Positions 1-64,000 of a stretch of DNA of 64,000 nt are shown in pieces. The notes beneath the pieces were generated by a model. That model did not search any database, was not told where the DNA came from, and worked only from the letters and a program-made list of their open reading frames with translations. Location of the stretch: contig CAUJDL010000087.1 in assembly GCA_963169635.1 (NCBI GenBank), positions 16,360-80,359 on the forward strand, read 5' to 3'. This DNA is from Bacteroidota bacterium (lineage in GTDB: Bacteria > Bacteroidota > Bacteroidia > Chitinophagales > Chitinophagaceae). Both the position numbers and the translations under genes were made by a program. Positions within the stretch are counted from its first letter, which is position 1. Every line of letters starts with the position of its first letter.

Positions 1-1295
1 ATTTAGGCGATGGTGTTTTTGAAGTAAAAAGCACTAATGGAGATACACATTTAGGTGGAGATGATTTTGATAAAGTAATTATGGATTGGTTAGCAGATGA
101 ATTTAAAGCTCAGGAAGCAATAGATTTACGTAAAGACCCAATGGCATTACAACGTTTAAAAGAAGCTGCTGAAAAAGCTAAAATAGAATTATCATCATCT
201 TCAGAAACAGAAATAAACTTACCATATATTACAGCAGTAGATGGTGTGCCTAAACATTTAGTAATAAAATTAAGTCGTGCAAAATTTGAACAATTAGCAG
301 ATAAATTATTTGAACGTTGTTTAAAACCTTGCGAAGTAGCTTTAAAAGATGCAGGATATTCTGCAAGCCAAATAGATGAAGTAGTGTTAGTGGGTGGCTC
401 TATTCGTATTCCTAAAGTACAAGAAATTGTAGAAAAATTCTTTGGAAGAAAACCAAATAGAGGAGTAAACCCTGATGAAGTAGTAGCAATTGGTGCAGCT
501 ATACAAGGTGGTGTATTAACAGGCGAAGTAAAAGATGTATTATTACTTGATGTTACACCATTAACATTAGGTATAGAAACAATGGGTGGCGTTTTAACTC
601 CTATGATTGCAGCAAATACTACCATACCAAGTAAAAAAACAGAAACTTTTAGTACAGCAAGTGATAACCAACCAGGTGTACAAATACATGTATTACAAGG
701 CGAAAGACCAATGGCTAGTCAAAATAAAAGTTTAGGAGTATTTAATTTAGATGGCATACCACCAGCACCAAGAGGTGTACCTCAAATAGAAGTTACTTTT
801 GATATTGATGCAAATGGTATGTTACATGTAAGTGCAAAAGATAAAGGCACAGGCAAAGAACAAAAAATTAGAATAGAAGCTGGTAGTGGTTTAAATAAAG
901 ATGAAGTAGAAAAAATGAAAGCAGAAGCTAAAGCACATGAAGCAGAAGATAAAGCAGCTCGTGAAAAAGTAGAAAAAATTAATCAGGCTGATAGCTTAAT
1001 TTTTCAAACAGAAAAACAATTGAAAGATTTTGGCGATAAAATTTCTGCTGATAAAAAAGCTCCTATTGAAACAGCTTTAACTAAATTAAAAGAAGCTCAT
1101 AAATCTCAAGATGTAGCTGCTATTGATACTGCTTTAGCAGAATTAAATACAGCTTGGACAGCAGCAAGTGAAGAAATTTATAAAGCACAACAAGAGCAAC
1201 AAGCTGATGGTGCTACAACTGCAGAACCTACTAATAATACACAAGCAAATAATAACGATACTGTTGAAGATGCACAGTTTGAAGAAGTAAAATAA
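1..1295 (+). CDS. dnaK: Chaperone DnaK (Hsp70), 3' part only
   Basis: Cytosolic ATP-dependent Hsp70 chaperone that works with DnaJ and GrpE in folding nascent and stress-damaged proteins. The gene enters from the left edge. The frame is open from base 3 ([22 protein letters not shown]), so the listed ATG at 81 is internal and roughly 200 N-terminal residues are missing. Visible are the end of the nucleotide-binding domain ([18 protein letters not shown], the second phosphate region), the linker [16 protein letters not shown], the substrate-binding beta domain ([35 protein letters not shown]) and the alpha-helical lid. The tail is a low-complexity Q/A/T/N-rich segment ending in DAQFEEVK, the usual charged C-terminus. 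A strong hairpin terminator follows. Identification is certain; only the 5' end and promoter are unseen. Confidence 0.98.
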
Positions 1296-1320
1296 ATTTG
1301 ATAATAGTATTTAATTTAAA

Positions 1321-1350
1321 AATCCCTTACAATTTGTAAGGGATTTTTTT
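1321..1350 (+). terminator. Intrinsic terminator after dnaK
   Basis: A perfect 10-bp stem (AATCCCTTAC / GTAAGGGATT) with a 5-nt loop is followed by a run of T. It begins 25 bases after the dnaK stop. It lies between convergent genes and touches the stop codon of the minus-strand peptidase gene, so it mainly serves dnaK. Confidence 0.85.
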
Positions 1351-2921
1351 TAATATTTATTTAAAGCTATAATACAGGCTACAGCAATTTTATCGCCTAC
1401 TGAAGTTTTAAAACCTATTGTTCCATTAGCATTATTCAAGTATTGTACACCTCTTACAGATTGTCTGCTAATAGCTGTATTTACAGCATTTTCAAAGCCC
1501 ATAGATTTATTTTGATTAATAGTATTATTTAATTTAAAAACATCTAATGCTTCTTTACTGGTAATAATAGCAAAGTAATCTTTATCGCCAATATCATCTG
1601 CTTCTAATTTTTTTCCTCTAGGAAATAAGCGATATCCTGTAATGCTGCAATAAGGAGAAAATATTGTTTTTTGTGGGTCTGCTTTTGAAGGATAAGGAAA
1701 TAAAACATAACTACTTCCATCAGTTTCTTTACCTATTATATATACATAACATTCAGTATTATTTTTTAATTCTATTTTAAAGCCTGTACGTTTTGGAATA
1801 GGATTTACCGATTCAAATAAATTATTCTCTACAGATTTTAAAGAGATATATTGTTTGGTAGTAGCATCTACTAAACCTATATCAATAGCTAAGTTTTGAG
1901 CAATAGCAGTACCTTGTTTTGGCATAGGATCTAAGCCATAAGCTTCACGAACAAAATGTTTAAAATCTTTATATAACACCCAACCAATTCCATTTACACC
2001 CCATTCATTACCCCAACTATTCATAATTTGAAAAGCACCACCTTCTTTTCTATCATCATATCCAATAACACACATGGCATGTCCACCAAATCCCATCATA
2101 TTATAATCATCAGGTTCAGGATGCCAAACTTCTTGTCCCATCATTCCTCTCATAAAACTTCCACCAACCATCATACCTATAATTACAGGAACATCTTTAG
2201 CTAAGTGTTCTTTAATTGCATGAATATTTATTTCTGCAGTGCTTTCATTATCTGTAAGTCTTGTAAAACCAATAATTCTATTTTCACCAGCTTCTTGAAT
2301 CAATTGTCCATTAGGTTGTTTGCTACAATCATTATCATTATATGGGAAATCGTTAAATGCAACAGCACCTACATCTGTTAAGTTTTTCATTGCTCTAATA
2401 ATATAACTTCCTTGGCAACCATCTAAACCAATTTGGTTATACATAAAAGCAGGGCTATAAGCAGTAGCATTAGGATTATTACCTGTACTAACAGATTGTA
2501 AAATTGTTCTTGCAGCATAAGCACTACTCCATGCTACACAACTACCTTGTTGTCCTTGATTTAATCTGTCTGGTGCAAATTTTAATAAAGAAATATATTC
2601 GGGTAGGTTTGCTTTTTGTTCATCTAAACCTTCATAAACTGCAGCTTTAGCAAAAGTATCTCTATTTAAATTACCTCCTGTAGTAAACTGTTGTACAGTA
2701 TTACTAATATCACTCATATTGCAACCACCACCTTTAAAATAAAAGAAAGCTGCACCTGCTAAAACTATTAAAAGTAATGATGGTTTTTTAATGAGTAACC
2801 CAATAATCATGGGTAAAAACTGTAATAAATTTCCACCACTTCTATTTCCACCACCACCAGAAGTACCTTCATTTTCGTTGGTAGTATTATCATTATTATC
2901 ATCAACCATTCTTATAGGCAT
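1350..2921 (-). CDS. Membrane-anchored papain-like (C1) cysteine peptidase with C-terminal DUF4384-like domain
   Basis: The N-terminus (about residues 1-35) is Asn/Gly-rich and cytosolic-looking. One hydrophobic segment follows at about 48-62 (LLLIVLAGAAFFYF), so the rest is probably extracytoplasmic. The peptidase domain (about 105-335) shows the papain triad in order: Cys128 in QGQQGSCVAW with the preceding oxyanion Gln, His281 in GFGGHAMCVIGYDD, and Asn301 in IMNSWGNEWG. After it, about 345-500 (ECYVYIIGKE...YVLFPYPSKADP...LFPRGKK) resembles the DUF4384 family, a domain often fused to bacterial peptidases. All catalytic residues are present, so it is probably an active endopeptidase; the substrate is unknown. 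It is the last gene of a minus-strand run (maeB, mlaE-like, this gene), 67 bases after mlaE. The peptidase call is firm, the DUF4384 call is moderate. Confidence 0.88.
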   Translation of the reverse strand: MPIRMVDDNNDNTTNENEGTSGGGGNRSGGNLLQFLPMIIGLLIKKPSLLLIVLAGAAFFYFKGGGCNMSDISNTVQQFTTGGNLNRDTFAKAAVYEGLDEQKANLPEYISLLKFAPDRLNQGQQGSCVAWSSAYAARTILQSVSTGNNPNATAYSPAFMYNQIGLDGCQGSYIIRAMKNLTDVGAVAFNDFPYNDNDCSKQPNGQLIQEAGENRIIGFTRLTDNESTAEINIHAIKEHLAKDVPVIIGMMVGGSFMRGMMGQEVWHPEPDDYNMMGFGGHAMCVIGYDDRKEGGAFQIMNSWGNEWGVNGIGWVLYKDFKHFVREAYGLDPMPKQGTAIAQNLAIDIGLVDATTKQYISLKSVENNLFESVNPIPKRTGFKIELKNNTECYVYIIGKETDGSSYVLFPYPSKADPQKTIFSPYCSITGYRLFPRGKKLEADDIGDKDYFAIITSKEALDVFKLNNTINQNKSMGFENAVNTAISRQSVRGVQYLNNANGTIGFKTSVGDKIAVACIIALNKY

Positions 2922-2988
2922 AAGATTAATTTTTATATTGTTAAGAATATAATTATTGGGATAAATATAAATATTTTATTAAGAAAAA

Positions 2989-3726
2989 CTAAAGTAATAA
3001 TGCAGCTAAAATATAATCTGCTAATAAAATTAAAATACAACTTACCACAACTGCTTTAGTACTTGCTCTACCAATTTCTAATGCACCACCTTTTACATGA
3101 TAACCAAAATATGCAGGAATACTGCTAACAATAAAAGCAAATGTGTAAGCTTTAGTTAATGCAAAAAATACATTATAAGGTGTAAAATTTAATCTTAAAC
3201 CAGTATCAAAAATATCAGTAGCAATTATACCACTCATTGCACCAGCAGTTCTACCACCCCAAATTGCTAATAATGCAGAGAGTATAATAAGACAAGGAAT
3301 AACTACTAATGCTGCTGTAATTTTTGGTAATATTAAATAGCTTCTTGTATTAATACCCATAATTTCTTGAGCATCTATTTGCTCTGTAATTTGCATATTA
3401 CCTAATTCACTGGCAATTTTACTACCTACTACACCAGCTAATACAATACTTACAACAGTGGGAGAAAGTTCTAATATTACACTATCTCTTACAATTTGTG
3501 CAATGGTAGTAAGTGGTACTAAGGGACTTACTAATTGATAAGCTGTTTGTACTGTAGTTACAGCACCTAAAAACAAAGAAATAATTACTACAATAGGTAA
3601 TGCACCAATACCAATTTCTACGCATTGATGCATAAACTCTTTCCAATACATTTTATAATTCTCTGGTTTGGTAAACATACTTTTTAGCATTACAATATAT
3701 CTACCAAAATGTGTAAAGAAATTCAT
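2989..3726 (-). CDS. MlaE/YrbE-type ABC transporter permease (phospholipid transport)
   Basis: Inner-membrane permease of the MlaE (MCE-associated) family, which moves phospholipids between inner and outer membranes together with an MlaF-type ATPase and an MCE (MlaD) protein. At 245 aa it has the normal family length. Conserved blocks are visible: GIGALPIVVIISLFLGAVTTVQ near residues 37-58, and the cytoplasmic loop LAGVVGSKIASELGNMQITEQIDAQEIMGI near 97-127, which is the family signature that contacts the ATPase. Four to five further hydrophobic helices follow. It starts 15 bases after the maeB stop, so the two are likely co-transcribed. Unusually, no ATPase (mlaF) or MCE gene follows; the next gene downstream is the cysteine peptidase. 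The partners must be encoded elsewhere. Confidence 0.92.
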   Translation of the reverse strand: MNFFTHFGRYIVMLKSMFTKPENYKMYWKEFMHQCVEIGIGALPIVVIISLFLGAVTTVQTAYQLVSPLVPLTTIAQIVRDSVILELSPTVVSIVLAGVVGSKIASELGNMQITEQIDAQEIMGINTRSYLILPKITAALVVIPCLIILSALLAIWGGRTAGAMSGIIATDIFDTGLRLNFTPYNVFFALTKAYTFAFIVSSIPAYFGYHVKGGALEIGRASTKAVVVSCILILLADYILAALLL

Positions 3727-3741
3727 TCCTTTATTTTTAAA

Positions 3742-6090
3742 TTATTTTAAATGTCTTTTTCTTTTCTTTAATTGATTCCACCATTTAGTTTTTTGCACTT
3801 CTGTATGAGTATCTATTTTTGTTTTTCCTTGTGCATCAACTACAGCAATGTTAGCCATATTTATGATATTACGAACACTGCTACCTAATTGTAATACATG
3901 TACTGGTTTTTTAATGCCTAATAAAATTGGACCTATAGCATCTGCACCACCAATTTCTTTTAATAAATTATAAGCAATATTACCAGCAGTAAGATTAGGA
4001 AAAATAAGCACATTAACATCTTTGTCTGTTAAACTGCTGAAAGGATAATTTTCTTTCAGAATTTCTTTGTTAAAAGCTAAACTACCTTGCATTTCTCCAT
4101 CTACAATTAATGATGGATCTTTTTCTTTTAATATTCTGGTAGCTTTAGCTACTAATCTTGCTTCTGTACCATTACTACTACCAAAGTTGCTATAACTAAG
4201 CATGGCAATTCTTGGTACTATATTAAAACTTTTTACTTCTTTAGCTACTAATAAAGTAATATCTGCAAGTTCTTCTGCTGTTGGGTTAAAGTTAATAGTT
4301 GTATCTGCTAAAAATACAGGTCCTTTTTGTGTACTTAATAAATACATACCTGCAATTTTTTTTACACCTTCATCTGTACCAATTGTTTGTAATGCAGGTT
4401 TAATAGCTTCTGCATAATTTCTTTTTAATCCACTAATCATTGCATCAGCATCACCAGTTTCTACCATCATGCAGCCAAAATAATTTCTTTCTTTCATTAT
4501 TTTAAAACTCTCATAATTATTGAAACCTTTTCTTTGTCTTTTAGCAAAAAATAATTTACCATATTCTTCTCTTTTATTTTCATGCTCATCATCTCTAGGG
4601 TCAATAATAGGTATATCTGCTAAATCAATATGATGCTCTTGAGCAATACTTCTTATTTTCTTTTCTGTTCCTAATAAAATAGGATAAGCAATACCTTCAT
4701 CATAAATAATACTGGCAGCTTTTAAAATTTTATCGTTATCGGCTTCTGCAAAAACTAAACGTTTAGGATCTTTTCTTGCTTTATTACTAATAGCTCTGAT
4801 AAGCTGATTTTCTAAACCTAATCTTTTATTAAGTTGTACAATATAAGCATCCCAATCTTTAATAGGATTTTTAGCTACACCACTTTCCATTGCTGCTTTT
4901 GCTACTGCTGGTGCTACAATAGAAATTAATCTTGGATCTACCGGTTTTGGAATAATATATTCTTCACCAAATGATAAATTTTTTAAGTTATAGGCTAATG
5001 TTACAATATCTGGTACAGGAGTTTTAGCCATTTCTGCTAAAGCTTTTACTGCAGCTAATTTCATTTCTTCATTAATTGTTACTGCTCTTACATCTAATGC
5101 ACCTCTAAAAATATAAGGAAAGCCTAAAACATTATTTACCTGATTAGGATAATCGCTTCTTCCTGTAGCCATAATTAAATCTTTTCTGGCTTCTATTGCA
5201 TCTTCATAACTAATTTCAGGATCTGGATTTGCCATAGCAAAAACAATAGGATTTTTTGCCATAGATTTTATCATCTCTTTACTTACTACATTGCCTTTAC
5301 TTAAGCCAATAAAAACATCTGCATTTTTTAGTCCTTCTGCAAGTGTCATATCATTAGCTTTAATAGCAAATTCTTTTTTCTGTTCGTCTAAATCTGTTCT
5401 GCCATTATGTATTAAACCTTTGCTATCAAAAACTTTTACATTTTCTTTTTTTACACCCAATGCAATATAAAGTTTTATACAAGATATTGCAGCAGCACCT
5501 GCACCATTTACAATAACTTTTACTTTATCTATTTTCTTTTTTTGAAGTTCTACAGCATTTAATAATGCAGCAGCACTAATAATTGCAGTACCATGTTGGT
5601 CATCATGCATTACAGGAATTTTCATTTTTTTCTTTAATTCCTGTTCTATATAAAAACATTCAGGAGCTTTAATATCTTCTAAATTAATGCCTCCAAAAGT
5701 GGGCTCTAATGCTTTTACAATTTCTACAAATTTTACAGGGTCTTTTTCATTTATTTCAATATCAAAAACATCTATATCTGCAAAAATTTTAAATAATACA
5801 CCTTTACCTTCCATTACAGGTTTGCCTGCTTCTGGACCAATATCTCCTAAACCTAACACAGCAGTACCATTACTTACAACTGCTACTAAATTTCCTTTAG
5901 CAGTGTATTTATAAACATCATCAATATTCTTAGCAATTTCTTTACAAGGCTCTGCTACACCAGGGCTATAAGCTAGTGATAAATCTCTTTGTGTTTTAGC
6001 TTCTTTGGTAGGTATTACTTCTATTTTACCAGGTTTGCCTTGTGCATGATATTCTAAAGCTTGTTCTTTTCTAAAATCTTTACTATCCAT
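3742..6090 (-). CDS. maeB: NADP-dependent malic enzyme with phosphotransacetylase-like domain (MaeB type)
   Basis: Cytosolic oxidative decarboxylation of malate to pyruvate, CO2 and NAD(P)H. The 782-aa length is typical of the fused MaeB form. Residues 1 to about 430 are the malic enzyme: [36 protein letters not shown], the metal/substrate block [25 protein letters not shown], and the dinucleotide fold [13 protein letters not shown]. About 440-775 is a phosphate acetyltransferase-like domain ([54 protein letters not shown]), which in this enzyme class is thought to bind acetyl-CoA for allosteric control rather than to catalyse. It is the first gene of the run leading to the MlaE-type permease. 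A 9-bp hairpin lies 61-83 bases upstream. Confidence 0.96.
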
Positions 6091-6150
6091 ATTAAATATT
6101 TTAGTATAAAAAAATTTCTATAATCAATTATTTTTTGAGAGGGTGCAAAT

Positions 6151-6173
6151 TACAATAAACCTTTTTTATTGTA
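6151..6173. promoter_or_regulatory. Perfect inverted repeat upstream of maeB
   Basis: TACAATAAA and TTTATTGTA form a perfect 9-bp inverted repeat around a 5-nt spacer, 61-83 bases upstream of the maeB start. On the minus strand no T-run follows it, so it looks more like an operator or leader hairpin than a terminator for the upstream gene. Confidence 0.4.
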
Positions 6174-6223
6174 AGCATTTCATAGGTAATAATCTAAAAT
6201 TAAAGTATTGTATAAGTATTTGT

Positions 6224-7075
6224 TTACTTATCCTTGCTTACAAATAGTTTATTTTTTTCTTTTAGTTTTTCATTTTCATACAATTCAAAAAAATACCAAC
6301 CAGCAGTTTTAAAATTAGATTTATCTAATACAAGTTCTGGCTCTTTTACGTGAAAAATTGTAAATACATATTCTGCTGCTTCGTTATAAAAAATAATTTT
6401 ATAACGATTTCTTTTAGCTAATGGTAATTTAATTCTGATAAAACCTGCATCGTTTGTAAATATATAGGTAGAAGCTTTCCAAACAGGTTTTGGTATAAAA
6501 GGTTTAATAACTATTTCATCATCATATTCAGTATATTGAATAGTATCTTTTGTTTTTCTATTGATAGAGTCTTTATATTTTCTATAATCTTTATAAGGAA
6601 TAACATTAATTAAAGTATCTCTATTATTTCTATATACTTTTACTTCTCTTTTGGCAGTAGTTTCTTTAGTTGTTTCTTCTTCTGTTGTGCTATCGTCATC
6701 AATTCTTACAACTTTAATGGGTGTATAATTATCTGGCGATAATGAATGGCTGAAAAAATATTTACCTCCCTCAAAAACATAATGTACTCTATAAAAAACT
6801 TTATAACCAACAGGCACATGATTATCTACAAAACCATTTTGTGGCAACCATGGAGATAAAGATGAAAAAACACTTCTAAAATATTTTGTACTATCAAAAG
6901 AACGTTGTACAATCATTTGCACTACATTTTTATAAGGGTTTATCCAGCTTACTTGTACTTTTTCTTTACTGATTTTTCTTACAGTAAAATTGGGTAATGT
7001 GTCTTGTGCTTTTAAACTAATACAACTAAAAGATAAAATAATGATTAATGCACTTATCCAAATTCTGTTCATCAT
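6224..7075 (-). CDS. Secreted protein with fibronectin III-like N-terminal domain, function unknown
   Basis: I do not recognise a specific function. The ORF track starts at 7114, but that adds a 13-residue tail and overlaps the upstream gene. The Met-Met at 7075/7072 gives a clean signal peptide (MNRIWISALIIILSFSCISLKAQ), so I chose 7075. After cleavage, residues about 25-120 read like a fibronectin type III fold (FTVRKISKEKVQVSWINPYKNVVQMIVQRS... YKVFYRVHYVFEGGKYFFS). A Thr/Glu-rich linker (TTEEETTKETTAK) leads to a beta-rich C-terminal part (YIFTNDAGFIRIKLPLAKRNRYKIIFYN...). There is no T9SS sorting tail, so a periplasmic location is likely. It directly follows the ACC deaminase-like gene, overlapping it if the longer start is used, so they are probably one transcript. 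Confidence 0.75.
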   Translation of the reverse strand: MMNRIWISALIIILSFSCISLKAQDTLPNFTVRKISKEKVQVSWINPYKNVVQMIVQRSFDSTKYFRSVFSSLSPWLPQNGFVDNHVPVGYKVFYRVHYVFEGGKYFFSHSLSPDNYTPIKVVRIDDDSTTEEETTKETTAKREVKVYRNNRDTLINVIPYKDYRKYKDSINRKTKDTIQYTEYDDEIVIKPFIPKPVWKASTYIFTNDAGFIRIKLPLAKRNRYKIIFYNEAAEYVFTIFHVKEPELVLDKSNFKTAGWYFFELYENEKLKEKNKLFVSKDK

Positions 7076-7104
7076 AATTTTCAAAGATAATAGTACAACT
7101 TTAA

Positions 7105-8007
7105 TCAAAAACATAAAGTATGTTTAGGTAATGATAAATTTCCTTGCAATCCACCACTTTGTATAATGAGTAATTTATCATTAGCAGAAAAATATTGATT
7201 AGTACATAAATCTTTTACTGCAAATAAAAGTTTAGCAGTATAAACAATATCTGTTGCAAGATTTTCTGTAAGATATAATTCATTCATCCATTCAATTAAA
7301 TTAGTAGGATGTTTTGCATAACCTCCAAAATGATAGTTGTGTAAAATGGTAAAAGGCTTTACTGTATTTGTAGTAGTTAATAAATCAGTGATTTCTTTTT
7401 GTAAACTAAAATTATTTTTAAATACACTAATACCTATTATTTGTTGATGTGTTTTAGCAGCACTAATTAAGCCTGCAAGCATAGTGCCTGTGCCACATGC
7501 AGCTATAATATGTGTATATTTTTCTGATGGTAAAGTTTGTAAAATATCTGCTGCACCTTGCATACCTTTTGTGCCATAGCCACCATCATTTACCCAAAAA
7601 ACATCTTCAGTAAATTGATTTTTTATAGCAGCTTTATCTTTAAATTTTTCTCTTGGTATAAAATGCAATTGCATACCATAATTGATAGCATCTTGTAATG
7701 TGTGCGATAAAAATTTGGTGGCTTCGCCTCTAATAATGCCAATACTTTTTAAGCCTGCAACTTTACATGCAAAAGCTGTTGCAATAATATGATTGCTATA
7801 TGTACCACCAAATGTAGCAATGGTAGAAAAGTTTTGCTCTTTACATGCTGCTAAATAATATTTTAGTTTAAACCATTTATTACCACTAATGATAGGATGT
7901 AAGGTATCTAACCTTAACACATCTATATTAATACCATTAAACAGTTGCGATTGTAGTGGTTGTACAGGAATAGCTTGTGTAGAAAATGGCCATAAATCGT
8001 TGCTCAC
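7105..8007 (-). CDS. PLP-dependent 1-aminocyclopropane-1-carboxylate deaminase / D-cysteine desulfhydrase family enzyme
   Basis: Fold-type II pyridoxal-phosphate enzyme (tryptophan synthase beta superfamily), about 300 aa as usual for this family. The Schiff-base lysine is likely Lys44 in IISGNKWFKLKYYL. The block TFGGTYSNHIIATAFACKVAGL, with family-typical SNH, binds cofactor and substrate. ACGTGTMLAGLI is the glycine-rich loop that binds the PLP phosphate. Members remove ammonia, with or without sulfide, from small amino acids such as ACC or D-cysteine; the true substrate cannot be read from the sequence, and many Bacteroidota copies are annotated only by family. Cytosolic, with no signal peptide. 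The downstream neighbour is the secreted fibronectin-like protein; an apparent terminator hairpin separates it from the response regulator upstream. Confidence 0.9.
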   Translation of the reverse strand: MSNDLWPFSTQAIPVQPLQSQLFNGINIDVLRLDTLHPIISGNKWFKLKYYLAACKEQNFSTIATFGGTYSNHIIATAFACKVAGLKSIGIIRGEATKFLSHTLQDAINYGMQLHFIPREKFKDKAAIKNQFTEDVFWVNDGGYGTKGMQGAADILQTLPSEKYTHIIAACGTGTMLAGLISAAKTHQQIIGISVFKNNFSLQKEITDLLTTTNTVKPFTILHNYHFGGYAKHPTNLIEWMNELYLTENLATDIVYTAKLLFAVKDLCTNQYFSANDKLLIIQSGGLQGNLSLPKHTLCF

Positions 8008-8024
8008 AAAAACATAAATTTTAT

Positions 8025-8064
8025 TTGCAAAAAAATTATTGCTTCAACAAAATAGTTGTTGAAG
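8025..8064 (-). terminator. Intrinsic terminator after the NarL-type regulator
   Basis: On the minus strand a perfect 9-bp stem (CTTCAACAA / TTGTTGAAG, loop of 5) starts 11 bases past the regulator stop. It is followed after about 6 bases by a run of seven T. The position and polarity fit termination of the response regulator transcript before the next gene. Confidence 0.6.
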
Positions 8065-8074
8065 ATGGTACAAA

Positions 8075-8737
8075 CTATTCTAACAATTTATTTCTCATTG
8101 CATACATAATTAAGCCAGCAATTGTTTTTACACCAGCTTTTTGTTTCATGGTTTGCCTAATAGTTTCAATAGTTCTGGGGCTTAAGAAAACTTCTTTAGA
8201 AATTTCTTCTGTTACTTTGTCTTCGCTAATTAGTTTTATAATTCTTAATTCTTTTTCATTAAACTGAGCAGGAGAAGGATAAAAACGACGAACAGTTTTT
8301 TTGTGTTGTAATTTTAATAGTACAGCAGAGTTTACTAAATCATTAAAATAAAAATCTTCATTCATACAAGTAAGTATGGCTTGATAGATTTCTTCTGGGT
8401 CTGTAGTTTTTGTTAAATAAGCATTAGCACCCATCTCCATCATTTTAGTAATAATTTCTTGGTCGTCGTACATGCTTAATACAATAATTTTTAAACTTTC
8501 GTATTGATGTCTGATAAGTTTAATTGCTTCTATACCATCCATGCCAGGCATACTAATATCCATTAATAACACATCTGGTTCTTTAATTTTTAATCGATGT
8601 GTCATATCATTTCCATCTTCAGCCTCCCATAAAATTTTTATATAGTCTTTATCTTTTAAAGTATTACGTATGCCATCTCTAAATATTTTATGATCATCGG
8701 CAATAGAAAGTTTGATATTTTTTTCAGTAGTTATCAT
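8075..8737 (-). CDS. NarL/LuxR-family two-component response regulator
   Basis: DNA-binding response regulator of the NarL type. The receiver domain (residues about 8-125) has the acidic pair SIADDH, the phospho-acceptor Asp60 in VLLMDISMPGMDG, and a conserved Lys in AYLTKTTDP. The C-terminal LuxR-type helix-turn-helix (about 150-215) reads FNEKELRIIKLISEDKVTEEISKEVFLSPRTIETIRQTMKQKAG. NarL-type regulators pair with HisKA_3 kinases, and one such kinase is encoded on the other strand at 10272-11111. It is a plausible partner, although the genes are not in one operon. The start lies next to the 377-bp intergenic region that carries DnaA-box-like sites. The target genes are unknown. Confidence 0.95.
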   Translation of the reverse strand: MITTEKNIKLSIADDHKIFRDGIRNTLKDKDYIKILWEAEDGNDMTHRLKIKEPDVLLMDISMPGMDGIEAIKLIRHQYESLKIIVLSMYDDQEIITKMMEMGANAYLTKTTDPEEIYQAILTCMNEDFYFNDLVNSAVLLKLQHKKTVRRFYPSPAQFNEKELRIIKLISEDKVTEEISKEVFLSPRTIETIRQTMKQKAGVKTIAGLIMYAMRNKLLE

Positions 8738-8814
8738 GGATTAGTATGGTAAAATTTTTATTTTTTTTATGTTGTTCATAAAGGTTAATCATGAAAAGTT
8801 AGTAATGGCAAAAG

Positions 8815-8823
8815 TTATCCACA
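8815..8823 (+). promoter_or_regulatory. DnaA-box-like site TTATCCACA
   Basis: Exact match to the high-affinity DnaA-box consensus TTATNCACA. It lies 78 bases upstream of the response regulator start. Binding is inferred only from sequence. Confidence 0.45.
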
Positions 8824-9038
8824 TTTTATAGCAAATTTGATAGTCATCGTAGATTTTCTATGCACATTTACTATTTAAGCTCGTAAATATACCAACTTTG
8901 AATAACGTAAAAATACGCTTTGCTATTAGTGTAATTACGATAGTATAACGTTTGTTTTTACTAGTTCAATGCTTTAAAAGCCTTATTGGCATTGAATTAC
9001 ATCAAATTTAACACTTAAAATGTATATACTGTTTAGGT

Positions 9039-9047
9039 TGTGGATAA
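9039..9047 (-). promoter_or_regulatory. DnaA-box-like site (TGTGGATAA on plus strand)
   Basis: Second exact copy in the same intergenic region, in opposite orientation to the first, 68 bases before the start of the 136-aa gene. Confidence 0.45.
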
Positions 9048-9114
9048 TTATTTTAAGTATGAAGTTTATGTTCTAATCAAAATTTTAAAACACCCAAATT
9101 AAAACATCTTAACT

Positions 9115-9525
9115 ATGGCAAAAGAATTAATTGTAGTAAAAGGACGAGTAATAGAACAAAACCGTTCATTTACACCAGAAGTTGGAGAAGATATTGGTTA
9201 CGAACTTGGAGCAAAAATGATTCAGCGTTGGCACAGAGAAAACCCTGATGATGTTTTAGCTTCTTTTACTGGTCGTAATCTTATCGAAAACATTTTAGCT
9301 CAACCAGGCTGTACTGGTATTAGAATGTTTAATGCTATTAATGATTTAGGTATTAAACAATTAGTATTAGTTGGGGTAGATAAGCATGGCAATAATATTT
9401 TAGAATATACTACTATTGGCGATAATGGCAATATAATTAAACACAAAGGCATTGTTGGTGATAGAAGTGCTATTTGCCCACCAAGTTGTGGTCAAGGTGA
9501 TGTAGATATTAATTGGGCAGACTAA
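9115..9525 (+). CDS. Conserved-looking 136-aa cytosolic protein, function unknown
   Basis: I do not recognise the family. The reading frame starts at a clear ATG after a long intergenic region and has codon use like its neighbours. The protein is soluble, with no signal peptide or membrane helix. It alternates predicted strands and helices: KELIVVKGRVIEQ at the start, ELGAKMIQRWHRENPDDVLASFTGRNLIENIL in the middle, and a beta-hairpin-like KQLVLVGVDKHGNNILEYTTIGDNGNII. The end carries DRSAICPPSCGQGD, a Cys-Pro-Pro-Ser-Cys motif that could bind metal or form a disulfide. A membrane protein and a sensor kinase follow on the same strand, so it could be cotranscribed with them, although a hairpin/promoter-like element lies between. 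Confidence 0.75.
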   Translation: MAKELIVVKGRVIEQNRSFTPEVGEDIGYELGAKMIQRWHRENPDDVLASFTGRNLIENILAQPGCTGIRMFNAINDLGIKQLVLVGVDKHGNNILEYTTIGDNGNIIKHKGIVGDRSAICPPSCGQGDVDINWAD

Positions 9526-9541
9526 AATGCTAAGTTAATTT

Positions 9542-9567
9542 CAATTTGCTTATTTTTGGGCAAATTG
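9542..9567. promoter_or_regulatory. Hairpin enclosing a TATTTTTG box just before a TTG start
   Basis: CAATTTGC and GCAAATTG form a perfect 8-bp inverted repeat with a 10-base spacer. The spacer contains TATTTTTG, which matches the Bacteroidota -7 box TAnnTTTG. The repeat ends 8 bases before the TTG start of the membrane protein. It could be an operator over a promoter with a very short leader or, with less support, a terminator for the 136-aa gene. No matching -33 TTTG is present at the usual distance. Confidence 0.35.
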
Positions 9568-9574
9568 ATTATTC

Positions 9575-10255
9575 TTGAACATTTTATTTATATTATCAGT
9601 ATTTTCTCCCTTATTACCTATTTTGGTTTTTTGGCTTTTTCATTTTAACAGAGAGCAGAGACCAAAATGGGTATTTTTTTTATTATTATCAGTTGGTTTA
9701 CTTATTGATTTAATAAGTTATGATATAGCAAGAAAATCTTTCTCAACTATTTGGCTTGTTAATTTATATACCATCATTGAATTTAGTTTATTAGCTTACT
9801 TTTTTATTTTAATCATTAAAGGGAAAAAAATAATAAAAATTATACAATGGTTATATATACTATTTGTTGCTTTTTGGCTTGTATATAATTTTATTATTAA
9901 AGGCATTTCTGTTTACGATTATATATTTCAAGCTATAGAATTTATTTTATTACTTGCTTTTTGTATTATTTATTTATTTCAGAAAGTAAAAATTTTTCAA
10001 ACAGAATTTGTTTATAATACTTACGATTTTTGGTTAGTAGCAGCTTTACTATTGTATTGTGCAGGTACTTTTTTTAGTTTTTTAGTAATTACAAGTGATA
10101 AAGTTACTCCTGTTACAATTGCATTTGAATATATATCCAGATTTGGCAATATTTTTAAATGTATATTAATAACGGTTGCCTTTTGTATTAATTCTAAGAA
10201 CTCTTTAGATATTGAAGAGAAAAATAAAAAAAGCATTTATCATATAACAGCATAA
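9575..10255 (+). CDS. Seven-helix integral membrane protein, function unknown (TTG start)
   Basis: About 226 aa, with seven hydrophobic segments near residues 3-21, 31-51, 58-80, 88-107, 113-134, 148-170 and 188-205, and a charged cytosolic-looking tail (DIEEKNKKSIYH). An in-frame stop lies 7 bases upstream (9566-9568) and the frame has no internal Met codon, so TTG at 9575 is the only sensible start in the region. I do not recognise a catalytic motif. It ends 16 bases before a histidine kinase that has a single membrane helix and no obvious sensor domain, so this protein could serve as that kinase's membrane sensor. That role is inferred from context only. Confidence 0.72.
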   Translation: MNILFILSVFSPLLPILVFWLFHFNREQRPKWVFFLLLSVGLLIDLISYDIARKSFSTIWLVNLYTIIEFSLLAYFFILIIKGKKIIKIIQWLYILFVAFWLVYNFIIKGISVYDYIFQAIEFILLLAFCIIYLFQKVKIFQTEFVYNTYDFWLVAALLLYCAGTFFSFLVITSDKVTPVTIAFEYISRFGNIFKCILITVAFCINSKNSLDIEEKNKKSIYHITA

Positions 10256-10271
10256 ATTTTACAACATAACT

Positions 10272-11111
10272 ATGTCCATTTTTTTATTGCAAATAGAACA
10301 AGTGAGTTTAACAACACCTGAATTTTTTTTAGGTACCATAGCTATGATACTATTAGCTGTTGGGCTTATTTTATTTATTATATTTCATCAACGTAGGGTA
10401 ATGCGTTTTCAGCAGCATATACAACAATTAGAAGTTAAACATCAAAAAATGCTTTTAAAAGCTGCAATAAAATTGCAAGAAGAAGAAAGAAAAAGATTAG
10501 CAGCAGATTTGCACGACGATGCTGGTCCATTATTAGCAACTGCAAAACTTTATTTGAATGAAAACTTTATGAACTTAGAAAAAACGGCACAGCTGCAAGC
10601 ACTTTTTAGTTCAAAACAAATTATAGATGATACTATACAACTTATCAGAAATATATCGCATAGCTTAATGCCACCAACACTTAAAAATTTTGGTTTAGGT
10701 TCTGCTATCAATGATTTTTTTCAGAAAATAAGTAATTCAGGTACACTAAATGCTAATGTAAAATTTCATGATTATAAAGTAAGATTAAAAGCAGAAAATG
10801 AGTTGATATTATTTCGTGTAATTCAAGAATTGGTGAATAATATTTTAAAACATAGTGAAGCTTCATTTATACATTTAACAGAGCATGATGTAGAAAATAA
10901 AGTGGTTATTCGTTTGCATCATGATGGCAATGGTTTAACACAAGAAGAATTTTTAAGATTTACAAAAGAAAAAAGTGGACTTGGGTTAAAAAATATACAA
11001 AGTAGAGTAAGGGTATTACATGGAGAAATTATGTACGAAAAAGATGCTTCTCAATCTTTATATAAAGTAACACTTGAAATACCTAGAGATGAAAAAGGAG
11101 ATGAAGTTTAA
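10272..11111 (+). CDS. HisKA_3-type sensor histidine kinase
   Basis: Membrane-attached histidine kinase of the NarX/DegS class. One transmembrane helix lies near residues 19-38 (LGTIAMILLAVGLILFIIF), followed by a coiled-coil stretch (about 42-75). The phospho-acceptor His81 sits in ERKRLAADLHDDAGPLLA, the HisKA_3 motif. The ATP-binding domain shows the N-box ELVNNILKHSEA and the G-box SGLGLKNIQSRVRVLHG. There is no recognisable extracytoplasmic sensor domain. It sits 16 bases behind the 7-TM protein, so the two are almost certainly co-transcribed. The expected partner is a NarL-type regulator; the nearest is encoded divergently at 8075-8737. The gene ends facing the antiporter gene, 20 bases away, with no obvious terminator between them. 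Confidence 0.93.
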   Translation: MSIFLLQIEQVSLTTPEFFLGTIAMILLAVGLILFIIFHQRRVMRFQQHIQQLEVKHQKMLLKAAIKLQEEERKRLAADLHDDAGPLLATAKLYLNENFMNLEKTAQLQALFSSKQIIDDTIQLIRNISHSLMPPTLKNFGLGSAINDFFQKISNSGTLNANVKFHDYKVRLKAENELILFRVIQELVNNILKHSEASFIHLTEHDVENKVVIRLHHDGNGLTQEEFLRFTKEKSGLGLKNIQSRVRVLHGEIMYEKDASQSLYKVTLEIPRDEKGDEV

Positions 11112-11131
11112 TTTATTTTTTAATTATTCAT

Positions 11132-13402
11132 TCATTCATTGATTTGAAATTTGGTTTCTTCTGTATGTTCTGTTTCTTTTTTAAGAAAAGCAATTCTTAA
11201 TTTATCGCCTACAATCCAAAGTATATCATCTGATTTCATCACATAAGTAGATTCTGGATTAATAATTCTTGTACCATTAGATTCAATACCTACAATAATT
11301 CCATGTGTTTTTTCTCTAATACCAGATTGCCTAATAGTTTGATTTACTAAAGATGAGTTTTTAGCAACTGTTATATGGCCTAATATAATTTCATATTTTT
11401 TATTAGCAGTTATCGTTTCTTTACTTTCTTCTGCACGTAAAGACATAGCAGCATTAAAATTCATTAACTGTTCATCTGTACCAATAATAGAAAGATTATC
11501 TGTCGGAAAAATTCTTTCATTTCTGTTAGGAGCATTAATTATTTTATTGCCTCTTAAAATTCTTGCTACATTAATTCCATAAGTTTCACGCCAAGCAAGT
11601 TCTAGTAAAGTTTTTCCTACACCAGGGCAATGAGCATCTATTTGAAAGTTGGCAATATGTGCATCCCAAGGTGCTAGTTCTGCATGAAGTGCTTCTTTTT
11701 CTGCATCTTCTCTTGCATGATAATTTGTTAGAAACTGACCTTTTATTTTACTATAAATAGATTGTACTTTATTAGAAAGAAATAGTAAAATAACAAACAT
11801 TAAAATAGTAATAAGTAATGCAATTTTAGCAGAGAAAAAACTATCTAATAAAAAGCCTACAAGAAATATGGCAATTATAATTTTTAATAGATGTAATAAA
11901 AAGATACTTCCTTTAAACTTTTGTTGTTTTAAAATTTTGTGTAATAATTCTTTTTTATAAGGCATAATTAATGTCCAAATAAATGGGGCAATAATAATTG
12001 CTGTAGCAATAGCAACTACAATAGTTATCCATGTATTATTACCATATTTATTTTTTGTAAAAGGCAGTAAAAAGTATGAAGATAAAATAACAATAGATGT
12101 AATAAATACAGTAAGTATAATGGTTTGCACAAACCATGCTCTTATATATTTTTGCCATTCGCTGGTTGTAGCTTGTTTTTGAGAACGATTACTATATCTG
12201 TTTAAAGACTTAATCCATGATGCTGGTAAAATTTTATTTAACCAATTATAAAATGGTTCTGCAGCTTTCATTAAATAAGGAGTAGTAAATGTGGTTAATG
12301 CAGATGCTGCAACAGCTACAGGATATAAAAACTCACTTGTAACTTTTAAAGAATATCCTAAGGTAGCAATGATAAAAGAAAACTCACCAATTTGTGCTAA
12401 GCTAAAACCTGTTTGCACAGAAACTTTTAATGGCTGTCCAGATATTAATGCACCAAAAGTATTAGCAACAATTTTGCCTATAATAACAGCCAATATAATT
12501 ATTACAATTGGCCATGCATAATCTGCTACCATTTTTGGATTAAATAACATTCCTACTGATACAAAGAAAATTGCACCAAATAAATTTTTTACAGGTATTA
12601 GTAACTGTTCTATTTTTTCAGCATAAACTGTTTCTGCAAGAATAGAGCCCATGATAAATGCACCTAATGCAGGAGAAAAACCTACTTCTGATGCTAACCA
12701 AACCATCATCATACACAGTGCTAATGATGAAATTAAAAGCATTTCTTCGGTTAATAATTTTTTTGCCCATCTTAATAAAGTAGGTATAAAAAATATGCCT
12801 AAAATAAACCAGAGTATTAAAAAGAAAATTAATTTAATGATAGAGAACAACATATCTGTACCAGAAAATTGATTACTTACAGATATGGTAGTTAATAATA
12901 CCATTAATAAAATAGCTAATAAATCTTCTATTACAATAATGCCAATAACTAAACCTGCAAACTGTTTACCTTTTACTCCAAGTTCTTCAAATGTTTTAAT
13001 AATAATAATGGTAGATGAAATACTGATGATACCACCTAAAAAAAGACTATCTATTTTAGACCATCCTAAGAATGTGCCTATAGTATAACCAATAGCTACC
13101 ATGCAAGAAACTTCAATGATACCTGTAATAGATGCTGAGCCACCAACACGAAGTAATTTTTTAAAACTAAACTCTAATCCTAAACCAAAGAGTAAAAAAA
13201 TAACACCAATATTTGCCCAAACATTAATATTTTCTGGTTCTGCTATTGTAGGAAATAAATGAAAATTATGACCAACTAAAAATCCTGCAATTAAATATCC
13301 TAATACTACAGGTTGTTTTAACCATCTAAATAAAATAGTTACTACAGCAGCTGCACCTAATATTAAACCTAAATCTGAAATAAGATGAGGTAAATGATCC
13401 AT
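11132..13402 (-). CDS. CPA2-family monovalent cation:proton antiporter with two C-terminal RCK_C (TrkA-C) domains
   Basis: Inner-membrane K+ or Na+/H+ antiporter of the KefB/CPA2 type. Residues 1 to about 385 hold the antiporter fold: LGYLIAGFLVGHN, GVIFLLFGLGLEFSFKKL, SSTIIIIKTFEELG and SPALGAFIMGSILAET. Several extra membrane segments (about 420-550) follow. The cytosolic tail carries two RCK_C-like modules, about 580-650 (GKTLLELAWRETYGINVARILRGNKII) and about 665-745 (NSSLVNQTIRQSGIREKTHGIIVGIE...DDILWIVGDK). No Rossmann RCK_N (NAD-binding) domain is visible between the membrane part and these modules, unlike E. coli KefB/KefC. Regulation may therefore use another ligand at RCK_C. The stop codon lies in a short ATTC tetranucleotide run. 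Exact ion specificity cannot be read. Confidence 0.93.
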   Translation of the reverse strand: MDHLPHLISDLGLILGAAAVVTILFRWLKQPVVLGYLIAGFLVGHNFHLFPTIAEPENINVWANIGVIFLLFGLGLEFSFKKLLRVGGSASITGIIEVSCMVAIGYTIGTFLGWSKIDSLFLGGIISISSTIIIIKTFEELGVKGKQFAGLVIGIIVIEDLLAILLMVLLTTISVSNQFSGTDMLFSIIKLIFFLILWFILGIFFIPTLLRWAKKLLTEEMLLISSLALCMMMVWLASEVGFSPALGAFIMGSILAETVYAEKIEQLLIPVKNLFGAIFFVSVGMLFNPKMVADYAWPIVIIILAVIIGKIVANTFGALISGQPLKVSVQTGFSLAQIGEFSFIIATLGYSLKVTSEFLYPVAVAASALTTFTTPYLMKAAEPFYNWLNKILPASWIKSLNRYSNRSQKQATTSEWQKYIRAWFVQTIILTVFITSIVILSSYFLLPFTKNKYGNNTWITIVVAIATAIIIAPFIWTLIMPYKKELLHKILKQQKFKGSIFLLHLLKIIIAIFLVGFLLDSFFSAKIALLITILMFVILLFLSNKVQSIYSKIKGQFLTNYHAREDAEKEALHAELAPWDAHIANFQIDAHCPGVGKTLLELAWRETYGINVARILRGNKIINAPNRNERIFPTDNLSIIGTDEQLMNFNAAMSLRAEESKETITANKKYEIILGHITVAKNSSLVNQTIRQSGIREKTHGIIVGIESNGTRIINPESTYVMKSDDILWIVGDKLRIAFLKKETEHTEETKFQINE

Positions 13403-13480
13403 AATTTATAATAAGTATAAATAATTAGTTTTAGTAAAAGCCAAGTTACTTTATTTTTTGCTTATTTACTATTTAAATTA

Positions 13481-13517
13481 GAAAAAAAAGCCGTTACAAA
13501 TTTTTGTAACGACTTTA
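13481..13517 (-). terminator. Intrinsic terminator of the RND efflux operon
   Basis: On the minus strand the stem GTCGTTACAAA / TTTGTAACGGC (one mismatch) is followed by a run of eight T. It lies about 30 bases beyond the stop of the pump gene, the last gene of the tetR-tolC-adaptor-pump operon. Confidence 0.85.
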
Positions 13518-13544
13518 AAATTTACAACTAAAACTATTTAAAAT

Positions 13545-16500
13545 TTATTTTGTTGGTGCAGGTTTTAATGCACCCATCCAAACTTTTTTACCTTGAATTC
13601 TTTTTACTAAAAACATAATACCTGTAAGTATAAAAAAGAATGGACCTGTAAAACCTAAAAGTGCAATAAACTTAGTACCATAAAATTTTGTCATTGGTCT
13701 TCTTAATCTTTCACTTAAAATATACATACTTGGTACCATAATAAGTGTAAGGAAGAAGGCAAATATTAAACCAAATATTATTGTCCAGCTTAAAGGTCCC
13801 CAGAATACTACACTATCTCCACCAAAAAATATTTTAGGATTTAAGTGTTGAAATAATGAAACAAAATCTATATTAAACCCAACAGCTAAAGGTAATAAAC
13901 CTAACATAGTAGCTAATGCAGTTAATAGTACAGGAATAATACGAATTTTACCTGCTTCAATAGCGGCTCTTTTTGTTTTATAACCTCTGTTTTTAAGTTC
14001 GTCTGTAAATTCAATTAATAAAATTCCGTTTTTAATTACAATACCTGCAAGACCAACAATACCAACACCTAACATAATTGTTGCAATGGTCATTCCTGTA
14101 AGTGCATAACCAATAAATACACCAATAATGCTAAAGAAAATTTCTGTTAATACAATAAATGGTTTACTTAATCCATTAAACTGTAAAACAAGAATTAAGA
14201 AAATAATTAGTAAAGAGGAGAGAAGTGCAGTAATTAAGAAAATACCTGTTTCTTTTTCTTGCTCACCTTGACCAGTTTGTTTAATTGTTACATTACCAGC
14301 CATTTTAAATTTACTTTTAAACTCATTAATTTTTTTAGCAAGTGCAGCATTAGCAGGAGTAGCCATTGATGCATCTGTAACATTAGATTGAATTTGAATA
14401 GTTGGTTTTGTATTTTTTCTTCTTACAGCACCAGATGTATTAGTATAATCTACATCTACAACTGCATTTAAAGGCACTTGTTTTATAGCCATGGTATTAA
14501 AATCTCTGAAAGTAATACGCATGTTCATAATATCTGTAATATTATTTCTTTGTAAATCGGCATATCTAATTTGTATTTTATAATCATCTTCGCCATCTTT
14601 TAATTTACTTGCTTCTTTACCAAAAACAGCATTACGAATTTCCATACCAATTTGTGCAGTACTTAATCCTTCTGTTAATGCTTTTTCTCTATTTACAATA
14701 AAAGAAATTTCTGGGTTTAATAAATCTACATCAAGTTTTAAACCTTCTACACCTTCTATACGATTAGTATCTAAATGATTTAGTAATGCAGTGGCTACAT
14801 GTGCTATTTCATCAAAATTATCGCCACTAACTTCTATATTAATTGGAGGGTCTGTTGGTGGTCCAGCATCTTCTTGTGCAACTTCAATAGTAGCACCAGG
14901 AATACCAATCATTTGCTTTCTTATTTCTTCTAAAAATGGTTTAGTACTTTTTCCTTTTCTTTTTTCAAACTCTACAAAGCTTACTTGTATTCTTCCTAAA
15001 TTACTTTGTGTACTTCTATTATTATCTCTAGGATTATTAGCACTTACAGCTACATTTACAATTACACTTTCTACTATACCATTTTTATTAGGCATTTCAT
15101 TTGCTAAAATATTTGTTACCTTTTTTTCTAAAATGGCCGTTACAGAATCTGTTGTTGCTGTTTTAGTACCAACAGGCATTTTTAAATACACATAAATAAA
15201 ATTAGGGTCGCCACTTGGGAAAAAAGTTGATTTATTTCCTCTGCCTATCAACAACATTAAAGACACTGGGAAAAGTATAAATAAACTAACTAAAGCAATA
15301 GCTGGTCTTTTGCCTTGTAAAATCCATTTTAAAAGTTTTTCGTATCTGTGCATTAATGCAGGTAAAACTTTTTCTTGGAAGTAATGAATAACATCTCTTA
15401 AAACATATCTTTCAAATACGGCAATAAGCGACATAAAAATTAAGAAATTTCCAAAGCCATGCCAACCAGCAAAATGTAAAATAATACCTATAATAATAAA
15501 TGTCCAAAACCAATTAGCTTTAAAAATATCTTTCTTAGGTTTTTCAAATGCTCTTCCCTCTGGCTTCATAAAACTTACAGCAAATACAGGGTTGATGATA
15601 AAAGCAACAATCAACGATGCAGATAAAGTAAGAATAAGCATTACAGGTAGGTAAATCATAAACTTGCCAATAATTCCTTTCCACATTAATAAAGGAAAGA
15701 AAGGTGCTAAAGTGGTAAGTGTACCAGCTAATACAGGAATAAAAATTTCTCCTGCAGCTTCTTTTGCAGCACGTTCTATTTTTACTTTTCCATTTGCATA
15801 AATACGATGAGTATTTTCTATAACTACAATTGCATCATCTACAATAATTCCTAAACCAAATAATAGTGCAAATAATACAATGAAGTTTAAGGTAACATCT
15901 GTACCTACTAAAAAATCTGCCACTGGTAAAAACATGAATGAAACAAAAATGGATAAAGGCACACTTAATGCAACAAAGAAGGCATTATTAACACCCATGA
16001 AAAACATTAATATCAATAACACTAAAATAAAACCAATGATAATAGTATTTATTAACTCATGAAATGATGTTGCTGTTTGTTTACTTTGGTCGCCAGTAAT
16101 TACAATATCTAATTTATCTTTTGGTGGTATAGAGCCATCTTCTTGCATAGAGGCAACAGCAGTTTTTACTTTATCTGCTGCATTAATTAAATTTTCGCCA
16201 CTACGTTTAATAATATTTAAGGTAATTACATTTTTACCATTTAAACGAGCATAGCTTTCTGTTTCTTTAACTGTATCTATAATTTCTGCTACATCTTTTA
16301 AATATACAGCACCACCTTGTAAATTTTTAATAATGATATTTTGCATTTCTAATGCAGAAGTAAATTGACCTTTAATACGTAAGGTTCTTTTCATATTACC
16401 TACTTCTACTAAACCTGCACTAATATCTTTATTTTCAAAATTGATAGCATTACCAATATCTGTAAAAGAAAGTTTTGCAGCCTGCATTTTAAAAGGATCT

Positions 16501-17114
16501 ACATTAATTTGTATTTCTCTTTCAGGTGCACCAACAATATCTGCTCTGTTTATTTCTGTTAGTTCTTCAAATTTATCTTGTAGTTTATCTGCATATTTTT
16601 TTAGTGTCATACCATCATAATCGCCACTAATATTTACATACATGATAGGCATTTCACTAAAATCAAACTCTTGTACATTTGGTTGAGATGTAAGATCGTT
16701 TGGTAAATCTGTTTGTGCTTTATCTAATGCATCTTTTACTTTTTGTTTAGCAACTTCTGTTTTAATATCAGTATCAAACTCAATAATAATTAAACTAAAA
16801 TCTTGTTGAGATATACTTTGTATTTTATTTACTTTGGCTCCACTAATACCTTTTAATTGTTTTTCAATTGGTCGTGTTACCAAGTTTTCCATATCTTTTG
16901 GTGAGTTACCAAAATATACTGTTGTTACGCTAATTGTTGGTACTACAACATCTGGAAACTGCTCTTTAGGAAGTGTATTAAATTTTGTAATACCATATAA
17001 AGAGATAAGAATAGTTATTATGTAAACTGCTGTTCTATTATTAATTGCCCAACTGGTAGGTTTAAATTCTTTAAACTTATCAGATAAATTTTTTAATGAT
17101 TTTAATGATTGCAT
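13545..17114 (-). CDS. RND-superfamily efflux pump permease (AcrB/HAE1-like)
   Basis: Proton-driven inner-membrane pump of a tripartite efflux system. The N-terminal helix region is RTAVYIITILISLYGI; the porter domain follows; then TM2-6 with the charged relay region GLGIIVDDAIVVIENTHRIYANG near residues 420-445, where DD is the conserved proton-relay pair. The second half repeats the pattern (IGVFIGYALTGMTIATIMLGVGIVGLAGIVIKNGILLIEF). At 1189 aa it is longer than the usual 1030-1060. About 525-565 (FKANWFWTFIIIGIILHFAG...FLIFMSLIAVFERYVL) is an insertion of one or two extra hydrophobic segments between the halves, and there is a C-terminal extension with another helix (FTGPFFFILTGIMFLV). It is the last gene of the operon, 89 bases after the adaptor. 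Substrate unknown; the features favour organic compounds over metals. Confidence 0.95.
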   Translation of the reverse strand: MQSLKSLKNLSDKFKEFKPTSWAINNRTAVYIITILISLYGITKFNTLPKEQFPDVVVPTISVTTVYFGNSPKDMENLVTRPIEKQLKGISGAKVNKIQSISQQDFSLIIIEFDTDIKTEVAKQKVKDALDKAQTDLPNDLTSQPNVQEFDFSEMPIMYVNISGDYDGMTLKKYADKLQDKFEELTEINRADIVGAPEREIQINVDPFKMQAAKLSFTDIGNAINFENKDISAGLVEVGNMKRTLRIKGQFTSALEMQNIIIKNLQGGAVYLKDVAEIIDTVKETESYARLNGKNVITLNIIKRSGENLINAADKVKTAVASMQEDGSIPPKDKLDIVITGDQSKQTATSFHELINTIIIGFILVLLILMFFMGVNNAFFVALSVPLSIFVSFMFLPVADFLVGTDVTLNFIVLFALLFGLGIIVDDAIVVIENTHRIYANGKVKIERAAKEAAGEIFIPVLAGTLTTLAPFFPLLMWKGIIGKFMIYLPVMLILTLSASLIVAFIINPVFAVSFMKPEGRAFEKPKKDIFKANWFWTFIIIGIILHFAGWHGFGNFLIFMSLIAVFERYVLRDVIHYFQEKVLPALMHRYEKLLKWILQGKRPAIALVSLFILFPVSLMLLIGRGNKSTFFPSGDPNFIYVYLKMPVGTKTATTDSVTAILEKKVTNILANEMPNKNGIVESVIVNVAVSANNPRDNNRSTQSNLGRIQVSFVEFEKRKGKSTKPFLEEIRKQMIGIPGATIEVAQEDAGPPTDPPINIEVSGDNFDEIAHVATALLNHLDTNRIEGVEGLKLDVDLLNPEISFIVNREKALTEGLSTAQIGMEIRNAVFGKEASKLKDGEDDYKIQIRYADLQRNNITDIMNMRITFRDFNTMAIKQVPLNAVVDVDYTNTSGAVRRKNTKPTIQIQSNVTDASMATPANAALAKKINEFKSKFKMAGNVTIKQTGQGEQEKETGIFLITALLSSLLIIFLILVLQFNGLSKPFIVLTEIFFSIIGVFIGYALTGMTIATIMLGVGIVGLAGIVIKNGILLIEFTDELKNRGYKTKRAAIEAGKIRIIPVLLTALATMLGLLPLAVGFNIDFVSLFQHLNPKIFFGGDSVVFWGPLSWTIIFGLIFAFFLTLIMVPSMYILSERLRRPMTKFYGTKFIALLGFTGPFFFILTGIMFLVKRIQGKKVWMGALKPAPTK

Positions 17115-17203
17115 ATAAATTTATATTTATGCTCTATAAATGTTGATGATGAAACTAATTTTCTAAAGCCTGTCTTAATTTTTGTAATACAAAAAATATT
17201 TTA

Positions 17204-18406
17204 TTACTTAACATCATCAGTTTTTAATAATTGTCCATCGTAAATATTTTGATAACCTTGTGTTATTAATTTATCGCCAACAGATAAACCTGCTTTTACT
17301 TCAATTAAATCGTTGTATAACTCTCCAATTTCAATAGATTTTTTAGTAGCTACAAGTTTTCCATTTTGTTGCACAGCTACATAAACATATTTACCTTTTT
17401 CATCAGTTTGTACAGTATTTACAGGTATTGTAAAAGCATTTTTTACTGCATAATCTTCTATACGAACTTGTGCATTTTGATTTGGACGAAGTACACCGTC
17501 GTAAGGTAATTTTGCTTCTGCAGTAAAGCTTCTATTGTTAGGATTAATTGTTTTACCAGCAATAGAAATAGTGCTGTTATATGATTTATTAATATCGGGT
17601 AACATTACAATTATTTTACTACCAACTTTTACTTTAGTAGCATAATTTTCTGGTACATCAGTAATTACTTTTAATGAACTAGTATTTACAATTTTTATTT
17701 GTGGACCAGTAGCACTCATGCCAGAAAAAGTTTCTCCAACTCTAATATTTACTTCATCTGCAATGCCATCTACATCGCTATATACATTAGTAGCTTTTAA
17801 TTGTTCTTGAATAACTTTAATATTTTCTTGTGCAGCTTTTAATTGATTTTCTAAAGTTTCTACATTAGTTTTTGCACTAATTAATTGTACCTCTGTACCA
17901 ATACCTTGCTTCCAAAGATTATTTTGTCTGTTATACAAATCTTTTGCATAAGCTAATTGTGTTTTAATAGTTTCTGCATTTTGATTAGCTGCATGTATTT
18001 GTTGTTTAATAATTGCATCATCAAGTTTTAATAACTGCTGACCTTTTTTAACATAGTCGCCTTTTTTAACGTACAATGCTTTTACTTGTCCTGGTCCTAA
18101 TCTAGGAGAAATGTAAGAAATATTTTCTGCATCAATATGTCCTTGAAGGTCTATGTAGTGTGTAAAATCTTGTGTTGCAACAGGTGTAATACCTACTAAT
18201 TTTGCAATATCATCTTTTACAAATGCAGTATCTAACTGAGCTATTTCTTTTTCTAATTGGCTAATTTTATCTGCAATTTCAATTTGTTGTTTTCTTAATT
18301 TATCTAAGGCAGATTTTTTTTGATTTAATCCTTCTTGATTATTGCCACATGCAATAAATAAAATAGTTATTGAAGTTGCGAATGTGTATTTAATTAATTG
18401 TTTCAT
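17204..18406 (-). CDS. RND efflux periplasmic adaptor lipoprotein (HlyD/MFP family)
   Basis: Membrane fusion protein linking the inner-membrane pump to the TolC-type channel. The signal peptide ends in a lipobox (ITILFIACGNN, Cys20), so it is a lipoprotein on the periplasmic side. A coiled coil at about 28-60 (KKSALDKLRKQQIEIADKISQLEKEIAQLD) is unusual so close to the N-terminus. The lipoyl half-motif GPGQVKALYVKKGDYVKKGQQLLKLDD, an alpha-hairpin (about 135-205), the second lipoyl half (VYSDVDGIADEVNIRVGETFSG) and beta-barrel domains follow. 400 aa is normal. It sits 32 bases after tolC and 89 before the pump, on the same strand. Confidence 0.95.
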   Translation of the reverse strand: MKQLIKYTFATSITILFIACGNNQEGLNQKKSALDKLRKQQIEIADKISQLEKEIAQLDTAFVKDDIAKLVGITPVATQDFTHYIDLQGHIDAENISYISPRLGPGQVKALYVKKGDYVKKGQQLLKLDDAIIKQQIHAANQNAETIKTQLAYAKDLYNRQNNLWKQGIGTEVQLISAKTNVETLENQLKAAQENIKVIQEQLKATNVYSDVDGIADEVNIRVGETFSGMSATGPQIKIVNTSSLKVITDVPENYATKVKVGSKIIVMLPDINKSYNSTISIAGKTINPNNRSFTAEAKLPYDGVLRPNQNAQVRIEDYAVKNAFTIPVNTVQTDEKGKYVYVAVQQNGKLVATKKSIEIGELYNDLIEVKAGLSVGDKLITQGYQNIYDGQLLKTDDVK

Positions 18407-18438
18407 ATACTTTTTTGTTGAAATTTTTTTTAATGAGT

Positions 18439-19770
18439 TTAAAGTTTACCAATTGCTTTTAAGAAATCTACTTTAGCTATTACAGCATCGTATAAAGCAG
18501 CTATATAATTGGTTTGTGCAGTTTTTAAATCTGTTTGAGCAGTAGTAATTTCTGTATTAGAGCCTGTACCAATTTCAAATTTCTTTTTTGTTTGGTTATA
18601 TACAGATTCTGCTAACTGCATATTCTTTTTTTGAAAGTCCATAGTTTCTATAGCAGACTGAAATTTAAGTTTTGCAGTAGCTACTTCATTATCTATATTA
18701 TTTTTTAAACTTGCTAAATTGTTTTCTGTTTGTTGTAGTTCTATTCTAGAAAGTTTTACTTGAGATGTTCTTGCAAAACCATTAAAGATAGGTACAGAAA
18801 CTTTTAAACCTATATAAGACATATCGTACCAATCGCCTTTTTCAAAAAAAGTAAATTTTTGTCTGTAAGCTTGTTTGCCATAAACACCAACAGCAGCAAT
18901 AGTTGGTAGTGCCATATATTGATAGCGTTTAATATTATACTGATTTAATTTTTTAACTGTTTGCAATAATTGAAAATCATTTCTATCTTGATAGTTTACG
19001 CTATCAGCTAAAATATTTTCTTTAATAATATTGTCGTTTAAAGTATCTGTAAGTATTAGTGAATCTTTAACAGGCATACCCATTAAAGTTTTTAAACCTA
19101 AATAACCAATTTCAATATTGTTTAATGCTTTTTGTTTTTCTGTAATTAAGTTAGTTAATGTAACATCTACTTTATCTACATCTAACTTTTCAGCAAAACC
19201 ATTTTTATACATTTCATTAGCATCATGCTTTAATTTTTGAAATCTTTGAATGTTGGCATCTAACAATTGTATTTGCGTTTTGCTTACTACTAATTGATAG
19301 TATATTTTATAAATATTGGTTTTAATAGCTTCTTCAGTTACTGCAACATTTTTAGTTGCAAAATCTATTGATGTTTTTCTTGCTTGAAGCCCAACAAAAA
19401 CTTGCCCATCAAATAATAATTGTTGTAATTGAAAAATTACATTGCTACTATATTTTACACCAAAGTTTACAGCAATTAATTGTCCAGGATATCCAAATGC
19501 ATCACCTGGAATTACCTGTGTAGGAACTTTTAAATTATCTGTAACATCAACACTGGCATTTAAAGAAGGAAATGCAGCAGCAGTAATACCTCTGTTGGTT
19601 TGCTCTTGTGCTTTAATATTTAATAAAGCATTTTTTACTTGTACATTGTTTTTAGCTGCATAATCAGCAGCTTGTTTAATGGTAAATTCGTGTTTTGTTT
19701 GTGCATGAATTGTTGTAGTTGTTATTAAACTTAATAACAAAATTGTGTAGCTTAATCTCCGTTTTTGCAT
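18439..19770 (-). CDS. TolC-family outer-membrane efflux channel
   Basis: Outer-membrane factor of the tripartite pump. A signal peptide is visible (SYTILLLSLITTTTIHAQT). It is followed by two repeats of long amphipathic helices typical of the OEP family: KQAADYAAKNNVQVKNALLNI near 35-55, IYYQLVVSKTQIQLLDANIQRFQKL near 165-190, and a second set from about 330 (NLASLKNNIDNEVATAKLKFQSAIETMDFQKKN). The end IAALYDAVIAKVDFLKAIGKL matches the family's C-terminal helix. 443 aa is a typical length. The start lies 5 bases after the tetR stop, so translation is probably coupled within the operon. Confidence 0.95.
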   Translation of the reverse strand: MQKRRLSYTILLLSLITTTTIHAQTKHEFTIKQAADYAAKNNVQVKNALLNIKAQEQTNRGITAAAFPSLNASVDVTDNLKVPTQVIPGDAFGYPGQLIAVNFGVKYSSNVIFQLQQLLFDGQVFVGLQARKTSIDFATKNVAVTEEAIKTNIYKIYYQLVVSKTQIQLLDANIQRFQKLKHDANEMYKNGFAEKLDVDKVDVTLTNLITEKQKALNNIEIGYLGLKTLMGMPVKDSLILTDTLNDNIIKENILADSVNYQDRNDFQLLQTVKKLNQYNIKRYQYMALPTIAAVGVYGKQAYRQKFTFFEKGDWYDMSYIGLKVSVPIFNGFARTSQVKLSRIELQQTENNLASLKNNIDNEVATAKLKFQSAIETMDFQKKNMQLAESVYNQTKKKFEIGTGSNTEITTAQTDLKTAQTNYIAALYDAVIAKVDFLKAIGKL

Positions 19771-19775
19771 ATACC

Positions 19776-20381
19776 TTATTTTAATCTTTGTTGTTTATAT
19801 TTTTGAAGTTGTTTAGCTCCTTTAGTTGTAGCAATTCCCAAAATAAAATTTTCTGACATTTCTAAGAACAGTGTAATTCTATCAATTTTATGCTCTTCAA
19901 ATGCTTCATTATTTAATATCATGAAAATGGTTTCTACTCTAAATAAGCTTAATGCTTCTATATTAATATCTTCTCTGTAAAATCCTTCTTTAATACCTCT
20001 TCTTAAATTATCTTTTACTAATTCTAGTAAATGTTTTCTTTTAAAATCTAATAATTTGCTATATGCTTTAACATGATATTTTTTAAGATCAAATATTAAA
20101 ACAAGGTTCATAGATTTAAATAAATCTTCTACTGCTGTTATAGCAATAAATATTTCGTGAATAGCATCTTTACAACAAGCTTGAATTTCGCAACTCATTT
20201 GTTGGTTTCTATCAATTTCTTTATTAATAACAGCATCTACCAAGTCATTTTTATCTTTATAATACTGATAAATGGTTTTTTTGCTAATACTTAAATGTTG
20301 TGCTATTTCATCCATACTTATACTACGAATGCCATATTTCATAAATAGTTTAGAGGTTTCTTCTACAATTCTTTGCTGCAT
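19776..20381 (-). CDS. TetR-family transcriptional regulator of the efflux operon
   Basis: One-component repressor. The N-terminal helix-turn-helix (about residues 5-50) is classic: ETSKLFMKYGIRSISMDEIAQHLSISKKTIYQYYKDKNDLV. The C-terminal ligand-binding part (about 60-200) is all-helical and diverged, as is usual. It is the first gene of the operon tetR-tolC-adaptor-pump. An inverted repeat overlapping a Bacteroidota-type promoter lies just upstream, so autoregulation and control of the pump are likely. The inducing ligand is unknown. Confidence 0.95.
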   Translation of the reverse strand: MQQRIVEETSKLFMKYGIRSISMDEIAQHLSISKKTIYQYYKDKNDLVDAVINKEIDRNQQMSCEIQACCKDAIHEIFIAITAVEDLFKSMNLVLIFDLKKYHVKAYSKLLDFKRKHLLELVKDNLRRGIKEGFYREDINIEALSLFRVETIFMILNNEAFEEHKIDRITLFLEMSENFILGIATTKGAKQLQKYKQQRLK

Positions 20382-20411
20382 TTTTTAAACTTTTTTAATG
20401 ATTTCAGGGTG

Positions 20412-20442
20412 CGAAACTAAGGAAACTATTTACATAACCAAA
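20412..20442 (-). promoter_or_regulatory. Promoter of the tetR-RND efflux operon (Bacteroidota type)
   Basis: On the minus strand TTTG (20439-20442) is followed after exactly 19 bases by TAGTTTCG (20412-20419). This matches the Bacteroidota -33 TTTG / -7 TAnnTTTG consensus with one mismatch in the -7 box. The predicted transcription start is about 20-25 bases before the tetR ATG. Confidence 0.6.
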
Positions 20443-20448
20443 GTTTCC
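20421..20448. promoter_or_regulatory. Candidate TetR operator
   Basis: GGAAACT-N14-AGTTTCC is a perfect 7-bp inverted repeat. It lies over the spacer and -33 box of the predicted promoter. A third GAAACTA half-site (20413-20419) overlaps the -7 box. Position and symmetry fit a TetR-family operator. Confidence 0.55.
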
Positions 20449-20530
20449 GCAGTTTATTTTTAATTTTTTTTCAAAATTTTATCAAATCAAGATTTGTATT
20501 TAGCAACTAAGTTTATATTACATTTACATT

Positions 20531-21175
20531 ATGGATAAATCACAGTTAAAAGCAGCTTATAAAAATCAGCTAAAAAAGCTATTGCAGTATTTTATTCAAG
20601 GTATTGTAGTTTTAGCACCAATAGGAATTACTGTTTGGGCAATTTTATCTTTATTTAATTTAATAGATGATTTATTACCTAATTTATTACATTCCATTTT
20701 TCCTGAATGGATAGGTAAAGATGCAGAAGGCAATATTGAAAAAACTACAGGTTTAGGTTTTATATTAATTATAGCTTTTGTATTATTAGTTGGTAGGCTA
20801 TCTTCTATATTTATGGTAGGTAGGTTAGTAGATATTTTAGATAAGGTTTTAGAAAATACTCCTGGTATAAAAATTATTTATAGTTCTGTAAAAGATTTTT
20901 TAGAAGCATTTGCAGGAAATAAAAAAAAGTTTGATAAGCCTGTTTTAGTAAGTGTAGATGCTGTAGATGTTTGGCGTGTTGGTTTTATTACAAGATTAGA
21001 TGCAGCAGATTTAGACATGAAAGAACATGTAGTAGTTTATGTGCCTCACTCTTATGCAATTAGTGGCATTACTTATATAGTGCCTAAAGAAAAAATTAAA
21101 CCATTAAAAAATATTTCTGCTTCAGATGCAATGAAATTTACTTTAACTGGTGGTGTGGTAGAAATTGATGAATAA
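20531..21175 (+). CDS. DUF502 family membrane protein
   Basis: 214-aa protein of the DUF502 family, which has no established function (plant relatives are the COV/LCV-like proteins). Two transmembrane helices are visible, about residues 18-40 (FIQGIVVLAPIGITVWAILSLF) and 76-97 (GLGFILIIAFVLLVGRL). The signature PGIKIIYSSVKDFLEAFAG follows, then a soluble beta-rich domain (PVLVSVDAVDVWRVGFITR, VVVYVPHSYAISGITYIVP). It starts 149 bases from the divergent tetR gene. It converges, with 3 bases between stops, on the 746-aa-class secreted protein. The family assignment is firm, the role unknown. Confidence 0.93.
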   Translation: MDKSQLKAAYKNQLKKLLQYFIQGIVVLAPIGITVWAILSLFNLIDDLLPNLLHSIFPEWIGKDAEGNIEKTTGLGFILIIAFVLLVGRLSSIFMVGRLVDILDKVLENTPGIKIIYSSVKDFLEAFAGNKKKFDKPVLVSVDAVDVWRVGFITRLDAADLDMKEHVVVYVPHSYAISGITYIVPKEKIKPLKNISASDAMKFTLTGGVVEIDE

Positions 21176-21178
21176 AAT

Positions 21179-23395
21179 TTACTCTGCTGAATTTTGTTCT
21201 TCTTCTTGCTGCATAGCTATATGATAAGCCATAATAAATATAGCACCAAGATTTTTGTGTGGCGGAACATAATCTTCAAAATTTTCTTTATATGCACCAG
21301 TAAATTGAGTAGATAAATTCTTCCACATTAAAGGCCAATTTAAATTTTTATTTAACCTTAAAGAATTTACAATAGCATTAATTAAATTAATATTAATAGC
21401 ACCTGTACCAGTTTGTTTAGATGAAATAATATGTGCTTGAGGGCAGGTTTCTAACACTTCATTTAATCTTTGATAACCACCACAACTACCCAACAAAATT
21501 ACTTTTGCAGAACTTGGTAATTGTTCAATTGTAGAGCCAACAAAATAACTATGACCTCTATGAATTACAATAGTAGGATACAATTCATTTTCTTCTAAAT
21601 ATCTGCCTAAAGCTTCTTGTGCTTTTACATCTAAATCTGTTTCATTGTCTAAAGGCTTGTTGCAATATATACTAATAGGCACACCTTTTACACTATGAAT
21701 TTCAACCCAATCTTCTGTTTCAGTTTTTTTCCAGTTTGGTGCTGTATAATATTTAAAGAAAGAATTAAAAACTGCTTTACCATCTTTATCGCCATAAAAA
21801 AATTGTTGAATAATTATTCTACCACTACTATCTTTTAATTCTTTTATAGGCATTTGATAAATACCTGTAATACCTAACCTACTAGCAATATCAATTTTAT
21901 TAGTAGAATCCATTGACTGAAAAATAATATTTAGCAAATTATAAATGGTTAATCCTCTTTTATTATTTGCTTTTTCACTTTCAAAAAGGTTAGTAGCAAT
22001 TTGCGATAAAATTAATTTTCTGATATTAATATTATAAATACTAGCATAAGAATTAGCAACATCAACAGCATCTTCTAAAGATGTAGTATTTTCTAATCCA
22101 GAAACAAAATTTCTCATTAATGTTTCTGCATTTTGCTTATTCATTTTAGCTAAAAAATTATCTAGTGTATTATAGTTAGCAGCAATTTTTATAAACTTTT
22201 TATAGTAATCGTAATTAACCCATTTTAATAAAGTATCTGAAACGGGATGTTGCATTTTTTCAAAAATTCTTTTATACACACCTAAATAACTACTTGTATA
22301 AATTTCTTCTTCGCCTAAAACAGCTACATAATATAAATCTCTTGGTGTTAATGGATTTAAACAAGCAAAACGAATATTTTCTTTCTCATCGTGTAGTGCA
22401 TTTATTGGTGTAATATATAATTCTACAGCTTTTGTTTTAAGACGATTAGTTAAAACTTTCATTACAAGTGGTGTATCATTATTTTTTACTCTTCCTGCAT
22501 ATTCAATTTGTGTATTAACTAACAACTGATAATACTTTAAACTATCATTTAAAACTTTGGTAATATCAGCCATAGAAATTTTTCCTTTATATAAATTATC
22601 TAAAAAAGGAAAATACATTCTGCCTGTTTTCATTAATGCTAACAAGCCAATTTGCTTAACTAATGGATGATTAACAGATTGAATTTTTTTACCTAAAGCA
22701 TTAGGTGCAGCAGCATAATTATATAGTTGTTCAGGATCTTTAAAAGCATTGCTAATAATAATACTATCTGCAAAAGATGCTTGTGGATTTTGCGATAATA
22801 AGCTCATTGTTTTTTTAGGATAACGATGAATTTTTTTTAATAAAATAACATCATCGCAAGAAGCTATACCTACATTATCTTTTAAAGCAAAGTTTTTAAT
22901 TAAAATTTCTCCCACTTCAAAATCATTATTTTCAACAATAGGCTTTATAGAGTTTTTGCTTAGTTCTAATTGCATAGCATCTCTATAAGCAATGATGAAA
23001 TGATACAATAAATGTCCTTTATAAAATTTTGCTTTATAACCTGTAACAAAAGCATTGAGCATATCATTAACACCACGCAACCATTTGTATTTACTATTAG
23101 CATCTATATTATCATCAAGCTCAATACTTGCTTGCATATTATCTACAATAGTGTGTAGTGCATCATTTATCTTTTCATTAACTGTATCTACAGAACTTAT
23201 AATAAATTCATTGTCATTAACACCATCTAATTGTGTAATTAATTTTTGTGTTTTATCAATTATATCATGATTTAATTGACGCATTGTAGGCACTGTAGGC
23301 ATTGGAATAGGAATAGTTGGGGTAAATGTTTGTGCTACAGATGTTGTAATGCTAAACAGTATTAATAATATAATTAAGTAATTTTTTTTCATCAT
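21179..23395 (-). CDS. Secreted protein of unknown family with possible His/Cys (caspase/gingipain-like) C-terminal module
   Basis: The ORF track begins at 23419 (746 aa), but a signal peptide starts at the Met-Met at 23395/23392 (MMKKNYLIILLILFSITTSVAQ), so I use 23395. Residue numbers here follow the 746-aa frame. About 40-580 is mostly helical, with no recognised family. Near the end, PTIVIHRGHSYFV (His620, His623) is followed after a short spacer by AKVILLGSCGGYQRLNEV (Cys646), then HIISSKQTGTGAININLINAIVNSL. Strand-His-Gly-His-spacer-strand-Gly-Ser-Cys-Gly resembles the catalytic His/Cys layout of clan CD peptidases (caspase, gingipain, CHAT). That is an inference from motif order only. 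There is no T9SS tail, so it is probably periplasmic. It stands alone on its strand. Confidence 0.78.
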   Translation of the reverse strand: MMKKNYLIILLILFSITTSVAQTFTPTIPIPMPTVPTMRQLNHDIIDKTQKLITQLDGVNDNEFIISSVDTVNEKINDALHTIVDNMQASIELDDNIDANSKYKWLRGVNDMLNAFVTGYKAKFYKGHLLYHFIIAYRDAMQLELSKNSIKPIVENNDFEVGEILIKNFALKDNVGIASCDDVILLKKIHRYPKKTMSLLSQNPQASFADSIIISNAFKDPEQLYNYAAAPNALGKKIQSVNHPLVKQIGLLALMKTGRMYFPFLDNLYKGKISMADITKVLNDSLKYYQLLVNTQIEYAGRVKNNDTPLVMKVLTNRLKTKAVELYITPINALHDEKENIRFACLNPLTPRDLYYVAVLGEEEIYTSSYLGVYKRIFEKMQHPVSDTLLKWVNYDYYKKFIKIAANYNTLDNFLAKMNKQNAETLMRNFVSGLENTTSLEDAVDVANSYASIYNINIRKLILSQIATNLFESEKANNKRGLTIYNLLNIIFQSMDSTNKIDIASRLGITGIYQMPIKELKDSSGRIIIQQFFYGDKDGKAVFNSFFKYYTAPNWKKTETEDWVEIHSVKGVPISIYCNKPLDNETDLDVKAQEALGRYLEENELYPTIVIHRGHSYFVGSTIEQLPSSAKVILLGSCGGYQRLNEVLETCPQAHIISSKQTGTGAININLINAIVNSLRLNKNLNWPLMWKNLSTQFTGAYKENFEDYVPPHKNLGAIFIMAYHIAMQQEEEQNSAE

Positions 23396-23515
23396 GATAA
23401 TACAAAAATAATCGTTCAATAGCTTTTAATTGCATAAAGCATGTTAAAGCATTTAATTTAATAAAGATTTAAAATATAATTTAACTGTATAAAGTTATTT
23501 TTGTAGCCATATCTA

Positions 23516-24202
23516 ATGAATAACATGGAAATAAAATCAAAAAAAATTTTAATAGCAGATGATGAGCAAGATATTTTAGATATCATTAGTTATAATTTAA
23601 TTGCAGAAGGTTATGAAGTAATTACTGCTAACAATGGTAATGAAGCAATTGAAAAAGCAAAACAATATAATCCAGACCTGATTATTTTAGATATTATGAT
23701 GCCTAAAAAAACAGGACTTGAAGTTTGTAATATTTTAAGAAAAGATGTTTTATTTAAAGATACCTTAATAATTTTTTTAACTGCACTTAATGATGAAGAT
23801 ACACATATAAAAGGTTTAGAAACTGGTGCAGATGATTATATAAGTAAACCTATTAGTACCAAAATTTTAGTAAGCAGGGTAAATGCATTATTTAGAAGAA
23901 TTAATAAAGAAGAAGACAAAACAATTAAAATAAATAATATTGTTATAGACCCTATTAAGTATATGGTATTAGTAGATAATGCAGAAGTAGTATTAGCTAA
24001 AAAAGAATTTGAATTATTGTATTTATTAGCAGCCGATGCAGGTCGTGTATTTTTAAGACAAGAAATACTTTCGCAAGTATGGGGTTTAGATGTAATTGTT
24101 GGTGATAGAACAATAGATGTACATATTCGTAAAATACGTCAGAAATTAAATTTAGATTGTATAGCTACTGTAAAAGGTGTAGGTTATAAATTTATTGTAT
24201 AA
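23516..24202 (+). CDS. OmpR/PhoB-family response regulator
   Basis: Two-component DNA-binding regulator. The receiver domain (residues about 8-125) has IADDEQD, phospho-acceptor Asp59 in LIILDIMMPKKTGLEV, Thr/Ala in IIFLTALND, and Lys in ADDYISKPIS. The C-terminal winged helix (about 135-228) reads VVLAKKEFELLYLLAADAGRVFLRQEILSQVWG...VGDRTIDVHIRKIRQKL...TVKGVGYKF, typical of PhoB. The start could also be Met4 (23525). A TATTTTTG box (23496-23503) precedes it at a suitable distance, but no clear -33 box is seen. No histidine kinase gene is adjacent, so the partner is elsewhere. The 3' end overlaps dxs by 11 bases, tail to tail. Confidence 0.95.
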   Translation: MNNMEIKSKKILIADDEQDILDIISYNLIAEGYEVITANNGNEAIEKAKQYNPDLIILDIMMPKKTGLEVCNILRKDVLFKDTLIIFLTALNDEDTHIKGLETGADDYISKPISTKILVSRVNALFRRINKEEDKTIKINNIVIDPIKYMVLVDNAEVVLAKKEFELLYLLAADAGRVFLRQEILSQVWGLDVIVGDRTIDVHIRKIRQKLNLDCIATVKGVGYKFIV

Positions 24203-25988
24203 AACTTTTTATTGTTTTAATTATTGCATTAGTGTCGTAACCACACTCTTCATATAATTCTTTTAAACTACCATGTTCAATAGTTTTATCAGGAATACCT
24301 AAAACTTTTATGTTAGCATGATATTGATGTATAGCCATAAACTCAATAATAGCAGAGCCAAAACCACCTGTAACAGTACCATCTTCTACAGTAATTATTT
24401 GTTGGTATTGTTGAAAAATTTGGTGCAATAAATTTTCATCTAATGGTTTTGCAAAACGCATATCGTAATGTGCAGGTTGTATATTTTCTTTTATTAATGT
24501 TGTTAAAGCTGCTTGTACAAAATTGCCTACATGTCCTAAAGAAAGTATAGCTATATTTTTTCCTTCTTGTAAAATTCTGCCTTTACCAATAGTTATTTCT
24601 TCAAACTTTGTTTGCCATTCAGGCATTACACCTTCGCCTCTTGGATAACGAATAACAAAAGGATGATGAGTTGTTGGTAATTGAGAAGTGTACATTAAAT
24701 TTCTAAGTTCTTGCTCATTCATAGGAGCAGCAATAATCATGTTTGGAATACACCTGAAATAAGCTATATCATAACAGCCATGATGTGTAGTACCATCTTC
24801 GCCAACTAAACCTGCTCTGTCTAAACAAAAAGTAATGGGTAAATTTTGAATTGCAACATCATGTATTACTTGGTCGTAAGCTCTTTGCATAAATGTAGAA
24901 TAAATGTTGCAAAACACTTTAATACCTTGTGTTGCCAAACCTGCACTTAGTGTTACAGCATGTTGCTCACTAATACCAACATCAAAGGCACGATGAGGCA
25001 TTTTTTCCATCATAAATTTTAATGAAGAGCCACTTGGCATTGCAGGAGTAATAGCCATTATTTTTTCATTCATTTCTGCCAGCTCAATCATTGTATTACC
25101 AAATACATCTTGATATTTGGGAGGTTGTGGAGTAGTAAAAGTTTTCTTATAAATTTCTCCTGTTATTTTATCAAACAATCCTGGTGAGTGCCATTTAGTT
25201 TGTTCTTTTTCTGCTTGTGCATAGCCTTTACCTTTTATTGTAGTAATATGTAAAAGTTTAGGACCTGCAATATTTTTTAATTTTTGTAATGTAGCTACAA
25301 GATGTAAAATATTATGACCATCTTCTACACCAAAATAAGCAATATTTAATGCTTCAAAAAAGTTGATATTTTTTTGTGTATTGTTATTATTAGCAACAAG
25401 GGTAGATAAATATTTTTGCAATGCACCAACATTGGGGTCAATGCTAATATGATTATCATTTAGTATAATTAAAATATCAGCATCTGTAACACCTGCATTA
25501 TTTAAAGCTTCAAAAGCCATTCCAGCAGCAATACTTCCATCGCCAATTACTGCAATTGATTTTCTATTTTCATTTTTATATTTTGCTGCAATTGCAATAC
25601 CCAAAGCTGCACTAATAGAAGTAGAAGAATGCCCAACACCAAAAGCATCATATTCACTCTCACTCATTTTAGGAAAACCACTAATGCCTTTATATTTTCT
25701 GTTAGTAATAAAATTATCTCTTCTGCCTGTTAAAATTTTATGTCCATAAGCCTGATGACCAACATCCCAAATTAATTTATCATAAGGAGTATTGTAAACA
25801 TAATGCAAAGCAACTGTAAGTTCTACCACACCAAGGCTTGCAGCAAAATGGCCACCATGCATACTTACAATATCAATAATATATTGTCTAAGCTCTTGAC
25901 AAACTTGCTGAAGCTTATCAGTACTTAATTTTTTTAAATCAGCAGGGTTATCAATTGTTTGTAATAATTTTCCTGGAATTATTTCCAT
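24192..25988 (-). CDS. dxs: 1-deoxy-D-xylulose-5-phosphate synthase
   Basis: First enzyme of the MEP isoprenoid pathway: thiamine-diphosphate-dependent condensation of pyruvate and glyceraldehyde 3-phosphate to DXP, in the cytosol. At 598 aa it is slightly shorter than the usual 620-640. Visible are HGGHFAASLGVVELTVALHYV, the active-site DVGHQAYGHKILTGRR, the ThDP/Mg motif IGDGSIAAGMAFEALNNAG...ILNDN, the pyrimidine domain FDVGISEQHAVTLSAGLATQG, and DRAGLVGEDGTTHHG. It probably supplies precursors for the polyprenyl synthase at 41.7 kb and for menaquinone. It stands as a single gene overlapping the response regulator tail. Confidence 0.97.
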   Translation of the reverse strand: MEIIPGKLLQTIDNPADLKKLSTDKLQQVCQELRQYIIDIVSMHGGHFAASLGVVELTVALHYVYNTPYDKLIWDVGHQAYGHKILTGRRDNFITNRKYKGISGFPKMSESEYDAFGVGHSSTSISAALGIAIAAKYKNENRKSIAVIGDGSIAAGMAFEALNNAGVTDADILIILNDNHISIDPNVGALQKYLSTLVANNNNTQKNINFFEALNIAYFGVEDGHNILHLVATLQKLKNIAGPKLLHITTIKGKGYAQAEKEQTKWHSPGLFDKITGEIYKKTFTTPQPPKYQDVFGNTMIELAEMNEKIMAITPAMPSGSSLKFMMEKMPHRAFDVGISEQHAVTLSAGLATQGIKVFCNIYSTFMQRAYDQVIHDVAIQNLPITFCLDRAGLVGEDGTTHHGCYDIAYFRCIPNMIIAAPMNEQELRNLMYTSQLPTTHHPFVIRYPRGEGVMPEWQTKFEEITIGKGRILQEGKNIAILSLGHVGNFVQAALTTLIKENIQPAHYDMRFAKPLDENLLHQIFQQYQQIITVEDGTVTGGFGSAIIEFMAIHQYHANIKVLGIPDKTIEHGSLKELYEECGYDTNAIIKTIKSFIQ

Positions 25989-26090
25989 GAATAAAAAAAT
26001 TTATTTTGCTAAATTAGTATTTAGGTCTTTTATATAAACTGAATTATTTTTGTTTGATTAAATTTTATAAAAGTGTAAATGTAATTGATT

Positions 26091-26495
26091 ATGCAATATT
26101 GGTTAGTAAAGTCAGAGCCTTTTAAATATAGTTGGGAGCAATTTGTAAAAGATGGTAAAACATTTTGGGATGGTGTACGTAATTATGCAGCAAGAAATAA
26201 TTTAAAAGCCATGAAGAAAGGCGATTTAGTTTTTTGGTATCATAGTAATGAAGGGCTTGCTATTGTTGGTATTGCTAAAGTTGTAAAAGAAGCATATCAA
26301 GACCCTACAACTAATGATACAGCTTGGGTTGTGGTAGATTTAAAACCTGTAAAGCAATTAAAAAATACTGTAACACTTGCACAAATTAAAGCAGAAAAAA
26401 ATTTAGCCAATATGGATTTAGTTCGTTTAAGCAGACTTTCTGTAGGTGCTGTAAAAGATTTTGAGTGGAATAAAATTTTAACTATGGCAGAATAA
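26091..26495 (+). CDS. EVE-domain protein
   Basis: Small cytosolic protein of the EVE family (PUA-like fold, related to human THYN1), known to recognise modified bases in nucleic acid. The track starts at a TTG (26085); the ATG at 26091 gives the standard start MQYWLVKSEPFKYSWEQF, so I chose it. Family hallmarks are WLVKSEP, FWDGVRNYAARNNLKAMKKGDLVFWYHS and the closing LVRLSRLSVGAVKDFEWNKIL. About 134 aa, full length. No restriction or modification gene is nearby, so there is no sign of a defence role here. A TATTTTTG promoter-like box lies at 26045-26052. Confidence 0.93.
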   Translation: MQYWLVKSEPFKYSWEQFVKDGKTFWDGVRNYAARNNLKAMKKGDLVFWYHSNEGLAIVGIAKVVKEAYQDPTTNDTAWVVVDLKPVKQLKNTVTLAQIKAEKNLANMDLVRLSRLSVGAVKDFEWNKILTMAE

Positions 26496-26543
26496 TTTCT
26501 CTTACTCAATATGTTTTATTCTATCATATTTACAAGCAATAAT

Positions 26544-26566
26544 TAACAAATAATGGCTATTTGTTA
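26544..26566. promoter_or_regulatory. Perfect 9-bp inverted repeat between the EVE gene and the secreted unknown
   Basis: TAACAAATA and TATTTGTTA flank a 5-base loop. It lies 48 bases past the EVE stop and 49 bases before the next start. No T-run follows on the plus strand, so an operator or leader hairpin is as likely as a weak terminator. Confidence 0.35.
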
Positions 26567-26614
26567 GCAACTTTTAACTTTATTTACACATAGCAAATAG
26601 GTTCTTTGCATTGT

Positions 26615-27553
26615 ATGAAAAATCTTTTTGTATTCATTTTTGGGGTTTGTTCTTTTGTTATAAATACTCATGCACAAGATGTTGCAGGAAATTGGTATGG
26701 AATTGGAAAAGTAGATGCAACATCCATAGAAGGTAATGCTTATTTAACAGAATTAGTTTTAACACAGAAGGGTAAAAAAATAACAGGCCTATTAAATTAT
26801 TATTTTAGAGATAGCCTTTTTACTAATGAAGTTACAGGGAGTTTTGACCCAACTACAAGAGCATTAACTTTAAAATCTACCAATGTAATTTATTTTAATT
26901 CAAGTAATACAACTACAGGTATTGATTGTCCATTATTAGCTTATTTTACTTTAAGAACTGCTAGAGTTGGCTCTACATTAAGTGGAGAAATGTATGCATC
27001 AAAAGATTTTAAATATACATGCCCAACTATTAGTTTTAAACTAAAAAAGAATCTGCCAATTATTGAAGAAGAGCCTGTATTAGTACAAGAAGAAACAGAA
27101 GACATTAACAATGAAGATACAGCACAAGTAATTGTATCTGTAGCAGCACCTACGCCTTCTAATGCTGTTCTTAATAATGAAGATGCAGTAATAAAAAAGC
27201 AAGAATTTTTAAAAAGAGAAAAAACTTATATAAGAGAAATATTTATTGAAAACAATAATATTCAATTAGAGTTTTATGATAATGGTGCATTAGATAATGA
27301 TTCTATATCTGTATTCTTAAACAATCAATTAATACTTCCTAAAACAATGTTAGAGCATAAAGCTATTAAATTATCTTTTAAATATGATGATAGCTTACCT
27401 TTTAACGAGTTAAGTATGTATGCAGAAAGTTTAGGACTTATACCACCTAATACATCATTATTAGTAATTTATGATGGCACTAAAAGACATGATGTATTAC
27501 TTACAAGCGATTTTCAAAAAAATGGTACAATTAAATTAGTCAAGAAAAACTAA
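26615..27553 (+). CDS. Secreted protein, function unknown
   Basis: I chose the ATG at 26615 over the TTG used in the track, because it gives a clean signal peptide (MKNLFVFIFGVCSFVINTHAQ). The mature protein opens with a compact beta-rich domain, about residues 24-150 (VAGNWYGIGKVDATSIEGNAYLTELVLTQKGKKITGLLNYYF... TGSFDPTTRALTL), resembling lipid- or ligand-binding beta-barrels of the lipocalin kind, although no known motif is present. An acidic linker (IIEEEPVLVQEETEDINNEDT) and a short coil follow. A second beta-rich domain (about 205-312) contains ENNNIQLEFYDNGALDNDSISVFLNNQLIL. There is no sorting tail. No neighbour suggests a role. Confidence 0.7.
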   Translation: MKNLFVFIFGVCSFVINTHAQDVAGNWYGIGKVDATSIEGNAYLTELVLTQKGKKITGLLNYYFRDSLFTNEVTGSFDPTTRALTLKSTNVIYFNSSNTTTGIDCPLLAYFTLRTARVGSTLSGEMYASKDFKYTCPTISFKLKKNLPIIEEEPVLVQEETEDINNEDTAQVIVSVAAPTPSNAVLNNEDAVIKKQEFLKREKTYIREIFIENNNIQLEFYDNGALDNDSISVFLNNQLILPKTMLEHKAIKLSFKYDDSLPFNELSMYAESLGLIPPNTSLLVIYDGTKRHDVLLTSDFQKNGTIKLVKKN

Positions 27554-27570
27554 TTTAAAAACTTGTATTA

Positions 27571-28395
27571 TTAATATCCTTTTAAAACAGATTTCATAAT
27601 ACTATCTTTTTGAAATTGTGTATAGTTATATCTGTGATGATATAAAGCACTTTCCCAATCGCCATAATTTGCATTAGGTAATACAATGAATTTTTTTCCA
27701 AATTCAGACGATACTAAATCTACATTATTAGCACGTTGTGTTTCAGATTTTTTATCGAATAAACTACTAAAATCTGCAAGATTATCTCCCATATAAAGTA
27801 TTACTTCATAATTTTCTAATACATTATTTCTTCTTGCTTCTTTGCTAGAAGTAGTTTGTTTAAGAATTAAATGAGCATCATCGGTATTAGGTAAATTAAA
27901 TTTTTTCAAGTTGTTAAGAGTTGCATTTCTTTCTACTTCATCTCTGTTAGTTATATAAAATATTTGAATGTTATTGTTTTTGCAAAATTGAAGAAAGCTA
28001 CCAGCACCAGGCATTGTATCTGCAGCAGATTTGCTAGTCCACTCGTACCAACTTTGTAAATCATATTCTTTACCAGCATAAGCTTGATGTACAGCATAAG
28101 GACTATTATCTAAAATAGTTTCATCAATATCTGTAATTATTGCTAAAGGTTTATTTGTTGTAGGCTTATAATGATTAATACTATTACGTGCAGCATAATA
28201 TGCTTGATAACAAAGTGCTCTATACTCTGCAGCTCTTTGCTGAAATAAACTAGAAAACAATTTTCCGTTTAGGCTTACATTTTTAGGTTGTAGTTGTTGG
28301 TTAGTATTAGTAGTTTCTTGTGCTGTTTTACATGCTACAAAAAATACTACAGATAAGAAAAATAGAATTCGTAAATTTTTATTATTGTTTAGCAT
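27571..28395 (-). CDS. Class C acid phosphatase / 5'-nucleotidase lipoprotein (e(P4) family)
   Basis: HAD-superfamily phosphatase anchored as a lipoprotein; the signal peptide ends in VVFFVACKT with Cys22. The catalytic motif is AIITDIDETILDNSPY (Asp89 nucleophile, Asp91 acid/base, DxDET form). Motif II is probably IFYITNRDE, and motif IV YMGDNLADF. Length (274 aa) and motif spacing match the e(P4) family, whose members dephosphorylate nucleotides outside the cytoplasm for nucleoside or NAD salvage. It lies 34 bases after pyk, in the minus-strand operon with pfkA, although a functional link with glycolysis is not evident. Confidence 0.93.
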   Translation of the reverse strand: MLNNNKNLRILFFLSVVFFVACKTAQETTNTNQQLQPKNVSLNGKLFSSLFQQRAAEYRALCYQAYYAARNSINHYKPTTNKPLAIITDIDETILDNSPYAVHQAYAGKEYDLQSWYEWTSKSAADTMPGAGSFLQFCKNNNIQIFYITNRDEVERNATLNNLKKFNLPNTDDAHLILKQTTSSKEARRNNVLENYEVILYMGDNLADFSSLFDKKSETQRANNVDLVSSEFGKKFIVLPNANYGDWESALYHHRYNYTQFQKDSIMKSVLKGY

Positions 28396-28429
28396 AAAAT
28401 TATTTTTAAGTAATAAAATTATTCTTTGA

Positions 28430-29920
28430 TTAAATTACTTTAGTAACTTTTATCATATTGGTTGGTAAATGTAAAGAAACAGGAATACTGCCTGTATTAA
28501 TTACAATATTATCGGGTTGCAAAAATCCTCTTTCTTTTAAAATATTTATTTGATCTGTAATAATACCATCAACACTTTCTTCTTCATCGTAATAAAATGC
28601 TCTTACACCCCAACTTAAACTTAACTGATTAATTAAAGTTTTTTCTTTAGAAAAAACAAATAGAGGTGAGCTTGGCCTAAAGCTACTAAGCATAAAGCCT
28701 GTATAGCCACTTTGTGTCATACCAATTAATGCTTCTGCATTTACGTCTCTTGCCATTTTACAAGCATTGTAACAAATAGCATCACTTAAAAAAGAAGGTG
28801 AGTGTGGCTGAGGCATAAAATCATGCTCTCTGTTATAACGATATTCAGTTTGTTCTACCTGAAGAATAATTTTTCTCATTGTTTCTACTACAAGTGCAGG
28901 ATGATTACCAACAGCAGTTTCTGCACTAAGCATTACAGCATCTGTACCTTCTAACACAGCATTTGCTACATCTGTAATTTCGCTTCTGTTAGGTTTTTTA
29001 TGCTCTATCATACTTTCCATCATTTGTGTAGCTACAATTACAGGTTTGGCTCTATGCAAACATTTTCTGATAATTTCTCTTTGTATTAAAGGTACTTTTT
29101 CTACAGGAAGCTCTACACCTAAATCGCCTCTGGCAATCATAATGCCATCACTTTCTAAAACTATTTCTCTAATATTATTAAGAGCTTCTGGCTTTTCTAT
29201 TTTAGCAATAATTTTTGTTTTACTTTTTCTTTCATCTAATTTACTTCTTAGAATTACAATATCTTTTACACTACGTACAAAACTTAATGCTACCCAATCG
29301 CATTTTTGTTCAATAATAAATTCTAAATCGGCTAAATCTTTTTCTGTTAATGCAGGTAAAGAAATTTTTGTGTCGGGTAAATTAATACCTTTTTTAGAAG
29401 ATAAAATTCCACCAATAGTTACACTAACTTTTACATTTTTTTCTTTGGTAATATCTACAACTTTCACTTCAATTTTACCATCATCAATTAAAATAGTGTT
29501 GCCTATATGTATATCATCTGCTAAATTGGGATAGCTAACATAAATTTTTTCTTTATTGCCAATACATTTTTCATTGGTAAATGTTAAGATATCTCCTTCT
29601 ACTAATTCTAAAGCATTATTTTCTATTTCGCCAACTCTTAATTTAGGTCCTTGTAAATCTGCCAGAATAGAAATATTAAAGGGTTGTGTTTTATTAATAT
29701 TTCTAATATGCTCTATCACTAATGCTTTATCTTCATAAGTGCCATGAGAAAAGTTTAAACGAAAAACATTTACACCTGCTTGTACTAGTTCTAATAATTT
29801 ATCATAAGTATCGCAAGCAGGACCAATTGTTGCAACAATTTTTGTTCTGTGAGACATGTGTTTAATACCTGCTTGTTTATCCATTTGTGTATGTAGGTAT
29901 TTCAAAATTTTTTCACTCAT
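28430..29920 (-). CDS. pyk: Pyruvate kinase
   Basis: Last step of glycolysis: phosphoenolpyruvate + ADP to pyruvate + ATP, in the cytosol. Conserved blocks are RTKIVATIGPACDTYDKLLELVQAGVNVFRLNFSHGTYEDK, LADLQGPKLRVGEI, the active-site region IIAKIEKPEALNNIREI...DGIMIARGDLGVELP, and VIVATQMMESMIEHKKPNRSEITDVANAVLEGTDAVMLSAETAVG. The C-terminal regulatory domain is present. The frame allows a start at 29920 (MSEKILKYLHTQMDKQ) or at Met22 (29857, MSHRTKIV), the latter being closer to many homologues. I keep the longer form with some doubt. It starts 27 bases after the pfkA stop, so these glycolytic genes are co-transcribed. Confidence 0.97.
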   Translation of the reverse strand: MSEKILKYLHTQMDKQAGIKHMSHRTKIVATIGPACDTYDKLLELVQAGVNVFRLNFSHGTYEDKALVIEHIRNINKTQPFNISILADLQGPKLRVGEIENNALELVEGDILTFTNEKCIGNKEKIYVSYPNLADDIHIGNTILIDDGKIEVKVVDITKEKNVKVSVTIGGILSSKKGINLPDTKISLPALTEKDLADLEFIIEQKCDWVALSFVRSVKDIVILRSKLDERKSKTKIIAKIEKPEALNNIREIVLESDGIMIARGDLGVELPVEKVPLIQREIIRKCLHRAKPVIVATQMMESMIEHKKPNRSEITDVANAVLEGTDAVMLSAETAVGNHPALVVETMRKIILQVEQTEYRYNREHDFMPQPHSPSFLSDAICYNACKMARDVNAEALIGMTQSGYTGFMLSSFRPSSPLFVFSKEKTLINQLSLSWGVRAFYYDEEESVDGIITDQINILKERGFLQPDNIVINTGSIPVSLHLPTNMIKVTKVI

Positions 29921-29947
29921 ATTATGCTTTGTTTCTTTTATATATTT

Positions 29948-30931
29948 TTAAGTTGTTAGTATTTTTACAATCTTCATCCACTCTTGTCCAATTTTTTGTT
30001 TTTGTTTTACAGCTTCATCAAAAGGTGTGTAATAAATTTTATTATTAATAACACCCACCATTACATTTTTTCTGCCAGTTAATAAACTCTCAACTGCATA
30101 AAAACCCATGTGGCTAGCAATTAATCTATCTTGACAAGTAGGAGAGCCACCACGTTGTATATGACCTAAAACGCAAACTCTTGTATCGGCAGTAGGTATT
30201 CTTTCTTTAATAACTTTTGCTACATTATTTGCACCACCAAAATCATCGCCTTCGGCAACAACAATTAAGTTTACTAATTTTTTTCTTTTTTCTTTTTCAG
30301 TAAGAGAGCAGATAATTTCTTCCATATTAGTTTTAGTTTCTGGAATAAGAATATTTTCTGCACCTGTAGCAATACCACTGTGTAATGCAATGTAACCTGC
30401 ATCTCGTCCCATTACTTCTACAATAAAAAGTCTATCATGGGCATCCATAGTATCTCTAATTTTATCTATTGCTTGAATAGCAGTATTTACAGCAGTATCA
30501 AAACCAATTGTTGTATCGCTACCAGCAATATCTTTATCAATAGTACCAGGTAAGCCAATACAAGGAATATCAAACTCGTTAGAGAATTGTTGAGCACCTC
30601 TAAAACTACCATCACCACCAATAATGACTAAACCATCTATTCCTCTCTTTTTTAAATTATCATAAGCAGTTTTTCTTCCTTCATAAGTTAAAAATTCTTT
30701 ACTTCTGGCAGTTTTTAAAATAGTGCCACCACGTTGTATAATATTAGCAACACTTCTGCTATCCATTGCTTTAATATCATCTTCTTTCATACCTGCATAA
30801 CCTCTCATAATACCATAAACACCTAAGCCATGATAAATACTAGTACGCACTACAGCTCTTATTGCAGCATTCATTCCAGGGCTATCGCCACCAGAAGTTA
30901 GTACACCTATATTGGTAACTTTGCTGTTCAT
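29948..30931 (-). CDS. pfkA: ATP-dependent 6-phosphofructokinase
   Basis: Phosphorylates fructose 6-phosphate to the 1,6-bisphosphate, the committed step of glycolysis. At 327 aa it has the bacterial PfkA length. Signature blocks are VLTSGGDSPGMNAAIRAVVR, IGGDGSFRGAQQF, the catalytic PGTIDKDIAGSDTTIGFDTAVN (ATP-type Asp in GTIDKD), VEVMGRDAGYIALHSGIA, and LGHIQRGGSPTCQDR. The GGDGS (not GGDDS) pattern supports ATP over pyrophosphate as phosphoryl donor. It is the first gene of pfkA-pyk-phosphatase. An 11-bp inverted repeat lies 25-63 bases upstream and may regulate the operon. Confidence 0.98.
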   Translation of the reverse strand: MNSKVTNIGVLTSGGDSPGMNAAIRAVVRTSIYHGLGVYGIMRGYAGMKEDDIKAMDSRSVANIIQRGGTILKTARSKEFLTYEGRKTAYDNLKKRGIDGLVIIGGDGSFRGAQQFSNEFDIPCIGLPGTIDKDIAGSDTTIGFDTAVNTAIQAIDKIRDTMDAHDRLFIVEVMGRDAGYIALHSGIATGAENILIPETKTNMEEIICSLTEKEKRKKLVNLIVVAEGDDFGGANNVAKVIKERIPTADTRVCVLGHIQRGGSPTCQDRLIASHMGFYAVESLLTGRKNVMVGVINNKIYYTPFDEAVKQKQKIGQEWMKIVKILTT

Positions 30932-30955
30932 AAAATATTTTTAAATAAATTAAAA

Positions 30956-30994
30956 TTTGTTGAATAGTTTTTTGATGAATTAATATTCAACAAA
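30956..30994. promoter_or_regulatory. Inverted repeat upstream of pfkA
   Basis: TTTGTTGAATA-N17-TATTCAACAAA is a perfect 11-bp inverted repeat in the divergent pfkA/lnt spacer. Its size and two-half-site layout are typical of a dimeric repressor or activator site. It lies within reach of the pfkA promoter and about 195 bases from the lnt start. Confidence 0.5.
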
Positions 30995-31188
30995 ATTTTT
31001 CAATTAAATTGAACCGACAATATTAACACTTTATAATTGTTTGGCAAATGTAGAAGTTAATTTACTGCTTAGATTAGCTATATTTTAAAATTTACTATTT
31101 ATAAAAAACGATATTTAATTTTTAACTTAACAATTTTATATGTAAGTAAATTGTTTTTTACCGAACTTTCGGCACTAAAAATTTTTTT

Positions 31189-32787
31189 GTGCATCAGTTT
31201 AAATTGATATTATTAAGTATTCTATCGGGGTTATTACTTTTTATTGCATGGCCTCCATTACCTTTTGCTTTCTGTATATTTTTTGCATGGTTGCCTTTAT
31301 TATTTATTGCAGATAAAGTAACTAAGAAAAATTCTTTTTTTGGCTATGCTTTTTTAACCTTATTTATTTGGAATGTTTGTACTACTTGGTGGATATGGAA
31401 TAGTACAGATATAGGAAGCATTTTTGCTATTGCAGCTAATAGTTTAGTAATGTATTTGCCTTGGTGGGGCTATATAAATTTAAAAAGAAAATTTGGTACT
31501 AAGATTGGTTATTTTTCTCTTATTGCTTTTTGGATGTTGTTTGAGTTTATTCATCTAAATTGGGAACTTAGTTGGCCTTGGCTTAGTTTAGGAAATGTAT
31601 TTGCAGAAAAAACTAACTGGATACAATGGTATGAGTTTACAGGAATAGGAGGGGGCTCTTTATGGATTTTAATTTTCAATATTTTATTGTATGATTTATT
31701 AGTAAAAATAAGTCAGCAGCAACTAATTCCTTTAACCCTGCAATGGAAAATAAAAAGAATTACCACACTATTCTTAGTTATCATTATACCTGCTGTTATT
31801 TCTATAAGTTTACCATTAAATAATTTTGATGAAAAAAGTACAACTACTAATGTAGTTATTATTCAACCAAATATAGATCCTTATCAAAAGTTTGAAAGCA
31901 CTTCTATCAGTAATCAAATACAAAAACTCATCAGTTTATCAGAGCAAAAAATTGATACTAATACTACATTAGTAATTTGGCCAGAAACTGCATTAAGTGC
32001 TCAAATACCAATTAATGAAATAACAATTGCACCAATTTATCAATCTGTGTTTGAGTTTATACATCGTCATCCAAACATTACCTTACTTACAGGAATTGAA
32101 ACATATAAAATTTTTAATGAAACCACACAGTACACACAAAAAGCTGCTCAAGGTTTTTATTATGAAAGTTATAATGCAGCTATAGCATTAAATAGTAAAG
32201 ATGGAATGCAAGTTTATTATAAAAGTAAATTAGTACCAGGAGTAGAAACATTACCATCTTTTTTAAATTTATTAGCACCATTATTTGAAAAATTTGGAGG
32301 TACTACAGGTGGTTATGCAAAAGATATTTCTTCAAAAGTTTTTACAATACATCATCAACCAACTATTGCTGCACCTATTATTTGTTATGAAAGTATTTAT
32401 GGTGCTTATGTAGCTTCTTATGTACAAAAAGGTGCTAACTTAATAACTATTATTACTAATGATGGTTGGTGGGGAAATACAGCAGGTCATCAACAACATT
32501 TAGCTTATGCAAAACTTAGGGCAATAGAAACAAGACATTGGGTAGCTCGTAGTGCAAATACTGGCATTAGTGCTGTAATTGATAATTATGGAAATATAAA
32601 AACATCTAAAGGTTGGGATGAAGAAGGAAGTTTGCAATACACAATTCCTATACAAAATAATAAGCAAACATTTTATGTAAAGTATGGCGATTATCTATAT
32701 AAAATATTTGCTGTAATAGCTTTGATATTAATAGGGTGGAATATTATTGATAAACTTAAAAACAGAAATCAACTAATAAAAAAATAA
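31189..32787 (+). CDS. lnt: Apolipoprotein N-acyltransferase
   Basis: Inner-membrane enzyme that adds the third acyl chain to lipoproteins. The start is a GTG (31189), or possibly the in-frame TTG at 31204; there is no usable ATG. The N-terminal half has about six membrane helices (LSILSGLLLFIAWPPLPFAFCIFF onward). The C-terminal nitrilase-like domain carries the complete triad: Glu266 in VIWPETALS, Lys345 in VYYKSKLVPG and Cys399 in PIICYESIYG. It is followed by TNDGWWGNTAGHQQHLAYAKLRAIE and a last helix. The window also encodes several predicted lipoproteins, its substrates. The downstream hydrolase starts 6 bases after the stop. A short CCGAA-CT-TTCGG dyad lies about 17 bases before the GTG. 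Confidence 0.96.
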   Translation: MHQFKLILLSILSGLLLFIAWPPLPFAFCIFFAWLPLLFIADKVTKKNSFFGYAFLTLFIWNVCTTWWIWNSTDIGSIFAIAANSLVMYLPWWGYINLKRKFGTKIGYFSLIAFWMLFEFIHLNWELSWPWLSLGNVFAEKTNWIQWYEFTGIGGGSLWILIFNILLYDLLVKISQQQLIPLTLQWKIKRITTLFLVIIIPAVISISLPLNNFDEKSTTTNVVIIQPNIDPYQKFESTSISNQIQKLISLSEQKIDTNTTLVIWPETALSAQIPINEITIAPIYQSVFEFIHRHPNITLLTGIETYKIFNETTQYTQKAAQGFYYESYNAAIALNSKDGMQVYYKSKLVPGVETLPSFLNLLAPLFEKFGGTTGGYAKDISSKVFTIHHQPTIAAPIICYESIYGAYVASYVQKGANLITIITNDGWWGNTAGHQQHLAYAKLRAIETRHWVARSANTGISAVIDNYGNIKTSKGWDEEGSLQYTIPIQNNKQTFYVKYGDYLYKIFAVIALILIGWNIIDKLKNRNQLIKK

Positions 32788-32793
32788 AATAAA

Positions 32794-33630
32794 ATGCTTA
32801 CAACAAAAGTTTTTGATTACAAGCAAAGTAGCATTTCTTATACAATTATTGGTAAAGGAAATCCTGTGGTTTTATTACATGGTTTTGGCGAAACATCTAC
32901 TATTTACACTAAACAAATTAATTTTTTAAAAGAACATTGTTTACTCATTATTCCTGATTTGCCTGGTAGTGGAAAAAGTACTATGCTAAAAAGAAGTGAA
33001 GAAACAAATAATAAAAAACTTTCTGTAAAATATCCTGCATCTATTAATGATTATGCAGATTGTATTGCAGCTTTATTAACACATGAAAATATTGCTACAT
33101 GCACTTTATTAGGTCATAGTATGGGTGGTTATATTACAATGGCTTTTGCAGAAAGACATGCTCATAAATTAAATGCTTTTGGTTTAATACACTCTACAGC
33201 TTTTGAAGATAATGAACAAAAAAAAGAAAATAGAATTAAAGGAATTAATATGATAAGAGAGTATGGTGGATATGCTTTTTTAAAATCTATTATTCCAAAT
33301 TTATTTGGCGAAAAATTTAAACACACTCATGCTGCACAAATCAATGATTTAATAGAAGAAGCTAAACAATTTAATGATGATGCATTACAACAATATTATT
33401 TTGCTATGCACAACAGACCCAATAGAGCAGCAGTTTTACAAAATACTACATTACCTGTTTTATTTATTGCAGGTACAGAAGATATTGTAGCTCCTATAAA
33501 TGATGTGTTGGCACAAGCAAGTATGCCTCAACAATCTTTTATTCATATTTTAGAAAATGTAGGACACATGGGAATGTGGGAAGCTACAGATAAAGTAAAT
33601 GAGTACTTATTACAATTTATAAACAGATAA
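32794..33630 (+). CDS. Alpha/beta-hydrolase fold protein
   Basis: Cytosolic hydrolase of about 278 aa. The oxyanion/HG motif is VVLLHGFGETSTIY, the nucleophile elbow is LLGHSMGGY (Ser109), and the likely acid is Asp in LFIAGTEDIVAP with the catalytic His in ENVGHMGMW, so the triad is complete. A cap region lies between about 145 and 205. Substrate class (ester, lactone or thioester) cannot be inferred. It is translationally close to lnt (6-base gap), so they are probably co-transcribed. A GSGKST string near residue 58 looks like a P-loop but falls in the core hydrolase sequence and is not a nucleotide site. Confidence 0.92.
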   Translation: MLTTKVFDYKQSSISYTIIGKGNPVVLLHGFGETSTIYTKQINFLKEHCLLIIPDLPGSGKSTMLKRSEETNNKKLSVKYPASINDYADCIAALLTHENIATCTLLGHSMGGYITMAFAERHAHKLNAFGLIHSTAFEDNEQKKENRIKGINMIREYGGYAFLKSIIPNLFGEKFKHTHAAQINDLIEEAKQFNDDALQQYYFAMHNRPNRAAVLQNTTLPVLFIAGTEDIVAPINDVLAQASMPQQSFIHILENVGHMGMWEATDKVNEYLLQFINR

Positions 33631-33773
33631 TACAATATAAAATTTTATAAGCAGCATAAACTTATCAAAAATGTTCTTATAGTGTTGATTTAAAAGTTAT
33701 TATTGCAATGTTAAAAGTTTACATAAAAAAGATTGATTAATTAACTTTGAACATTTAATGTTTGAGAATAAAG

Positions 33774-36416
33774 ATGAATAAAAAAATATTATTTACTTGT
33801 TTGGTATTATGTACATTTAGTATAGTGAGTTATGCAACACATATTTCTGGAGGAGAATTGTTTTATAAATATATAGGTCCAGGTGCAAATAATACAGATA
33901 GATACGAAGTAACATTACGATTGTTTAGAGAATGTGGTCCTGTAGGTCCAAGCTTTGCAGGTTTAGATGGAGAGAATGTAACAATTGGTATTTATAATAA
34001 TCCAGGATTAACTTTAGTAAGTACACAACAATTAGCACAGCAATTTTCTGGTACACCACCTATTGTTAAAAATACCAATGGTGCTAATCCTTGCTTATTA
34101 CCATTTATAGATGTATGTTATCAAATAGGTACATGGAAGGCTAATATAGATTTACCTAAAACAGCAGATGGCTATACATTATCTTGGATAAGATATACAA
34201 GAACAAGTATTACCAATGTATCTAACCCATCATCTCAAATGGGAGCAACATTTACAACAAAAATTCCTGGTACTAATCAATTGCCTTTAGGTAATAATAA
34301 TTGTCCTACTTTTTCTGTAAGAGATACCAATACAGTTTGTATAAGTACAGATTTTATTTTAGACTTTAGTGCTACAGATGCAGATGGAGATTCATTGGCT
34401 TATAAATTAAGTCCTGCTTATGATGGACAAGATGGACCAAATCCTAGTCCTTCACCTGCACCTCCTTCTGTATTAAATCCTACATCTTTAGTTTATCCTT
34501 CACCCTATAGTCCTACAAATCCTTTTGGTACAGGAGCAACAATTAATGTACAAACAGGTATCATAAATGGTATTGCACCACCTGTTGCAGGTAAATATGT
34601 AGTATGTGTAACAGTAGAAGAATGGAGAGATGGAAAATTAATTAATCAGCATAGAAAAGATATGATTTTAAGAGTAGCAAATTGCTCTTCTGTAAAACCT
34701 AATGCAGGACCTGATGATAAAACTTGTGATGGATTTACTTACAATTTTGAAAACTATTCACCCAATGCATCTATTATAACTTATTTATGGAAGTTTGGCG
34801 ATGGAAACACATCTACAGCACCAACACCAACATATACTTATACAGATACTGGGAAATTTTTAGTAATGCTTAAAGTAACTGCAACTGGTGGTTGTCAGGA
34901 TTCTTCTTATAAATATGTATATGTTTATCCAGGCTTCATCCCTGGTATTACAGTACAAGGTTCATGTGCTATTGCACCTATTAAATTTTTTGATGCTACT
35001 ACTACTAATTATGGTGTAGTAAATCAGTGGAGTTGGGATTTTGGTGATTTAACTACAAATGCAGATGTTGCAACAAGTAAAGATTCTGCTTGGTTATTTC
35101 CTTCTGCAGGTACATATACAGTAAGTTTACTTGCTGGTAATAGTAAAGGTTGTATAGATACTGTAACTAAAACTTTTTCTATCAGAGATTTGCCAATTAT
35201 TAATTTGCCTTTTAAAGATACATTAATTTGTAGCATTGATACTTTACCTTTAATAGCAAACTCAACAGGTAATTTTAGTTGGTCTCCTAACTATAATATT
35301 TTAAATATAAATTCAAGTAATCCTTTAGTTTTTCCAAAAGATACTACACAATATATAGTTACTGTAAATGATGATGGATGTATTAGTAAAGATACAATTA
35401 CTGTAAATGTGTTAGATTTTATCAATGTATATGCAGGGGCAGATTCTACAGTTTGTTTAACAGATTCGTTTAGGTTAAATCCTCAAAGTCATGCATTAAG
35501 TTATATATGGACAGCTTCAACTGGCGAAATTGTCAATCCAGAAAAATATGCTTTAGTAAAACCAACTACTACAACTAAATATTTTGTAACAGCTAATTTG
35601 GGTAAATGTCAAGATAAAGATTCTGTAACTATTACAACAATACCATATCCACAGTCACATATTAATGCAGTAGCACCAATTTGTTATGGACAAAGTATAA
35701 AGCTTACAGCCAATATTGTTGGTAGTACTTTTAGTTGGTTACCAACTACTAATATTTTAAATGAAACAACACTTTCACCAACAGTTACACCATTACAAAC
35801 AATGTATTATTATTTAACAGCTAATGATACATTAGGTTGTCCTAAACCAACGACAGATTCTGTATTAATAGAAGTAATACCAAAAGTAGAAGTGTTTGCA
35901 GGTAATGATACTGCTGTAGTATTAAATCAACCTTTACAATTAAATACTATTACAAGTACTATTCCATCTACCAGTACATATAAATGGACACCAAGTGTAG
36001 GTTTAAATAATACAACTATTGCAAACCCTATTGCTACATTAAATATTAATGTAGATTCAATAAAATATAAAGTAGTAGTTACAAGACCAGAAGGATGTTT
36101 TGGCTCTGATGAAATTGTGGTAAAATTATTTAAAACACAACCCGATATTTTTATTCCTACTGCATTTACACCAAACAATGACGGTAAAAATGATGTATTA
36201 AAACCAATACCAGTAGGTATTGCAAGAATAGATTATTTTAGAATTTATAATCGTTTAGGACAATTAATTTACGAAACAAAAGAGTATATGAAAGGTTGGG
36301 ATGGAAATATAAATGGAACACCACAAGCAAGTGGCACTTATGTATTTGCTGCACAAGGTGTAGATTATACAGGTAAAATAGTATTTAAAAAAGGAACAGT
36401 AGTATTAATTAGATAA
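33774..36416 (+). CDS. T9SS type B cargo protein with PKD domains (gliding motility-associated C-terminal domain)
   Basis: Large secreted surface protein, 880 aa from the ATG at 33774; the track's TTG start is 12 bases earlier. The signal peptide is MNKKILFTCLVLCTFSIVSYATHISGGELFYKY. The N-terminal 300 residues are a beta-rich domain common to Bacteroidota surface proteins. PKD domains follow: YLWKFGDGNTSTAPTPTYTYTDTGKFLVMLKV and WSWDFGDLTTNADVATSKDSAWLFPSAGTYTVSLLA. Several Ig-like segments come next. The last 85 residues (IFIPTAFTPNNDGKNDVLKPIPVGI...FRIYNRLGQLIYETKEYMKGWDG...GTYVF) are the CHU_C/type B sorting domain for export through the type IX system and surface attachment. It is preceded by a promoter-like TTTA-N20-TAACTTTG (33718-33749). 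Specific ligand unknown. Confidence 0.93.
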   Translation: MNKKILFTCLVLCTFSIVSYATHISGGELFYKYIGPGANNTDRYEVTLRLFRECGPVGPSFAGLDGENVTIGIYNNPGLTLVSTQQLAQQFSGTPPIVKNTNGANPCLLPFIDVCYQIGTWKANIDLPKTADGYTLSWIRYTRTSITNVSNPSSQMGATFTTKIPGTNQLPLGNNNCPTFSVRDTNTVCISTDFILDFSATDADGDSLAYKLSPAYDGQDGPNPSPSPAPPSVLNPTSLVYPSPYSPTNPFGTGATINVQTGIINGIAPPVAGKYVVCVTVEEWRDGKLINQHRKDMILRVANCSSVKPNAGPDDKTCDGFTYNFENYSPNASIITYLWKFGDGNTSTAPTPTYTYTDTGKFLVMLKVTATGGCQDSSYKYVYVYPGFIPGITVQGSCAIAPIKFFDATTTNYGVVNQWSWDFGDLTTNADVATSKDSAWLFPSAGTYTVSLLAGNSKGCIDTVTKTFSIRDLPIINLPFKDTLICSIDTLPLIANSTGNFSWSPNYNILNINSSNPLVFPKDTTQYIVTVNDDGCISKDTITVNVLDFINVYAGADSTVCLTDSFRLNPQSHALSYIWTASTGEIVNPEKYALVKPTTTTKYFVTANLGKCQDKDSVTITTIPYPQSHINAVAPICYGQSIKLTANIVGSTFSWLPTTNILNETTLSPTVTPLQTMYYYLTANDTLGCPKPTTDSVLIEVIPKVEVFAGNDTAVVLNQPLQLNTITSTIPSTSTYKWTPSVGLNNTTIANPIATLNINVDSIKYKVVVTRPEGCFGSDEIVVKLFKTQPDIFIPTAFTPNNDGKNDVLKPIPVGIARIDYFRIYNRLGQLIYETKEYMKGWDGNINGTPQASGTYVFAAQGVDYTGKIVFKKGTVVLIR

Positions 36417-36566
36417 TTAGAAAAATTGAAGTAGCATTTTATTGTAACATTGAAAATATAAGTTTTTAAAATATTTTTTTCAATATCCATTTTTAATTGC
36501 TTCAATTATTCTGCAAATATTTTTACAGTTAAATTTTTATTTTATAATTAGCATATATTTTAATCG

Positions 36567-39500
36567 ATGAAAAAATTTTTACTAACACTTTTGATTGGCA
36601 TTATTGCATTTGCAGTACAGAGTCAAACTCCTGTACCAATGGCTTCTCAAACTAACTTAACATATACTGAAACATTTGCAGATATTAATAATTGGGTTTT
36701 TAAAACAAGCCCTGATGATGGAACTTTTATTGCAGGAAATGGTGCAGCAGCTTGGCTTGGTTTAGATGTGATGAGTATAGGTACTATTCCTAGTGCAACA
36801 TTCATTACAAAAAGTTCTACCTTTTTTCAGATAGCACCTACAGGCAATGGAGGTTATAGTAGTGGTATTATTAAAGGCAATCAAAAGATAGAAATGTTAG
36901 CTACGGGTACTACTAATAATACAAACTCTGTAGCCATAGATTTTTTAATGGATTTTACAGGTATAAATGCAGGTACTTTAAGTTTCGATTGGGCTTCTAT
37001 TAATAACTCTACTGGTAATAGAAGTAGTTCTTTAAAAGTTTATGCATCTGTAGATGGTGTAAACTTTACAGAAATTACCAGTGCACAAGTTTTAAATTTT
37101 ACCAATAATAATCCATCTGCAGGTAGTATTGCAAATGTGGCATTACCAACAATATTTAATAACAGTGCAACAGCACGTTTACGTTTTTATTATTATAATG
37201 GTACAGGAGGTTCTACAGGTAGCAGACCAAGATTAAGTATAGATAATGTAAAAGTTACAGCAGTATCTAATGTGCCATGTACAGCACCAACAGCACAGCC
37301 TACAAATTTTTTATTAGGCACTGTAATACATAATGCAATTAGTTTTTCTTATACTGCTGCAAGCCCTGCACCTAATAATTATTTAATTTTAATGAGTAAT
37401 AATAGTAATCTTACATCATTGCCAGTTAATGGTATTAACTATAATATTGGCGATGCTTTAGGCGATGCAACAGTTGTAGGTATTACTAATAACAACAACT
37501 TTACTGCAACAGGTTTAGATTTATCTACTACTTATTATTTCTTTATTTTTTCTGTCAATAATTCTTGTACTGGTGGTCCATTGTATTTAACAACATCGCC
37601 ACTTACAGGCAATGCAACAACAACAGCAGGTGCTTTGCCTTGTACTGCACCAACTACACAACCTACTAACTTAACATTTACCAATAAAACTACAAGTAGT
37701 ATTTCTGGTAGTTTTTCTCCAGCAGCAAATACAGATGAGTATTTAATTATTAGAAGTCTTTCATCTACATTTACTGGTACAATTAATAATGGTACAGTAT
37801 ATAATGGAGGATATTTTTTAGGAAATGGAAGTGTTGTAACCAGAACAGCAGATACAAATTTTACTGCTAATAATTTAGTGAGTGGTACTACTTATTATTT
37901 TTATGTTTTTGGATTAAATAGATTAAACTGTACCAATGGTCCTGCTTATAATACTACTAATCCATTAACTGGTAATACACCAACAATTGCATTACCAACT
38001 TGTGCAGAACCTACTGCACAACCAACACAATTAAATTTAGTAGCATCAAATAATTATATCAATGGTTATTTTAAAGCTTCTACTTCTGCAGATGGATATT
38101 TAATTGTTAGAACTACAAGTGCTACGCTTTCATTATCACCTCAAAATAGTACTACATATACAGAAGGTAGTAGTTTAGGTAATGGAATTATTATTCAAAA
38201 TAGTGCTGCTACTGCATTTATAGATATTAATTTATCTACAACAACAACTTATTATTATCACATTTTTGCAAAGAACGAAAATTGTGTAGGTGGTGTAAAA
38301 TATTTAATTGTAAATCCATTAATGGGTAATGCTACTACAACTGCATTAGCAATATCAAATTGGTATTATGGAAATTTACATGCACACTCTGCTTATTCAG
38401 ATGGTAATCAAGATAATTTAACATTAACACCTGCTAATGATTATGCTTATGCAAAAAATTCTTTGTGTATGGATTTCTTAGGTATCTCAGATCATAATCA
38501 TGCAGGTGCAGGTATGAGTATTAATCATTGGTTGCCTGGATTAAATCAAGCTGCTGCAGCTACTACTACAGATTTTCTTGCATTATATGGAATGGAGTGG
38601 GGTGTAATAAGTAATGGTGGACATGTGTTAGTGTATGGTACAGACCAATTAATAGGTTGGGAAACGAATAACTATAATGTATATGTACCTAAAAGTAATT
38701 ATTTAGGTACACCAGAAACTAATGGTACTACAGGTTTATTTAGAACAATTAATAATTTAGGTGGAAATACTTTTGCAACATTAGCACATCCATCTTTCTC
38801 TGATTATAATGGAATTGCCAACATTGCATTTAATGCAACTGCAGATAGTGCAATTGTAGGTGCTGCTGTTGCAAGTGGTATTGCTTTTAGTACAAACACT
38901 ACTTACTCAAATCCACCAAGCTCTTTTAGTTATATAGATTTTTATACAAGAATGTTAAGTAAAGGATATCGTATTGGCCCAACAATGGATCATGATAATC
39001 ACTATACTAATTTTGGTAGAAGTAATCATAACAGATTAGTAGTTGTTGCACCATCACTTACACAAACTAATTTCTTTAATGCTATGCGTAGCAGAAGTTT
39101 TTATGCTACAGAAGATTGCGATACTAAAGTAATATTTACATTAAATAATGCTACTATGGGAAGTATCATTTCTGGAGATCAAGCACCAGCAATAACTGTA
39201 TATGCTTACGACCCAACAAATCCAAGTTTTGTAGCTACTATTCGTTTAATGTATGGTGTTGCAGGTAGTGGAATATTACCTGTACAAATTGCCACAGTTA
39301 ATAGTGATAAACTAACATTTACTGATATTGATTTACCAGATAATGTAAATGGATATTATTATGCTGATATTTTAATAGGTGGTGGAAGAACAATTACTGC
39401 ACCTATTTGGTACACAAAAAACACTGTAGTACCTGTTAAGTTAGTTTCATTAAATGCAACATTAAATAATGAACGTAATTGGGTAAATATTTCTTGGTTA

Positions 39501-39980
39501 ACTACTAATGAAGTAAATAGTCATTTTTATGTTGTAGAAAAATCTGAAGATGGTATCAACTTTAAATCATTTGATACTATAAAAGCTAATAACTATCATG
39601 GTTTAAATTATTATGATGCTTTAGATAAAACGCCTTTTGCTAAAACAACTTATTACCGTTTAAAACAATTTGATGTAGATGGTAGTTTTACATACTCTAA
39701 AATTGTAGCTGTACAATTAAATAATCATTTTTACTTGTTTAATTTTTATCCAAACCCTGTACATAATTCTGCTGTAGCAGAAATTAATGTAAATACAAAT
39801 ACTGAAACTGTTATTACAATTACAGATATTACAGGCAGAGTTGTAAAAAAACAATCAGTAAAATTACAAAGAGGAGTACAACAAGTAACTTTAGATTTTA
39901 GCAATTTACATGCAGGAAATTATCAAGCAACTATGTATATAAATGGACAAACCATTACTCGTAAAATTGTAAAATTATAA
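36567..39980 (+). CDS. Secreted PHP-type metallohydrolase with three N-terminal repeats and a T9SS type A sorting tail
   Basis: 1137 aa. The signal peptide is MKKFLLTLLIGIIAFAVQSQ. About 25-230 is a jelly-roll-like domain. Three repeats of about 118 residues follow (about 237-590), each opening with a pattern like CTAPTAQPTN and ending near NPLTGNATTT, fibronectin-like. The catalytic part (about 594-900) is a PHP/CehA-like metal-dependent phosphoesterase: NLHAHSAYSDGNQ (HxH metal site), FLGISDHNHAGAG, YGMEWGVIS, LAHPSFSDYNG and GPTMDHDNH all supply expected metal ligands. The final 80 residues (FYPNPVHNSAVAEI...TDITGRVVKKQSV...LHAGNYQATMYINGQTITRKIVKL) form a type A T9SS sorting domain. So it is an exported phosphohydrolase or nuclease-like enzyme, substrate unknown. 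Confidence 0.9.
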   Translation: MKKFLLTLLIGIIAFAVQSQTPVPMASQTNLTYTETFADINNWVFKTSPDDGTFIAGNGAAAWLGLDVMSIGTIPSATFITKSSTFFQIAPTGNGGYSSGIIKGNQKIEMLATGTTNNTNSVAIDFLMDFTGINAGTLSFDWASINNSTGNRSSSLKVYASVDGVNFTEITSAQVLNFTNNNPSAGSIANVALPTIFNNSATARLRFYYYNGTGGSTGSRPRLSIDNVKVTAVSNVPCTAPTAQPTNFLLGTVIHNAISFSYTAASPAPNNYLILMSNNSNLTSLPVNGINYNIGDALGDATVVGITNNNNFTATGLDLSTTYYFFIFSVNNSCTGGPLYLTTSPLTGNATTTAGALPCTAPTTQPTNLTFTNKTTSSISGSFSPAANTDEYLIIRSLSSTFTGTINNGTVYNGGYFLGNGSVVTRTADTNFTANNLVSGTTYYFYVFGLNRLNCTNGPAYNTTNPLTGNTPTIALPTCAEPTAQPTQLNLVASNNYINGYFKASTSADGYLIVRTTSATLSLSPQNSTTYTEGSSLGNGIIIQNSAATAFIDINLSTTTTYYYHIFAKNENCVGGVKYLIVNPLMGNATTTALAISNWYYGNLHAHSAYSDGNQDNLTLTPANDYAYAKNSLCMDFLGISDHNHAGAGMSINHWLPGLNQAAAATTTDFLALYGMEWGVISNGGHVLVYGTDQLIGWETNNYNVYVPKSNYLGTPETNGTTGLFRTINNLGGNTFATLAHPSFSDYNGIANIAFNATADSAIVGAAVASGIAFSTNTTYSNPPSSFSYIDFYTRMLSKGYRIGPTMDHDNHYTNFGRSNHNRLVVVAPSLTQTNFFNAMRSRSFYATEDCDTKVIFTLNNATMGSIISGDQAPAITVYAYDPTNPSFVATIRLMYGVAGSGILPVQIATVNSDKLTFTDIDLPDNVNGYYYADILIGGGRTITAPIWYTKNTVVPVKLVSLNATLNNERNWVNISWLTTNEVNSHFYVVEKSEDGINFKSFDTIKANNYHGLNYYDALDKTPFAKTTYYRLKQFDVDGSFTYSKIVAVQLNNHFYLFNFYPNPVHNSAVAEINVNTNTETVITITDITGRVVKKQSVKLQRGVQQVTLDFSNLHAGNYQATMYINGQTITRKIVKL

Positions 39981-40005
39981 TAGTAGAAAAATTAATTTGT
40001 AAAAG

Positions 40006-41706
40006 TTAGTCTTTACTTAATTGTAAGTCTAAAAGTTTAATTTGTAAAGATTTTTCGCCATTCCATTCATTTATATCAATGGTAAAAACAATATCCATTG
40101 GTTTGTTTTGTTCTATTAATGCAAATTTATTAGCCATATTAAAACCAATGCCACTAAAGGTTGTATCGTTTTGTTTAACTACAATTTTTAAATGAATATC
40201 TTTTACAACTTTAGAATAACCTGTATCTATTACATTTTTTGCAATAAAAACTGGTCGCATATTTTCTGGACCAAAAGGCTCCATTTGTGTAATGATATTA
40301 AAGAAAGAAAAGTTTATTTCATCAAAATTAATTTCAGCATCAATGACAATTTCTGGTATTAATTGTTCTGGAGTTATTGTATTAGCAACTACTTGTTCAA
40401 AAGCGTTTTTAAAATTCTCTAAATTTTCTGGTAATAAGCTTAAACCAGCAGCAGCAAAATGCCCACCATAAGCAGTTAAATAATTTTTACAAGCATGTAT
40501 AGCTTCATATAAATTAAAGCCAGCAACACTTCTGGCACTTCCAGCAATTATATCTCCACTTTTAGTAAGTACAATAGTTGGTTTGTAATAAGTTTCAATT
40601 AATCTGCTTGCTACAATACCTACTACACCTTTATGCCAACTTTCATGATATACAACAGTTGTGTTTTTTAAAATGGTAGATGAGTCGTTTTCTATCATTG
40701 CTAAAGCATGTTCAGTAATGCTTACATCTGCTTCTCTTCTTTCATTATTATCTGTATGTAAAATAGCTGCAAGTTGTAAAGCTTTTTGTTCATCTTTTTC
40801 TATAAAAAGTTGTACAGCTTTTTTTGCATCATCCATTCTTCCTGCAGCATTAATTCTTGGTGCTACAATAAAAACTAAATTATTAACTGTAATATTTTTT
40901 TGCACATTAGCTAATTGCATTAATGCTTTAATACCAATGTTGGGGTTTTCATTTATTTTTTTTAAACCATAAAAAACAAGTACTCTGTTTTCGTCTGTTA
41001 TAGGTACAATATCTGCAGCAATTGCAGTAGCTACTAAATCTAAAAATTGTAAATAACTGTTTTCATCTAATTGTAATTTTTCTGCAATAGCTTGCATAAA
41101 TTTAAAACCAACACCACAGCCACATAATTCTTTAAATGGATAATTACAATCTTTTTGTTTAGCATTTAAAATAGCAACTGCATTGGGTAATATATTATCA
41201 GGTAAATGATGATCGCAAACAATAAAATCTATATGTAAAGTTTTTGCATAATCAATTAATGCTACACTTTTAATACCACAATCTAAAGAAATGATTAATG
41301 AAATATTTTTAGCTGCAGCATAATCTATACCTTCTTTACTAATACCATATCCTTCTTTGTATCTATGAGGAATATAGAAATCTATGTTATGATAAATGTT
41401 TTGTAAAAAACTGTACATAGCAGCAACACTAGTAGTTCCATCTACATCATAATCTCCATAAACTAAAATATTTTCTTGATTATTGATAGCTTGTAATAAT
41501 CTATCAACAGCTTTATCCATGTCTTTCATTAACCATGGATTGTGTAAGTGATGTAAAGATGGACGAAAATAATTTTTAGCAGCATCAAAATTATCAATAC
41601 CTCGTTGTACAAGTATTTTACAAATAGTATTATTAATATTTAAAGCTTGTTGTAAAGCAGTTGTTTTTTGTGTAGCTGCTTCTAAAATATTCCATCTTTT
41701 TTGCAT
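40006..41706 (-). CDS. recJ: Single-stranded-DNA-specific 5'-3' exonuclease RecJ
   Basis: DHH-family exonuclease acting in recombination, mismatch and base-excision repair. At 566 aa it has the common bacterial length. The catalytic motifs are LVYGDYDVDGTTSVA (about 82-95), SLDCGIKS, FIVCDHHLPDN (DHH, near 167) and APRINAAGRMDDAKKAV. The DHHA1 part shows GGHFAAAGLSL. The C-terminal OB-like domain closes with IDINEWNGEKSLQIKLLDLQL. It begins 12 bases after the stop of the polyprenyl synthase gene and is likely co-transcribed with it. Its 3' end converges on the PHP protein gene, 25 bases away. Confidence 0.97.
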   Translation of the reverse strand: MQKRWNILEAATQKTTALQQALNINNTICKILVQRGIDNFDAAKNYFRPSLHHLHNPWLMKDMDKAVDRLLQAINNQENILVYGDYDVDGTTSVAAMYSFLQNIYHNIDFYIPHRYKEGYGISKEGIDYAAAKNISLIISLDCGIKSVALIDYAKTLHIDFIVCDHHLPDNILPNAVAILNAKQKDCNYPFKELCGCGVGFKFMQAIAEKLQLDENSYLQFLDLVATAIAADIVPITDENRVLVFYGLKKINENPNIGIKALMQLANVQKNITVNNLVFIVAPRINAAGRMDDAKKAVQLFIEKDEQKALQLAAILHTDNNERREADVSITEHALAMIENDSSTILKNTTVVYHESWHKGVVGIVASRLIETYYKPTIVLTKSGDIIAGSARSVAGFNLYEAIHACKNYLTAYGGHFAAAGLSLLPENLENFKNAFEQVVANTITPEQLIPEIVIDAEINFDEINFSFFNIITQMEPFGPENMRPVFIAKNVIDTGYSKVVKDIHLKIVVKQNDTTFSGIGFNMANKFALIEQNKPMDIVFTIDINEWNGEKSLQIKLLDLQLSKD

Positions 41707-41718
41707 GATAAATTTTGT

Positions 41719-42681
41719 CTAGTATGTTCTATCAGTTGTATATCTTACTAACTCTTCTAAAGCATCTCTTACATCAGATTTTGGAAACTTGTATAAAATA
41801 TTTAAAGCTTCATCTCTATATGCAATCATTTTTTTTGTAGCATAATCAATTCCACCATGTTCATTCACCATATTAATTACATAATTTACTTTTTCTTTTT
41901 CTGTGTTTTGATTTTTTACTATGTAAATAATTTTTTTTCTTATTTCAGGCTTACAATTATTTAGGGTATAAATGATTGGGAGTGTAAGTTTTTTTTCTCT
42001 AATATCATTGCCTGTTGGTTTGCCTATATTTTTTCCATTGTAATCAAATAAATCATCTTTTATTTGAAAAGCCATACCAGTTTTTTCGCCAAATAATTTC
42101 ATCTTCTCAATATCATTTTCATTATTAAAAGTAGATGCTGCACCAGCGGCACAAGAAGATGCAAGTAAAGAAGCAGTTTTTCCTTTAATAATTTCGTAAT
42201 AAACATCTTCTTTTAAATTAAGGTTTCTAGATTTTTCTATTTGTAATAATTCTCCTTCACTCATTTCTTTTACAGCAGTAGATAAAATTTGTAAAATTTG
42301 GTGGTCTTTATTATTTAATGAAAGTAATAATCCTTTTGATAATAAATAATCACCTACTAATACAGCAATTTTATTTTTCCAAAGTGCATTGATAGAAAAA
42401 AAACCTCTACGTTGCATGGCATCATCTACAACATCATCATGTACTAAAGTAGCAGTATGTAATAGCTCTACTAAAGATGCTGCTCTATACGATGTTTCAT
42501 TAATATTGCCACCCAATTTTGCAGAAAGTAAAACAAACATAGGCCTCATTTGTTTCCCTTTTCTTTTCACTATATATTCCATTATTCTATCTAATAAAGC
42601 AACTCTACTTTTAACAGCTTCTTTAAAGTGAGATTCAAATAGTTTTAATTCGGTAGCAATTATATTTTTGGCAAGATTCAT
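41719..42681 (-). CDS. Trans-polyprenyl diphosphate synthase (long-chain type)
   Basis: Condenses isopentenyl diphosphate with an allylic diphosphate to make the side chain of quinones. The first aspartate-rich motif is LVHDDVVDDAMQRRG (about residues 80-93) and the second is FQIKDDLFDYNG (about 207-218), both complete. KGKQMRPMFVLLSAKLGG is the family's N-terminal block. At 320 aa, and without bulky residues just before the first motif (TATLVHDD), it resembles octaprenyl/heptaprenyl-type synthases more than short-chain IspA. Menaquinone chain synthesis is therefore the likely role, but chain length is inferred. Cytosolic. Followed at 12 bases by recJ. Confidence 0.94.
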   Translation of the reverse strand: MNLAKNIIATELKLFESHFKEAVKSRVALLDRIMEYIVKRKGKQMRPMFVLLSAKLGGNINETSYRAASLVELLHTATLVHDDVVDDAMQRRGFFSINALWKNKIAVLVGDYLLSKGLLLSLNNKDHQILQILSTAVKEMSEGELLQIEKSRNLNLKEDVYYEIIKGKTASLLASSCAAGAASTFNNENDIEKMKLFGEKTGMAFQIKDDLFDYNGKNIGKPTGNDIREKKLTLPIIYTLNNCKPEIRKKIIYIVKNQNTEKEKVNYVINMVNEHGGIDYATKKMIAYRDEALNILYKFPKSDVRDALEELVRYTTDRTY

Positions 42682-42787
42682 TGGTTTAAAAATAATGTTG
42701 CAATATACTTACACAAAATTTAATGACAAGTAATAGTTGTAGCACTAATTATCCTATAAATCATATATTGTTAAAATATAGAAATAT

Positions 42788-42818
42788 TTTGATTTTTTAT
42801 TTAGTTTAGCTACTTTTG
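42788..42818 (+). promoter_or_regulatory. Bacteroidota-type promoter of the first OmpA-family gene
   Basis: TTTG (42788-42791), exactly 19 bases of spacer, and TACTTTTG (42811-42818) match the primary sigma factor consensus of this phylum (TTTG-N19-TAnnTTTG) at every fixed position. The predicted start lies about 45 bases before the ATG. Confidence 0.75.
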
Positions 42819-42868
42819 CCCTCTGATTAAGTCTAAAACACTTCAACAATAACTTATAAATACATACT

Positions 42869-44401
42869 ATGACAAGCAAAAAGTACACATTACTTGCAAT
42901 TTTATTTACACTTTTTCAAGTGGCAAGTTTTGCTCAAAACACAGATTGGGGGTGGGATTGGAAAGATAGTTCTAAAATCCCTGCAAAAAGATTACCTCAA
43001 CACAATGAATTTTTAAACAATAATTACCCTTATCCTGCTCAACCACGTGATCAGTGGGAATTAGGTATTGCTGCAGGCCCATCATTTATTATTGGTGATA
43101 TAGGTCCAAAAATTGGGTTTGGTGGTTCTATTACTGCTCGTAAAGCAATTAACCATACATTCTCTTTAAGAGCTGGTTATATCGGTTCTGTAAATTCTGG
43201 TAAACCAAGTACATGGGGTGGTATTATAGGCCAAAATGAATATAAAAACTGGAGACATAGTGGTGCTCTTGATGTAATAGTTTCGTTAAATACAAAAAGC
43301 TACTACAGAGGAAACCATAAAACTAACTGGTATTTAACTGCAGGTTACGAATTTATTGCAACTAGAGTTACCTATAAAGATCCACTAACGGGTAATTTTA
43401 GAACTTTTTATGGTTTTGGATTTCCAAATTCTCAATCTGGAATTATTGGTACAGTTGGTGGAAATAAAATTAATGGCAGAAATGCATGGACTATGTTACA
43501 TGGTGCAAGTGTAGGTGCTGGTGTTGCTTATAAATTAAGCAATAAAACAAATATTAAATTAGAACAAAGATTTACTAAAATCCTTACAGGATACGATTAT
43601 TTAGATGCTGTAAAAAGTGGTAATAGTAATGATATGTATAGTTTTACAAGTGTAGGTGTTAATATTAATATGGGTAAAACATCTAAACGTGTACAACCAT
43701 TATGGTGGATTAATCCAAACAACTTTGCTTATAACGAGTTAAATGCTCCTAAGCACATGAAAATGCCAAAAGTTAAATTGGATGATGCAGATGCTGATGG
43801 TGTTACAGACCAATTTGATTTAGAGCCAAACACACCAAAAGGTGCTAAAGTAGATGCTCGTGGTCGTGCATTAGATACTGATGGTGATGGTGTTCCTGAT
43901 TATAAAGATAAAGAACCTCTTACAGCACAAAAATGTTTCCCTGTAAATAATGATGGCGTTGGTACTTGTCCAGAACCTCCTTGTTGCAAAGAATTAAGAG
44001 ATGTTTTAAATAAATTAAAAGAAGATTTAGATAATGGTTCAATAGGTACTAAAAATACTTGTACTATTGAAGAATTACCAAGTATTCAATTTAAAGGTAA
44101 TGCTAAATTAACTAAAGATGCACAAGCAGTTTTAGCAACTGTAGCTCAAAAAATTAATGCAAACCCTAACTGTAAAGTAAAAGTTATTGGTTATGGTGCT
44201 ACTAGCAAATCTGCACAACAAGCTAGTTGGGAAAAAGTAAATGCAGTAATTAAATACTTAGTAGAAAAACAAGGTATTGCTGAAAGCAGATTAATATTTA
44301 CTTATGGTCAGGATGGAGATGCAAATTCTGTAGATTTACAAGGAACTACAGAAGAAGGTCCAAATAGTGTACCTGCTCCACATCCAAACTTAAGAAAGTA
44401 A
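42869..44401 (+). CDS. OmpA-family outer-membrane protein with TSP3 linker (paralogue 1)
   Basis: 510 aa with signal peptide (LLAILFTLFQVASFAQ). The N-terminal half (about 60-290) is a beta-barrel-like region (DQWELGIAAGPSFIIGDIGPKIGFGGSITARKAI... FSLRAGYIGSVNSG). A short thrombospondin-3-like calcium-binding linker follows (DDADADGVTDQFDLEPNTPKGA, DTDGDGVPDYKDKEP), then a Cys-rich hinge (CFPVNNDGVGTCPEPPCCKEL). The C-terminal OmpA-like domain (about 390-500) is diverged but recognisable (LTKDAQAVLATVAQKINANPNCKVKVIGYG...ESRLIFTYG) and probably binds peptidoglycan. It has its own strong promoter and terminator. The next gene is a paralogue with the same layout, so the pair arose by tandem duplication. 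Confidence 0.93.
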   Translation: MTSKKYTLLAILFTLFQVASFAQNTDWGWDWKDSSKIPAKRLPQHNEFLNNNYPYPAQPRDQWELGIAAGPSFIIGDIGPKIGFGGSITARKAINHTFSLRAGYIGSVNSGKPSTWGGIIGQNEYKNWRHSGALDVIVSLNTKSYYRGNHKTNWYLTAGYEFIATRVTYKDPLTGNFRTFYGFGFPNSQSGIIGTVGGNKINGRNAWTMLHGASVGAGVAYKLSNKTNIKLEQRFTKILTGYDYLDAVKSGNSNDMYSFTSVGVNINMGKTSKRVQPLWWINPNNFAYNELNAPKHMKMPKVKLDDADADGVTDQFDLEPNTPKGAKVDARGRALDTDGDGVPDYKDKEPLTAQKCFPVNNDGVGTCPEPPCCKELRDVLNKLKEDLDNGSIGTKNTCTIEELPSIQFKGNAKLTKDAQAVLATVAQKINANPNCKVKVIGYGATSKSAQQASWEKVNAVIKYLVEKQGIAESRLIFTYGQDGDANSVDLQGTTEEGPNSVPAPHPNLRK

Positions 44402-44412
44402 TTTTAGCTGAG

Positions 44413-44421
44413 TTATCCACA
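44413..44421 (+). promoter_or_regulatory. DnaA-box-like site TTATCCACA
   Basis: Exact copy, 11 bases after the stop of OmpA paralogue 1 and before its terminator. Whether it acts at all is unknown. Confidence 0.35.
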
Positions 44422-44436
44422 TTTTTAATAAATTCT

Positions 44437-44467
44437 AAGGCTTCCTATTACAAGGAAGCCTTTTTTA
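44437..44467 (+). terminator. Intrinsic terminator after OmpA paralogue 1
   Basis: Perfect 10-bp stem AAGGCTTCCT / AGGAAGCCTT with a 6-base loop, running directly into TTTTTT. It separates the transcript of paralogue 1 from that of paralogue 2. Confidence 0.92.
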
Positions 44468-44573
44468 TTAACCAGTGTGGAATAATAATTTAAAAAAAGC
44501 TTGATATGCAACTATTTATTACAATTTACAGTCTGAAATTTGCGTTATAGGTTTTTTTAGGTTAAAAAACTTC

Positions 44574-44582
44574 TTATCCACA
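44574..44582 (+). promoter_or_regulatory. DnaA-box-like site TTATCCACA upstream of OmpA paralogue 2
   Basis: Exact copy, same orientation as the one at 44413, ending 34 bases before the ATG of the second OmpA-family gene. That is where a regulator would act on initiation or the leader. Confidence 0.45.
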
Positions 44583-44616
44583 TTCCTATGAATTGTTATA
44601 AACAATTTATTAAACT

Positions 44617-46344
44617 ATGGCAAGAAAAAAAATATCACTCCTAATAATTGCTTTTTTAGCAATTTCCACTTTTGGATATGCTCAATTAGGTGGTGCACAT
44701 GATTATTCAGATTCATCTTACATTGCTCCAAGAAATATGAAGCAACAAGATGACTTCTTAGCAAATAAAGGTAATTTCCCTTCTAAACCAAGAGACCAAT
44801 GGCAGTTTGGTATTTTTGTGGGCTATCCTTATGTAGATGGTGATTGCCCTACAGCTTTTAAAGGTTTAGGAAGTGGTTTTCAATCTTATACTTATGGGTT
44901 TGGAGTAAGTTTAAGAAAAGCGATGGGTTATGTATTTTCTATAAGAGGATCATTTGCTTATTATAATATGCTAGGTTTAGATTATCAACCTAACTCTAAT
45001 TTTAATAATAGCCCTGTAATTATGAATTTATATCAAGGTACAAATACAAGATATATTCATAATCATAGAACTATGGCATTTGTACCTTCAATTGAAGGTT
45101 TAGTTTCTCTTAGTAATATTATGTTTCATACAAAACAAAAACGCTGGAATGTTTATGGACTTTTTGGCTATGGAGCATTAATATATAACACCAAAATGAA
45201 CATAATGAAGCCAGATGGTTCTTCTTATGCTGCAGAATTTCTTCAAGTTGCTAATGCGTATAGCTCTGGTGTAAAAAGAGTGGAACTAAGAAAAATGTTG
45301 AGAAACTTGTTAGATGGATCTTACGAAACACAAGCAGAAGTAAATGATAGAAGACCAGGGCTAAATAAAAATTGGCATATAAGACATTGCTTTACTTCTG
45401 GTTTTGGAGTAGAATATAGAGTTGGAAAAAGTTGGTCATTAAGCCTTGAATATAAAAGAATGCAAACCAGAGATGATTATGTTGATGGTTGGTACAGACA
45501 AAGTGGCGATTTAAGATTCCCTGTATTTACTTCTGAATGGGATAATGTGGCATTTGGTGGTATTGGTGCAAACTTTAATATTGGTAACTCTAAGAAAAGA
45601 GTACCTCCATTATGGTGGTTAAACCCATTAGAATTTGCTTATGCAGATTTAAATAATAATAAGCAAGCTATTGCTAAAATGTTTAAAGTTAAAGATGATG
45701 ATAATGATGGCGTATTAAATGAATTAGATTTAGAGCCAAATACACCAGAAGGATGTCCTGTTGATACTCATGGAGTAACTGCAGATACAGATGGTGATGG
45801 TGTACCAGATTGTAAGGATAAAGAAAAACTTACTTTACAAAAATGTTTCCCAGTAGATGCTGATGGAGTTGGTAATTGTCCAGAACCTCCTTGTTGCGAT
45901 TCTTTAGCCAATAAAATTAATAATATTGGTGTAGTTGGTACAAATTCTAAAGAATGTAATATTAAAGATTTACCATCTGTACAATTCCGTGCAAATAGTT
46001 ATAAACTAACAAGCGATGCAGAAGCTGTACTATCAGTAATTGCAGATAAAATTAGAAATAACCCTAACTGTAATGTAAAAGTGATAGGTTATGGTAATAA
46101 AACAAAAGCACAACAACAACTTAGCTGGGATAGAGTAAATGCAATTATCAGATATTTAGTAGAGCAACAAGGTATTGCAGAAAATAGATTTATTTTTAGT
46201 TATGGCAGCGAGTCTGATGGTGATTTATTATCTGTAGATTTAATACCTACAATGGAAACAGGTCCAAATACTGTACAACCGCCACATCCTCAATTAAGAA
46301 AAGCTAAAACTACCAAAAAAGCAGCAAAGAGAAGTCCGTTTTAA
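44617..46344 (+). CDS. OmpA-family outer-membrane protein with TSP3 linker (paralogue 2)
   Basis: 575 aa, same plan as the upstream gene: signal peptide (SLLIIAFLAISTFGYAQ), shared leader block (MKQQDDFLANKGNFPSKPRDQWQFGIFVG), beta-barrel-like region, TSP3-like linker (DDDNDGVLNELDLEPNTPEGC, DTDGDGVPDCKDKEK), Cys-rich hinge (CFPVDADGVGNCPEPPCCDSL) and an OmpA-like domain (LTSDAEAVLSVIADKIRNNPNCNVKVIGYG). It differs by a longer barrel (an insertion near 200-250, LRKMLRNLLDGSYETQAEVNDRRPG) and a basic tail (KAKTTKKAAKRSPF). The basic end could aid envelope contacts. It is followed by its own terminator, then the TonB-like gene. Confidence 0.93.
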   Translation: MARKKISLLIIAFLAISTFGYAQLGGAHDYSDSSYIAPRNMKQQDDFLANKGNFPSKPRDQWQFGIFVGYPYVDGDCPTAFKGLGSGFQSYTYGFGVSLRKAMGYVFSIRGSFAYYNMLGLDYQPNSNFNNSPVIMNLYQGTNTRYIHNHRTMAFVPSIEGLVSLSNIMFHTKQKRWNVYGLFGYGALIYNTKMNIMKPDGSSYAAEFLQVANAYSSGVKRVELRKMLRNLLDGSYETQAEVNDRRPGLNKNWHIRHCFTSGFGVEYRVGKSWSLSLEYKRMQTRDDYVDGWYRQSGDLRFPVFTSEWDNVAFGGIGANFNIGNSKKRVPPLWWLNPLEFAYADLNNNKQAIAKMFKVKDDDNDGVLNELDLEPNTPEGCPVDTHGVTADTDGDGVPDCKDKEKLTLQKCFPVDADGVGNCPEPPCCDSLANKINNIGVVGTNSKECNIKDLPSVQFRANSYKLTSDAEAVLSVIADKIRNNPNCNVKVIGYGNKTKAQQQLSWDRVNAIIRYLVEQQGIAENRFIFSYGSESDGDLLSVDLIPTMETGPNTVQPPHPQLRKAKTTKKAAKRSPF

Positions 46345-46366
46345 TTTGCTCAATGAATAATAAATT

Positions 46367-46402
46367 AAGCTATCTATAAAAATTATAGGTAGCTTTTTTA
46401 TT
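46367..46402 (+). terminator. Intrinsic terminator after OmpA paralogue 2
   Basis: Thirteen-pair stem with one G-T pair (AAGCTATCTATAA / TTATAGGTAGCTT) around a short A loop, followed by a T-run. It starts 23 bases after the stop codon. Confidence 0.85.
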
Positions 46403-46519
46403 TAATTACTATAATCAAAAATACTTAACCTTTATTTATGTATAAAAGTGCATACTTACATCATTAATAAGCTAATTTTCAACAATCAATATTTTCATTT
46501 ATTTATAAATTAAGTTTGT

Positions 46520-47341
46520 ATGAATAATTCATTTGGTATGGAGCAACATTTTGAAAGAAATAAAAATATACAAGCTACATCAGTAACTATTTTAGTAACA
46601 GTAAGTATATTTTTTATTTTCTTTTATATAAGATGGAATTTACCCATAATAGAAAAGCCTTTATTATCAGAAGGGATAGAAGTTAATATTGGCAATAGTG
46701 ATGTTGGTAGTGGCGATGTACAACCTCTTGTACCTGGCGAACCTGGACAAGAATCTGATCCTGAAAATACACCTTCTACTACAGCAACTACAACACCTAC
46801 AACTACAGAAAGTAATGAAAATGACGACCCAGATGCTGTAGCAACTCACAATAATAATACAACCAAAAAAGAAGTAAAACCTGCAACTACTGCACCTACA
46901 CCACCTAAGCCAAAAACTGTAATGCCAAAATATAGTGGTGGTAAAGGTACTGGTGGAAATAATGCAGATAATTATAATGATAGTAGAAGCGAAGGCAACG
47001 ATCCTTCTGGAAATGGAGATAAAGGAAAACCTTGGGGTACAATTGATGGTACAGCTTATGATGGCCCTGGAGGTACTAGAGTATATGGTTTAGGTAAAAG
47101 AAAAATTACACATTTCCCAACATTTACAGACGATTTTTCTGAAAATGCAAAAGTTGCTGTAAATATTATTGTAGATAAAAATGGAAAAGTAACTTATGCT
47201 GTAGTAAATCCTAATGGTACAAGTACAGCAAATAAACAAACCAGGGCTGTAGCATTAAAAAGAGCCAAAGAAATTAAATTTGAACCAAATGATCAAGAAC
47301 AAAGAGGTACAATTATTCTTGATATGAGAGTAACAGGTTAA
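46520..47341 (+). CDS. TonB-like energy transducer protein
   Basis: 273 aa with one N-terminal membrane anchor (about residues 20-38, TSVTILVTVSIFFIFFYIRW). A long low-complexity Thr/Pro/Gly/Asn-rich periplasmic region follows, with PPKPKTVMPKY. A C-terminal domain of about 75 residues resembles TonB (VAVNIIVDKNGKVTYAVVNPNGTSTANKQTRAVALKRAKEIKFEPN). It would couple the proton motive force to TonB-dependent outer-membrane receptors, but no exbB or exbD gene is in the window. A TAAGTTTG box ends just before the ATG, so translation might actually begin at Met7 (46538). It is followed at 24 bases by folC. Confidence 0.85.
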   Translation: MNNSFGMEQHFERNKNIQATSVTILVTVSIFFIFFYIRWNLPIIEKPLLSEGIEVNIGNSDVGSGDVQPLVPGEPGQESDPENTPSTTATTTPTTTESNENDDPDAVATHNNNTTKKEVKPATTAPTPPKPKTVMPKYSGGKGTGGNNADNYNDSRSEGNDPSGNGDKGKPWGTIDGTAYDGPGGTRVYGLGKRKITHFPTFTDDFSENAKVAVNIIVDKNGKVTYAVVNPNGTSTANKQTRAVALKRAKEIKFEPNDQEQRGTIILDMRVTG

Positions 47342-47365
47342 GTTTGTTTTATCTTAGTTTGCATA

Positions 47366-48658
47366 ATGAATTATCAACAAACATTAGCTTATCTTTTAGA
47401 GCAATTACCTATGTTTAGTAAGACAGGTAGTGATGCGTATAAAGCTAATCTTGCTAATACTATTTTTTTATGTAATGAACTTAACAATCCTCAATTAAAA
47501 TTTCCATCAGTACATATTGCAGGCACAAATGGCAAAGGTTCTGTTAGCCATACATTAGCTGCAATTTTACAAACAGCAGGTTACAAAACTGGTCTATATA
47601 CATCGCCACATTTAAAAGATTTTAGAGAAAGAATAAAAGTAAATGGTATCATGTGCTCTGAAGAGTTTGTTGTAAATTTTACAAGTAATATGCAACAAAC
47701 TATTGAAAAAATTAAACCTTCTTTTTTTGAAATTACTGTAGCAATGGCTTTTGAATATTTTGCACAGCAAAATGTAGATATAGCAATTATTGAAACTGGT
47801 TTAGGTGGCAGATTAGATAGTACAAATATTATTACACCACAACTGTCTATTATAACAAATATTGGGTTAGACCATATTCAAATTTTAGGAGATACTATTG
47901 AAAAAATTGCTTGGGAAAAAGCAGGAATAATTAAAAATAAAGTACCTGTAATTATTGGTGAAGCAACTGAAGAAACAAAACATGTATTTGATAAAGTTGC
48001 AAAAGAAAAAAATGCTCCCATATATTATGTGCAAGATGAAATGCAAATGGAAAGTTTTATGTATAACAATTATTTATTGCAATTAAATGTTTTACATAAA
48101 TCAACTAATAAACTACAAACTATTTCTACAGATTTATTAGGTATATATCAAACCAAAAATATACTTACTGTTTTAACTGCTATTCATCAATTACAAAAAT
48201 TAGGATTTAAAATTTTGGAGCATCATATACATTTTGCTTTAAAAAATGTACAACAAATTGCAGGGTTTAAAGGAAGATGGCAATTACTTCAAACAAACCC
48301 AACTATTATAGCAGATGTAGCACATAATGAAGATGGTATTAAACAAGTGTTGTTACATCTTAAACAAATTAGTTTTAAAAACTTGCATATTATTATAGGA
48401 ATGGTGAAAGATAAAGATGTAAGTAAAGTACTTTCTTTATTACCTAAAAATGCAAATTATTATTTTACACAAGCTCAAATTCCCAGAGCATTACCATCAA
48501 TTGATTTAAAAAATTTGGCTAATACATTTTTATTAAAAGGGAATAATTATGCTAATGTTACATTAGCTCTACATGCTGCTAAAAATAATGCAACGACAAA
48601 CGATTTAATTTTAGTAATTGGTAGTGTATTTTTAGTAGGAGAAATTGACAACTTATAA
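47366..48658 (+). CDS. folC: Bifunctional folylpolyglutamate synthase / dihydrofolate synthase
   Basis: Adds glutamate to dihydropteroate and to folates, in the cytosol. At 430 aa it has the FolC length. Signature blocks are the P-loop VHIAGTNGKGSVSHTLAAIL (about 49-68), GLYTSPHLKDFRERIKVNG, FFEITVAMAFEYFAQQNVDIAIIETGLGGRLDSTNII, the GLDHIQILGDTIEKIAWEKAGIIK block and ADVAHNEDGIKQVL. It lies 24 bases after the TonB-like gene and probably shares its transcript, a neighbour pairing without an obvious metabolic link. Confidence 0.96.
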   Translation: MNYQQTLAYLLEQLPMFSKTGSDAYKANLANTIFLCNELNNPQLKFPSVHIAGTNGKGSVSHTLAAILQTAGYKTGLYTSPHLKDFRERIKVNGIMCSEEFVVNFTSNMQQTIEKIKPSFFEITVAMAFEYFAQQNVDIAIIETGLGGRLDSTNIITPQLSIITNIGLDHIQILGDTIEKIAWEKAGIIKNKVPVIIGEATEETKHVFDKVAKEKNAPIYYVQDEMQMESFMYNNYLLQLNVLHKSTNKLQTISTDLLGIYQTKNILTVLTAIHQLQKLGFKILEHHIHFALKNVQQIAGFKGRWQLLQTNPTIIADVAHNEDGIKQVLLHLKQISFKNLHIIIGMVKDKDVSKVLSLLPKNANYYFTQAQIPRALPSIDLKNLANTFLLKGNNYANVTLALHAAKNNATTNDLILVIGSVFLVGEIDNL

Positions 48659-49071
48659 ATCAATAATCAAAATTTTATATTTTTTAATCTTTTTTCATTA
48701 ACCAAAAAAGGTAAATATTTTTTTTAGTAATATAAAGAACTATTACTATTAAATTGAACATTTATACAATTAACATTCGTTATTTTTTTTAATTTTTAAT
48801 TTACAAGCATTAAATGGTAGCTTTTTACTTACTCAATTATTTTGAAATTTGATAATCATAACTTTCAAAGGCTTTAATTAATTTTGATTTTATATATCAG
48901 AAAATCAATTTGTTGCAATAATTTGTTTTTAATTAATATTTCAACAAAAGTGTGTAATTTTTAAAAATACGTAATTTCTGCAACTATATATTTTTTTTAA
49001 TATACATTTTCTAACGAGTCATTTTCTTGTAGTTTAATGTTTTTTTACAACCTCAATTTTCAAATTAAAAA

Positions 49072-49080
49072 TGTGGATAA
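49072..49080 (-). promoter_or_regulatory. DnaA-box-like site (TGTGGATAA on plus strand)
   Basis: Exact copy in the region upstream of the giant surface protein, about 96 bases before the TACTTTTG box. Confidence 0.4.
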
Positions 49081-49175
49081 AGATTCCAAGTTTTGGACAA
49101 ATCCTCAAATTGGACATATTTAGAATATCGGTTGCAACTTATTAATTGTTAATCACATCATGTATCAAGTTTAAG

Positions 49176-49183
49176 TACTTTTG
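49176..49183 (+). promoter_or_regulatory. Probable -7 promoter element of the giant surface protein
   Basis: TACTTTTG matches TAnnTTTG and equals the -7 box of the OmpA promoter at 42811. The -33 box is not recognisable at 19-21 bases, so this is tentative. Confidence 0.35.
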
Positions 49184-49329
49184 TGTTAGTTTTTCAAGAT
49201 CAAAATTCCTATTTAAGAACTACTCACCAAAGTCCTTTTCAAGCCAAATAGCAAAGTAATATTTGCAAAATTTTGTTTTAATCCAATCCCTACAGAAGGC
49301 AATTTTTCAAGATTCCTATTCTAAAATTT

Positions 49330-52300
49330 ATGAAGATTATGAAAGAATTTAACAAACTGAGTATTTTATTATTTGTATTTCTTGCCTTTGGGGGTATTCA
49401 AAAAGTACCAGCACAATTTAGCATTAATAATGCTGAAAACACATTTGTAAAAAATCAATATTCGCCTTCTCAAGGTTATGATTTATTTACAAATTTTGAT
49501 AAATCAGTTGTTACTACTTCTGATGATAATGTTTATACAGGAGGCTCTTGTGTAGCATTAACAAGTGGTGGTACTATTGGTTCTAATCAGCAAAATTGTG
49601 GTTCATTTACTGCTGCTGGTTTTACTAATATCACTTCTGCAAGTGGTGGTACAGGAGGTACAATAAAATATCAATGGCAAAAATTAATAAGTTGTGGTTC
49701 TTTTACTGATATATCTGGTAAAACTGCAGCTACATATTCTGCTGGTGCAGTTACTAAAACTACTATCTATCGTCGTAAAGCATGGAGAGATTGTTCTGGT
49801 GGTACTGGTAATACACCAATTTACTCAAATGAAGTTACAGTATTAATTGTTTATCCTGGTACTATTTCAGGAGATCAAAGTGGTAGTTGTAATTATGTAC
49901 CAACATCAATAACTGGTACAAATGAAAGTACTAATAACAATTATTGTTTAAGCGATGGTACTGCACAAAATCAAAGTTATCAATGGCAACAAAGTATAGA
50001 TGGTGGCATAACTTGGACAAATATTAGTGGTGCAACCTCTCAGAATTATGCACCAGGGGCATTAACACAAACAACAAAATATAGAAGGGCTACTACTGTT
50101 AGTGGCTTTACTTGTTATAGTAATGTAGTAACTAAAACTGTAACAGTAACACCAGTTGTTTTATCAGAAGAAAAATTCCCAAATAGTTTTAATACAGGAT
50201 TTTCTGCACCTATTAATACTACATTTGCAGGCTCTATAGGTACTTGGAGTGCATACTCTACAACAAATAGATCTACTATTGTAGTTAATAATGCATACTA
50301 TCAATCATCACCATATGCAATTAAAATTGTAAATTATAATACTAATGGTTATGCAGCAAGTACAGCAAGAGCTACATCACCTAAAGTAGATTTATCTACA
50401 GCATCAAATGCTAATTTAACTTTTAAATTATATACTTATGCTGTTTCTGCATCAAACACTTGCTATACATTTAAGATAGAATTTTCTAATGATAATGGTA
50501 GTACATGGAGTACAGCTTTATCATTAACATCTCAAGATATTTATAATACTTATGGCCTTAATCAATGGGGTACTGTAAATATACCAATTGCAGCAGCAAA
50601 TTATAATAGTAATTTTAAATATAGAATAAGTGGTACATCAAATGCAGGATGTAATTTTGATACATATATTTATTTAGACAATTTTGTAATTAACTCTTAC
50701 CCTGTATGCGTTAATTGTCCTACTGTAACAGAAGCAGGTGCAGAACAAACAAATTGTAATGATAATACATTTACCATGTCTGCTACTGCTGCACCAAATG
50801 GCTCTACAGGTACATGGAGTGTAATTAGTGGAAGTGCAACAATTGCAAATGTAAATTCAGCAACTTCTTCAGTTACTGTTACAAGTTCTCCTGCTGTTTT
50901 AAGATGGACAGTAACAACACCAAGCTGTTCTGATATTTATGATGAAGTAACATTAATCAATAATATTCCAGGTATTACTACATTATCTGATGAAAAATTC
51001 CCTAATAGTTTTAATACAGGATTTACAGCACCAATAAATACAACATTTACAGGCTCTACAGGATCATGGGGTGCTTATTCTACAACAAACAGATCTACCA
51101 TTGTAGTACATAGTAATTATTATCAATCATCTCCTTATGCTTTAAAGATTGTAAATTATAGTACTAGTGGTTATGCTGCAAGTACAGCAAGAGCTACATC
51201 GCCTAAAGTAAATTTACAAGGTGGACATAATATAGATTTAAGTTTTAGATTATATACATATTCTGTTTCTGCTGCTAATACTTGCTATTCATTTAATGTA
51301 GAATTTTCTAATGATAATGGTGGCAGTTGGACTACAGCCTATTCAAAAACAGCACAACAAATTGCCAATAGTTTTGGTCAAGGTACATGGAGTACAATTA
51401 CAATTCCTGTAGATCCTAGTTTTTATAATACTAATTTTAGATATCGTATAAGTGGTGTACAAGCTAGTGGTTGTGGTTATAATACTTATTTATATGTAGA
51501 TAATATAGTAATCAATACTTATGGTTCTTGTGAGCCTTGCCCTGAATCAACAAATGCTGGGTCTGAGCAAACACATTGTAATGATAATGTATTTACAACT
51601 TCTGCTACACCAGCACCTGATGGTTCTACTGGTACTTGGAGTGTAGTAAGTGGTGCAGCAACTATCAATGATGTAAACGCACCTGCAACATCTGTAACTG
51701 TTACAAGTTCACCTGCTACTTTAAGATGGACAGTAACAACACCAGGTTGTCCTGATGTTTATGATGAAGTTGTATTTACTAATGAAGTTACTGGATCTAC
51801 AACAATCTCTTATGAAACATTCCCTAACTGTTTTAATACAGGTTTCTCTGCACCAATTAATTCATCATTCACAGGTTCTACTGGTACTTGGGGTGCATAT
51901 TCTACAACTGCAAGATCTACAGTTGTAGTGTATGATGCAGTTTATCAATCATCTCCTTATGCATTAAAACTGGTAAATTATAGTACAAGTGGATATGCTG
52001 CAAGTACATCAAGAGCTACATCTCCAAAAATAAATTTAACAGGTGGTAATAGTGTAGATTTAAGTTTTAAATTATATACTTATTCAGTATCTGCATCTAA
52101 TACTTGTTATACATTTAAAGTAGAATTTTCTAATGATAATGGTAGTACATGGAATACTGTACATACTGCAACTGCACAAGAAATTTATAATACTTATGGT
52201 CTTAATCAATGGGGCACAGTAACTATACCAGTACCTGTAAGTTATTATAATGCTAATTTTAAATATAGATTAAGTGGTGTACAAAATGCAGGATGCGATT

Positions 52301-55300
52301 ATAATACTTATATTTATATAGATAATATTGCTATAAAAACTTACACTTCTTGCGAACCTTGTCCTACAGAAACTAATGCAGGTACTAATCAGTCTAATTG
52401 TAACAACAATACATTTACAATGGCTGCAACACCAGCACCTGTTGGTTCTACAGGTACTTGGAGTGTAATGAGTGGTAGTGCTACTATTGCTAATGTAAAT
52501 TCAGCAACAACATCAGTAACAGTTACTAGCTCTCCTGCAATTTTAAAATGGACAATAACAACTCCTGGCTGTCCAGATATTTATGATTCAGTAGAATTAA
52601 TTAATAATATTAACTCACCAGTTAATATTTCTACAGAGTCATTTACAAACAGTTTTAATACAGGTTTCTCAGCTCCAATAAATTCTACATTTACAGGTTC
52701 TGCTGGTACATGGAGTGCTTATTCTAGTACAAGCAGATCTACTATTGTAGTAAATAATGCATATTATCAATCATCTCCTTATGCTTTAAAATTATATCAT
52801 CAAAGTACAAGTGGATATGCTGCAACTACAACTAAAGCTACATCTCCTACTATTAATTTAAGTAGTGGTAATAGTGTAGAGTTAAGTTTAAAGCTTTATA
52901 CACATACAATTTCTTCATCTAATACATGTTTTTCATTTAATATAGAAATTTCTAATGATAATGGATCTACATGGAGTAATGTTTATACAAAAACTTCTCA
53001 ACAATTAGTTAGTGCTTTTGGACATGATACTTGGAATACAATTACAGTTCCTGTACCTGTAAGTTATTATAATGCAAACTTTAAATATCGTATAAGTGGT
53101 GTACAAGCTGCTGGTTGTAATTTTAATACTTATTTGTATATAGATGATATTAATTTAAAATCTTATCCTCCTTGTGTACCTTGTCCTACAGAAACAGAAG
53201 CAGGTGAAAATCAAATAAACTGTAATAATAATACATTTACAATGTCTGCAACACCAGCACCTGTTGGTTCTACAGGAACTTGGAGTGTAGTTAGTGGAGC
53301 AGCAACTATTGCTAATGTAAATTCAGCTACAACTACTGTAACTGTTACAAATTCTCCAGCTATTTTAAAATGGACAATTACTACACCAGGATGCCCAGAT
53401 ATTTATGATTCAGTTACATTAACTAATAATACAAATACACCAACAGTTATTGCTCATGAAACATTCCCTAATTGCTTTAACACAGGTGGTTCTAGTCCTG
53501 TAAATACAACTTTTGTTGGTTCTACAGGTACATGGAAAGCTTACTCTACAACAAGTAGATCAACAATTGTTGTTGATGGTTTTGTCAATCAATCATCTCC
53601 TTATGCTTTAGAATTAGTAAATATTAGCACAAGTGGTTATGCTGCAAGTACATCTACTGCTACTTCTCCTAAATTAAATTTAAGTAGTGGTAATAATGTT
53701 GAGTTAACATTTAAATTATATACATACAATGTATCTGCTTCTAATACATGTTATACATTTAATATAGATATTTCTAATGATAATGGTACAACATGGTCAA
53801 GTGCTTATACACAAACAGCACAACAAATAGCTAATGCATACTTGCCTCAAACTTGGAATACAATTACAATTTCAATTCCTGCAAGTTACTATAATGCTAA
53901 TTTTAAATATCGTTTTACAGGTGTACAAGCTGCTGGTTGTAATTTTAATACTTATTTATATATAGATGATGTTTCTATTAAATCTTATGAGCCATGTGTA
54001 GTTTGTCCTGAAGAAACTAATGCAGGTATTGATATTACCAATTCTAATAACAATAACTTTACAATGAATGCTACTCCAGCACCTATTGGTTCTACTGGTA
54101 CTTGGAGTATTGTTAGTGGTAGTGCAACTATTGCAGATATTCATTCTCCTACAACAACTGTAATCATTGCAAGTTCTCCTGTTACTTTAAAATGGACAAT
54201 AACAACACCTGGTTGTGATGATATTTTTGATTTAGTAGTTTTGGTAAATAATGTAGATTGTGGACCAAATACATTTAGCCCTACTAAAGAAGCTAAAGGT
54301 TTTGATATCTTCTCTAAAGAAGGTGTAACATTAACTGGAGGTCATACAGATGGTGGTGTTGCATTAGGTGGAAACTTAACATTAAGTGGTGCTTCTATTT
54401 TAACAATGAATCACACAGGTTATTATCCTAATGGCTATAATGTAGCTGGTAACTATGGTTTAGTAATTGGTGGAAGAGTTTATTATAATTCAGGAAATCA
54501 AACAAATGTAAACTCTGGTGCAAAACTAAGAATAGGAAATACTACAGGTTCTACTTTATGGGATCAAGATCCTAATAATGCTACTGTTAATTTACGTTTA
54601 ACATCAAATGCTTCTTCAGGATGGACTGGTTATAACAGTACACCTGCAATACTTTTAAATAGTTTACAAACTGCTGCAAGTGCTATTACACCAAGTGGTA
54701 TAAACTTTACTTCAGCTTTTTCAACTTTAGTTGCAAATGCTAATTTAATGAGTACTTATTCTGCATCTTCACCATGTGCAAGTCAGTTAAATATTATTAC
54801 TTTAAGTGGAACTACACCAACGATTACTTTAGTTAATAATAAAGTAAACGTAGTAAATATTGATGGAGATGATTTTGCTGCAATTACTAATATTACTTTT
54901 AATAATGCACCAACAGCTACAAGACCATTAATATTTAATATTAATTATACTGGTTCTGGTACTTACTCACCTTATAATTCTACAGGCTTACAAAATACTG
55001 ATGGTAGATTTATAATTTATAATTTATACAACTGTACAGGCACTGTAACTTTCAATGCATCTAATGTATTAAGAGGTACTATACTAGCACCAAATGCAGA
55101 AATTATTTGGAATGGTAGTAATAATTTAGAAGGACAAATTATCGCTAAAAATGCAACACTTGTTGCTGGAGAAATACATACACAAATTTTTGATGTTTGT
55201 TTACCAAGTTGTAATCCTTCAATTTCTATTAGTGGTAATGTGTATGCATCTATTGTTTCTTGTACACCAAATGTAGTTGGTGGTGTAAGAACTAATGTAA

Positions 55301-57342
55301 ACAATACTTTATATGCTAACTTAGTTGGTACTGATAATAAAGTTGTAAGTAGTGTAGCAGTTGCTTCAAATGGTACATTTACTTTTGCAAGTGTATTTGG
55401 AAATACTACTTATAATATAATACTTACAGAAGGTGTTAGAACTGTTGGTAGCAATTTAACTGCTGCTGATTTACCTGCTCATTATCTAAGTGTAAAAGAA
55501 TTTTTAGGTGCAGGTGCTGGTAATGATGGTACTGCAAATAGTATTTTAAATGTTGTAACAACTAATACAAATGTTACTAATGCTAATTTTGAAATAGGAA
55601 AAGATACTGATGGCGATGGTGTACCTGATTATTTAGATATTGATGATGATAATGATGGTATTACTGATGTAAATGAACATGGTGGTATTGATCCTTTAGC
55701 TGATTGTGATTGCGATGGAATACCTAATTATTTAGATACAACACCAGGCTGTGGTATTGTTTGGGCAGATTGTAATATGGATGGCATTAATGATAATTTT
55801 GATTGGGATAGAGATGGTATAATTAATTCTTTAGATTTAGATAGTGATAATGATGGTATAGTAGATGTTGTAGAAGCAAGACCAAATGGTGTAGCATTCT
55901 TAAACCAAGTAAATGGTACTATTACAGGTACAGATGCTGATGGCAATGGTTTAATGAGTTCTGCAGATAATGGTTCTGGCTTTAATAATCCTAACTTAAA
56001 CGGATTAATACCTCAAGATTTTGACAGAGATGGTACTCCTAACTTCTTAGATTTAGATAGTGATGGAGATGGTATTACTGATTTATCAGAAGCATTTAGT
56101 GTTCATTCTCCTACAGGTGTTGTTGGTGGTTCAGATACTGATGGCGATGGTGTAAGAGGTGAAAGCTTTGGTGATAATTCATTTGATGTTGCTGATAATT
56201 TTGATGGTTTTGGTGCAAAAGGTTTAACACTTGTAGATAGTGATGGAGATGGTAAACCAGATGTATATGATGTAGATAGCGACAATGATGGAATTACTGA
56301 TAATACTGAAGCTCAAGCTACATGTACATTTAAAATGCCTACAGGCAATGATTGTGATGGTGATGGTGTAGATGATGCTTATGATATTGGTGGTTGTACT
56401 TCTTGTACAAGAACAAGTAGTGGCCTTTCTCCTTTTGATAAAGATGGAGATAATACACCAGACTATTTAGATACTGATACTGATAATGATGGAGTTCCAG
56501 ATATTTATGAAGGTCATAATGTAAAAACAAATAACTATTGGCAAGGTGGTACAGATGATGCTGATAAAGATGGTTTAATGGATTACTTTGATGGATTTAA
56601 TATTATTAATGCTACTGCAAACTTCTGGAGAAATGCTATTAATAATAATATGGGTAATGATGGTACTTGGGATACAGGCGTTGGCCCTACAGGTAGTATT
56701 TCTCAATTACCTAAGAGCAGACAAGGAGATTGTAATGTAGGTGATAGAGATTGGAGAGACTTTATGATTTTACCTACAACATTATTAGACTTTACAGGAA
56801 ATGTAAACAATGATAATATTGCTAAATTAACTTGGTCTGTTACTTCAGAAATTAATATGAGCCATTATGAATTAGAAAGAAGCACTACTGGCAACGACTT
56901 TGTACAAATTGCCAAAGTTCAAGCTATCAATCATTCTGCTGTTTCTACAATTAGTGATTATAATGCAGACGATAATTTAGCTAATATTAATGCTAATACA
57001 GTTTATTACAGATTAAAACTTGTAGAAAAAGACAATAGCTTTAAATACAGTAAAGTACTTGCCTTTAAATTAGTGAAGAATGATAAAACAAATATTGCTG
57101 TTCATCCTAACCCTGCAGTTAATTACTTTAATCTTAAAGTAGTTACAGATAAAGATGAAAATGCTCTTGTTCGTGTAGTAGATTTATTAGGCAGAACTTT
57201 AATAACTAAACAAACTAAAGTTTTAACTGGTATTAACACAATATCTTTCAACGATATTAGCTCGTTAAGTGCAGGCACTTATAGTGTACAAGTTATTTTA
57301 AATAACAATGTTTATACAGAAAAATTAATTGTAACAAAATAA
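49330..57342 (+). CDS. Giant T9SS-exported surface protein (2670 aa) with five 274-aa repeats and a choice-of-anchor A domain
   Basis: Signal peptide (FNKLSILLFVFLAFGGIQKVPAQF; Met4 is an alternative start). About 70-275: two Ig-like domains with YQWQ motifs. About 278-1645: five repeats, each a jelly-roll-like half (FNTGFSAPIN...SSPYALKIVN...FSNDNGSTW) and an Ig-like half (CPTETNAG...GSTGTWSVVSG...LKWTITTPGCPDIYD). About 1645-1960: choice-of-anchor A domain, the fold linked to ice-binding and collagen-binding-like adhesins (GGVALGGNLTLSGASI, RGTILAPNAEIIWNGSNNLEGQIIAKN). About 2090-2420: many TSP3-like calcium motifs (DTDGDGVPDYLDIDDDNDGITD). The last 80 residues (VHPNPAVNYFNLKV...LLGRTLITKQ...LSAGTYSVQVILNNNVYTEKLIVTK) are a type A T9SS sorting domain. 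Likely a cell-surface adhesin; ligand unknown. Confidence 0.93.
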   Translation: MKIMKEFNKLSILLFVFLAFGGIQKVPAQFSINNAENTFVKNQYSPSQGYDLFTNFDKSVVTTSDDNVYTGGSCVALTSGGTIGSNQQNCGSFTAAGFTNITSASGGTGGTIKYQWQKLISCGSFTDISGKTAATYSAGAVTKTTIYRRKAWRDCSGGTGNTPIYSNEVTVLIVYPGTISGDQSGSCNYVPTSITGTNESTNNNYCLSDGTAQNQSYQWQQSIDGGITWTNISGATSQNYAPGALTQTTKYRRATTVSGFTCYSNVVTKTVTVTPVVLSEEKFPNSFNTGFSAPINTTFAGSIGTWSAYSTTNRSTIVVNNAYYQSSPYAIKIVNYNTNGYAASTARATSPKVDLSTASNANLTFKLYTYAVSASNTCYTFKIEFSNDNGSTWSTALSLTSQDIYNTYGLNQWGTVNIPIAAANYNSNFKYRISGTSNAGCNFDTYIYLDNFVINSYPVCVNCPTVTEAGAEQTNCNDNTFTMSATAAPNGSTGTWSVISGSATIANVNSATSSVTVTSSPAVLRWTVTTPSCSDIYDEVTLINNIPGITTLSDEKFPNSFNTGFTAPINTTFTGSTGSWGAYSTTNRSTIVVHSNYYQSSPYALKIVNYSTSGYAASTARATSPKVNLQGGHNIDLSFRLYTYSVSAANTCYSFNVEFSNDNGGSWTTAYSKTAQQIANSFGQGTWSTITIPVDPSFYNTNFRYRISGVQASGCGYNTYLYVDNIVINTYGSCEPCPESTNAGSEQTHCNDNVFTTSATPAPDGSTGTWSVVSGAATINDVNAPATSVTVTSSPATLRWTVTTPGCPDVYDEVVFTNEVTGSTTISYETFPNCFNTGFSAPINSSFTGSTGTWGAYSTTARSTVVVYDAVYQSSPYALKLVNYSTSGYAASTSRATSPKINLTGGNSVDLSFKLYTYSVSASNTCYTFKVEFSNDNGSTWNTVHTATAQEIYNTYGLNQWGTVTIPVPVSYYNANFKYRLSGVQNAGCDYNTYIYIDNIAIKTYTSCEPCPTETNAGTNQSNCNNNTFTMAATPAPVGSTGTWSVMSGSATIANVNSATTSVTVTSSPAILKWTITTPGCPDIYDSVELINNINSPVNISTESFTNSFNTGFSAPINSTFTGSAGTWSAYSSTSRSTIVVNNAYYQSSPYALKLYHQSTSGYAATTTKATSPTINLSSGNSVELSLKLYTHTISSSNTCFSFNIEISNDNGSTWSNVYTKTSQQLVSAFGHDTWNTITVPVPVSYYNANFKYRISGVQAAGCNFNTYLYIDDINLKSYPPCVPCPTETEAGENQINCNNNTFTMSATPAPVGSTGTWSVVSGAATIANVNSATTTVTVTNSPAILKWTITTPGCPDIYDSVTLTNNTNTPTVIAHETFPNCFNTGGSSPVNTTFVGSTGTWKAYSTTSRSTIVVDGFVNQSSPYALELVNISTSGYAASTSTATSPKLNLSSGNNVELTFKLYTYNVSASNTCYTFNIDISNDNGTTWSSAYTQTAQQIANAYLPQTWNTITISIPASYYNANFKYRFTGVQAAGCNFNTYLYIDDVSIKSYEPCVVCPEETNAGIDITNSNNNNFTMNATPAPIGSTGTWSIVSGSATIADIHSPTTTVIIASSPVTLKWTITTPGCDDIFDLVVLVNNVDCGPNTFSPTKEAKGFDIFSKEGVTLTGGHTDGGVALGGNLTLSGASILTMNHTGYYPNGYNVAGNYGLVIGGRVYYNSGNQTNVNSGAKLRIGNTTGSTLWDQDPNNATVNLRLTSNASSGWTGYNSTPAILLNSLQTAASAITPSGINFTSAFSTLVANANLMSTYSASSPCASQLNIITLSGTTPTITLVNNKVNVVNIDGDDFAAITNITFNNAPTATRPLIFNINYTGSGTYSPYNSTGLQNTDGRFIIYNLYNCTGTVTFNASNVLRGTILAPNAEIIWNGSNNLEGQIIAKNATLVAGEIHTQIFDVCLPSCNPSISISGNVYASIVSCTPNVVGGVRTNVNNTLYANLVGTDNKVVSSVAVASNGTFTFASVFGNTTYNIILTEGVRTVGSNLTAADLPAHYLSVKEFLGAGAGNDGTANSILNVVTTNTNVTNANFEIGKDTDGDGVPDYLDIDDDNDGITDVNEHGGIDPLADCDCDGIPNYLDTTPGCGIVWADCNMDGINDNFDWDRDGIINSLDLDSDNDGIVDVVEARPNGVAFLNQVNGTITGTDADGNGLMSSADNGSGFNNPNLNGLIPQDFDRDGTPNFLDLDSDGDGITDLSEAFSVHSPTGVVGGSDTDGDGVRGESFGDNSFDVADNFDGFGAKGLTLVDSDGDGKPDVYDVDSDNDGITDNTEAQATCTFKMPTGNDCDGDGVDDAYDIGGCTSCTRTSSGLSPFDKDGDNTPDYLDTDTDNDGVPDIYEGHNVKTNNYWQGGTDDADKDGLMDYFDGFNIINATANFWRNAINNNMGNDGTWDTGVGPTGSISQLPKSRQGDCNVGDRDWRDFMILPTTLLDFTGNVNNDNIAKLTWSVTSEINMSHYELERSTTGNDFVQIAKVQAINHSAVSTISDYNADDNLANINANTVYYRLKLVEKDNSFKYSKVLAFKLVKNDKTNIAVHPNPAVNYFNLKVVTDKDENALVRVVDLLGRTLITKQTKVLTGINTISFNDISSLSAGTYSVQVILNNNVYTEKLIVTK
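50161..54270 (+). repeat. Five tandem 822-bp coding repeats in perfect register
   Basis: Equivalent positions (the ...EKF/ETF/ESF N-terminal motif) fall at 50161, 50983, 51805, 52627 and 53449. All four steps are exactly 822 bp (274 codons), although the repeats differ clearly at the base level. The last unit ends near 54258-54270, where the choice-of-anchor A domain begins. Confidence 0.85.
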
Positions 57343-57360
57343 TTGACCCCCTATGTTATC

Positions 57361-57396
57361 AGCAGGTTGTTCTTCATTGGGCAACCTGCTTTTTTA
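57361..57396 (+). terminator. Intrinsic terminator after the giant surface protein
   Basis: Perfect 9-bp stem AGCAGGTTG / CAACCTGCT around a 12-base loop, followed by TTTTT, 18 bases past the stop. The T-run lies only on the plus-strand side, so it serves the plus-strand gene. Confidence 0.9.
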
Positions 57397-58665
57397 TTGT
57401 ATTAATGGAGTGTTGGTATAAACTCTATATTCAAAACCTTGCAATTCAAATTGCTCATCATTATTAAAATGAAAATTGATACCTGTAAATACATTATAGA
57501 AATTGCCTTTTAACCAATCATGTGTAATATTTATTTTCAGCTTATTTTCTTCAGAAAAATTTAATAATACAAGTACTACTTCTTCTTTATATCTTTTAAA
57601 AAAAATAATTACATTTTTAAAGTTAGATGTAATGAAAAATGTTTCTCCAACTGCTATTGCATTAGTAGTATGTAGGTGTAATAATGTTTTATAAAATTGA
57701 TGTAGTGTTGTTGGATTTTTCCAAACTAATTCGTCTTTATCAAAAAATAATAATCTTTTTTCATTACTATTTTCTTGTCCACTATAAATTAATGGCATTC
57801 CTTGCCAAGTGCAAGTAAATACAGCCATTGCTTTTGCAGCTTTACCATATTTTTCATACTCAGTACCATTCCAACTATTTTCATCATGATTAGCAGTAAA
57901 AAATAATTTTTCATTTCCAATACCATAAGCTGAATATGCTTGTAATATTTTATTTACTTCATTGTATTCAATTTGTTTTTTAAAATATTTTTCTGTTGCA
58001 TGCATCCATTGCCAAGCATAACTAACATCAAATACCTGATGATATTCTTTTTCATCACACTCAGCTAACCAAAATAATTTTTTTATTTCATCACAAGCTT
58101 GTCTTGCTTTTAGCCAAAAAGATAAAGGAACAAGATGTGCCATATCGCATCTAAAACCATCAATTTGACAAGTAGTTATCCAAAACTGCATAGCTGCTAT
58201 CATTGCTTCTTGTAATGCTTCATTGCTATAATCTAAATCAATTACATCTTGCCATCCATTTTTTTCTGTAAAATTTCCGTCCTTATCTTTTAAATAAAAT
58301 TCAGGATGCTCTTTCGTCCAATGATGATCGTAACCTGTATGATTAGCAACCCAATCGATAATTACTTTAAAATCCAATGAATGTGCTGTTGCTACTAACT
58401 GTTTAAAATCTTCTATACTCCCAAATTCAGCATTAATTTTTGTATAACTACTACAAGCATAATAACTACCTAAACTGCCTTGTCTTTTAGCAATACTAAT
58501 AGGTGTAATAGGCATTAGCCATAAAATTTTTACACCCATATCTTTCAATCGTGGTAAGTGTTTGGCAAAAGCAACAAAATTTCCTTCTGGTGTATATTGT
58601 CTAATATTTACTTCATAAATATTTGCACCAATTGCCCAAGAAACAAGAGGAAAATTTTTTGCCAT
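57394..58665 (-). CDS. GH13 alpha-amylase family glycoside hydrolase (cytoplasmic)
   Basis: 423-aa TIM-barrel enzyme without a signal peptide. The four GH13 regions are present: VIIDWVANHTG (I), DGFRCDMAHL with nucleophile Asp174 (II), WLAECDE with general acid Glu202 (III), and FFTANHDENSW with Asp261 (IV). A short C-terminal beta domain (FITSNFKNVIIFFKRYKEEVVLVLLNFSE) follows. It acts on alpha-glucosidic bonds; whether it hydrolyses maltodextrin or trehalose-like sugars, or transfers glycosyl units, is not readable. It lies 78 bases after the symporter gene on the same strand, and could belong to the operon or to a separate transcript. Confidence 0.94.
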   Translation of the reverse strand: MAKNFPLVSWAIGANIYEVNIRQYTPEGNFVAFAKHLPRLKDMGVKILWLMPITPISIAKRQGSLGSYYACSSYTKINAEFGSIEDFKQLVATAHSLDFKVIIDWVANHTGYDHHWTKEHPEFYLKDKDGNFTEKNGWQDVIDLDYSNEALQEAMIAAMQFWITTCQIDGFRCDMAHLVPLSFWLKARQACDEIKKLFWLAECDEKEYHQVFDVSYAWQWMHATEKYFKKQIEYNEVNKILQAYSAYGIGNEKLFFTANHDENSWNGTEYEKYGKAAKAMAVFTCTWQGMPLIYSGQENSNEKRLLFFDKDELVWKNPTTLHQFYKTLLHLHTTNAIAVGETFFITSNFKNVIIFFKRYKEEVVLVLLNFSEENKLKINITHDWLKGNFYNVFTGINFHFNNDEQFELQGFEYRVYTNTPLIQ

Positions 58666-58743
58666 TTAAGCTAACAATGATTTACTTAAAGTTAAGAGGT
58701 TTTAAGTACTAACAAAAGTTTAAGCAGTATTTTACTAAAGAAA

Positions 58744-60450
58744 CTATTTAATAATTTTTTGAAAAATTAAACTAAGTAATATAACGAATAATGCACCTAC
58801 AACATTTAACCATAAAAATCCTAAACCTATTATTCCTTGTTTGTCTAAAATAAATAAAGCAATAACACCAATTTCGCCAATAATTGCAGCTAAGAAAACT
58901 GCATTACCTTTTATATGTTTTATATAAAAGCCTACTAAAAAAATGCCTAAAATAACACCATAAAATAAAGAGCCTAAAACATTTACAGCTTCAATTAAAC
59001 TGCCCATACCAACTACAGTTTCTGCAACTATTATACAAAATACACCCCATAAAAAAGTATATAATTTAGAGTAGCGATAATCTTTTATTGCTTGTTTTGT
59101 TTCATCTTCATTACTATGTTTTTGTTTACGAAATCTTTTATGAAAATCTATCATAGTACAGGCTGCCAAAGAGTTTAAAGCTGCAGCAATACTGCCCCAA
59201 GCTGCTAAAAATATAATAGCAATGATTAAACCTATAAGTCCTTTAGGTAAATAATCTATTACAAAACGAAGAAAAATATAATTAGTATCATTATTATCTC
59301 CTGCTATTTGTGCACTCTTAAATAAATTTTTGTATTGTGCTTTTATTTTTTCTCCATTTGCATTGAGTGCATGAATTGTTTCTTTAGTTTTTTCTTTATC
59401 TAGCTGATAATTTTTTAAAGCAATTTCTTTTTGTGTATTTATTTCTTGAAACTGTTGTTGTAATAAAATGGCACTATCTTTTTTATTGCTTTGTAATAAT
59501 TTTTCTTGTTGTACAGGATTAAAAAATATGGGTTGTGGTTTAAACTGATAAAATGCAAATAGTAATACACCAATTAATAAAATAAAAAATTGCATTGGTA
59601 CTTTTACCAATCCATTCATTAATAAACCAATCTTGCTTTCTGTATTATTTTTTGCTGTTAAATATCTACCAACTTGACTTTGATCTGTTCCAAAATAACT
59701 TAGTGCTAAAAAAAATCCTCCAATTACACCACTAATAATATTGTATTTATCTTTCCAATTATAACCTTCATCTGTAAAGCCTGTAGTAATAATATTCATT
59801 TTATTATTGCTACCACTAATTTTTAAAGCATCAATAAATCCAATATTTTCAGGTAATAAATTTACAATCATATATCCTGCAAAAAACATAGCAGCAAAAA
59901 TGATGATGAGTTGTAATTGTTGTGTATAAGCTACAGCTTTAGCACCTCCAGATACTGTATAAATAATTAACAAACCACCCATTACAATATTGGTAAAAAA
60001 AATATCCCATCCCATTAATGAAGATAAAATAATAGAAGGGGCATAAATACTAATACCTGTACTTAAACCTCTTGACAATAAAAAAAGAAATGAAGTAAAT
60101 GCTCTTGTCTTTACATCAAATCTATCTTCTAAATATTGATATGCAGTAAATACTTTTAACTTACTAAATAAAGGAACAAATGTGATGCTTAATACAACCA
60201 TGGCTATGGGTAAGCCAAAATAATATTGCACAAAACGCATACCATCTGTAAATGCTTGTCCTGGTGCAGATAAAAAAGTTACAGCACTTGCTTGTGTGCC
60301 CATGATGCTTAATAATACTAAGTACCATGGCATAGATCTATTACTTAAAAAATATCCTTCTAAATTTTTTGATGTACTACTTTTATATAAACCATAGGCA
60401 ATAATGGAAGTTAAAGTTATCAATAACACTATCCAATCTAATTGACTCAT
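58744..60450 (-). CDS. Sodium:solute symporter family (SSS) transporter
   Basis: Inner-membrane Na+-coupled uptake carrier of 568 aa with about 13 membrane helices. The N-terminus (LDWIVLLITLTSIIAYGLYKS) and the motif LVLLSIMGTQASAVTFLSAPGQAFTDGMRFVQYYFGLPIA match the SSS family. A soluble Gln/Lys-rich, probably coiled-coil insertion of about 80 residues (about 305-385, QQEKLLQSNKKDSAILLQQQFQEIN...) sits in a loop and is seen in a Bacteroidota subgroup. The substrate is unknown; the neighbouring deacetylase suggests an amino sugar, sialic acid or a similar compound. A 40-aa membrane protein lies directly upstream. Confidence 0.94.
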   Translation of the reverse strand: MSQLDWIVLLITLTSIIAYGLYKSSTSKNLEGYFLSNRSMPWYLVLLSIMGTQASAVTFLSAPGQAFTDGMRFVQYYFGLPIAMVVLSITFVPLFSKLKVFTAYQYLEDRFDVKTRAFTSFLFLLSRGLSTGISIYAPSIILSSLMGWDIFFTNIVMGGLLIIYTVSGGAKAVAYTQQLQLIIIFAAMFFAGYMIVNLLPENIGFIDALKISGSNNKMNIITTGFTDEGYNWKDKYNIISGVIGGFFLALSYFGTDQSQVGRYLTAKNNTESKIGLLMNGLVKVPMQFFILLIGVLLFAFYQFKPQPIFFNPVQQEKLLQSNKKDSAILLQQQFQEINTQKEIALKNYQLDKEKTKETIHALNANGEKIKAQYKNLFKSAQIAGDNNDTNYIFLRFVIDYLPKGLIGLIIAIIFLAAWGSIAAALNSLAACTMIDFHKRFRKQKHSNEDETKQAIKDYRYSKLYTFLWGVFCIIVAETVVGMGSLIEAVNVLGSLFYGVILGIFLVGFYIKHIKGNAVFLAAIIGEIGVIALFILDKQGIIGLGFLWLNVVGALFVILLSLIFQKIIK

Positions 60451-60464
60451 AGTTTTATACTTTG

Positions 60465-60587
60465 TTATTTGCTAAAATAAATAGTAGCACAATAAAATAA
60501 AATGATTAATAAAAGTAAAAATGCTAAAACAAATACATACCAATGAAGCCATTTTTTAAAAAGCGGTATATTGTTTTTATCATGCAT
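60465..60587 (-). CDS. 40-aa single-helix membrane protein between PIG-L deacetylase and symporter (below ORF-track cutoff)
   Basis: Found by reading the gap in the minus-strand operon. ATG at 60585-60587, TAA at 60465-60467, 40 residues: a polar start (MHDKNNIPLFKKWLHW) followed by one hydrophobic helix (VFVLAFLLLLIILFYCATIY) and a short SK tail. It begins 3 bases after the PIG-L stop (60591) and stops 14 bases before the symporter start, so the spacing is that of a tightly packed operon. Codon use matches the neighbours. It is a candidate small subunit or assembly partner of the SSS symporter, as small accessory proteins are known for some SSS and related carriers. That role is inferred from context. 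Confidence 0.68.
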   Translation of the reverse strand: MHDKNNIPLFKKWLHWYVFVLAFLLLLIILFYCATIYFSK

Positions 60588-60590
60588 ATT

Positions 60591-63104
60591 TTATTTGTTT
60601 TGTGGCAATGCAAGCATATTTGCTAATAAACGATATGCACCTGTATTACCTGCTGGTAGTTGCCTAAATAATACTAAGCCACAATATACAAAATTTCCTT
60701 TTCCATATTTAGCAATTAGTAAACTACTGTTAGTTTCTTTTTCTCCTGTATCATGCATACCTAAAATACAAGCAAAGTTTTTATCAAACTGTTCTGCTTG
60801 ATAAGTACTTCTTTCTTGCACCCAATTATCAAAATCTTGTTGTGTAATTTTATTAGGATAATTTAAAACTGCATGTTCAGGTAATAAAAAATTTACTGTT
60901 GCATTTTCTTCTGTAACTCTTGAACGTGAGTTGACAGAAAATGAATAAGGACCTGCTTTAATTTGTTTGTTACCAATTTTATTGGCTTTAATATATTGTA
61001 CAATTAAGTTGCCACCATTTTTTATGTACTCATTAAGTACATTATTTTTATCAGTTAAATATTCATGAATGTTATAAGCTCTAATACCTGTTACAATTGC
61101 ATCAAACTGTTTAAGTGTTGTAGTATTCAAATCTTTTTCTGTAAGTAGTGTAACAGTACAATTTAATTGCTCTAATGCTTCTGGCACTTTATCTCCTGCA
61201 CCAACAATAAAACCAACTTTTAATTGTTTTGTTTTAATAGGCGAAGCAATTAATTGTATTTTATCTTCATAAAAATAATGTTGGTTAGGAATATGTTCAT
61301 AAGCAATTTTCTTTAAATTATTTGTATAAGTATTAACTGCTTTATTATCTATAACACTTACAGATGCTTTTAAAATAGCATTGTTATTTGTATTAAATAT
61401 TTTACTTAATGGAATGTGTAATTGATAACTTACACCTTCTGTTAAACTTTGTACTGTATCTTTTGTATAAACAATTTTATTATCTTGATATACATTAATT
61501 TTTATTGCAGCATCTTTTTTATTAATGAAAGATTTGTATTGTACATGTACTAACTTTTCTTTACTTTTTTGTTGTTGATTAATTGCTTTTGTAGTTATAA
61601 TATTGGGCAATAATGATACAATGATTGGTGTAGTAACAATAACAGGCTGATACACTTCGCCTCTTACAGGATGTACATATTTATATTGCAATGGTGTTTG
61701 AAATGTAAAATCTGTTCCCTCAATAGTAAAAATAAATTTAGCAGAAAAGGTTGGTTGATTTTCTGCACTTCCTGCTATATCATCATTTGCTTTTGGAAAT
61801 AAATTATTTTGTATAGGCTGTTGTAGCCAATAAGGTTGTGTAGGTTTTAAGGTAAATGGAATTTCAAACATTTTATTGAAAGTGTAGTTTGCATTTTGTT
61901 TTAAAGCTACATTATATAAAGTATCAAATGTTTGATTATTTATTTGAAACAATACATTTTTAAATTGTATGGCATTGTTTAATCTTTTATTTACAAAGAA
62001 TGTTACTTGTAAATTTTCTCCTTGTACAGCATATTCTGTATTAGTTGTAGCTTCTACAAATAAGCCACTACAAGCCATTATCAAATGTTGTACTTCTTGT
62101 AGTTTTAATGTTACCCAACTATTTTGTTTAGGTAATTGTTGCAAAGTGTTATAAACATTTACCAATGCAGCAACACTTAAAGATGGATTATCAAAATTAA
62201 AATCTGCAATAATTTTATCAATAGTTTGTTGCAAATTAGCTGCACTATTAATTCTAGACCAATTAGTATTTACACCATCCATTAAATCATTTTCAAAAGT
62301 GCTACCATCTACAAAAGAAAAATATTCTGTAATACTACCTTTCCTTTGTGGTCTTCCTTCACCTTGACTTTTGTGCATGCTTCTTGCTTCGCCTCCAATT
62401 TCGCCATAACTTTTTCCTAGCAATGCATTGTAATTACCAATTTCAATTTTTAATTGTGTTTCATCTGTAGTATTGTTAGAGCCAAAGTTGTAAGTATTCC
62501 AAACAATTCTTTTAGCTTGCCAAACACTTACACCATGCAAAAGTTGTTCAGGAAATTTTGTACTATCAGCAGCAGCATTAAATGCAGTCATTGCTAAAAT
62601 TGCAGCAGCAGCATGATGTCCATGCCCTGCTTTATTATTTGGTGGAAATCTATTTATAATAATATCTGGCTGAAATTTTCTAATCATCCAAACTACATCA
62701 GCTAAAACTTTTTCTTCGTTCCAAGTTTGTAAAGTTTCGTTAGATGATTTACTATATCCAAATTCATAAGCTCTTGTAAAATATTGTTCAGAGCCATCTA
62801 TTCTTCTTGCAGCAAGTAATTCTTGTGTACGTATTAAACCTAAATCAATACCTTGTTCATCACCAATTAAGTTTTGTCCTCCATCGCCTCTGGTTAAACT
62901 TAAATAGGCTGTTCTGTACATTTTTTCTTTTGCCAAATAGGGGAGTAGCGAATTGTTTTCATCATCAGGATGAGCACCAACATATAATACACTACCTAAT
63001 ACATTTAATTTTTTTAATTGTAAATAAATTTCTGTACTACTTAATTGTTGTGCATGTGTTGTATAAAATCCTAAAAAAAATAATACTGATAAAAATTTTT
63101 TCAA
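60591..63104 (-). CDS. Secreted PIG-L (LmbE-type) family deacetylase
   Basis: 837 aa. The signal peptide is MKKFLSVLFFLGFYTTHAQQ. The catalytic domain (about 30-330) begins with VLYVGAHPDDENNSLLPYL, the AHPDDE zinc motif (His45, Asp47/48), and has a second metal ligand in FPPNNKAGHGHHAAAAI (near 155-165). The family removes N-acetyl groups from amino sugars or related N-acyl substrates. The remaining 500 residues are beta-rich, and about 640-800 looks like a glutamine-amidotransferase-like fold without catalytic residues (QLKVGFIVGAGDKVPEALEQLN...DAIVTGIRAYNI). It lies in a minus-strand operon, after the M14 peptidase and before the 40-aa protein and symporter. The extracytoplasmic location is inferred from the signal peptide. 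Confidence 0.92.
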   Translation of the reverse strand: MKKFLSVLFFLGFYTTHAQQLSSTEIYLQLKKLNVLGSVLYVGAHPDDENNSLLPYLAKEKMYRTAYLSLTRGDGGQNLIGDEQGIDLGLIRTQELLAARRIDGSEQYFTRAYEFGYSKSSNETLQTWNEEKVLADVVWMIRKFQPDIIINRFPPNNKAGHGHHAAAAILAMTAFNAAADSTKFPEQLLHGVSVWQAKRIVWNTYNFGSNNTTDETQLKIEIGNYNALLGKSYGEIGGEARSMHKSQGEGRPQRKGSITEYFSFVDGSTFENDLMDGVNTNWSRINSAANLQQTIDKIIADFNFDNPSLSVAALVNVYNTLQQLPKQNSWVTLKLQEVQHLIMACSGLFVEATTNTEYAVQGENLQVTFFVNKRLNNAIQFKNVLFQINNQTFDTLYNVALKQNANYTFNKMFEIPFTLKPTQPYWLQQPIQNNLFPKANDDIAGSAENQPTFSAKFIFTIEGTDFTFQTPLQYKYVHPVRGEVYQPVIVTTPIIVSLLPNIITTKAINQQQKSKEKLVHVQYKSFINKKDAAIKINVYQDNKIVYTKDTVQSLTEGVSYQLHIPLSKIFNTNNNAILKASVSVIDNKAVNTYTNNLKKIAYEHIPNQHYFYEDKIQLIASPIKTKQLKVGFIVGAGDKVPEALEQLNCTVTLLTEKDLNTTTLKQFDAIVTGIRAYNIHEYLTDKNNVLNEYIKNGGNLIVQYIKANKIGNKQIKAGPYSFSVNSRSRVTEENATVNFLLPEHAVLNYPNKITQQDFDNWVQERSTYQAEQFDKNFACILGMHDTGEKETNSSLLIAKYGKGNFVYCGLVLFRQLPAGNTGAYRLLANMLALPQNK

Positions 63105-63136
63105 AATATTTATTTTTTATAGATGAAAATAAATTA

Positions 63137-64000
63137 TTAATTATCGCTTGTTAAGAAAACTGCATTACAAAATAAAAGTTTTCCATTCTCCCAAAATAGC
63201 CTAAACATTGGGTTTTCAGCAAAAAATATTAATTGTCCTTTGCCAATACTTGTAGCACCTAATACAGTTCCATTTTTTAATTTTTCTTTTACTTTATAAC
63301 CTGTAAATCCTGCTACATAATTTTCTTTTTTTAATACACCTACATTCCATCCTTCTTTCATAAACTCATAAATATTAGCATCTGTTTTTAATGTGTAATA
63401 AATAGAGTCGTAACCAAAAGCTAATGGATGTGTATTATCTAATTCAATTTTATAAATAGCACCAGGTATATAAGAAGGTAAATAATCTTTTTCTCTATCA
63501 GCATATTTTTTTAGTAAACTAATATCTTCTTTATCTGTTTCTTTTTCATTATCTGCTTTATATTTAATACCAATTTCTAATTTAGCTATTTGACTAACTG
63601 CATTTTCTAGAGCAATAACTTTACCACCATTAGCCATAAATTCTTTTAATTTTTCTCCACTATTTTTATCATTTAAAAATTTATAATAACCATCTGGCAT
63701 AATAATTACTTGATAGTTAGAGATATTTGTTCTATCAAAATCATTAGCATTAATAAGTGTTATAGGATAACCTAAAGTTCTATCAAAGAAATGCCAAATT
63801 TCTCCAGCAGCTAAAGAAGATACACCATCACCAGTAAGCAAAACAATTTTAGGTGCAGTAATTTGTTTTACAGATGGGCTACCAAAATCTACACCTTTAT
63901 CCATAAATCCTGTTGCTACTTCATCAATTTCTACATCAATAATTTTAGCTAAATCATTCATTGCAGTATTAATATTTTCTATTGTATTGCCTGATTTTAT
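63137..64000 (-). CDS. M14-family zinc carboxypeptidase, C-terminal part only (5' end outside the window)
   Basis: The frame stays open to base 64000 (IKSGNTIENINTAMNDLAKIID reads straight through), so the ATG in the track at 63961 is internal. The visible 287 residues lack the zinc-binding peptidase core. They contain the C-terminal domain of large secreted Bacteroidota M14 peptidases: DKGVDFGSPSVKQITAPKIVLLTGDGVSSLAAGEIWHFFDRTLGYPITLIN, a class I amidotransferase-like fold with no catalytic Cys seen. Assignment to M14 rests on recognising this characteristic tail, so it is moderately confident. It is the first visible gene of the run leading to PIG-L (32-base gap), and was probably secreted or periplasmic. 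Confidence 0.72.
   Translation of the reverse strand: MKSGNTIENINTAMNDLAKIIDVEIDEVATGFMDKGVDFGSPSVKQITAPKIVLLTGDGVSSLAAGEIWHFFDRTLGYPITLINANDFDRTNISNYQVIIMPDGYYKFLNDKNSGEKLKEFMANGGKVIALENAVSQIAKLEIGIKYKADNEKETDKEDISLLKKYADREKDYLPSYIPGAIYKIELDNTHPLAFGYDSIYYTLKTDANIYEFMKEGWNVGVLKKENYVAGFTGYKVKEKLKNGTVLGATSIGKGQLIFFAENPMFRLFWENGKLLFCNAVFLTSDN

Follow-up and report, generated by a model that had tools for sequence, protein, structure and literature searches.

A probable exported caspase-like cysteine peptidase of the Chitinophagaceae, encoded beside a PhoB-like response regulator

The best-known bacterial relatives of the caspases are either cytoplasmic, with roles in defence and cell death, or secreted, e.g. 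the gingipains and the T9SS protein PorU. Which described family comes closest to the protein treated here, which is encoded in the window, a 64,000-nucleotide stretch of a Chitinophagaceae genome? In CHAT proteins, including TPR-CHAT/Csx29 (PF12770), a helical N-terminal region precedes a C-terminal alpha/beta peptidase, the layout also proposed for the window protein, and of the profiles compared theirs scores best, with His and Cys in register under relaxed gap costs. However, His and Cys are 23 residues apart here, as against some 47 profile columns in CHAT, and the window protein has a signal peptide, no CRISPR association and no match to the CHAT model. Ordinary CHAT proteins occur in about half of the sampled genomes of the same family. 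Peptidase_C14 (caspases, metacaspases and orthocaspases; PF00656) shares the order strand-His-helix-strand-Cys, also in register when gap costs are relaxed, but the window protein has a shorter His-Cys segment, no recognised p10-like part and no C14 match.

Separase (Peptidase_C50, PF03568) combines a helical N-terminal part with a C-terminal peptidase, and has a GHG-like motif and a short His-Cys spacing; a search of 148 genomes of the phylum for separases to serve as a comparison profile gave no sequence over the family cut-off. The gingipain-type peptidases, PorU among them (Peptidase_C25, PF01364), share the clan CD order of His and Cys and are exported proteins of Bacteroidota, but the window protein has no recognised T9SS C-terminal domain, a different N-terminal domain and no profile signal. 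Clostripain (Peptidase_C11, PF03415) is brought in by one viral C11 model among the top Foldseek matches, although the TM-score is low (0.27 / 0.19) and Pfam gives no C11 match. The sequence-only reading knew of no described family with this architecture; indeed, no Pfam or NCBIfam family covers the window protein at its own cut-off, and literature searches found no published description of the family.

The gene is present in one copy in its own genome. The 738-residue product opens with a signal peptide, continues with some 470 helical residues and ends in an alpha/beta domain, and the features are located as follows.

21179..23395, minus strand: whole gene of the putative secreted caspase-like protein, 738 aa, from ORF calling (ATG at 23395, ORF body 21182-23395, stop codon 21179-21181)
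23333..23395, minus strand: predicted signal peptide, residues 1-21, from sequence (cleavage-like site between SVA and Q, no lipobox Cys)
21875..23287, minus strand: all-helical N-terminal domain, residues 37-507, from the full-length AlphaFold2 model
21182..21853, minus strand: C-terminal alpha/beta domain, likely caspase-like, residues 515-738, from the AlphaFold2 domain model and profile comparison
21779..21796, minus strand: YGDKDG loop following that domain's first strand, residues 534-539, with Asp536 and Asp538 conserved
21548..21562, minus strand: HRGHS motif, residues 612-616, with His615 the proposed catalytic His, from conservation and models
21476..21490, minus strand: GSCGG motif, residues 636-640, with Cys638 the proposed nucleophile, from conservation and models
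23396..23515, no strand: divergent intergenic region with the response regulator, 120 bp
23516..24202, plus strand: PhoB-like OmpR-family response regulator, the divergent neighbour, from its TIGR02154 score and linkage

The sequence-only reading quoted two strings, IVIHRGHSYFV and VILLGSCGGYQR, and both are present in the open reading frame. Its residue numbers, His623 and Cys646, start at an in-frame TTG (23419), eight codons upstream of the ATG at 23395. The ATG is the start implied by that reading's own coordinates, and numbered from there the same two residues are His615 and Cys638. A signal peptide had also been claimed, and the N-terminus is signal-peptide-like (MMKKNYLIILLILFSITTSVA, followed by Q at the cleavage-like site), with a consensus start MKK...AQ in alignment A3 of 79 sequences. 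By a crude heuristic, 103 of 124 homologues carry a strongly hydrophobic N-terminal segment, and none shows a lipobox-like motif. No T9SS sorting domain was recognised on the protein with Pfam and NCBIfam at family cut-offs. The protein is probably exported by the Sec route and periplasmic.

Are the two residues conserved? The sequence-only reading had made their invariance among homologues a check on a possible clan CD dyad. Cys638 is present in all 124 distinct homologues and the HRGHS motif in 123, the remaining one having HRGYS, in which Tyr replaces His615; the distance between the two positions is 23 residues in every case. The Cys motif is GSCG in 119 of the 124, and GGCG or GDCG in five. 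All 81 sequences of the genome contig set have the dyad. Conservation of the motifs holds down to about 21-25% overall identity among the 124 distinct sequences. Across 49 diverse homologues, where mean column identity is 29%, there are 15 invariant columns, and eight of these lie in HRG-S and GSCG (H612, R613, G614, S616, G636, S637, C638 and G639); N332 and Y355 of the helical domain are invariant as well. As judged from these alignments, the conservation of the two motifs is far beyond chance.

In the AlphaFold2 model of the C-terminal domain alone (81-sequence alignment; pLDDT 91.8, pTM 0.90), and also in the full-length model (pLDDT 92.9, pTM 0.81), His615 lies in the loop after strand 609-613 and Cys638 in the loop after strand 632-636. 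The elements of the domain model, whose numbering plus 504 gives that of the protein, are E23-29, H35-45, [E51-55, E59-64], E70-75, H84-98, E105-109 (then His), H112-120, E128-132 (then Cys), H136-146, E151-155 and H161-176. Clan CD peptidases have the same order of elements, with the catalytic His loop after one central strand and the catalytic Cys loop after the next. A caspase-like alpha/beta core had been named beforehand as something to look for in a model, and the models do show an alpha/beta domain with the two residues after consecutive strands. His612 is also invariant, but it is positioned inside the strand, whereas His615 is in the loop that follows, and its offset from the strand equals that of Cys638; on these grounds His615 appears to be the better catalytic candidate. 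Asp536, which is invariant in alignments A2 and A3, and Asp538 follow the first strand, and one may speculate that they could form an S1 pocket for a basic residue or a metal site. It is equally speculative that Lys660-Gln661, which come after the last core strand, help to line the pocket.

The full-length model also bears on the rest of the protein. About 550 residues of helical sequence had been proposed; residues 37-507 are indeed helical, and the length is thus roughly 470. Two database hits in this part of the protein were rejected. A defence-system reading arises from PADLOC BrxA matches in five of 49 homologues (best E 3e-4), which in the window protein cover a 47-residue helical stretch, and is not credible. 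Pfam DUF7923, matched by 12 of the 49 members (best E 9e-5), spans only a short helical stretch, residues 396-448 in the window protein, where the match is below the cut-off.

How far does sequence comparison connect the domain with clan CD? Related genomes supplied the sequences for alignments of CHAT, C14, C25 and MMR_HSR1 domains, the families of neighbouring genes served as further controls, and 14 profiles were compared by hhalign; C11 sequences were too few for a useful profile. CHAT ranks at the top of the 14, with a score of 29.4-29.8, an hhalign probability of 15-20% and Cys aligned to Cys. None of 60 shuffled decoys reached 29.8 (mean 14.8, maximum 28.4). The CHAT score alone is not convincing, since GalE, an unrelated Rossmann negative control, attains 28.6 over a short match of 27 columns. 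The C14 score under ordinary settings is inside the decoy range, and C25 gave neither a Pfam match nor any profile-profile similarity.

With relaxed gap costs, His615 and Cys638 fall on the catalytic His and Cys columns of both CHAT and Peptidase_C14, each in-register alignment needing a gap. Both residues are on target in 4/150 and 3/150 block-shuffled decoys (CHAT and C14, respectively), and 0/150 reach the real score for either family. The apparent catalytic register adds weight beyond the score. No match above the Pfam gathering cut-off is found for the window protein with PF12770 or PF00656; the former is also missing from the listed families of 49 homologues, and the latter from the same 49. 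PDB sequence searches with the protein and two profiles yielded no meaningful match to the C-terminal domain. When the domain model was searched against the PDB with Foldseek, the best 50 of 1450 matches included no peptidase, whether caspase-like or other, and the full-length search presented a similar picture. In the viral structure library BFVD, the clostripain-related C11 protease mentioned above is match 7. Homology to clan CD is weak at the level of sequence. The clan CD assignment first put forward is favoured by dyad conservation and by the strand-His/strand-Cys order, and it is not helped by the sequence statistics or by the Foldseek PDB result; a caspase-like fold is likely, not proven. 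Taken as a whole, the evidence is best explained by a clan-CD-type cysteine peptidase that is exported, represents an undescribed family, has a helical domain for recruitment or control and acts in coordination with a PhoB-like two-component system (probability about 0.62).

What else might the domain be? The main rivals are a cysteine enzyme of another type, built around a nucleophile elbow, and a caspase-like module that has no catalytic role. The former, which is unlikely, would be an alpha/beta enzyme, for instance a hydrolase of the glutamine-amidotransferase-like or DJ-1-like type, or a transferase, with Cys638 outside clan CD geometry. GSCGG resembles GxCxG, and nucleophile elbows typically have Gly at -2 and +2 of the Cys; element order alone cannot separate a flavodoxin-like from a caspase-like sheet, and this reading also gains from the weak statistics for clan CD. 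However, the conserved His precedes the Cys and follows the preceding strand, as in clan CD, whereas the catalytic His of class I amidotransferases comes after the Cys. No Pfam amidotransferase or hydrolase model matches, and the CHAT and C14 profile alignments, with both residues in register, also argue for a clan CD peptidase.

Still less probable is a pseudo-peptidase, i.e. a caspase-like fold that serves as a structural or peptide-binding module, for example a periplasmic peptide sensor, and does not cleave. The paralogue with Tyr at the position of His615 fits this, and pseudo-variants do exist among bacterial caspase homologues (PMC6426788). The pseudo-variants that have been described lose the dyad, however, whereas in this family Cys638 and His615 persist at the frequencies given above over a wide divergence. 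The option of a degenerate binding module, raised in the sequence-only reading, is disfavoured likewise, because a nucleophile would be expected to drift in a dead domain and here it is kept throughout. A degenerate P-loop GTPase-like domain is highly improbable: small GTPases make up most of the best 50 of the 1450 Foldseek PDB matches (best E 6e-5), but at TM-scores of about 0.3-0.4 and rmsd mostly of 6-18 Angstrom, the first strand is followed by YGDKDG and not by a GxxxxGK[ST] P-loop, and the small-GTPase profile score of 18.3 is near decoy level (reached by 6/60 decoys). Small GTPases and caspases have their core sheet connectivity in common, which can explain the Foldseek matches, given the missing P-loop and the near-decoy score.

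Among the genomes sampled, the protein occurs only in Chitinophagales, and nearly every genome of the Chitinophagaceae has it. A homologue is present in 36 of 37 Chitinophagaceae genomes, that of the window included, the sole one without a match being a small genome of 1.9 Mb (G026). The order's other families are represented by 24 genomes; six of these have a match, in five cases with two copies. In a sample of 396 genomes of the phylum, in which just two candidates per genome were scored, matches occur solely in Chitinophagaceae. A scan of 84,980 species, with one genome per species, gave at least 573 confirmed relatives; 80 relatives among the matches listed belong to Chitinophagaceae, Chitinophagales, Sediminibacterium, Segetibacter, Hydrotalea and similar. 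As no Pfam or NCBIfam model exists for them, these homologues are probably annotated as 'hypothetical protein'.

Some paralogues are longer, above 900 aa. One of about 930 aa (L047, ORF 375-3167) has HRGYS for HRGHS, keeps GSCGG and stands in tandem with an intact copy; it is possibly an inactive paralogue. In another genome (G005, locus L008) an in-frame TGA cuts the homologue about 70 residues short; the stop falls beyond the catalytic Cys, and it reflects a pseudogene or an assembly error.

The gene has a usual neighbour. A PhoB-like response regulator divergently adjoins it in 72 of 80 sampled loci, at a median gap of about 120 bp, and four of the eight exceptions have less than 300 bp of upstream sequence. 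Second copies lack this linkage, as do several more distant genomes. The window regulator scores best with PhoB TIGR02154, but its 223.4 bits fall short of the NCBIfam equivalog cut-off of 296.2; by this score it is PhoB-like, not a certified PhoB. In relatives, a PhoR-like histidine kinase comes after the regulator in 65 loci, a DUF47/PhoU-like gene in 30 and a Pit-type transporter in 25. Downstream of the protease gene there is an MBL-fold hydrolase in 47 loci, an approximate count that includes spurious antisense ORFs, and a large exported-looking protein in 44.

The window's regulator has no such kinase next to it; the kinase orthologue (66% identity) is on another contig (L300, 6496-7545), apart from its presumed regulator and without other marker genes. 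In this genome the pairing of regulator and protease gene has outlasted that of regulator and kinase. Elsewhere in the window are two genes for proteins with T9SS tails: 49330-57342 (plus strand) encodes a 2670-aa protein in which an adhesive domain of ice-binding-like type and a match to the reelin subrepeat accompany the sorting tail, and 36567-39980 (plus strand) a 1137-aa protein with an fn3 domain and a near-cut-off match to the CehA/McbA metallohydrolases.

Do the regulator and the protease gene share a control element? The 8-mers ATTGTTAA and TTACACAA are found in 69 and 62 of 73 regulator-protease intergenic regions (loci L051-L130), with about 0.02 expected per 120 bp, and are rare elsewhere; the genomes behind these counts are related. 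Neither has an exact match in 23396-23515 of the window. Both are candidate operator or promoter elements, and with related genomes and no exact match in the window, a shared operator is only a suggestion.

How might the predicted peptidase work? After export to the periplasm, probably by Sec, His615 would activate Cys638, each in the loop after its own strand of the consecutive pair, and the Cys638 thiol would attack a peptide bond. The helical domain might recruit the substrate, restrain the peptidase until a partner or substrate is bound, or do both; the layouts of TPR-CHAT and separase offer an analogy for such control. The gene is probably expressed in coordination with the divergent PhoB-like regulator, and through it perhaps also with the PhoR-like kinase and the phosphate-uptake genes that are linked in relatives. 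The protein is probably an active envelope protease tied to a PhoB-like two-component system. A more far-reaching version is doubtful as a whole: an ancestral and nearly universal envelope protease of the Chitinophagaceae, from a new clan CD family, with a periplasmic helical domain in control of a separase/CHAT-like peptidase. A two-component system of the PhoB/PhoR type would govern it, and it would be the caspase-like proteolytic branch of a stress response to phosphate or envelope conditions.

The family draws attention for the signs of export, the long helical domain, the near-universal presence in a large environmental family and the link to a PhoB-like regulator. If the proposed reading is true, it would suggest that a caspase-like protease has a housekeeping role in the envelope.

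Follow-up and report, generated by a model that had tools for sequence, protein, structure and literature searches.

The interval between a PIG-L deacetylase gene and a sodium/solute symporter gene raises the question of whether the 40-codon open reading frame found there is a gene and, if so, which neighbour its product works with. The analysed DNA, called the window below, is a stretch of 64,000 nucleotides forming part of contig C87, from a genome of 2.23 Mb that is 99% complete. Three features on the minus strand are concerned:

58744..60450, minus strand: sodium/solute symporter of 568 amino acids, SiaT-like, with 13 transmembrane (TM) helices, proposed partner (PF00474, E = 9.9e-33; TIGR00813)
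60465..60587, minus strand: small single-TM protein, proposed symporter subunit (open reading frame; homologues adjoining the symporter; pN/pS 0.29)
60591..63104, minus strand: upstream neighbour, a deacetylase of the PIG-L family whose start resembles a signal peptide (PF02585, E = 5.3e-16)

The small open reading frame and its conservation

The small frame starts with ATG, runs for 40 codons to a TAA stop and encodes the product MHDKNNIPLFKKWLHWYVFVLAFLLLLIILFYCATIYFSK, in which one hydrophobic segment forms the sole predicted TM helix. It is separated by 3 bases from the PIG-L gene (60591-63104) and by 14 bases from the symporter gene (58744-60450), exactly as the preliminary description of this DNA had it, and the coordinates and single helix given there are likewise exact. 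By itself, a frame of 40 codons means nothing in AT-rich DNA. It is placed beyond chance by its conservation beside the orthologous symporter and by its pattern of substitution. When 101 related genomes were searched with the single sequence, 61 had a match at E ≤ 0.1, and the strong matches lay just upstream of the orthologous symporter. The search beside symporter genes that had been suggested finds homologues directly adjacent to the orthologue, at E-values from 2e-13 to 1e-3, in the family and the order, and the frame proved to be conserved between PIG-L and symporter genes of relatives, the point on which the original idea had been made to depend. For the small gene, 169 close pairs give a pooled pN/pS of 0.29, and pN is smaller than pS in every one of them. 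The small gene is under purifying selection, and 60465-60587 is a real protein-coding gene.

A profile built from 65 homologues (A1) detects the small protein in 133 of 393 genomes sampled across the Bacteroidota and in 239 of 299 genomes of Chitinophagaceae, the family of the nearest named symporter loci (for example Sediminibacterium and Segetibacter). The small gene is normally present as a single copy, while matches to the sodium/solute symporter (SSS) family reach 19 per genome. Searches of Pfam and NCBIfam returned no credible family for the query or any of the 65 homologues, the weak matches being at chance level, and a profile search of the PDB gave nothing credible. Literature searches turned up no publication dealing with the PIG-L/symporter pair or with a "symporter small accessory protein". 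Two matches within long frames (L174 and L200) were judged to be chance helices inside other proteins and were discarded. Judged by sequence, the small one-helix membrane proteins make up a family that occurs across the Bacteroidota, has not been described before and lies outside every known family tested.

Linkage to the symporter gene

The small gene and the symporter gene are found together whichever of the two is taken as the starting point. Of 178 loci with a symporter orthologue, 169 carry the small frame within 900 bases upstream, a count that is partly non-independent, as L161-L199 were picked via the small frame; in the independent named symporter set alone, it is found upstream in 74 of 79. 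It lies no more than 20 nucleotides from the symporter gene in 152 of the 169 loci, with an ATGA overlap of start and stop in 119, and in L068 it is kept at a distance of 399 nucleotides. Starting from the small gene, the symporter is found in 37 of 38 and 79 of 80 loci (116 of 118 in total). One of the two exceptions, L187 (G125, around 2976-3434), has an intact small frame with only an N-terminal symporter remnant directly behind it, and therefore fits the rule. In the other, L363 (G368), the small-frame match has an E-value of 6e-8 and there is no symporter within 2 kb. No recognisable small frame is present within 900 bases upstream in the remaining nine of the 178 loci (L077, L110, L113, L120, L218, L222, L249, L257 and L263). 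Either the small gene can be lost and is not strictly needed by the symporter, or these nine copies may be too diverged or located elsewhere. In L183, residues 1-260 and 262-515 of the symporter orthologue are in separate frames, perhaps because of a frameshift or a sequencing error.

The PIG-L gene, which immediately precedes the small gene in the window as in most loci, is a non-obligate neighbour. In ten genomes it is unlinked, on another contig or far off, and in three it is undetected at E ≤ 1e-20; in all of these the small gene and the symporter gene stay paired. The idea that the symporter takes up what the secreted PIG-L deacetylase produces is a guess.

Several other features were observed in this neighbourhood. 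A second small frame, of about 50-57 codons, is located between the PIG-L gene and the one-helix frame in many relatives (L071, L076, L077, L080, L081, L094-L098 and L108 among them) and is absent from the genome of the window. Its product contains two glycine-rich hydrophobic stretches with the pattern RR..IG..LAI..GLIIG.FIK.V.IGL.IGL.LGL, and has no credible match in Pfam. Upstream of the PIG-L gene, a partial gene (63137-64000) with a weak GH42M-like stretch runs past the window edge to the contig end. On the other side of the symporter gene, 49330-57342 encodes a repetitive protein of 2670 amino acids, the C-terminal tail of which resembles a Bacteroidota secretion/sorting domain.

Structure of the proposed partner symporter

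The 568-residue protein belongs to the SSS family by both curated cut-offs (114 bits against 22.8 for PF00474 and 202.5 against 184 for TIGR00813). Its nearest solved relative is the Na+/sialic acid symporter SiaT (PDB entries 5nv9 and 5nva), likewise of 13 TM helices; the two are about 26% identical in the fold alignment, a level at which the sialic acid substrate is not transferable. According to the accessible text of PMC5931594, which makes no mention of a small subunit there, SiaT has 13 TM helices and a periplasmic N-terminus, while vSGLT has 14. A layout of TM0 to TM12, with no TM13, was read by eye from the helix list of a model of the L226 orthologue. This model (pLDDT 85, pTM 0.82) is of a natural read-through fusion of the small gene and the symporter gene, in which the TAA codon was set as glutamine to obtain one chain, a device and not biology; it was used for confidence and secondary structure, not for docking. 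Between TM7 and TM8, the symporter of the window contains a charged helical insertion of about 70-80 residues (around 59296-59538), which is variable among orthologues.

The small helix and its predicted contacts

Four minus-strand features within the two genes bear on how their products may meet:

60474..60551, minus strand: conserved helix stripe, small-protein codons 13-38 (column conservation over 130 homologues)
60483..60488, minus strand: predicted contact site, small-protein codons 34-35, facing symporter residues 218/220 (covariation and co-change)
59791..59799, minus strand: loop between TM5 and TM6 of the symporter, codons 218-220, which the small helix is predicted to touch with its C-terminal end (covariation and co-change)
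60187..60207, minus strand: symporter codons 82-88 in TM2, second, weaker predicted contact, with small-protein residues 20/21 (covariation and co-change)

The conserved residues W13, Y17, V20, L24, I28, F31, T35 and F38 follow each other at spacings of three to four along the whole helix, forming a stripe. Over the 130 homologues, the periodicity of conservation peaks at 100 degrees, and none of 5000 permutations is as strong. The summed fraction of lysine and arginine is 1.42 in the amino-side flank (positions 11-15) against 0.72 in the carboxy-side flank (positions 36-39), and this excess suggests that the helix is oriented with its amino-terminus inside and its carboxy-terminus outside.

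A first coupling analysis, of 169 pairs, remained near its null; the set was then enlarged to 260 distinct pairs of small protein and symporter (Neff about 200). The strongest couplings of the enlarged set are 34-218 (z = 10.0), 34-220 (z = 7.4) and 20-85 (z = 6.9), where the first number refers to the small protein. Shuffling within clades, forty times for each of two cut-offs, gave maxima of 7.6 and 6.8; by this measure 34-218 alone is clear, and 34-220 and 20-85 are borderline. In a control with PIG-L (139 rows), the top coupling of 6.3 is within the null (maximum 8.2), while the symporter reaches 7.4 and 7.3 on those same rows, where the null goes no higher than 6.6. Co-change, counted by parsimony on the symporter tree for 22,152 residue pairs, ranks 35-220 (13 observed against 2.5 expected), 34-218 (16 against 4.5) and 34-220 (17 against 5.3) as the top three; for 20-85 it is modest (9 against 3.8). 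Two further pairs, 28-242 and 36-206, received no support from this test and were dropped. The case from covariation rests on few residue pairs. In the L226 model, the secondary structure places residues 218-220 in the TM5-TM6 loop, and by analogy with the topology of SiaT (PMC5931594) this loop would be periplasmic. A helix with its carboxy-terminus outside agrees with residues 34 and 35 meeting a periplasmic loop.

A probable accessory subunit and its alternatives

The small protein is probably an accessory one-helix subunit of the adjacent Na+/solute symporter, a reading to which we assign a probability of about three in four. This reading is drawn from three observations: the linkage to the symporter is kept without PIG-L, the helix carries a conserved stripe, and covariation is found with the symporter and not with PIG-L. 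The suggestion in the preliminary description of a missed SSS subunit thereby gains support, from a linkage that is near-exclusive and from the stripe and covariation, while the word subunit itself is inferred. The protein would insert with its amino-terminus inside and its carboxy-terminus outside, and its helix would lie along the symporter with the conserved stripe facing it, touching the periplasmic TM5-TM6 loop and TM2, that is, the bundle side. There it may stabilise the symporter or help it to fold, as proposed for MAP17 and SGLT2, and translational coupling would hold the two proteins in balance. Stabilisation is the most likely role, held with less confidence than the subunit assignment.

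An appreciably less probable reading is that the small protein binds the symporter as a regulator, be it an inhibitor, an activator or a stability factor, and not as a constitutive subunit. Proteins of 30-50 amino acids with a single helix regulate several bacterial transporters, AcrZ, MgtS, MntS and MgtR being such small regulators (PMC10710835), and the lack of the gene beside some symporter orthologues would suit an optional partner. Constant co-synthesis is favoured, however, by the start overlap in 119 of the 169 loci and by retention throughout the phylum. The known regulators are like the small protein in size, in having a single helix and in being directed at a transporter, but they act on other transporter families (an RND pump for AcrZ, PitA/MgtA for MgtS), and none of the four matched it in the libraries searched.

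That the small protein works independently in the membrane and shares no more than a transcript with its neighbours is very improbable. The L363 locus, where it occurs apart from a symporter, would fit such a function, and symporter binding is so far a prediction; against this stand the linkage of 116 of 118 loci to a single symporter clade and the covariation. Still harder to credit is an inert peptide translated only as a leader that couples the symporter to the gene upstream: most loci do have the ATGA overlap or a very short gap, but an inert product is at odds with purifying selection at the amino-acid level, with the helix stripe, with covariation and with the 399-nucleotide separation in L068, where the gene was not lost. 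The equally slight chance that the protein serves the PIG-L deacetylase as a membrane partner or anchor draws on the usual position of that gene, yet the small gene remains with the symporter in the ten genomes where PIG-L is unlinked and in the three where it is undetected, and covariation with PIG-L does not exceed its null. On selection, linkage and covariation, the leader and the PIG-L partner were both rejected.

Comparison with known small partners of transporters

The accessory subunit proposed here resembles MAP17 (PDZK1IP1), the single-TM auxiliary subunit of human SGLT2, whose helix lies against TM13 and keeps to the bundle domain of TM1, TM2, TM6 and TM7; the authors of that study count MAP17 as part of a stabilising scaffold that stays fixed (PMC10803289). 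MAP17 is a one-helix partner of an SSS/SLC5 carrier, as is predicted for the small protein from linkage and covariation, and the covarying symporter sites, TM2 and the loop leading into TM6, likewise belong to the bundle side. Since the bacterial symporter has no TM13, the two docking sites must differ; a further difference is that in the bacteria the genes of the small protein and the symporter are coupled. MAP17 was absent from the 25 listed of the 51 Pfam families weakly matched by the 65 members, and a profile search of the PDB with a limit of E ≤ 10 did not return it either, although SGLT2-MAP17 entries are contained there. The small helix may take the place of TM13 or of MAP17, and the best reading is that the small subunit is analogous to MAP17, not homologous. 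A wider proposal, in which the family gives a 13-TM, SiaT-like symporter an additional in-to-out helix in trans, assuming as a convergent and ancient MAP17-like subunit the scaffold role that falls to TM13 together with MAP17 in SGLT-type carriers, is put forward tentatively and is, taken as a whole, somewhat doubtful.

Small membrane proteins encoded beside other bacterial SSS symporters are also known with two helices and about 80-100 amino acids: DUF4212, with symporters of the VC_2705 type, DUF485/YjcH, with ActP, and YhdT, with PanF. The genomic arrangement is shared, but the protein described here has about 40 amino acids and one helix, and none of the three was among the listed family matches of the 65 members.

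What is known of single-helix partners of SSS/SLC5 carriers comes mainly from human SGLT2-MAP17. The family described here is missing from Pfam and NCBIfam as searched, and if the subunit reading is true, a symporter that is widespread in the Bacteroidota may be treated as one protein in annotation or expression though it is two, so that expression of the symporter only could fail. A genetically coupled bacterial counterpart of SGLT2-MAP17 would then be a simple system for the role of such a helix in folding and alternating access.
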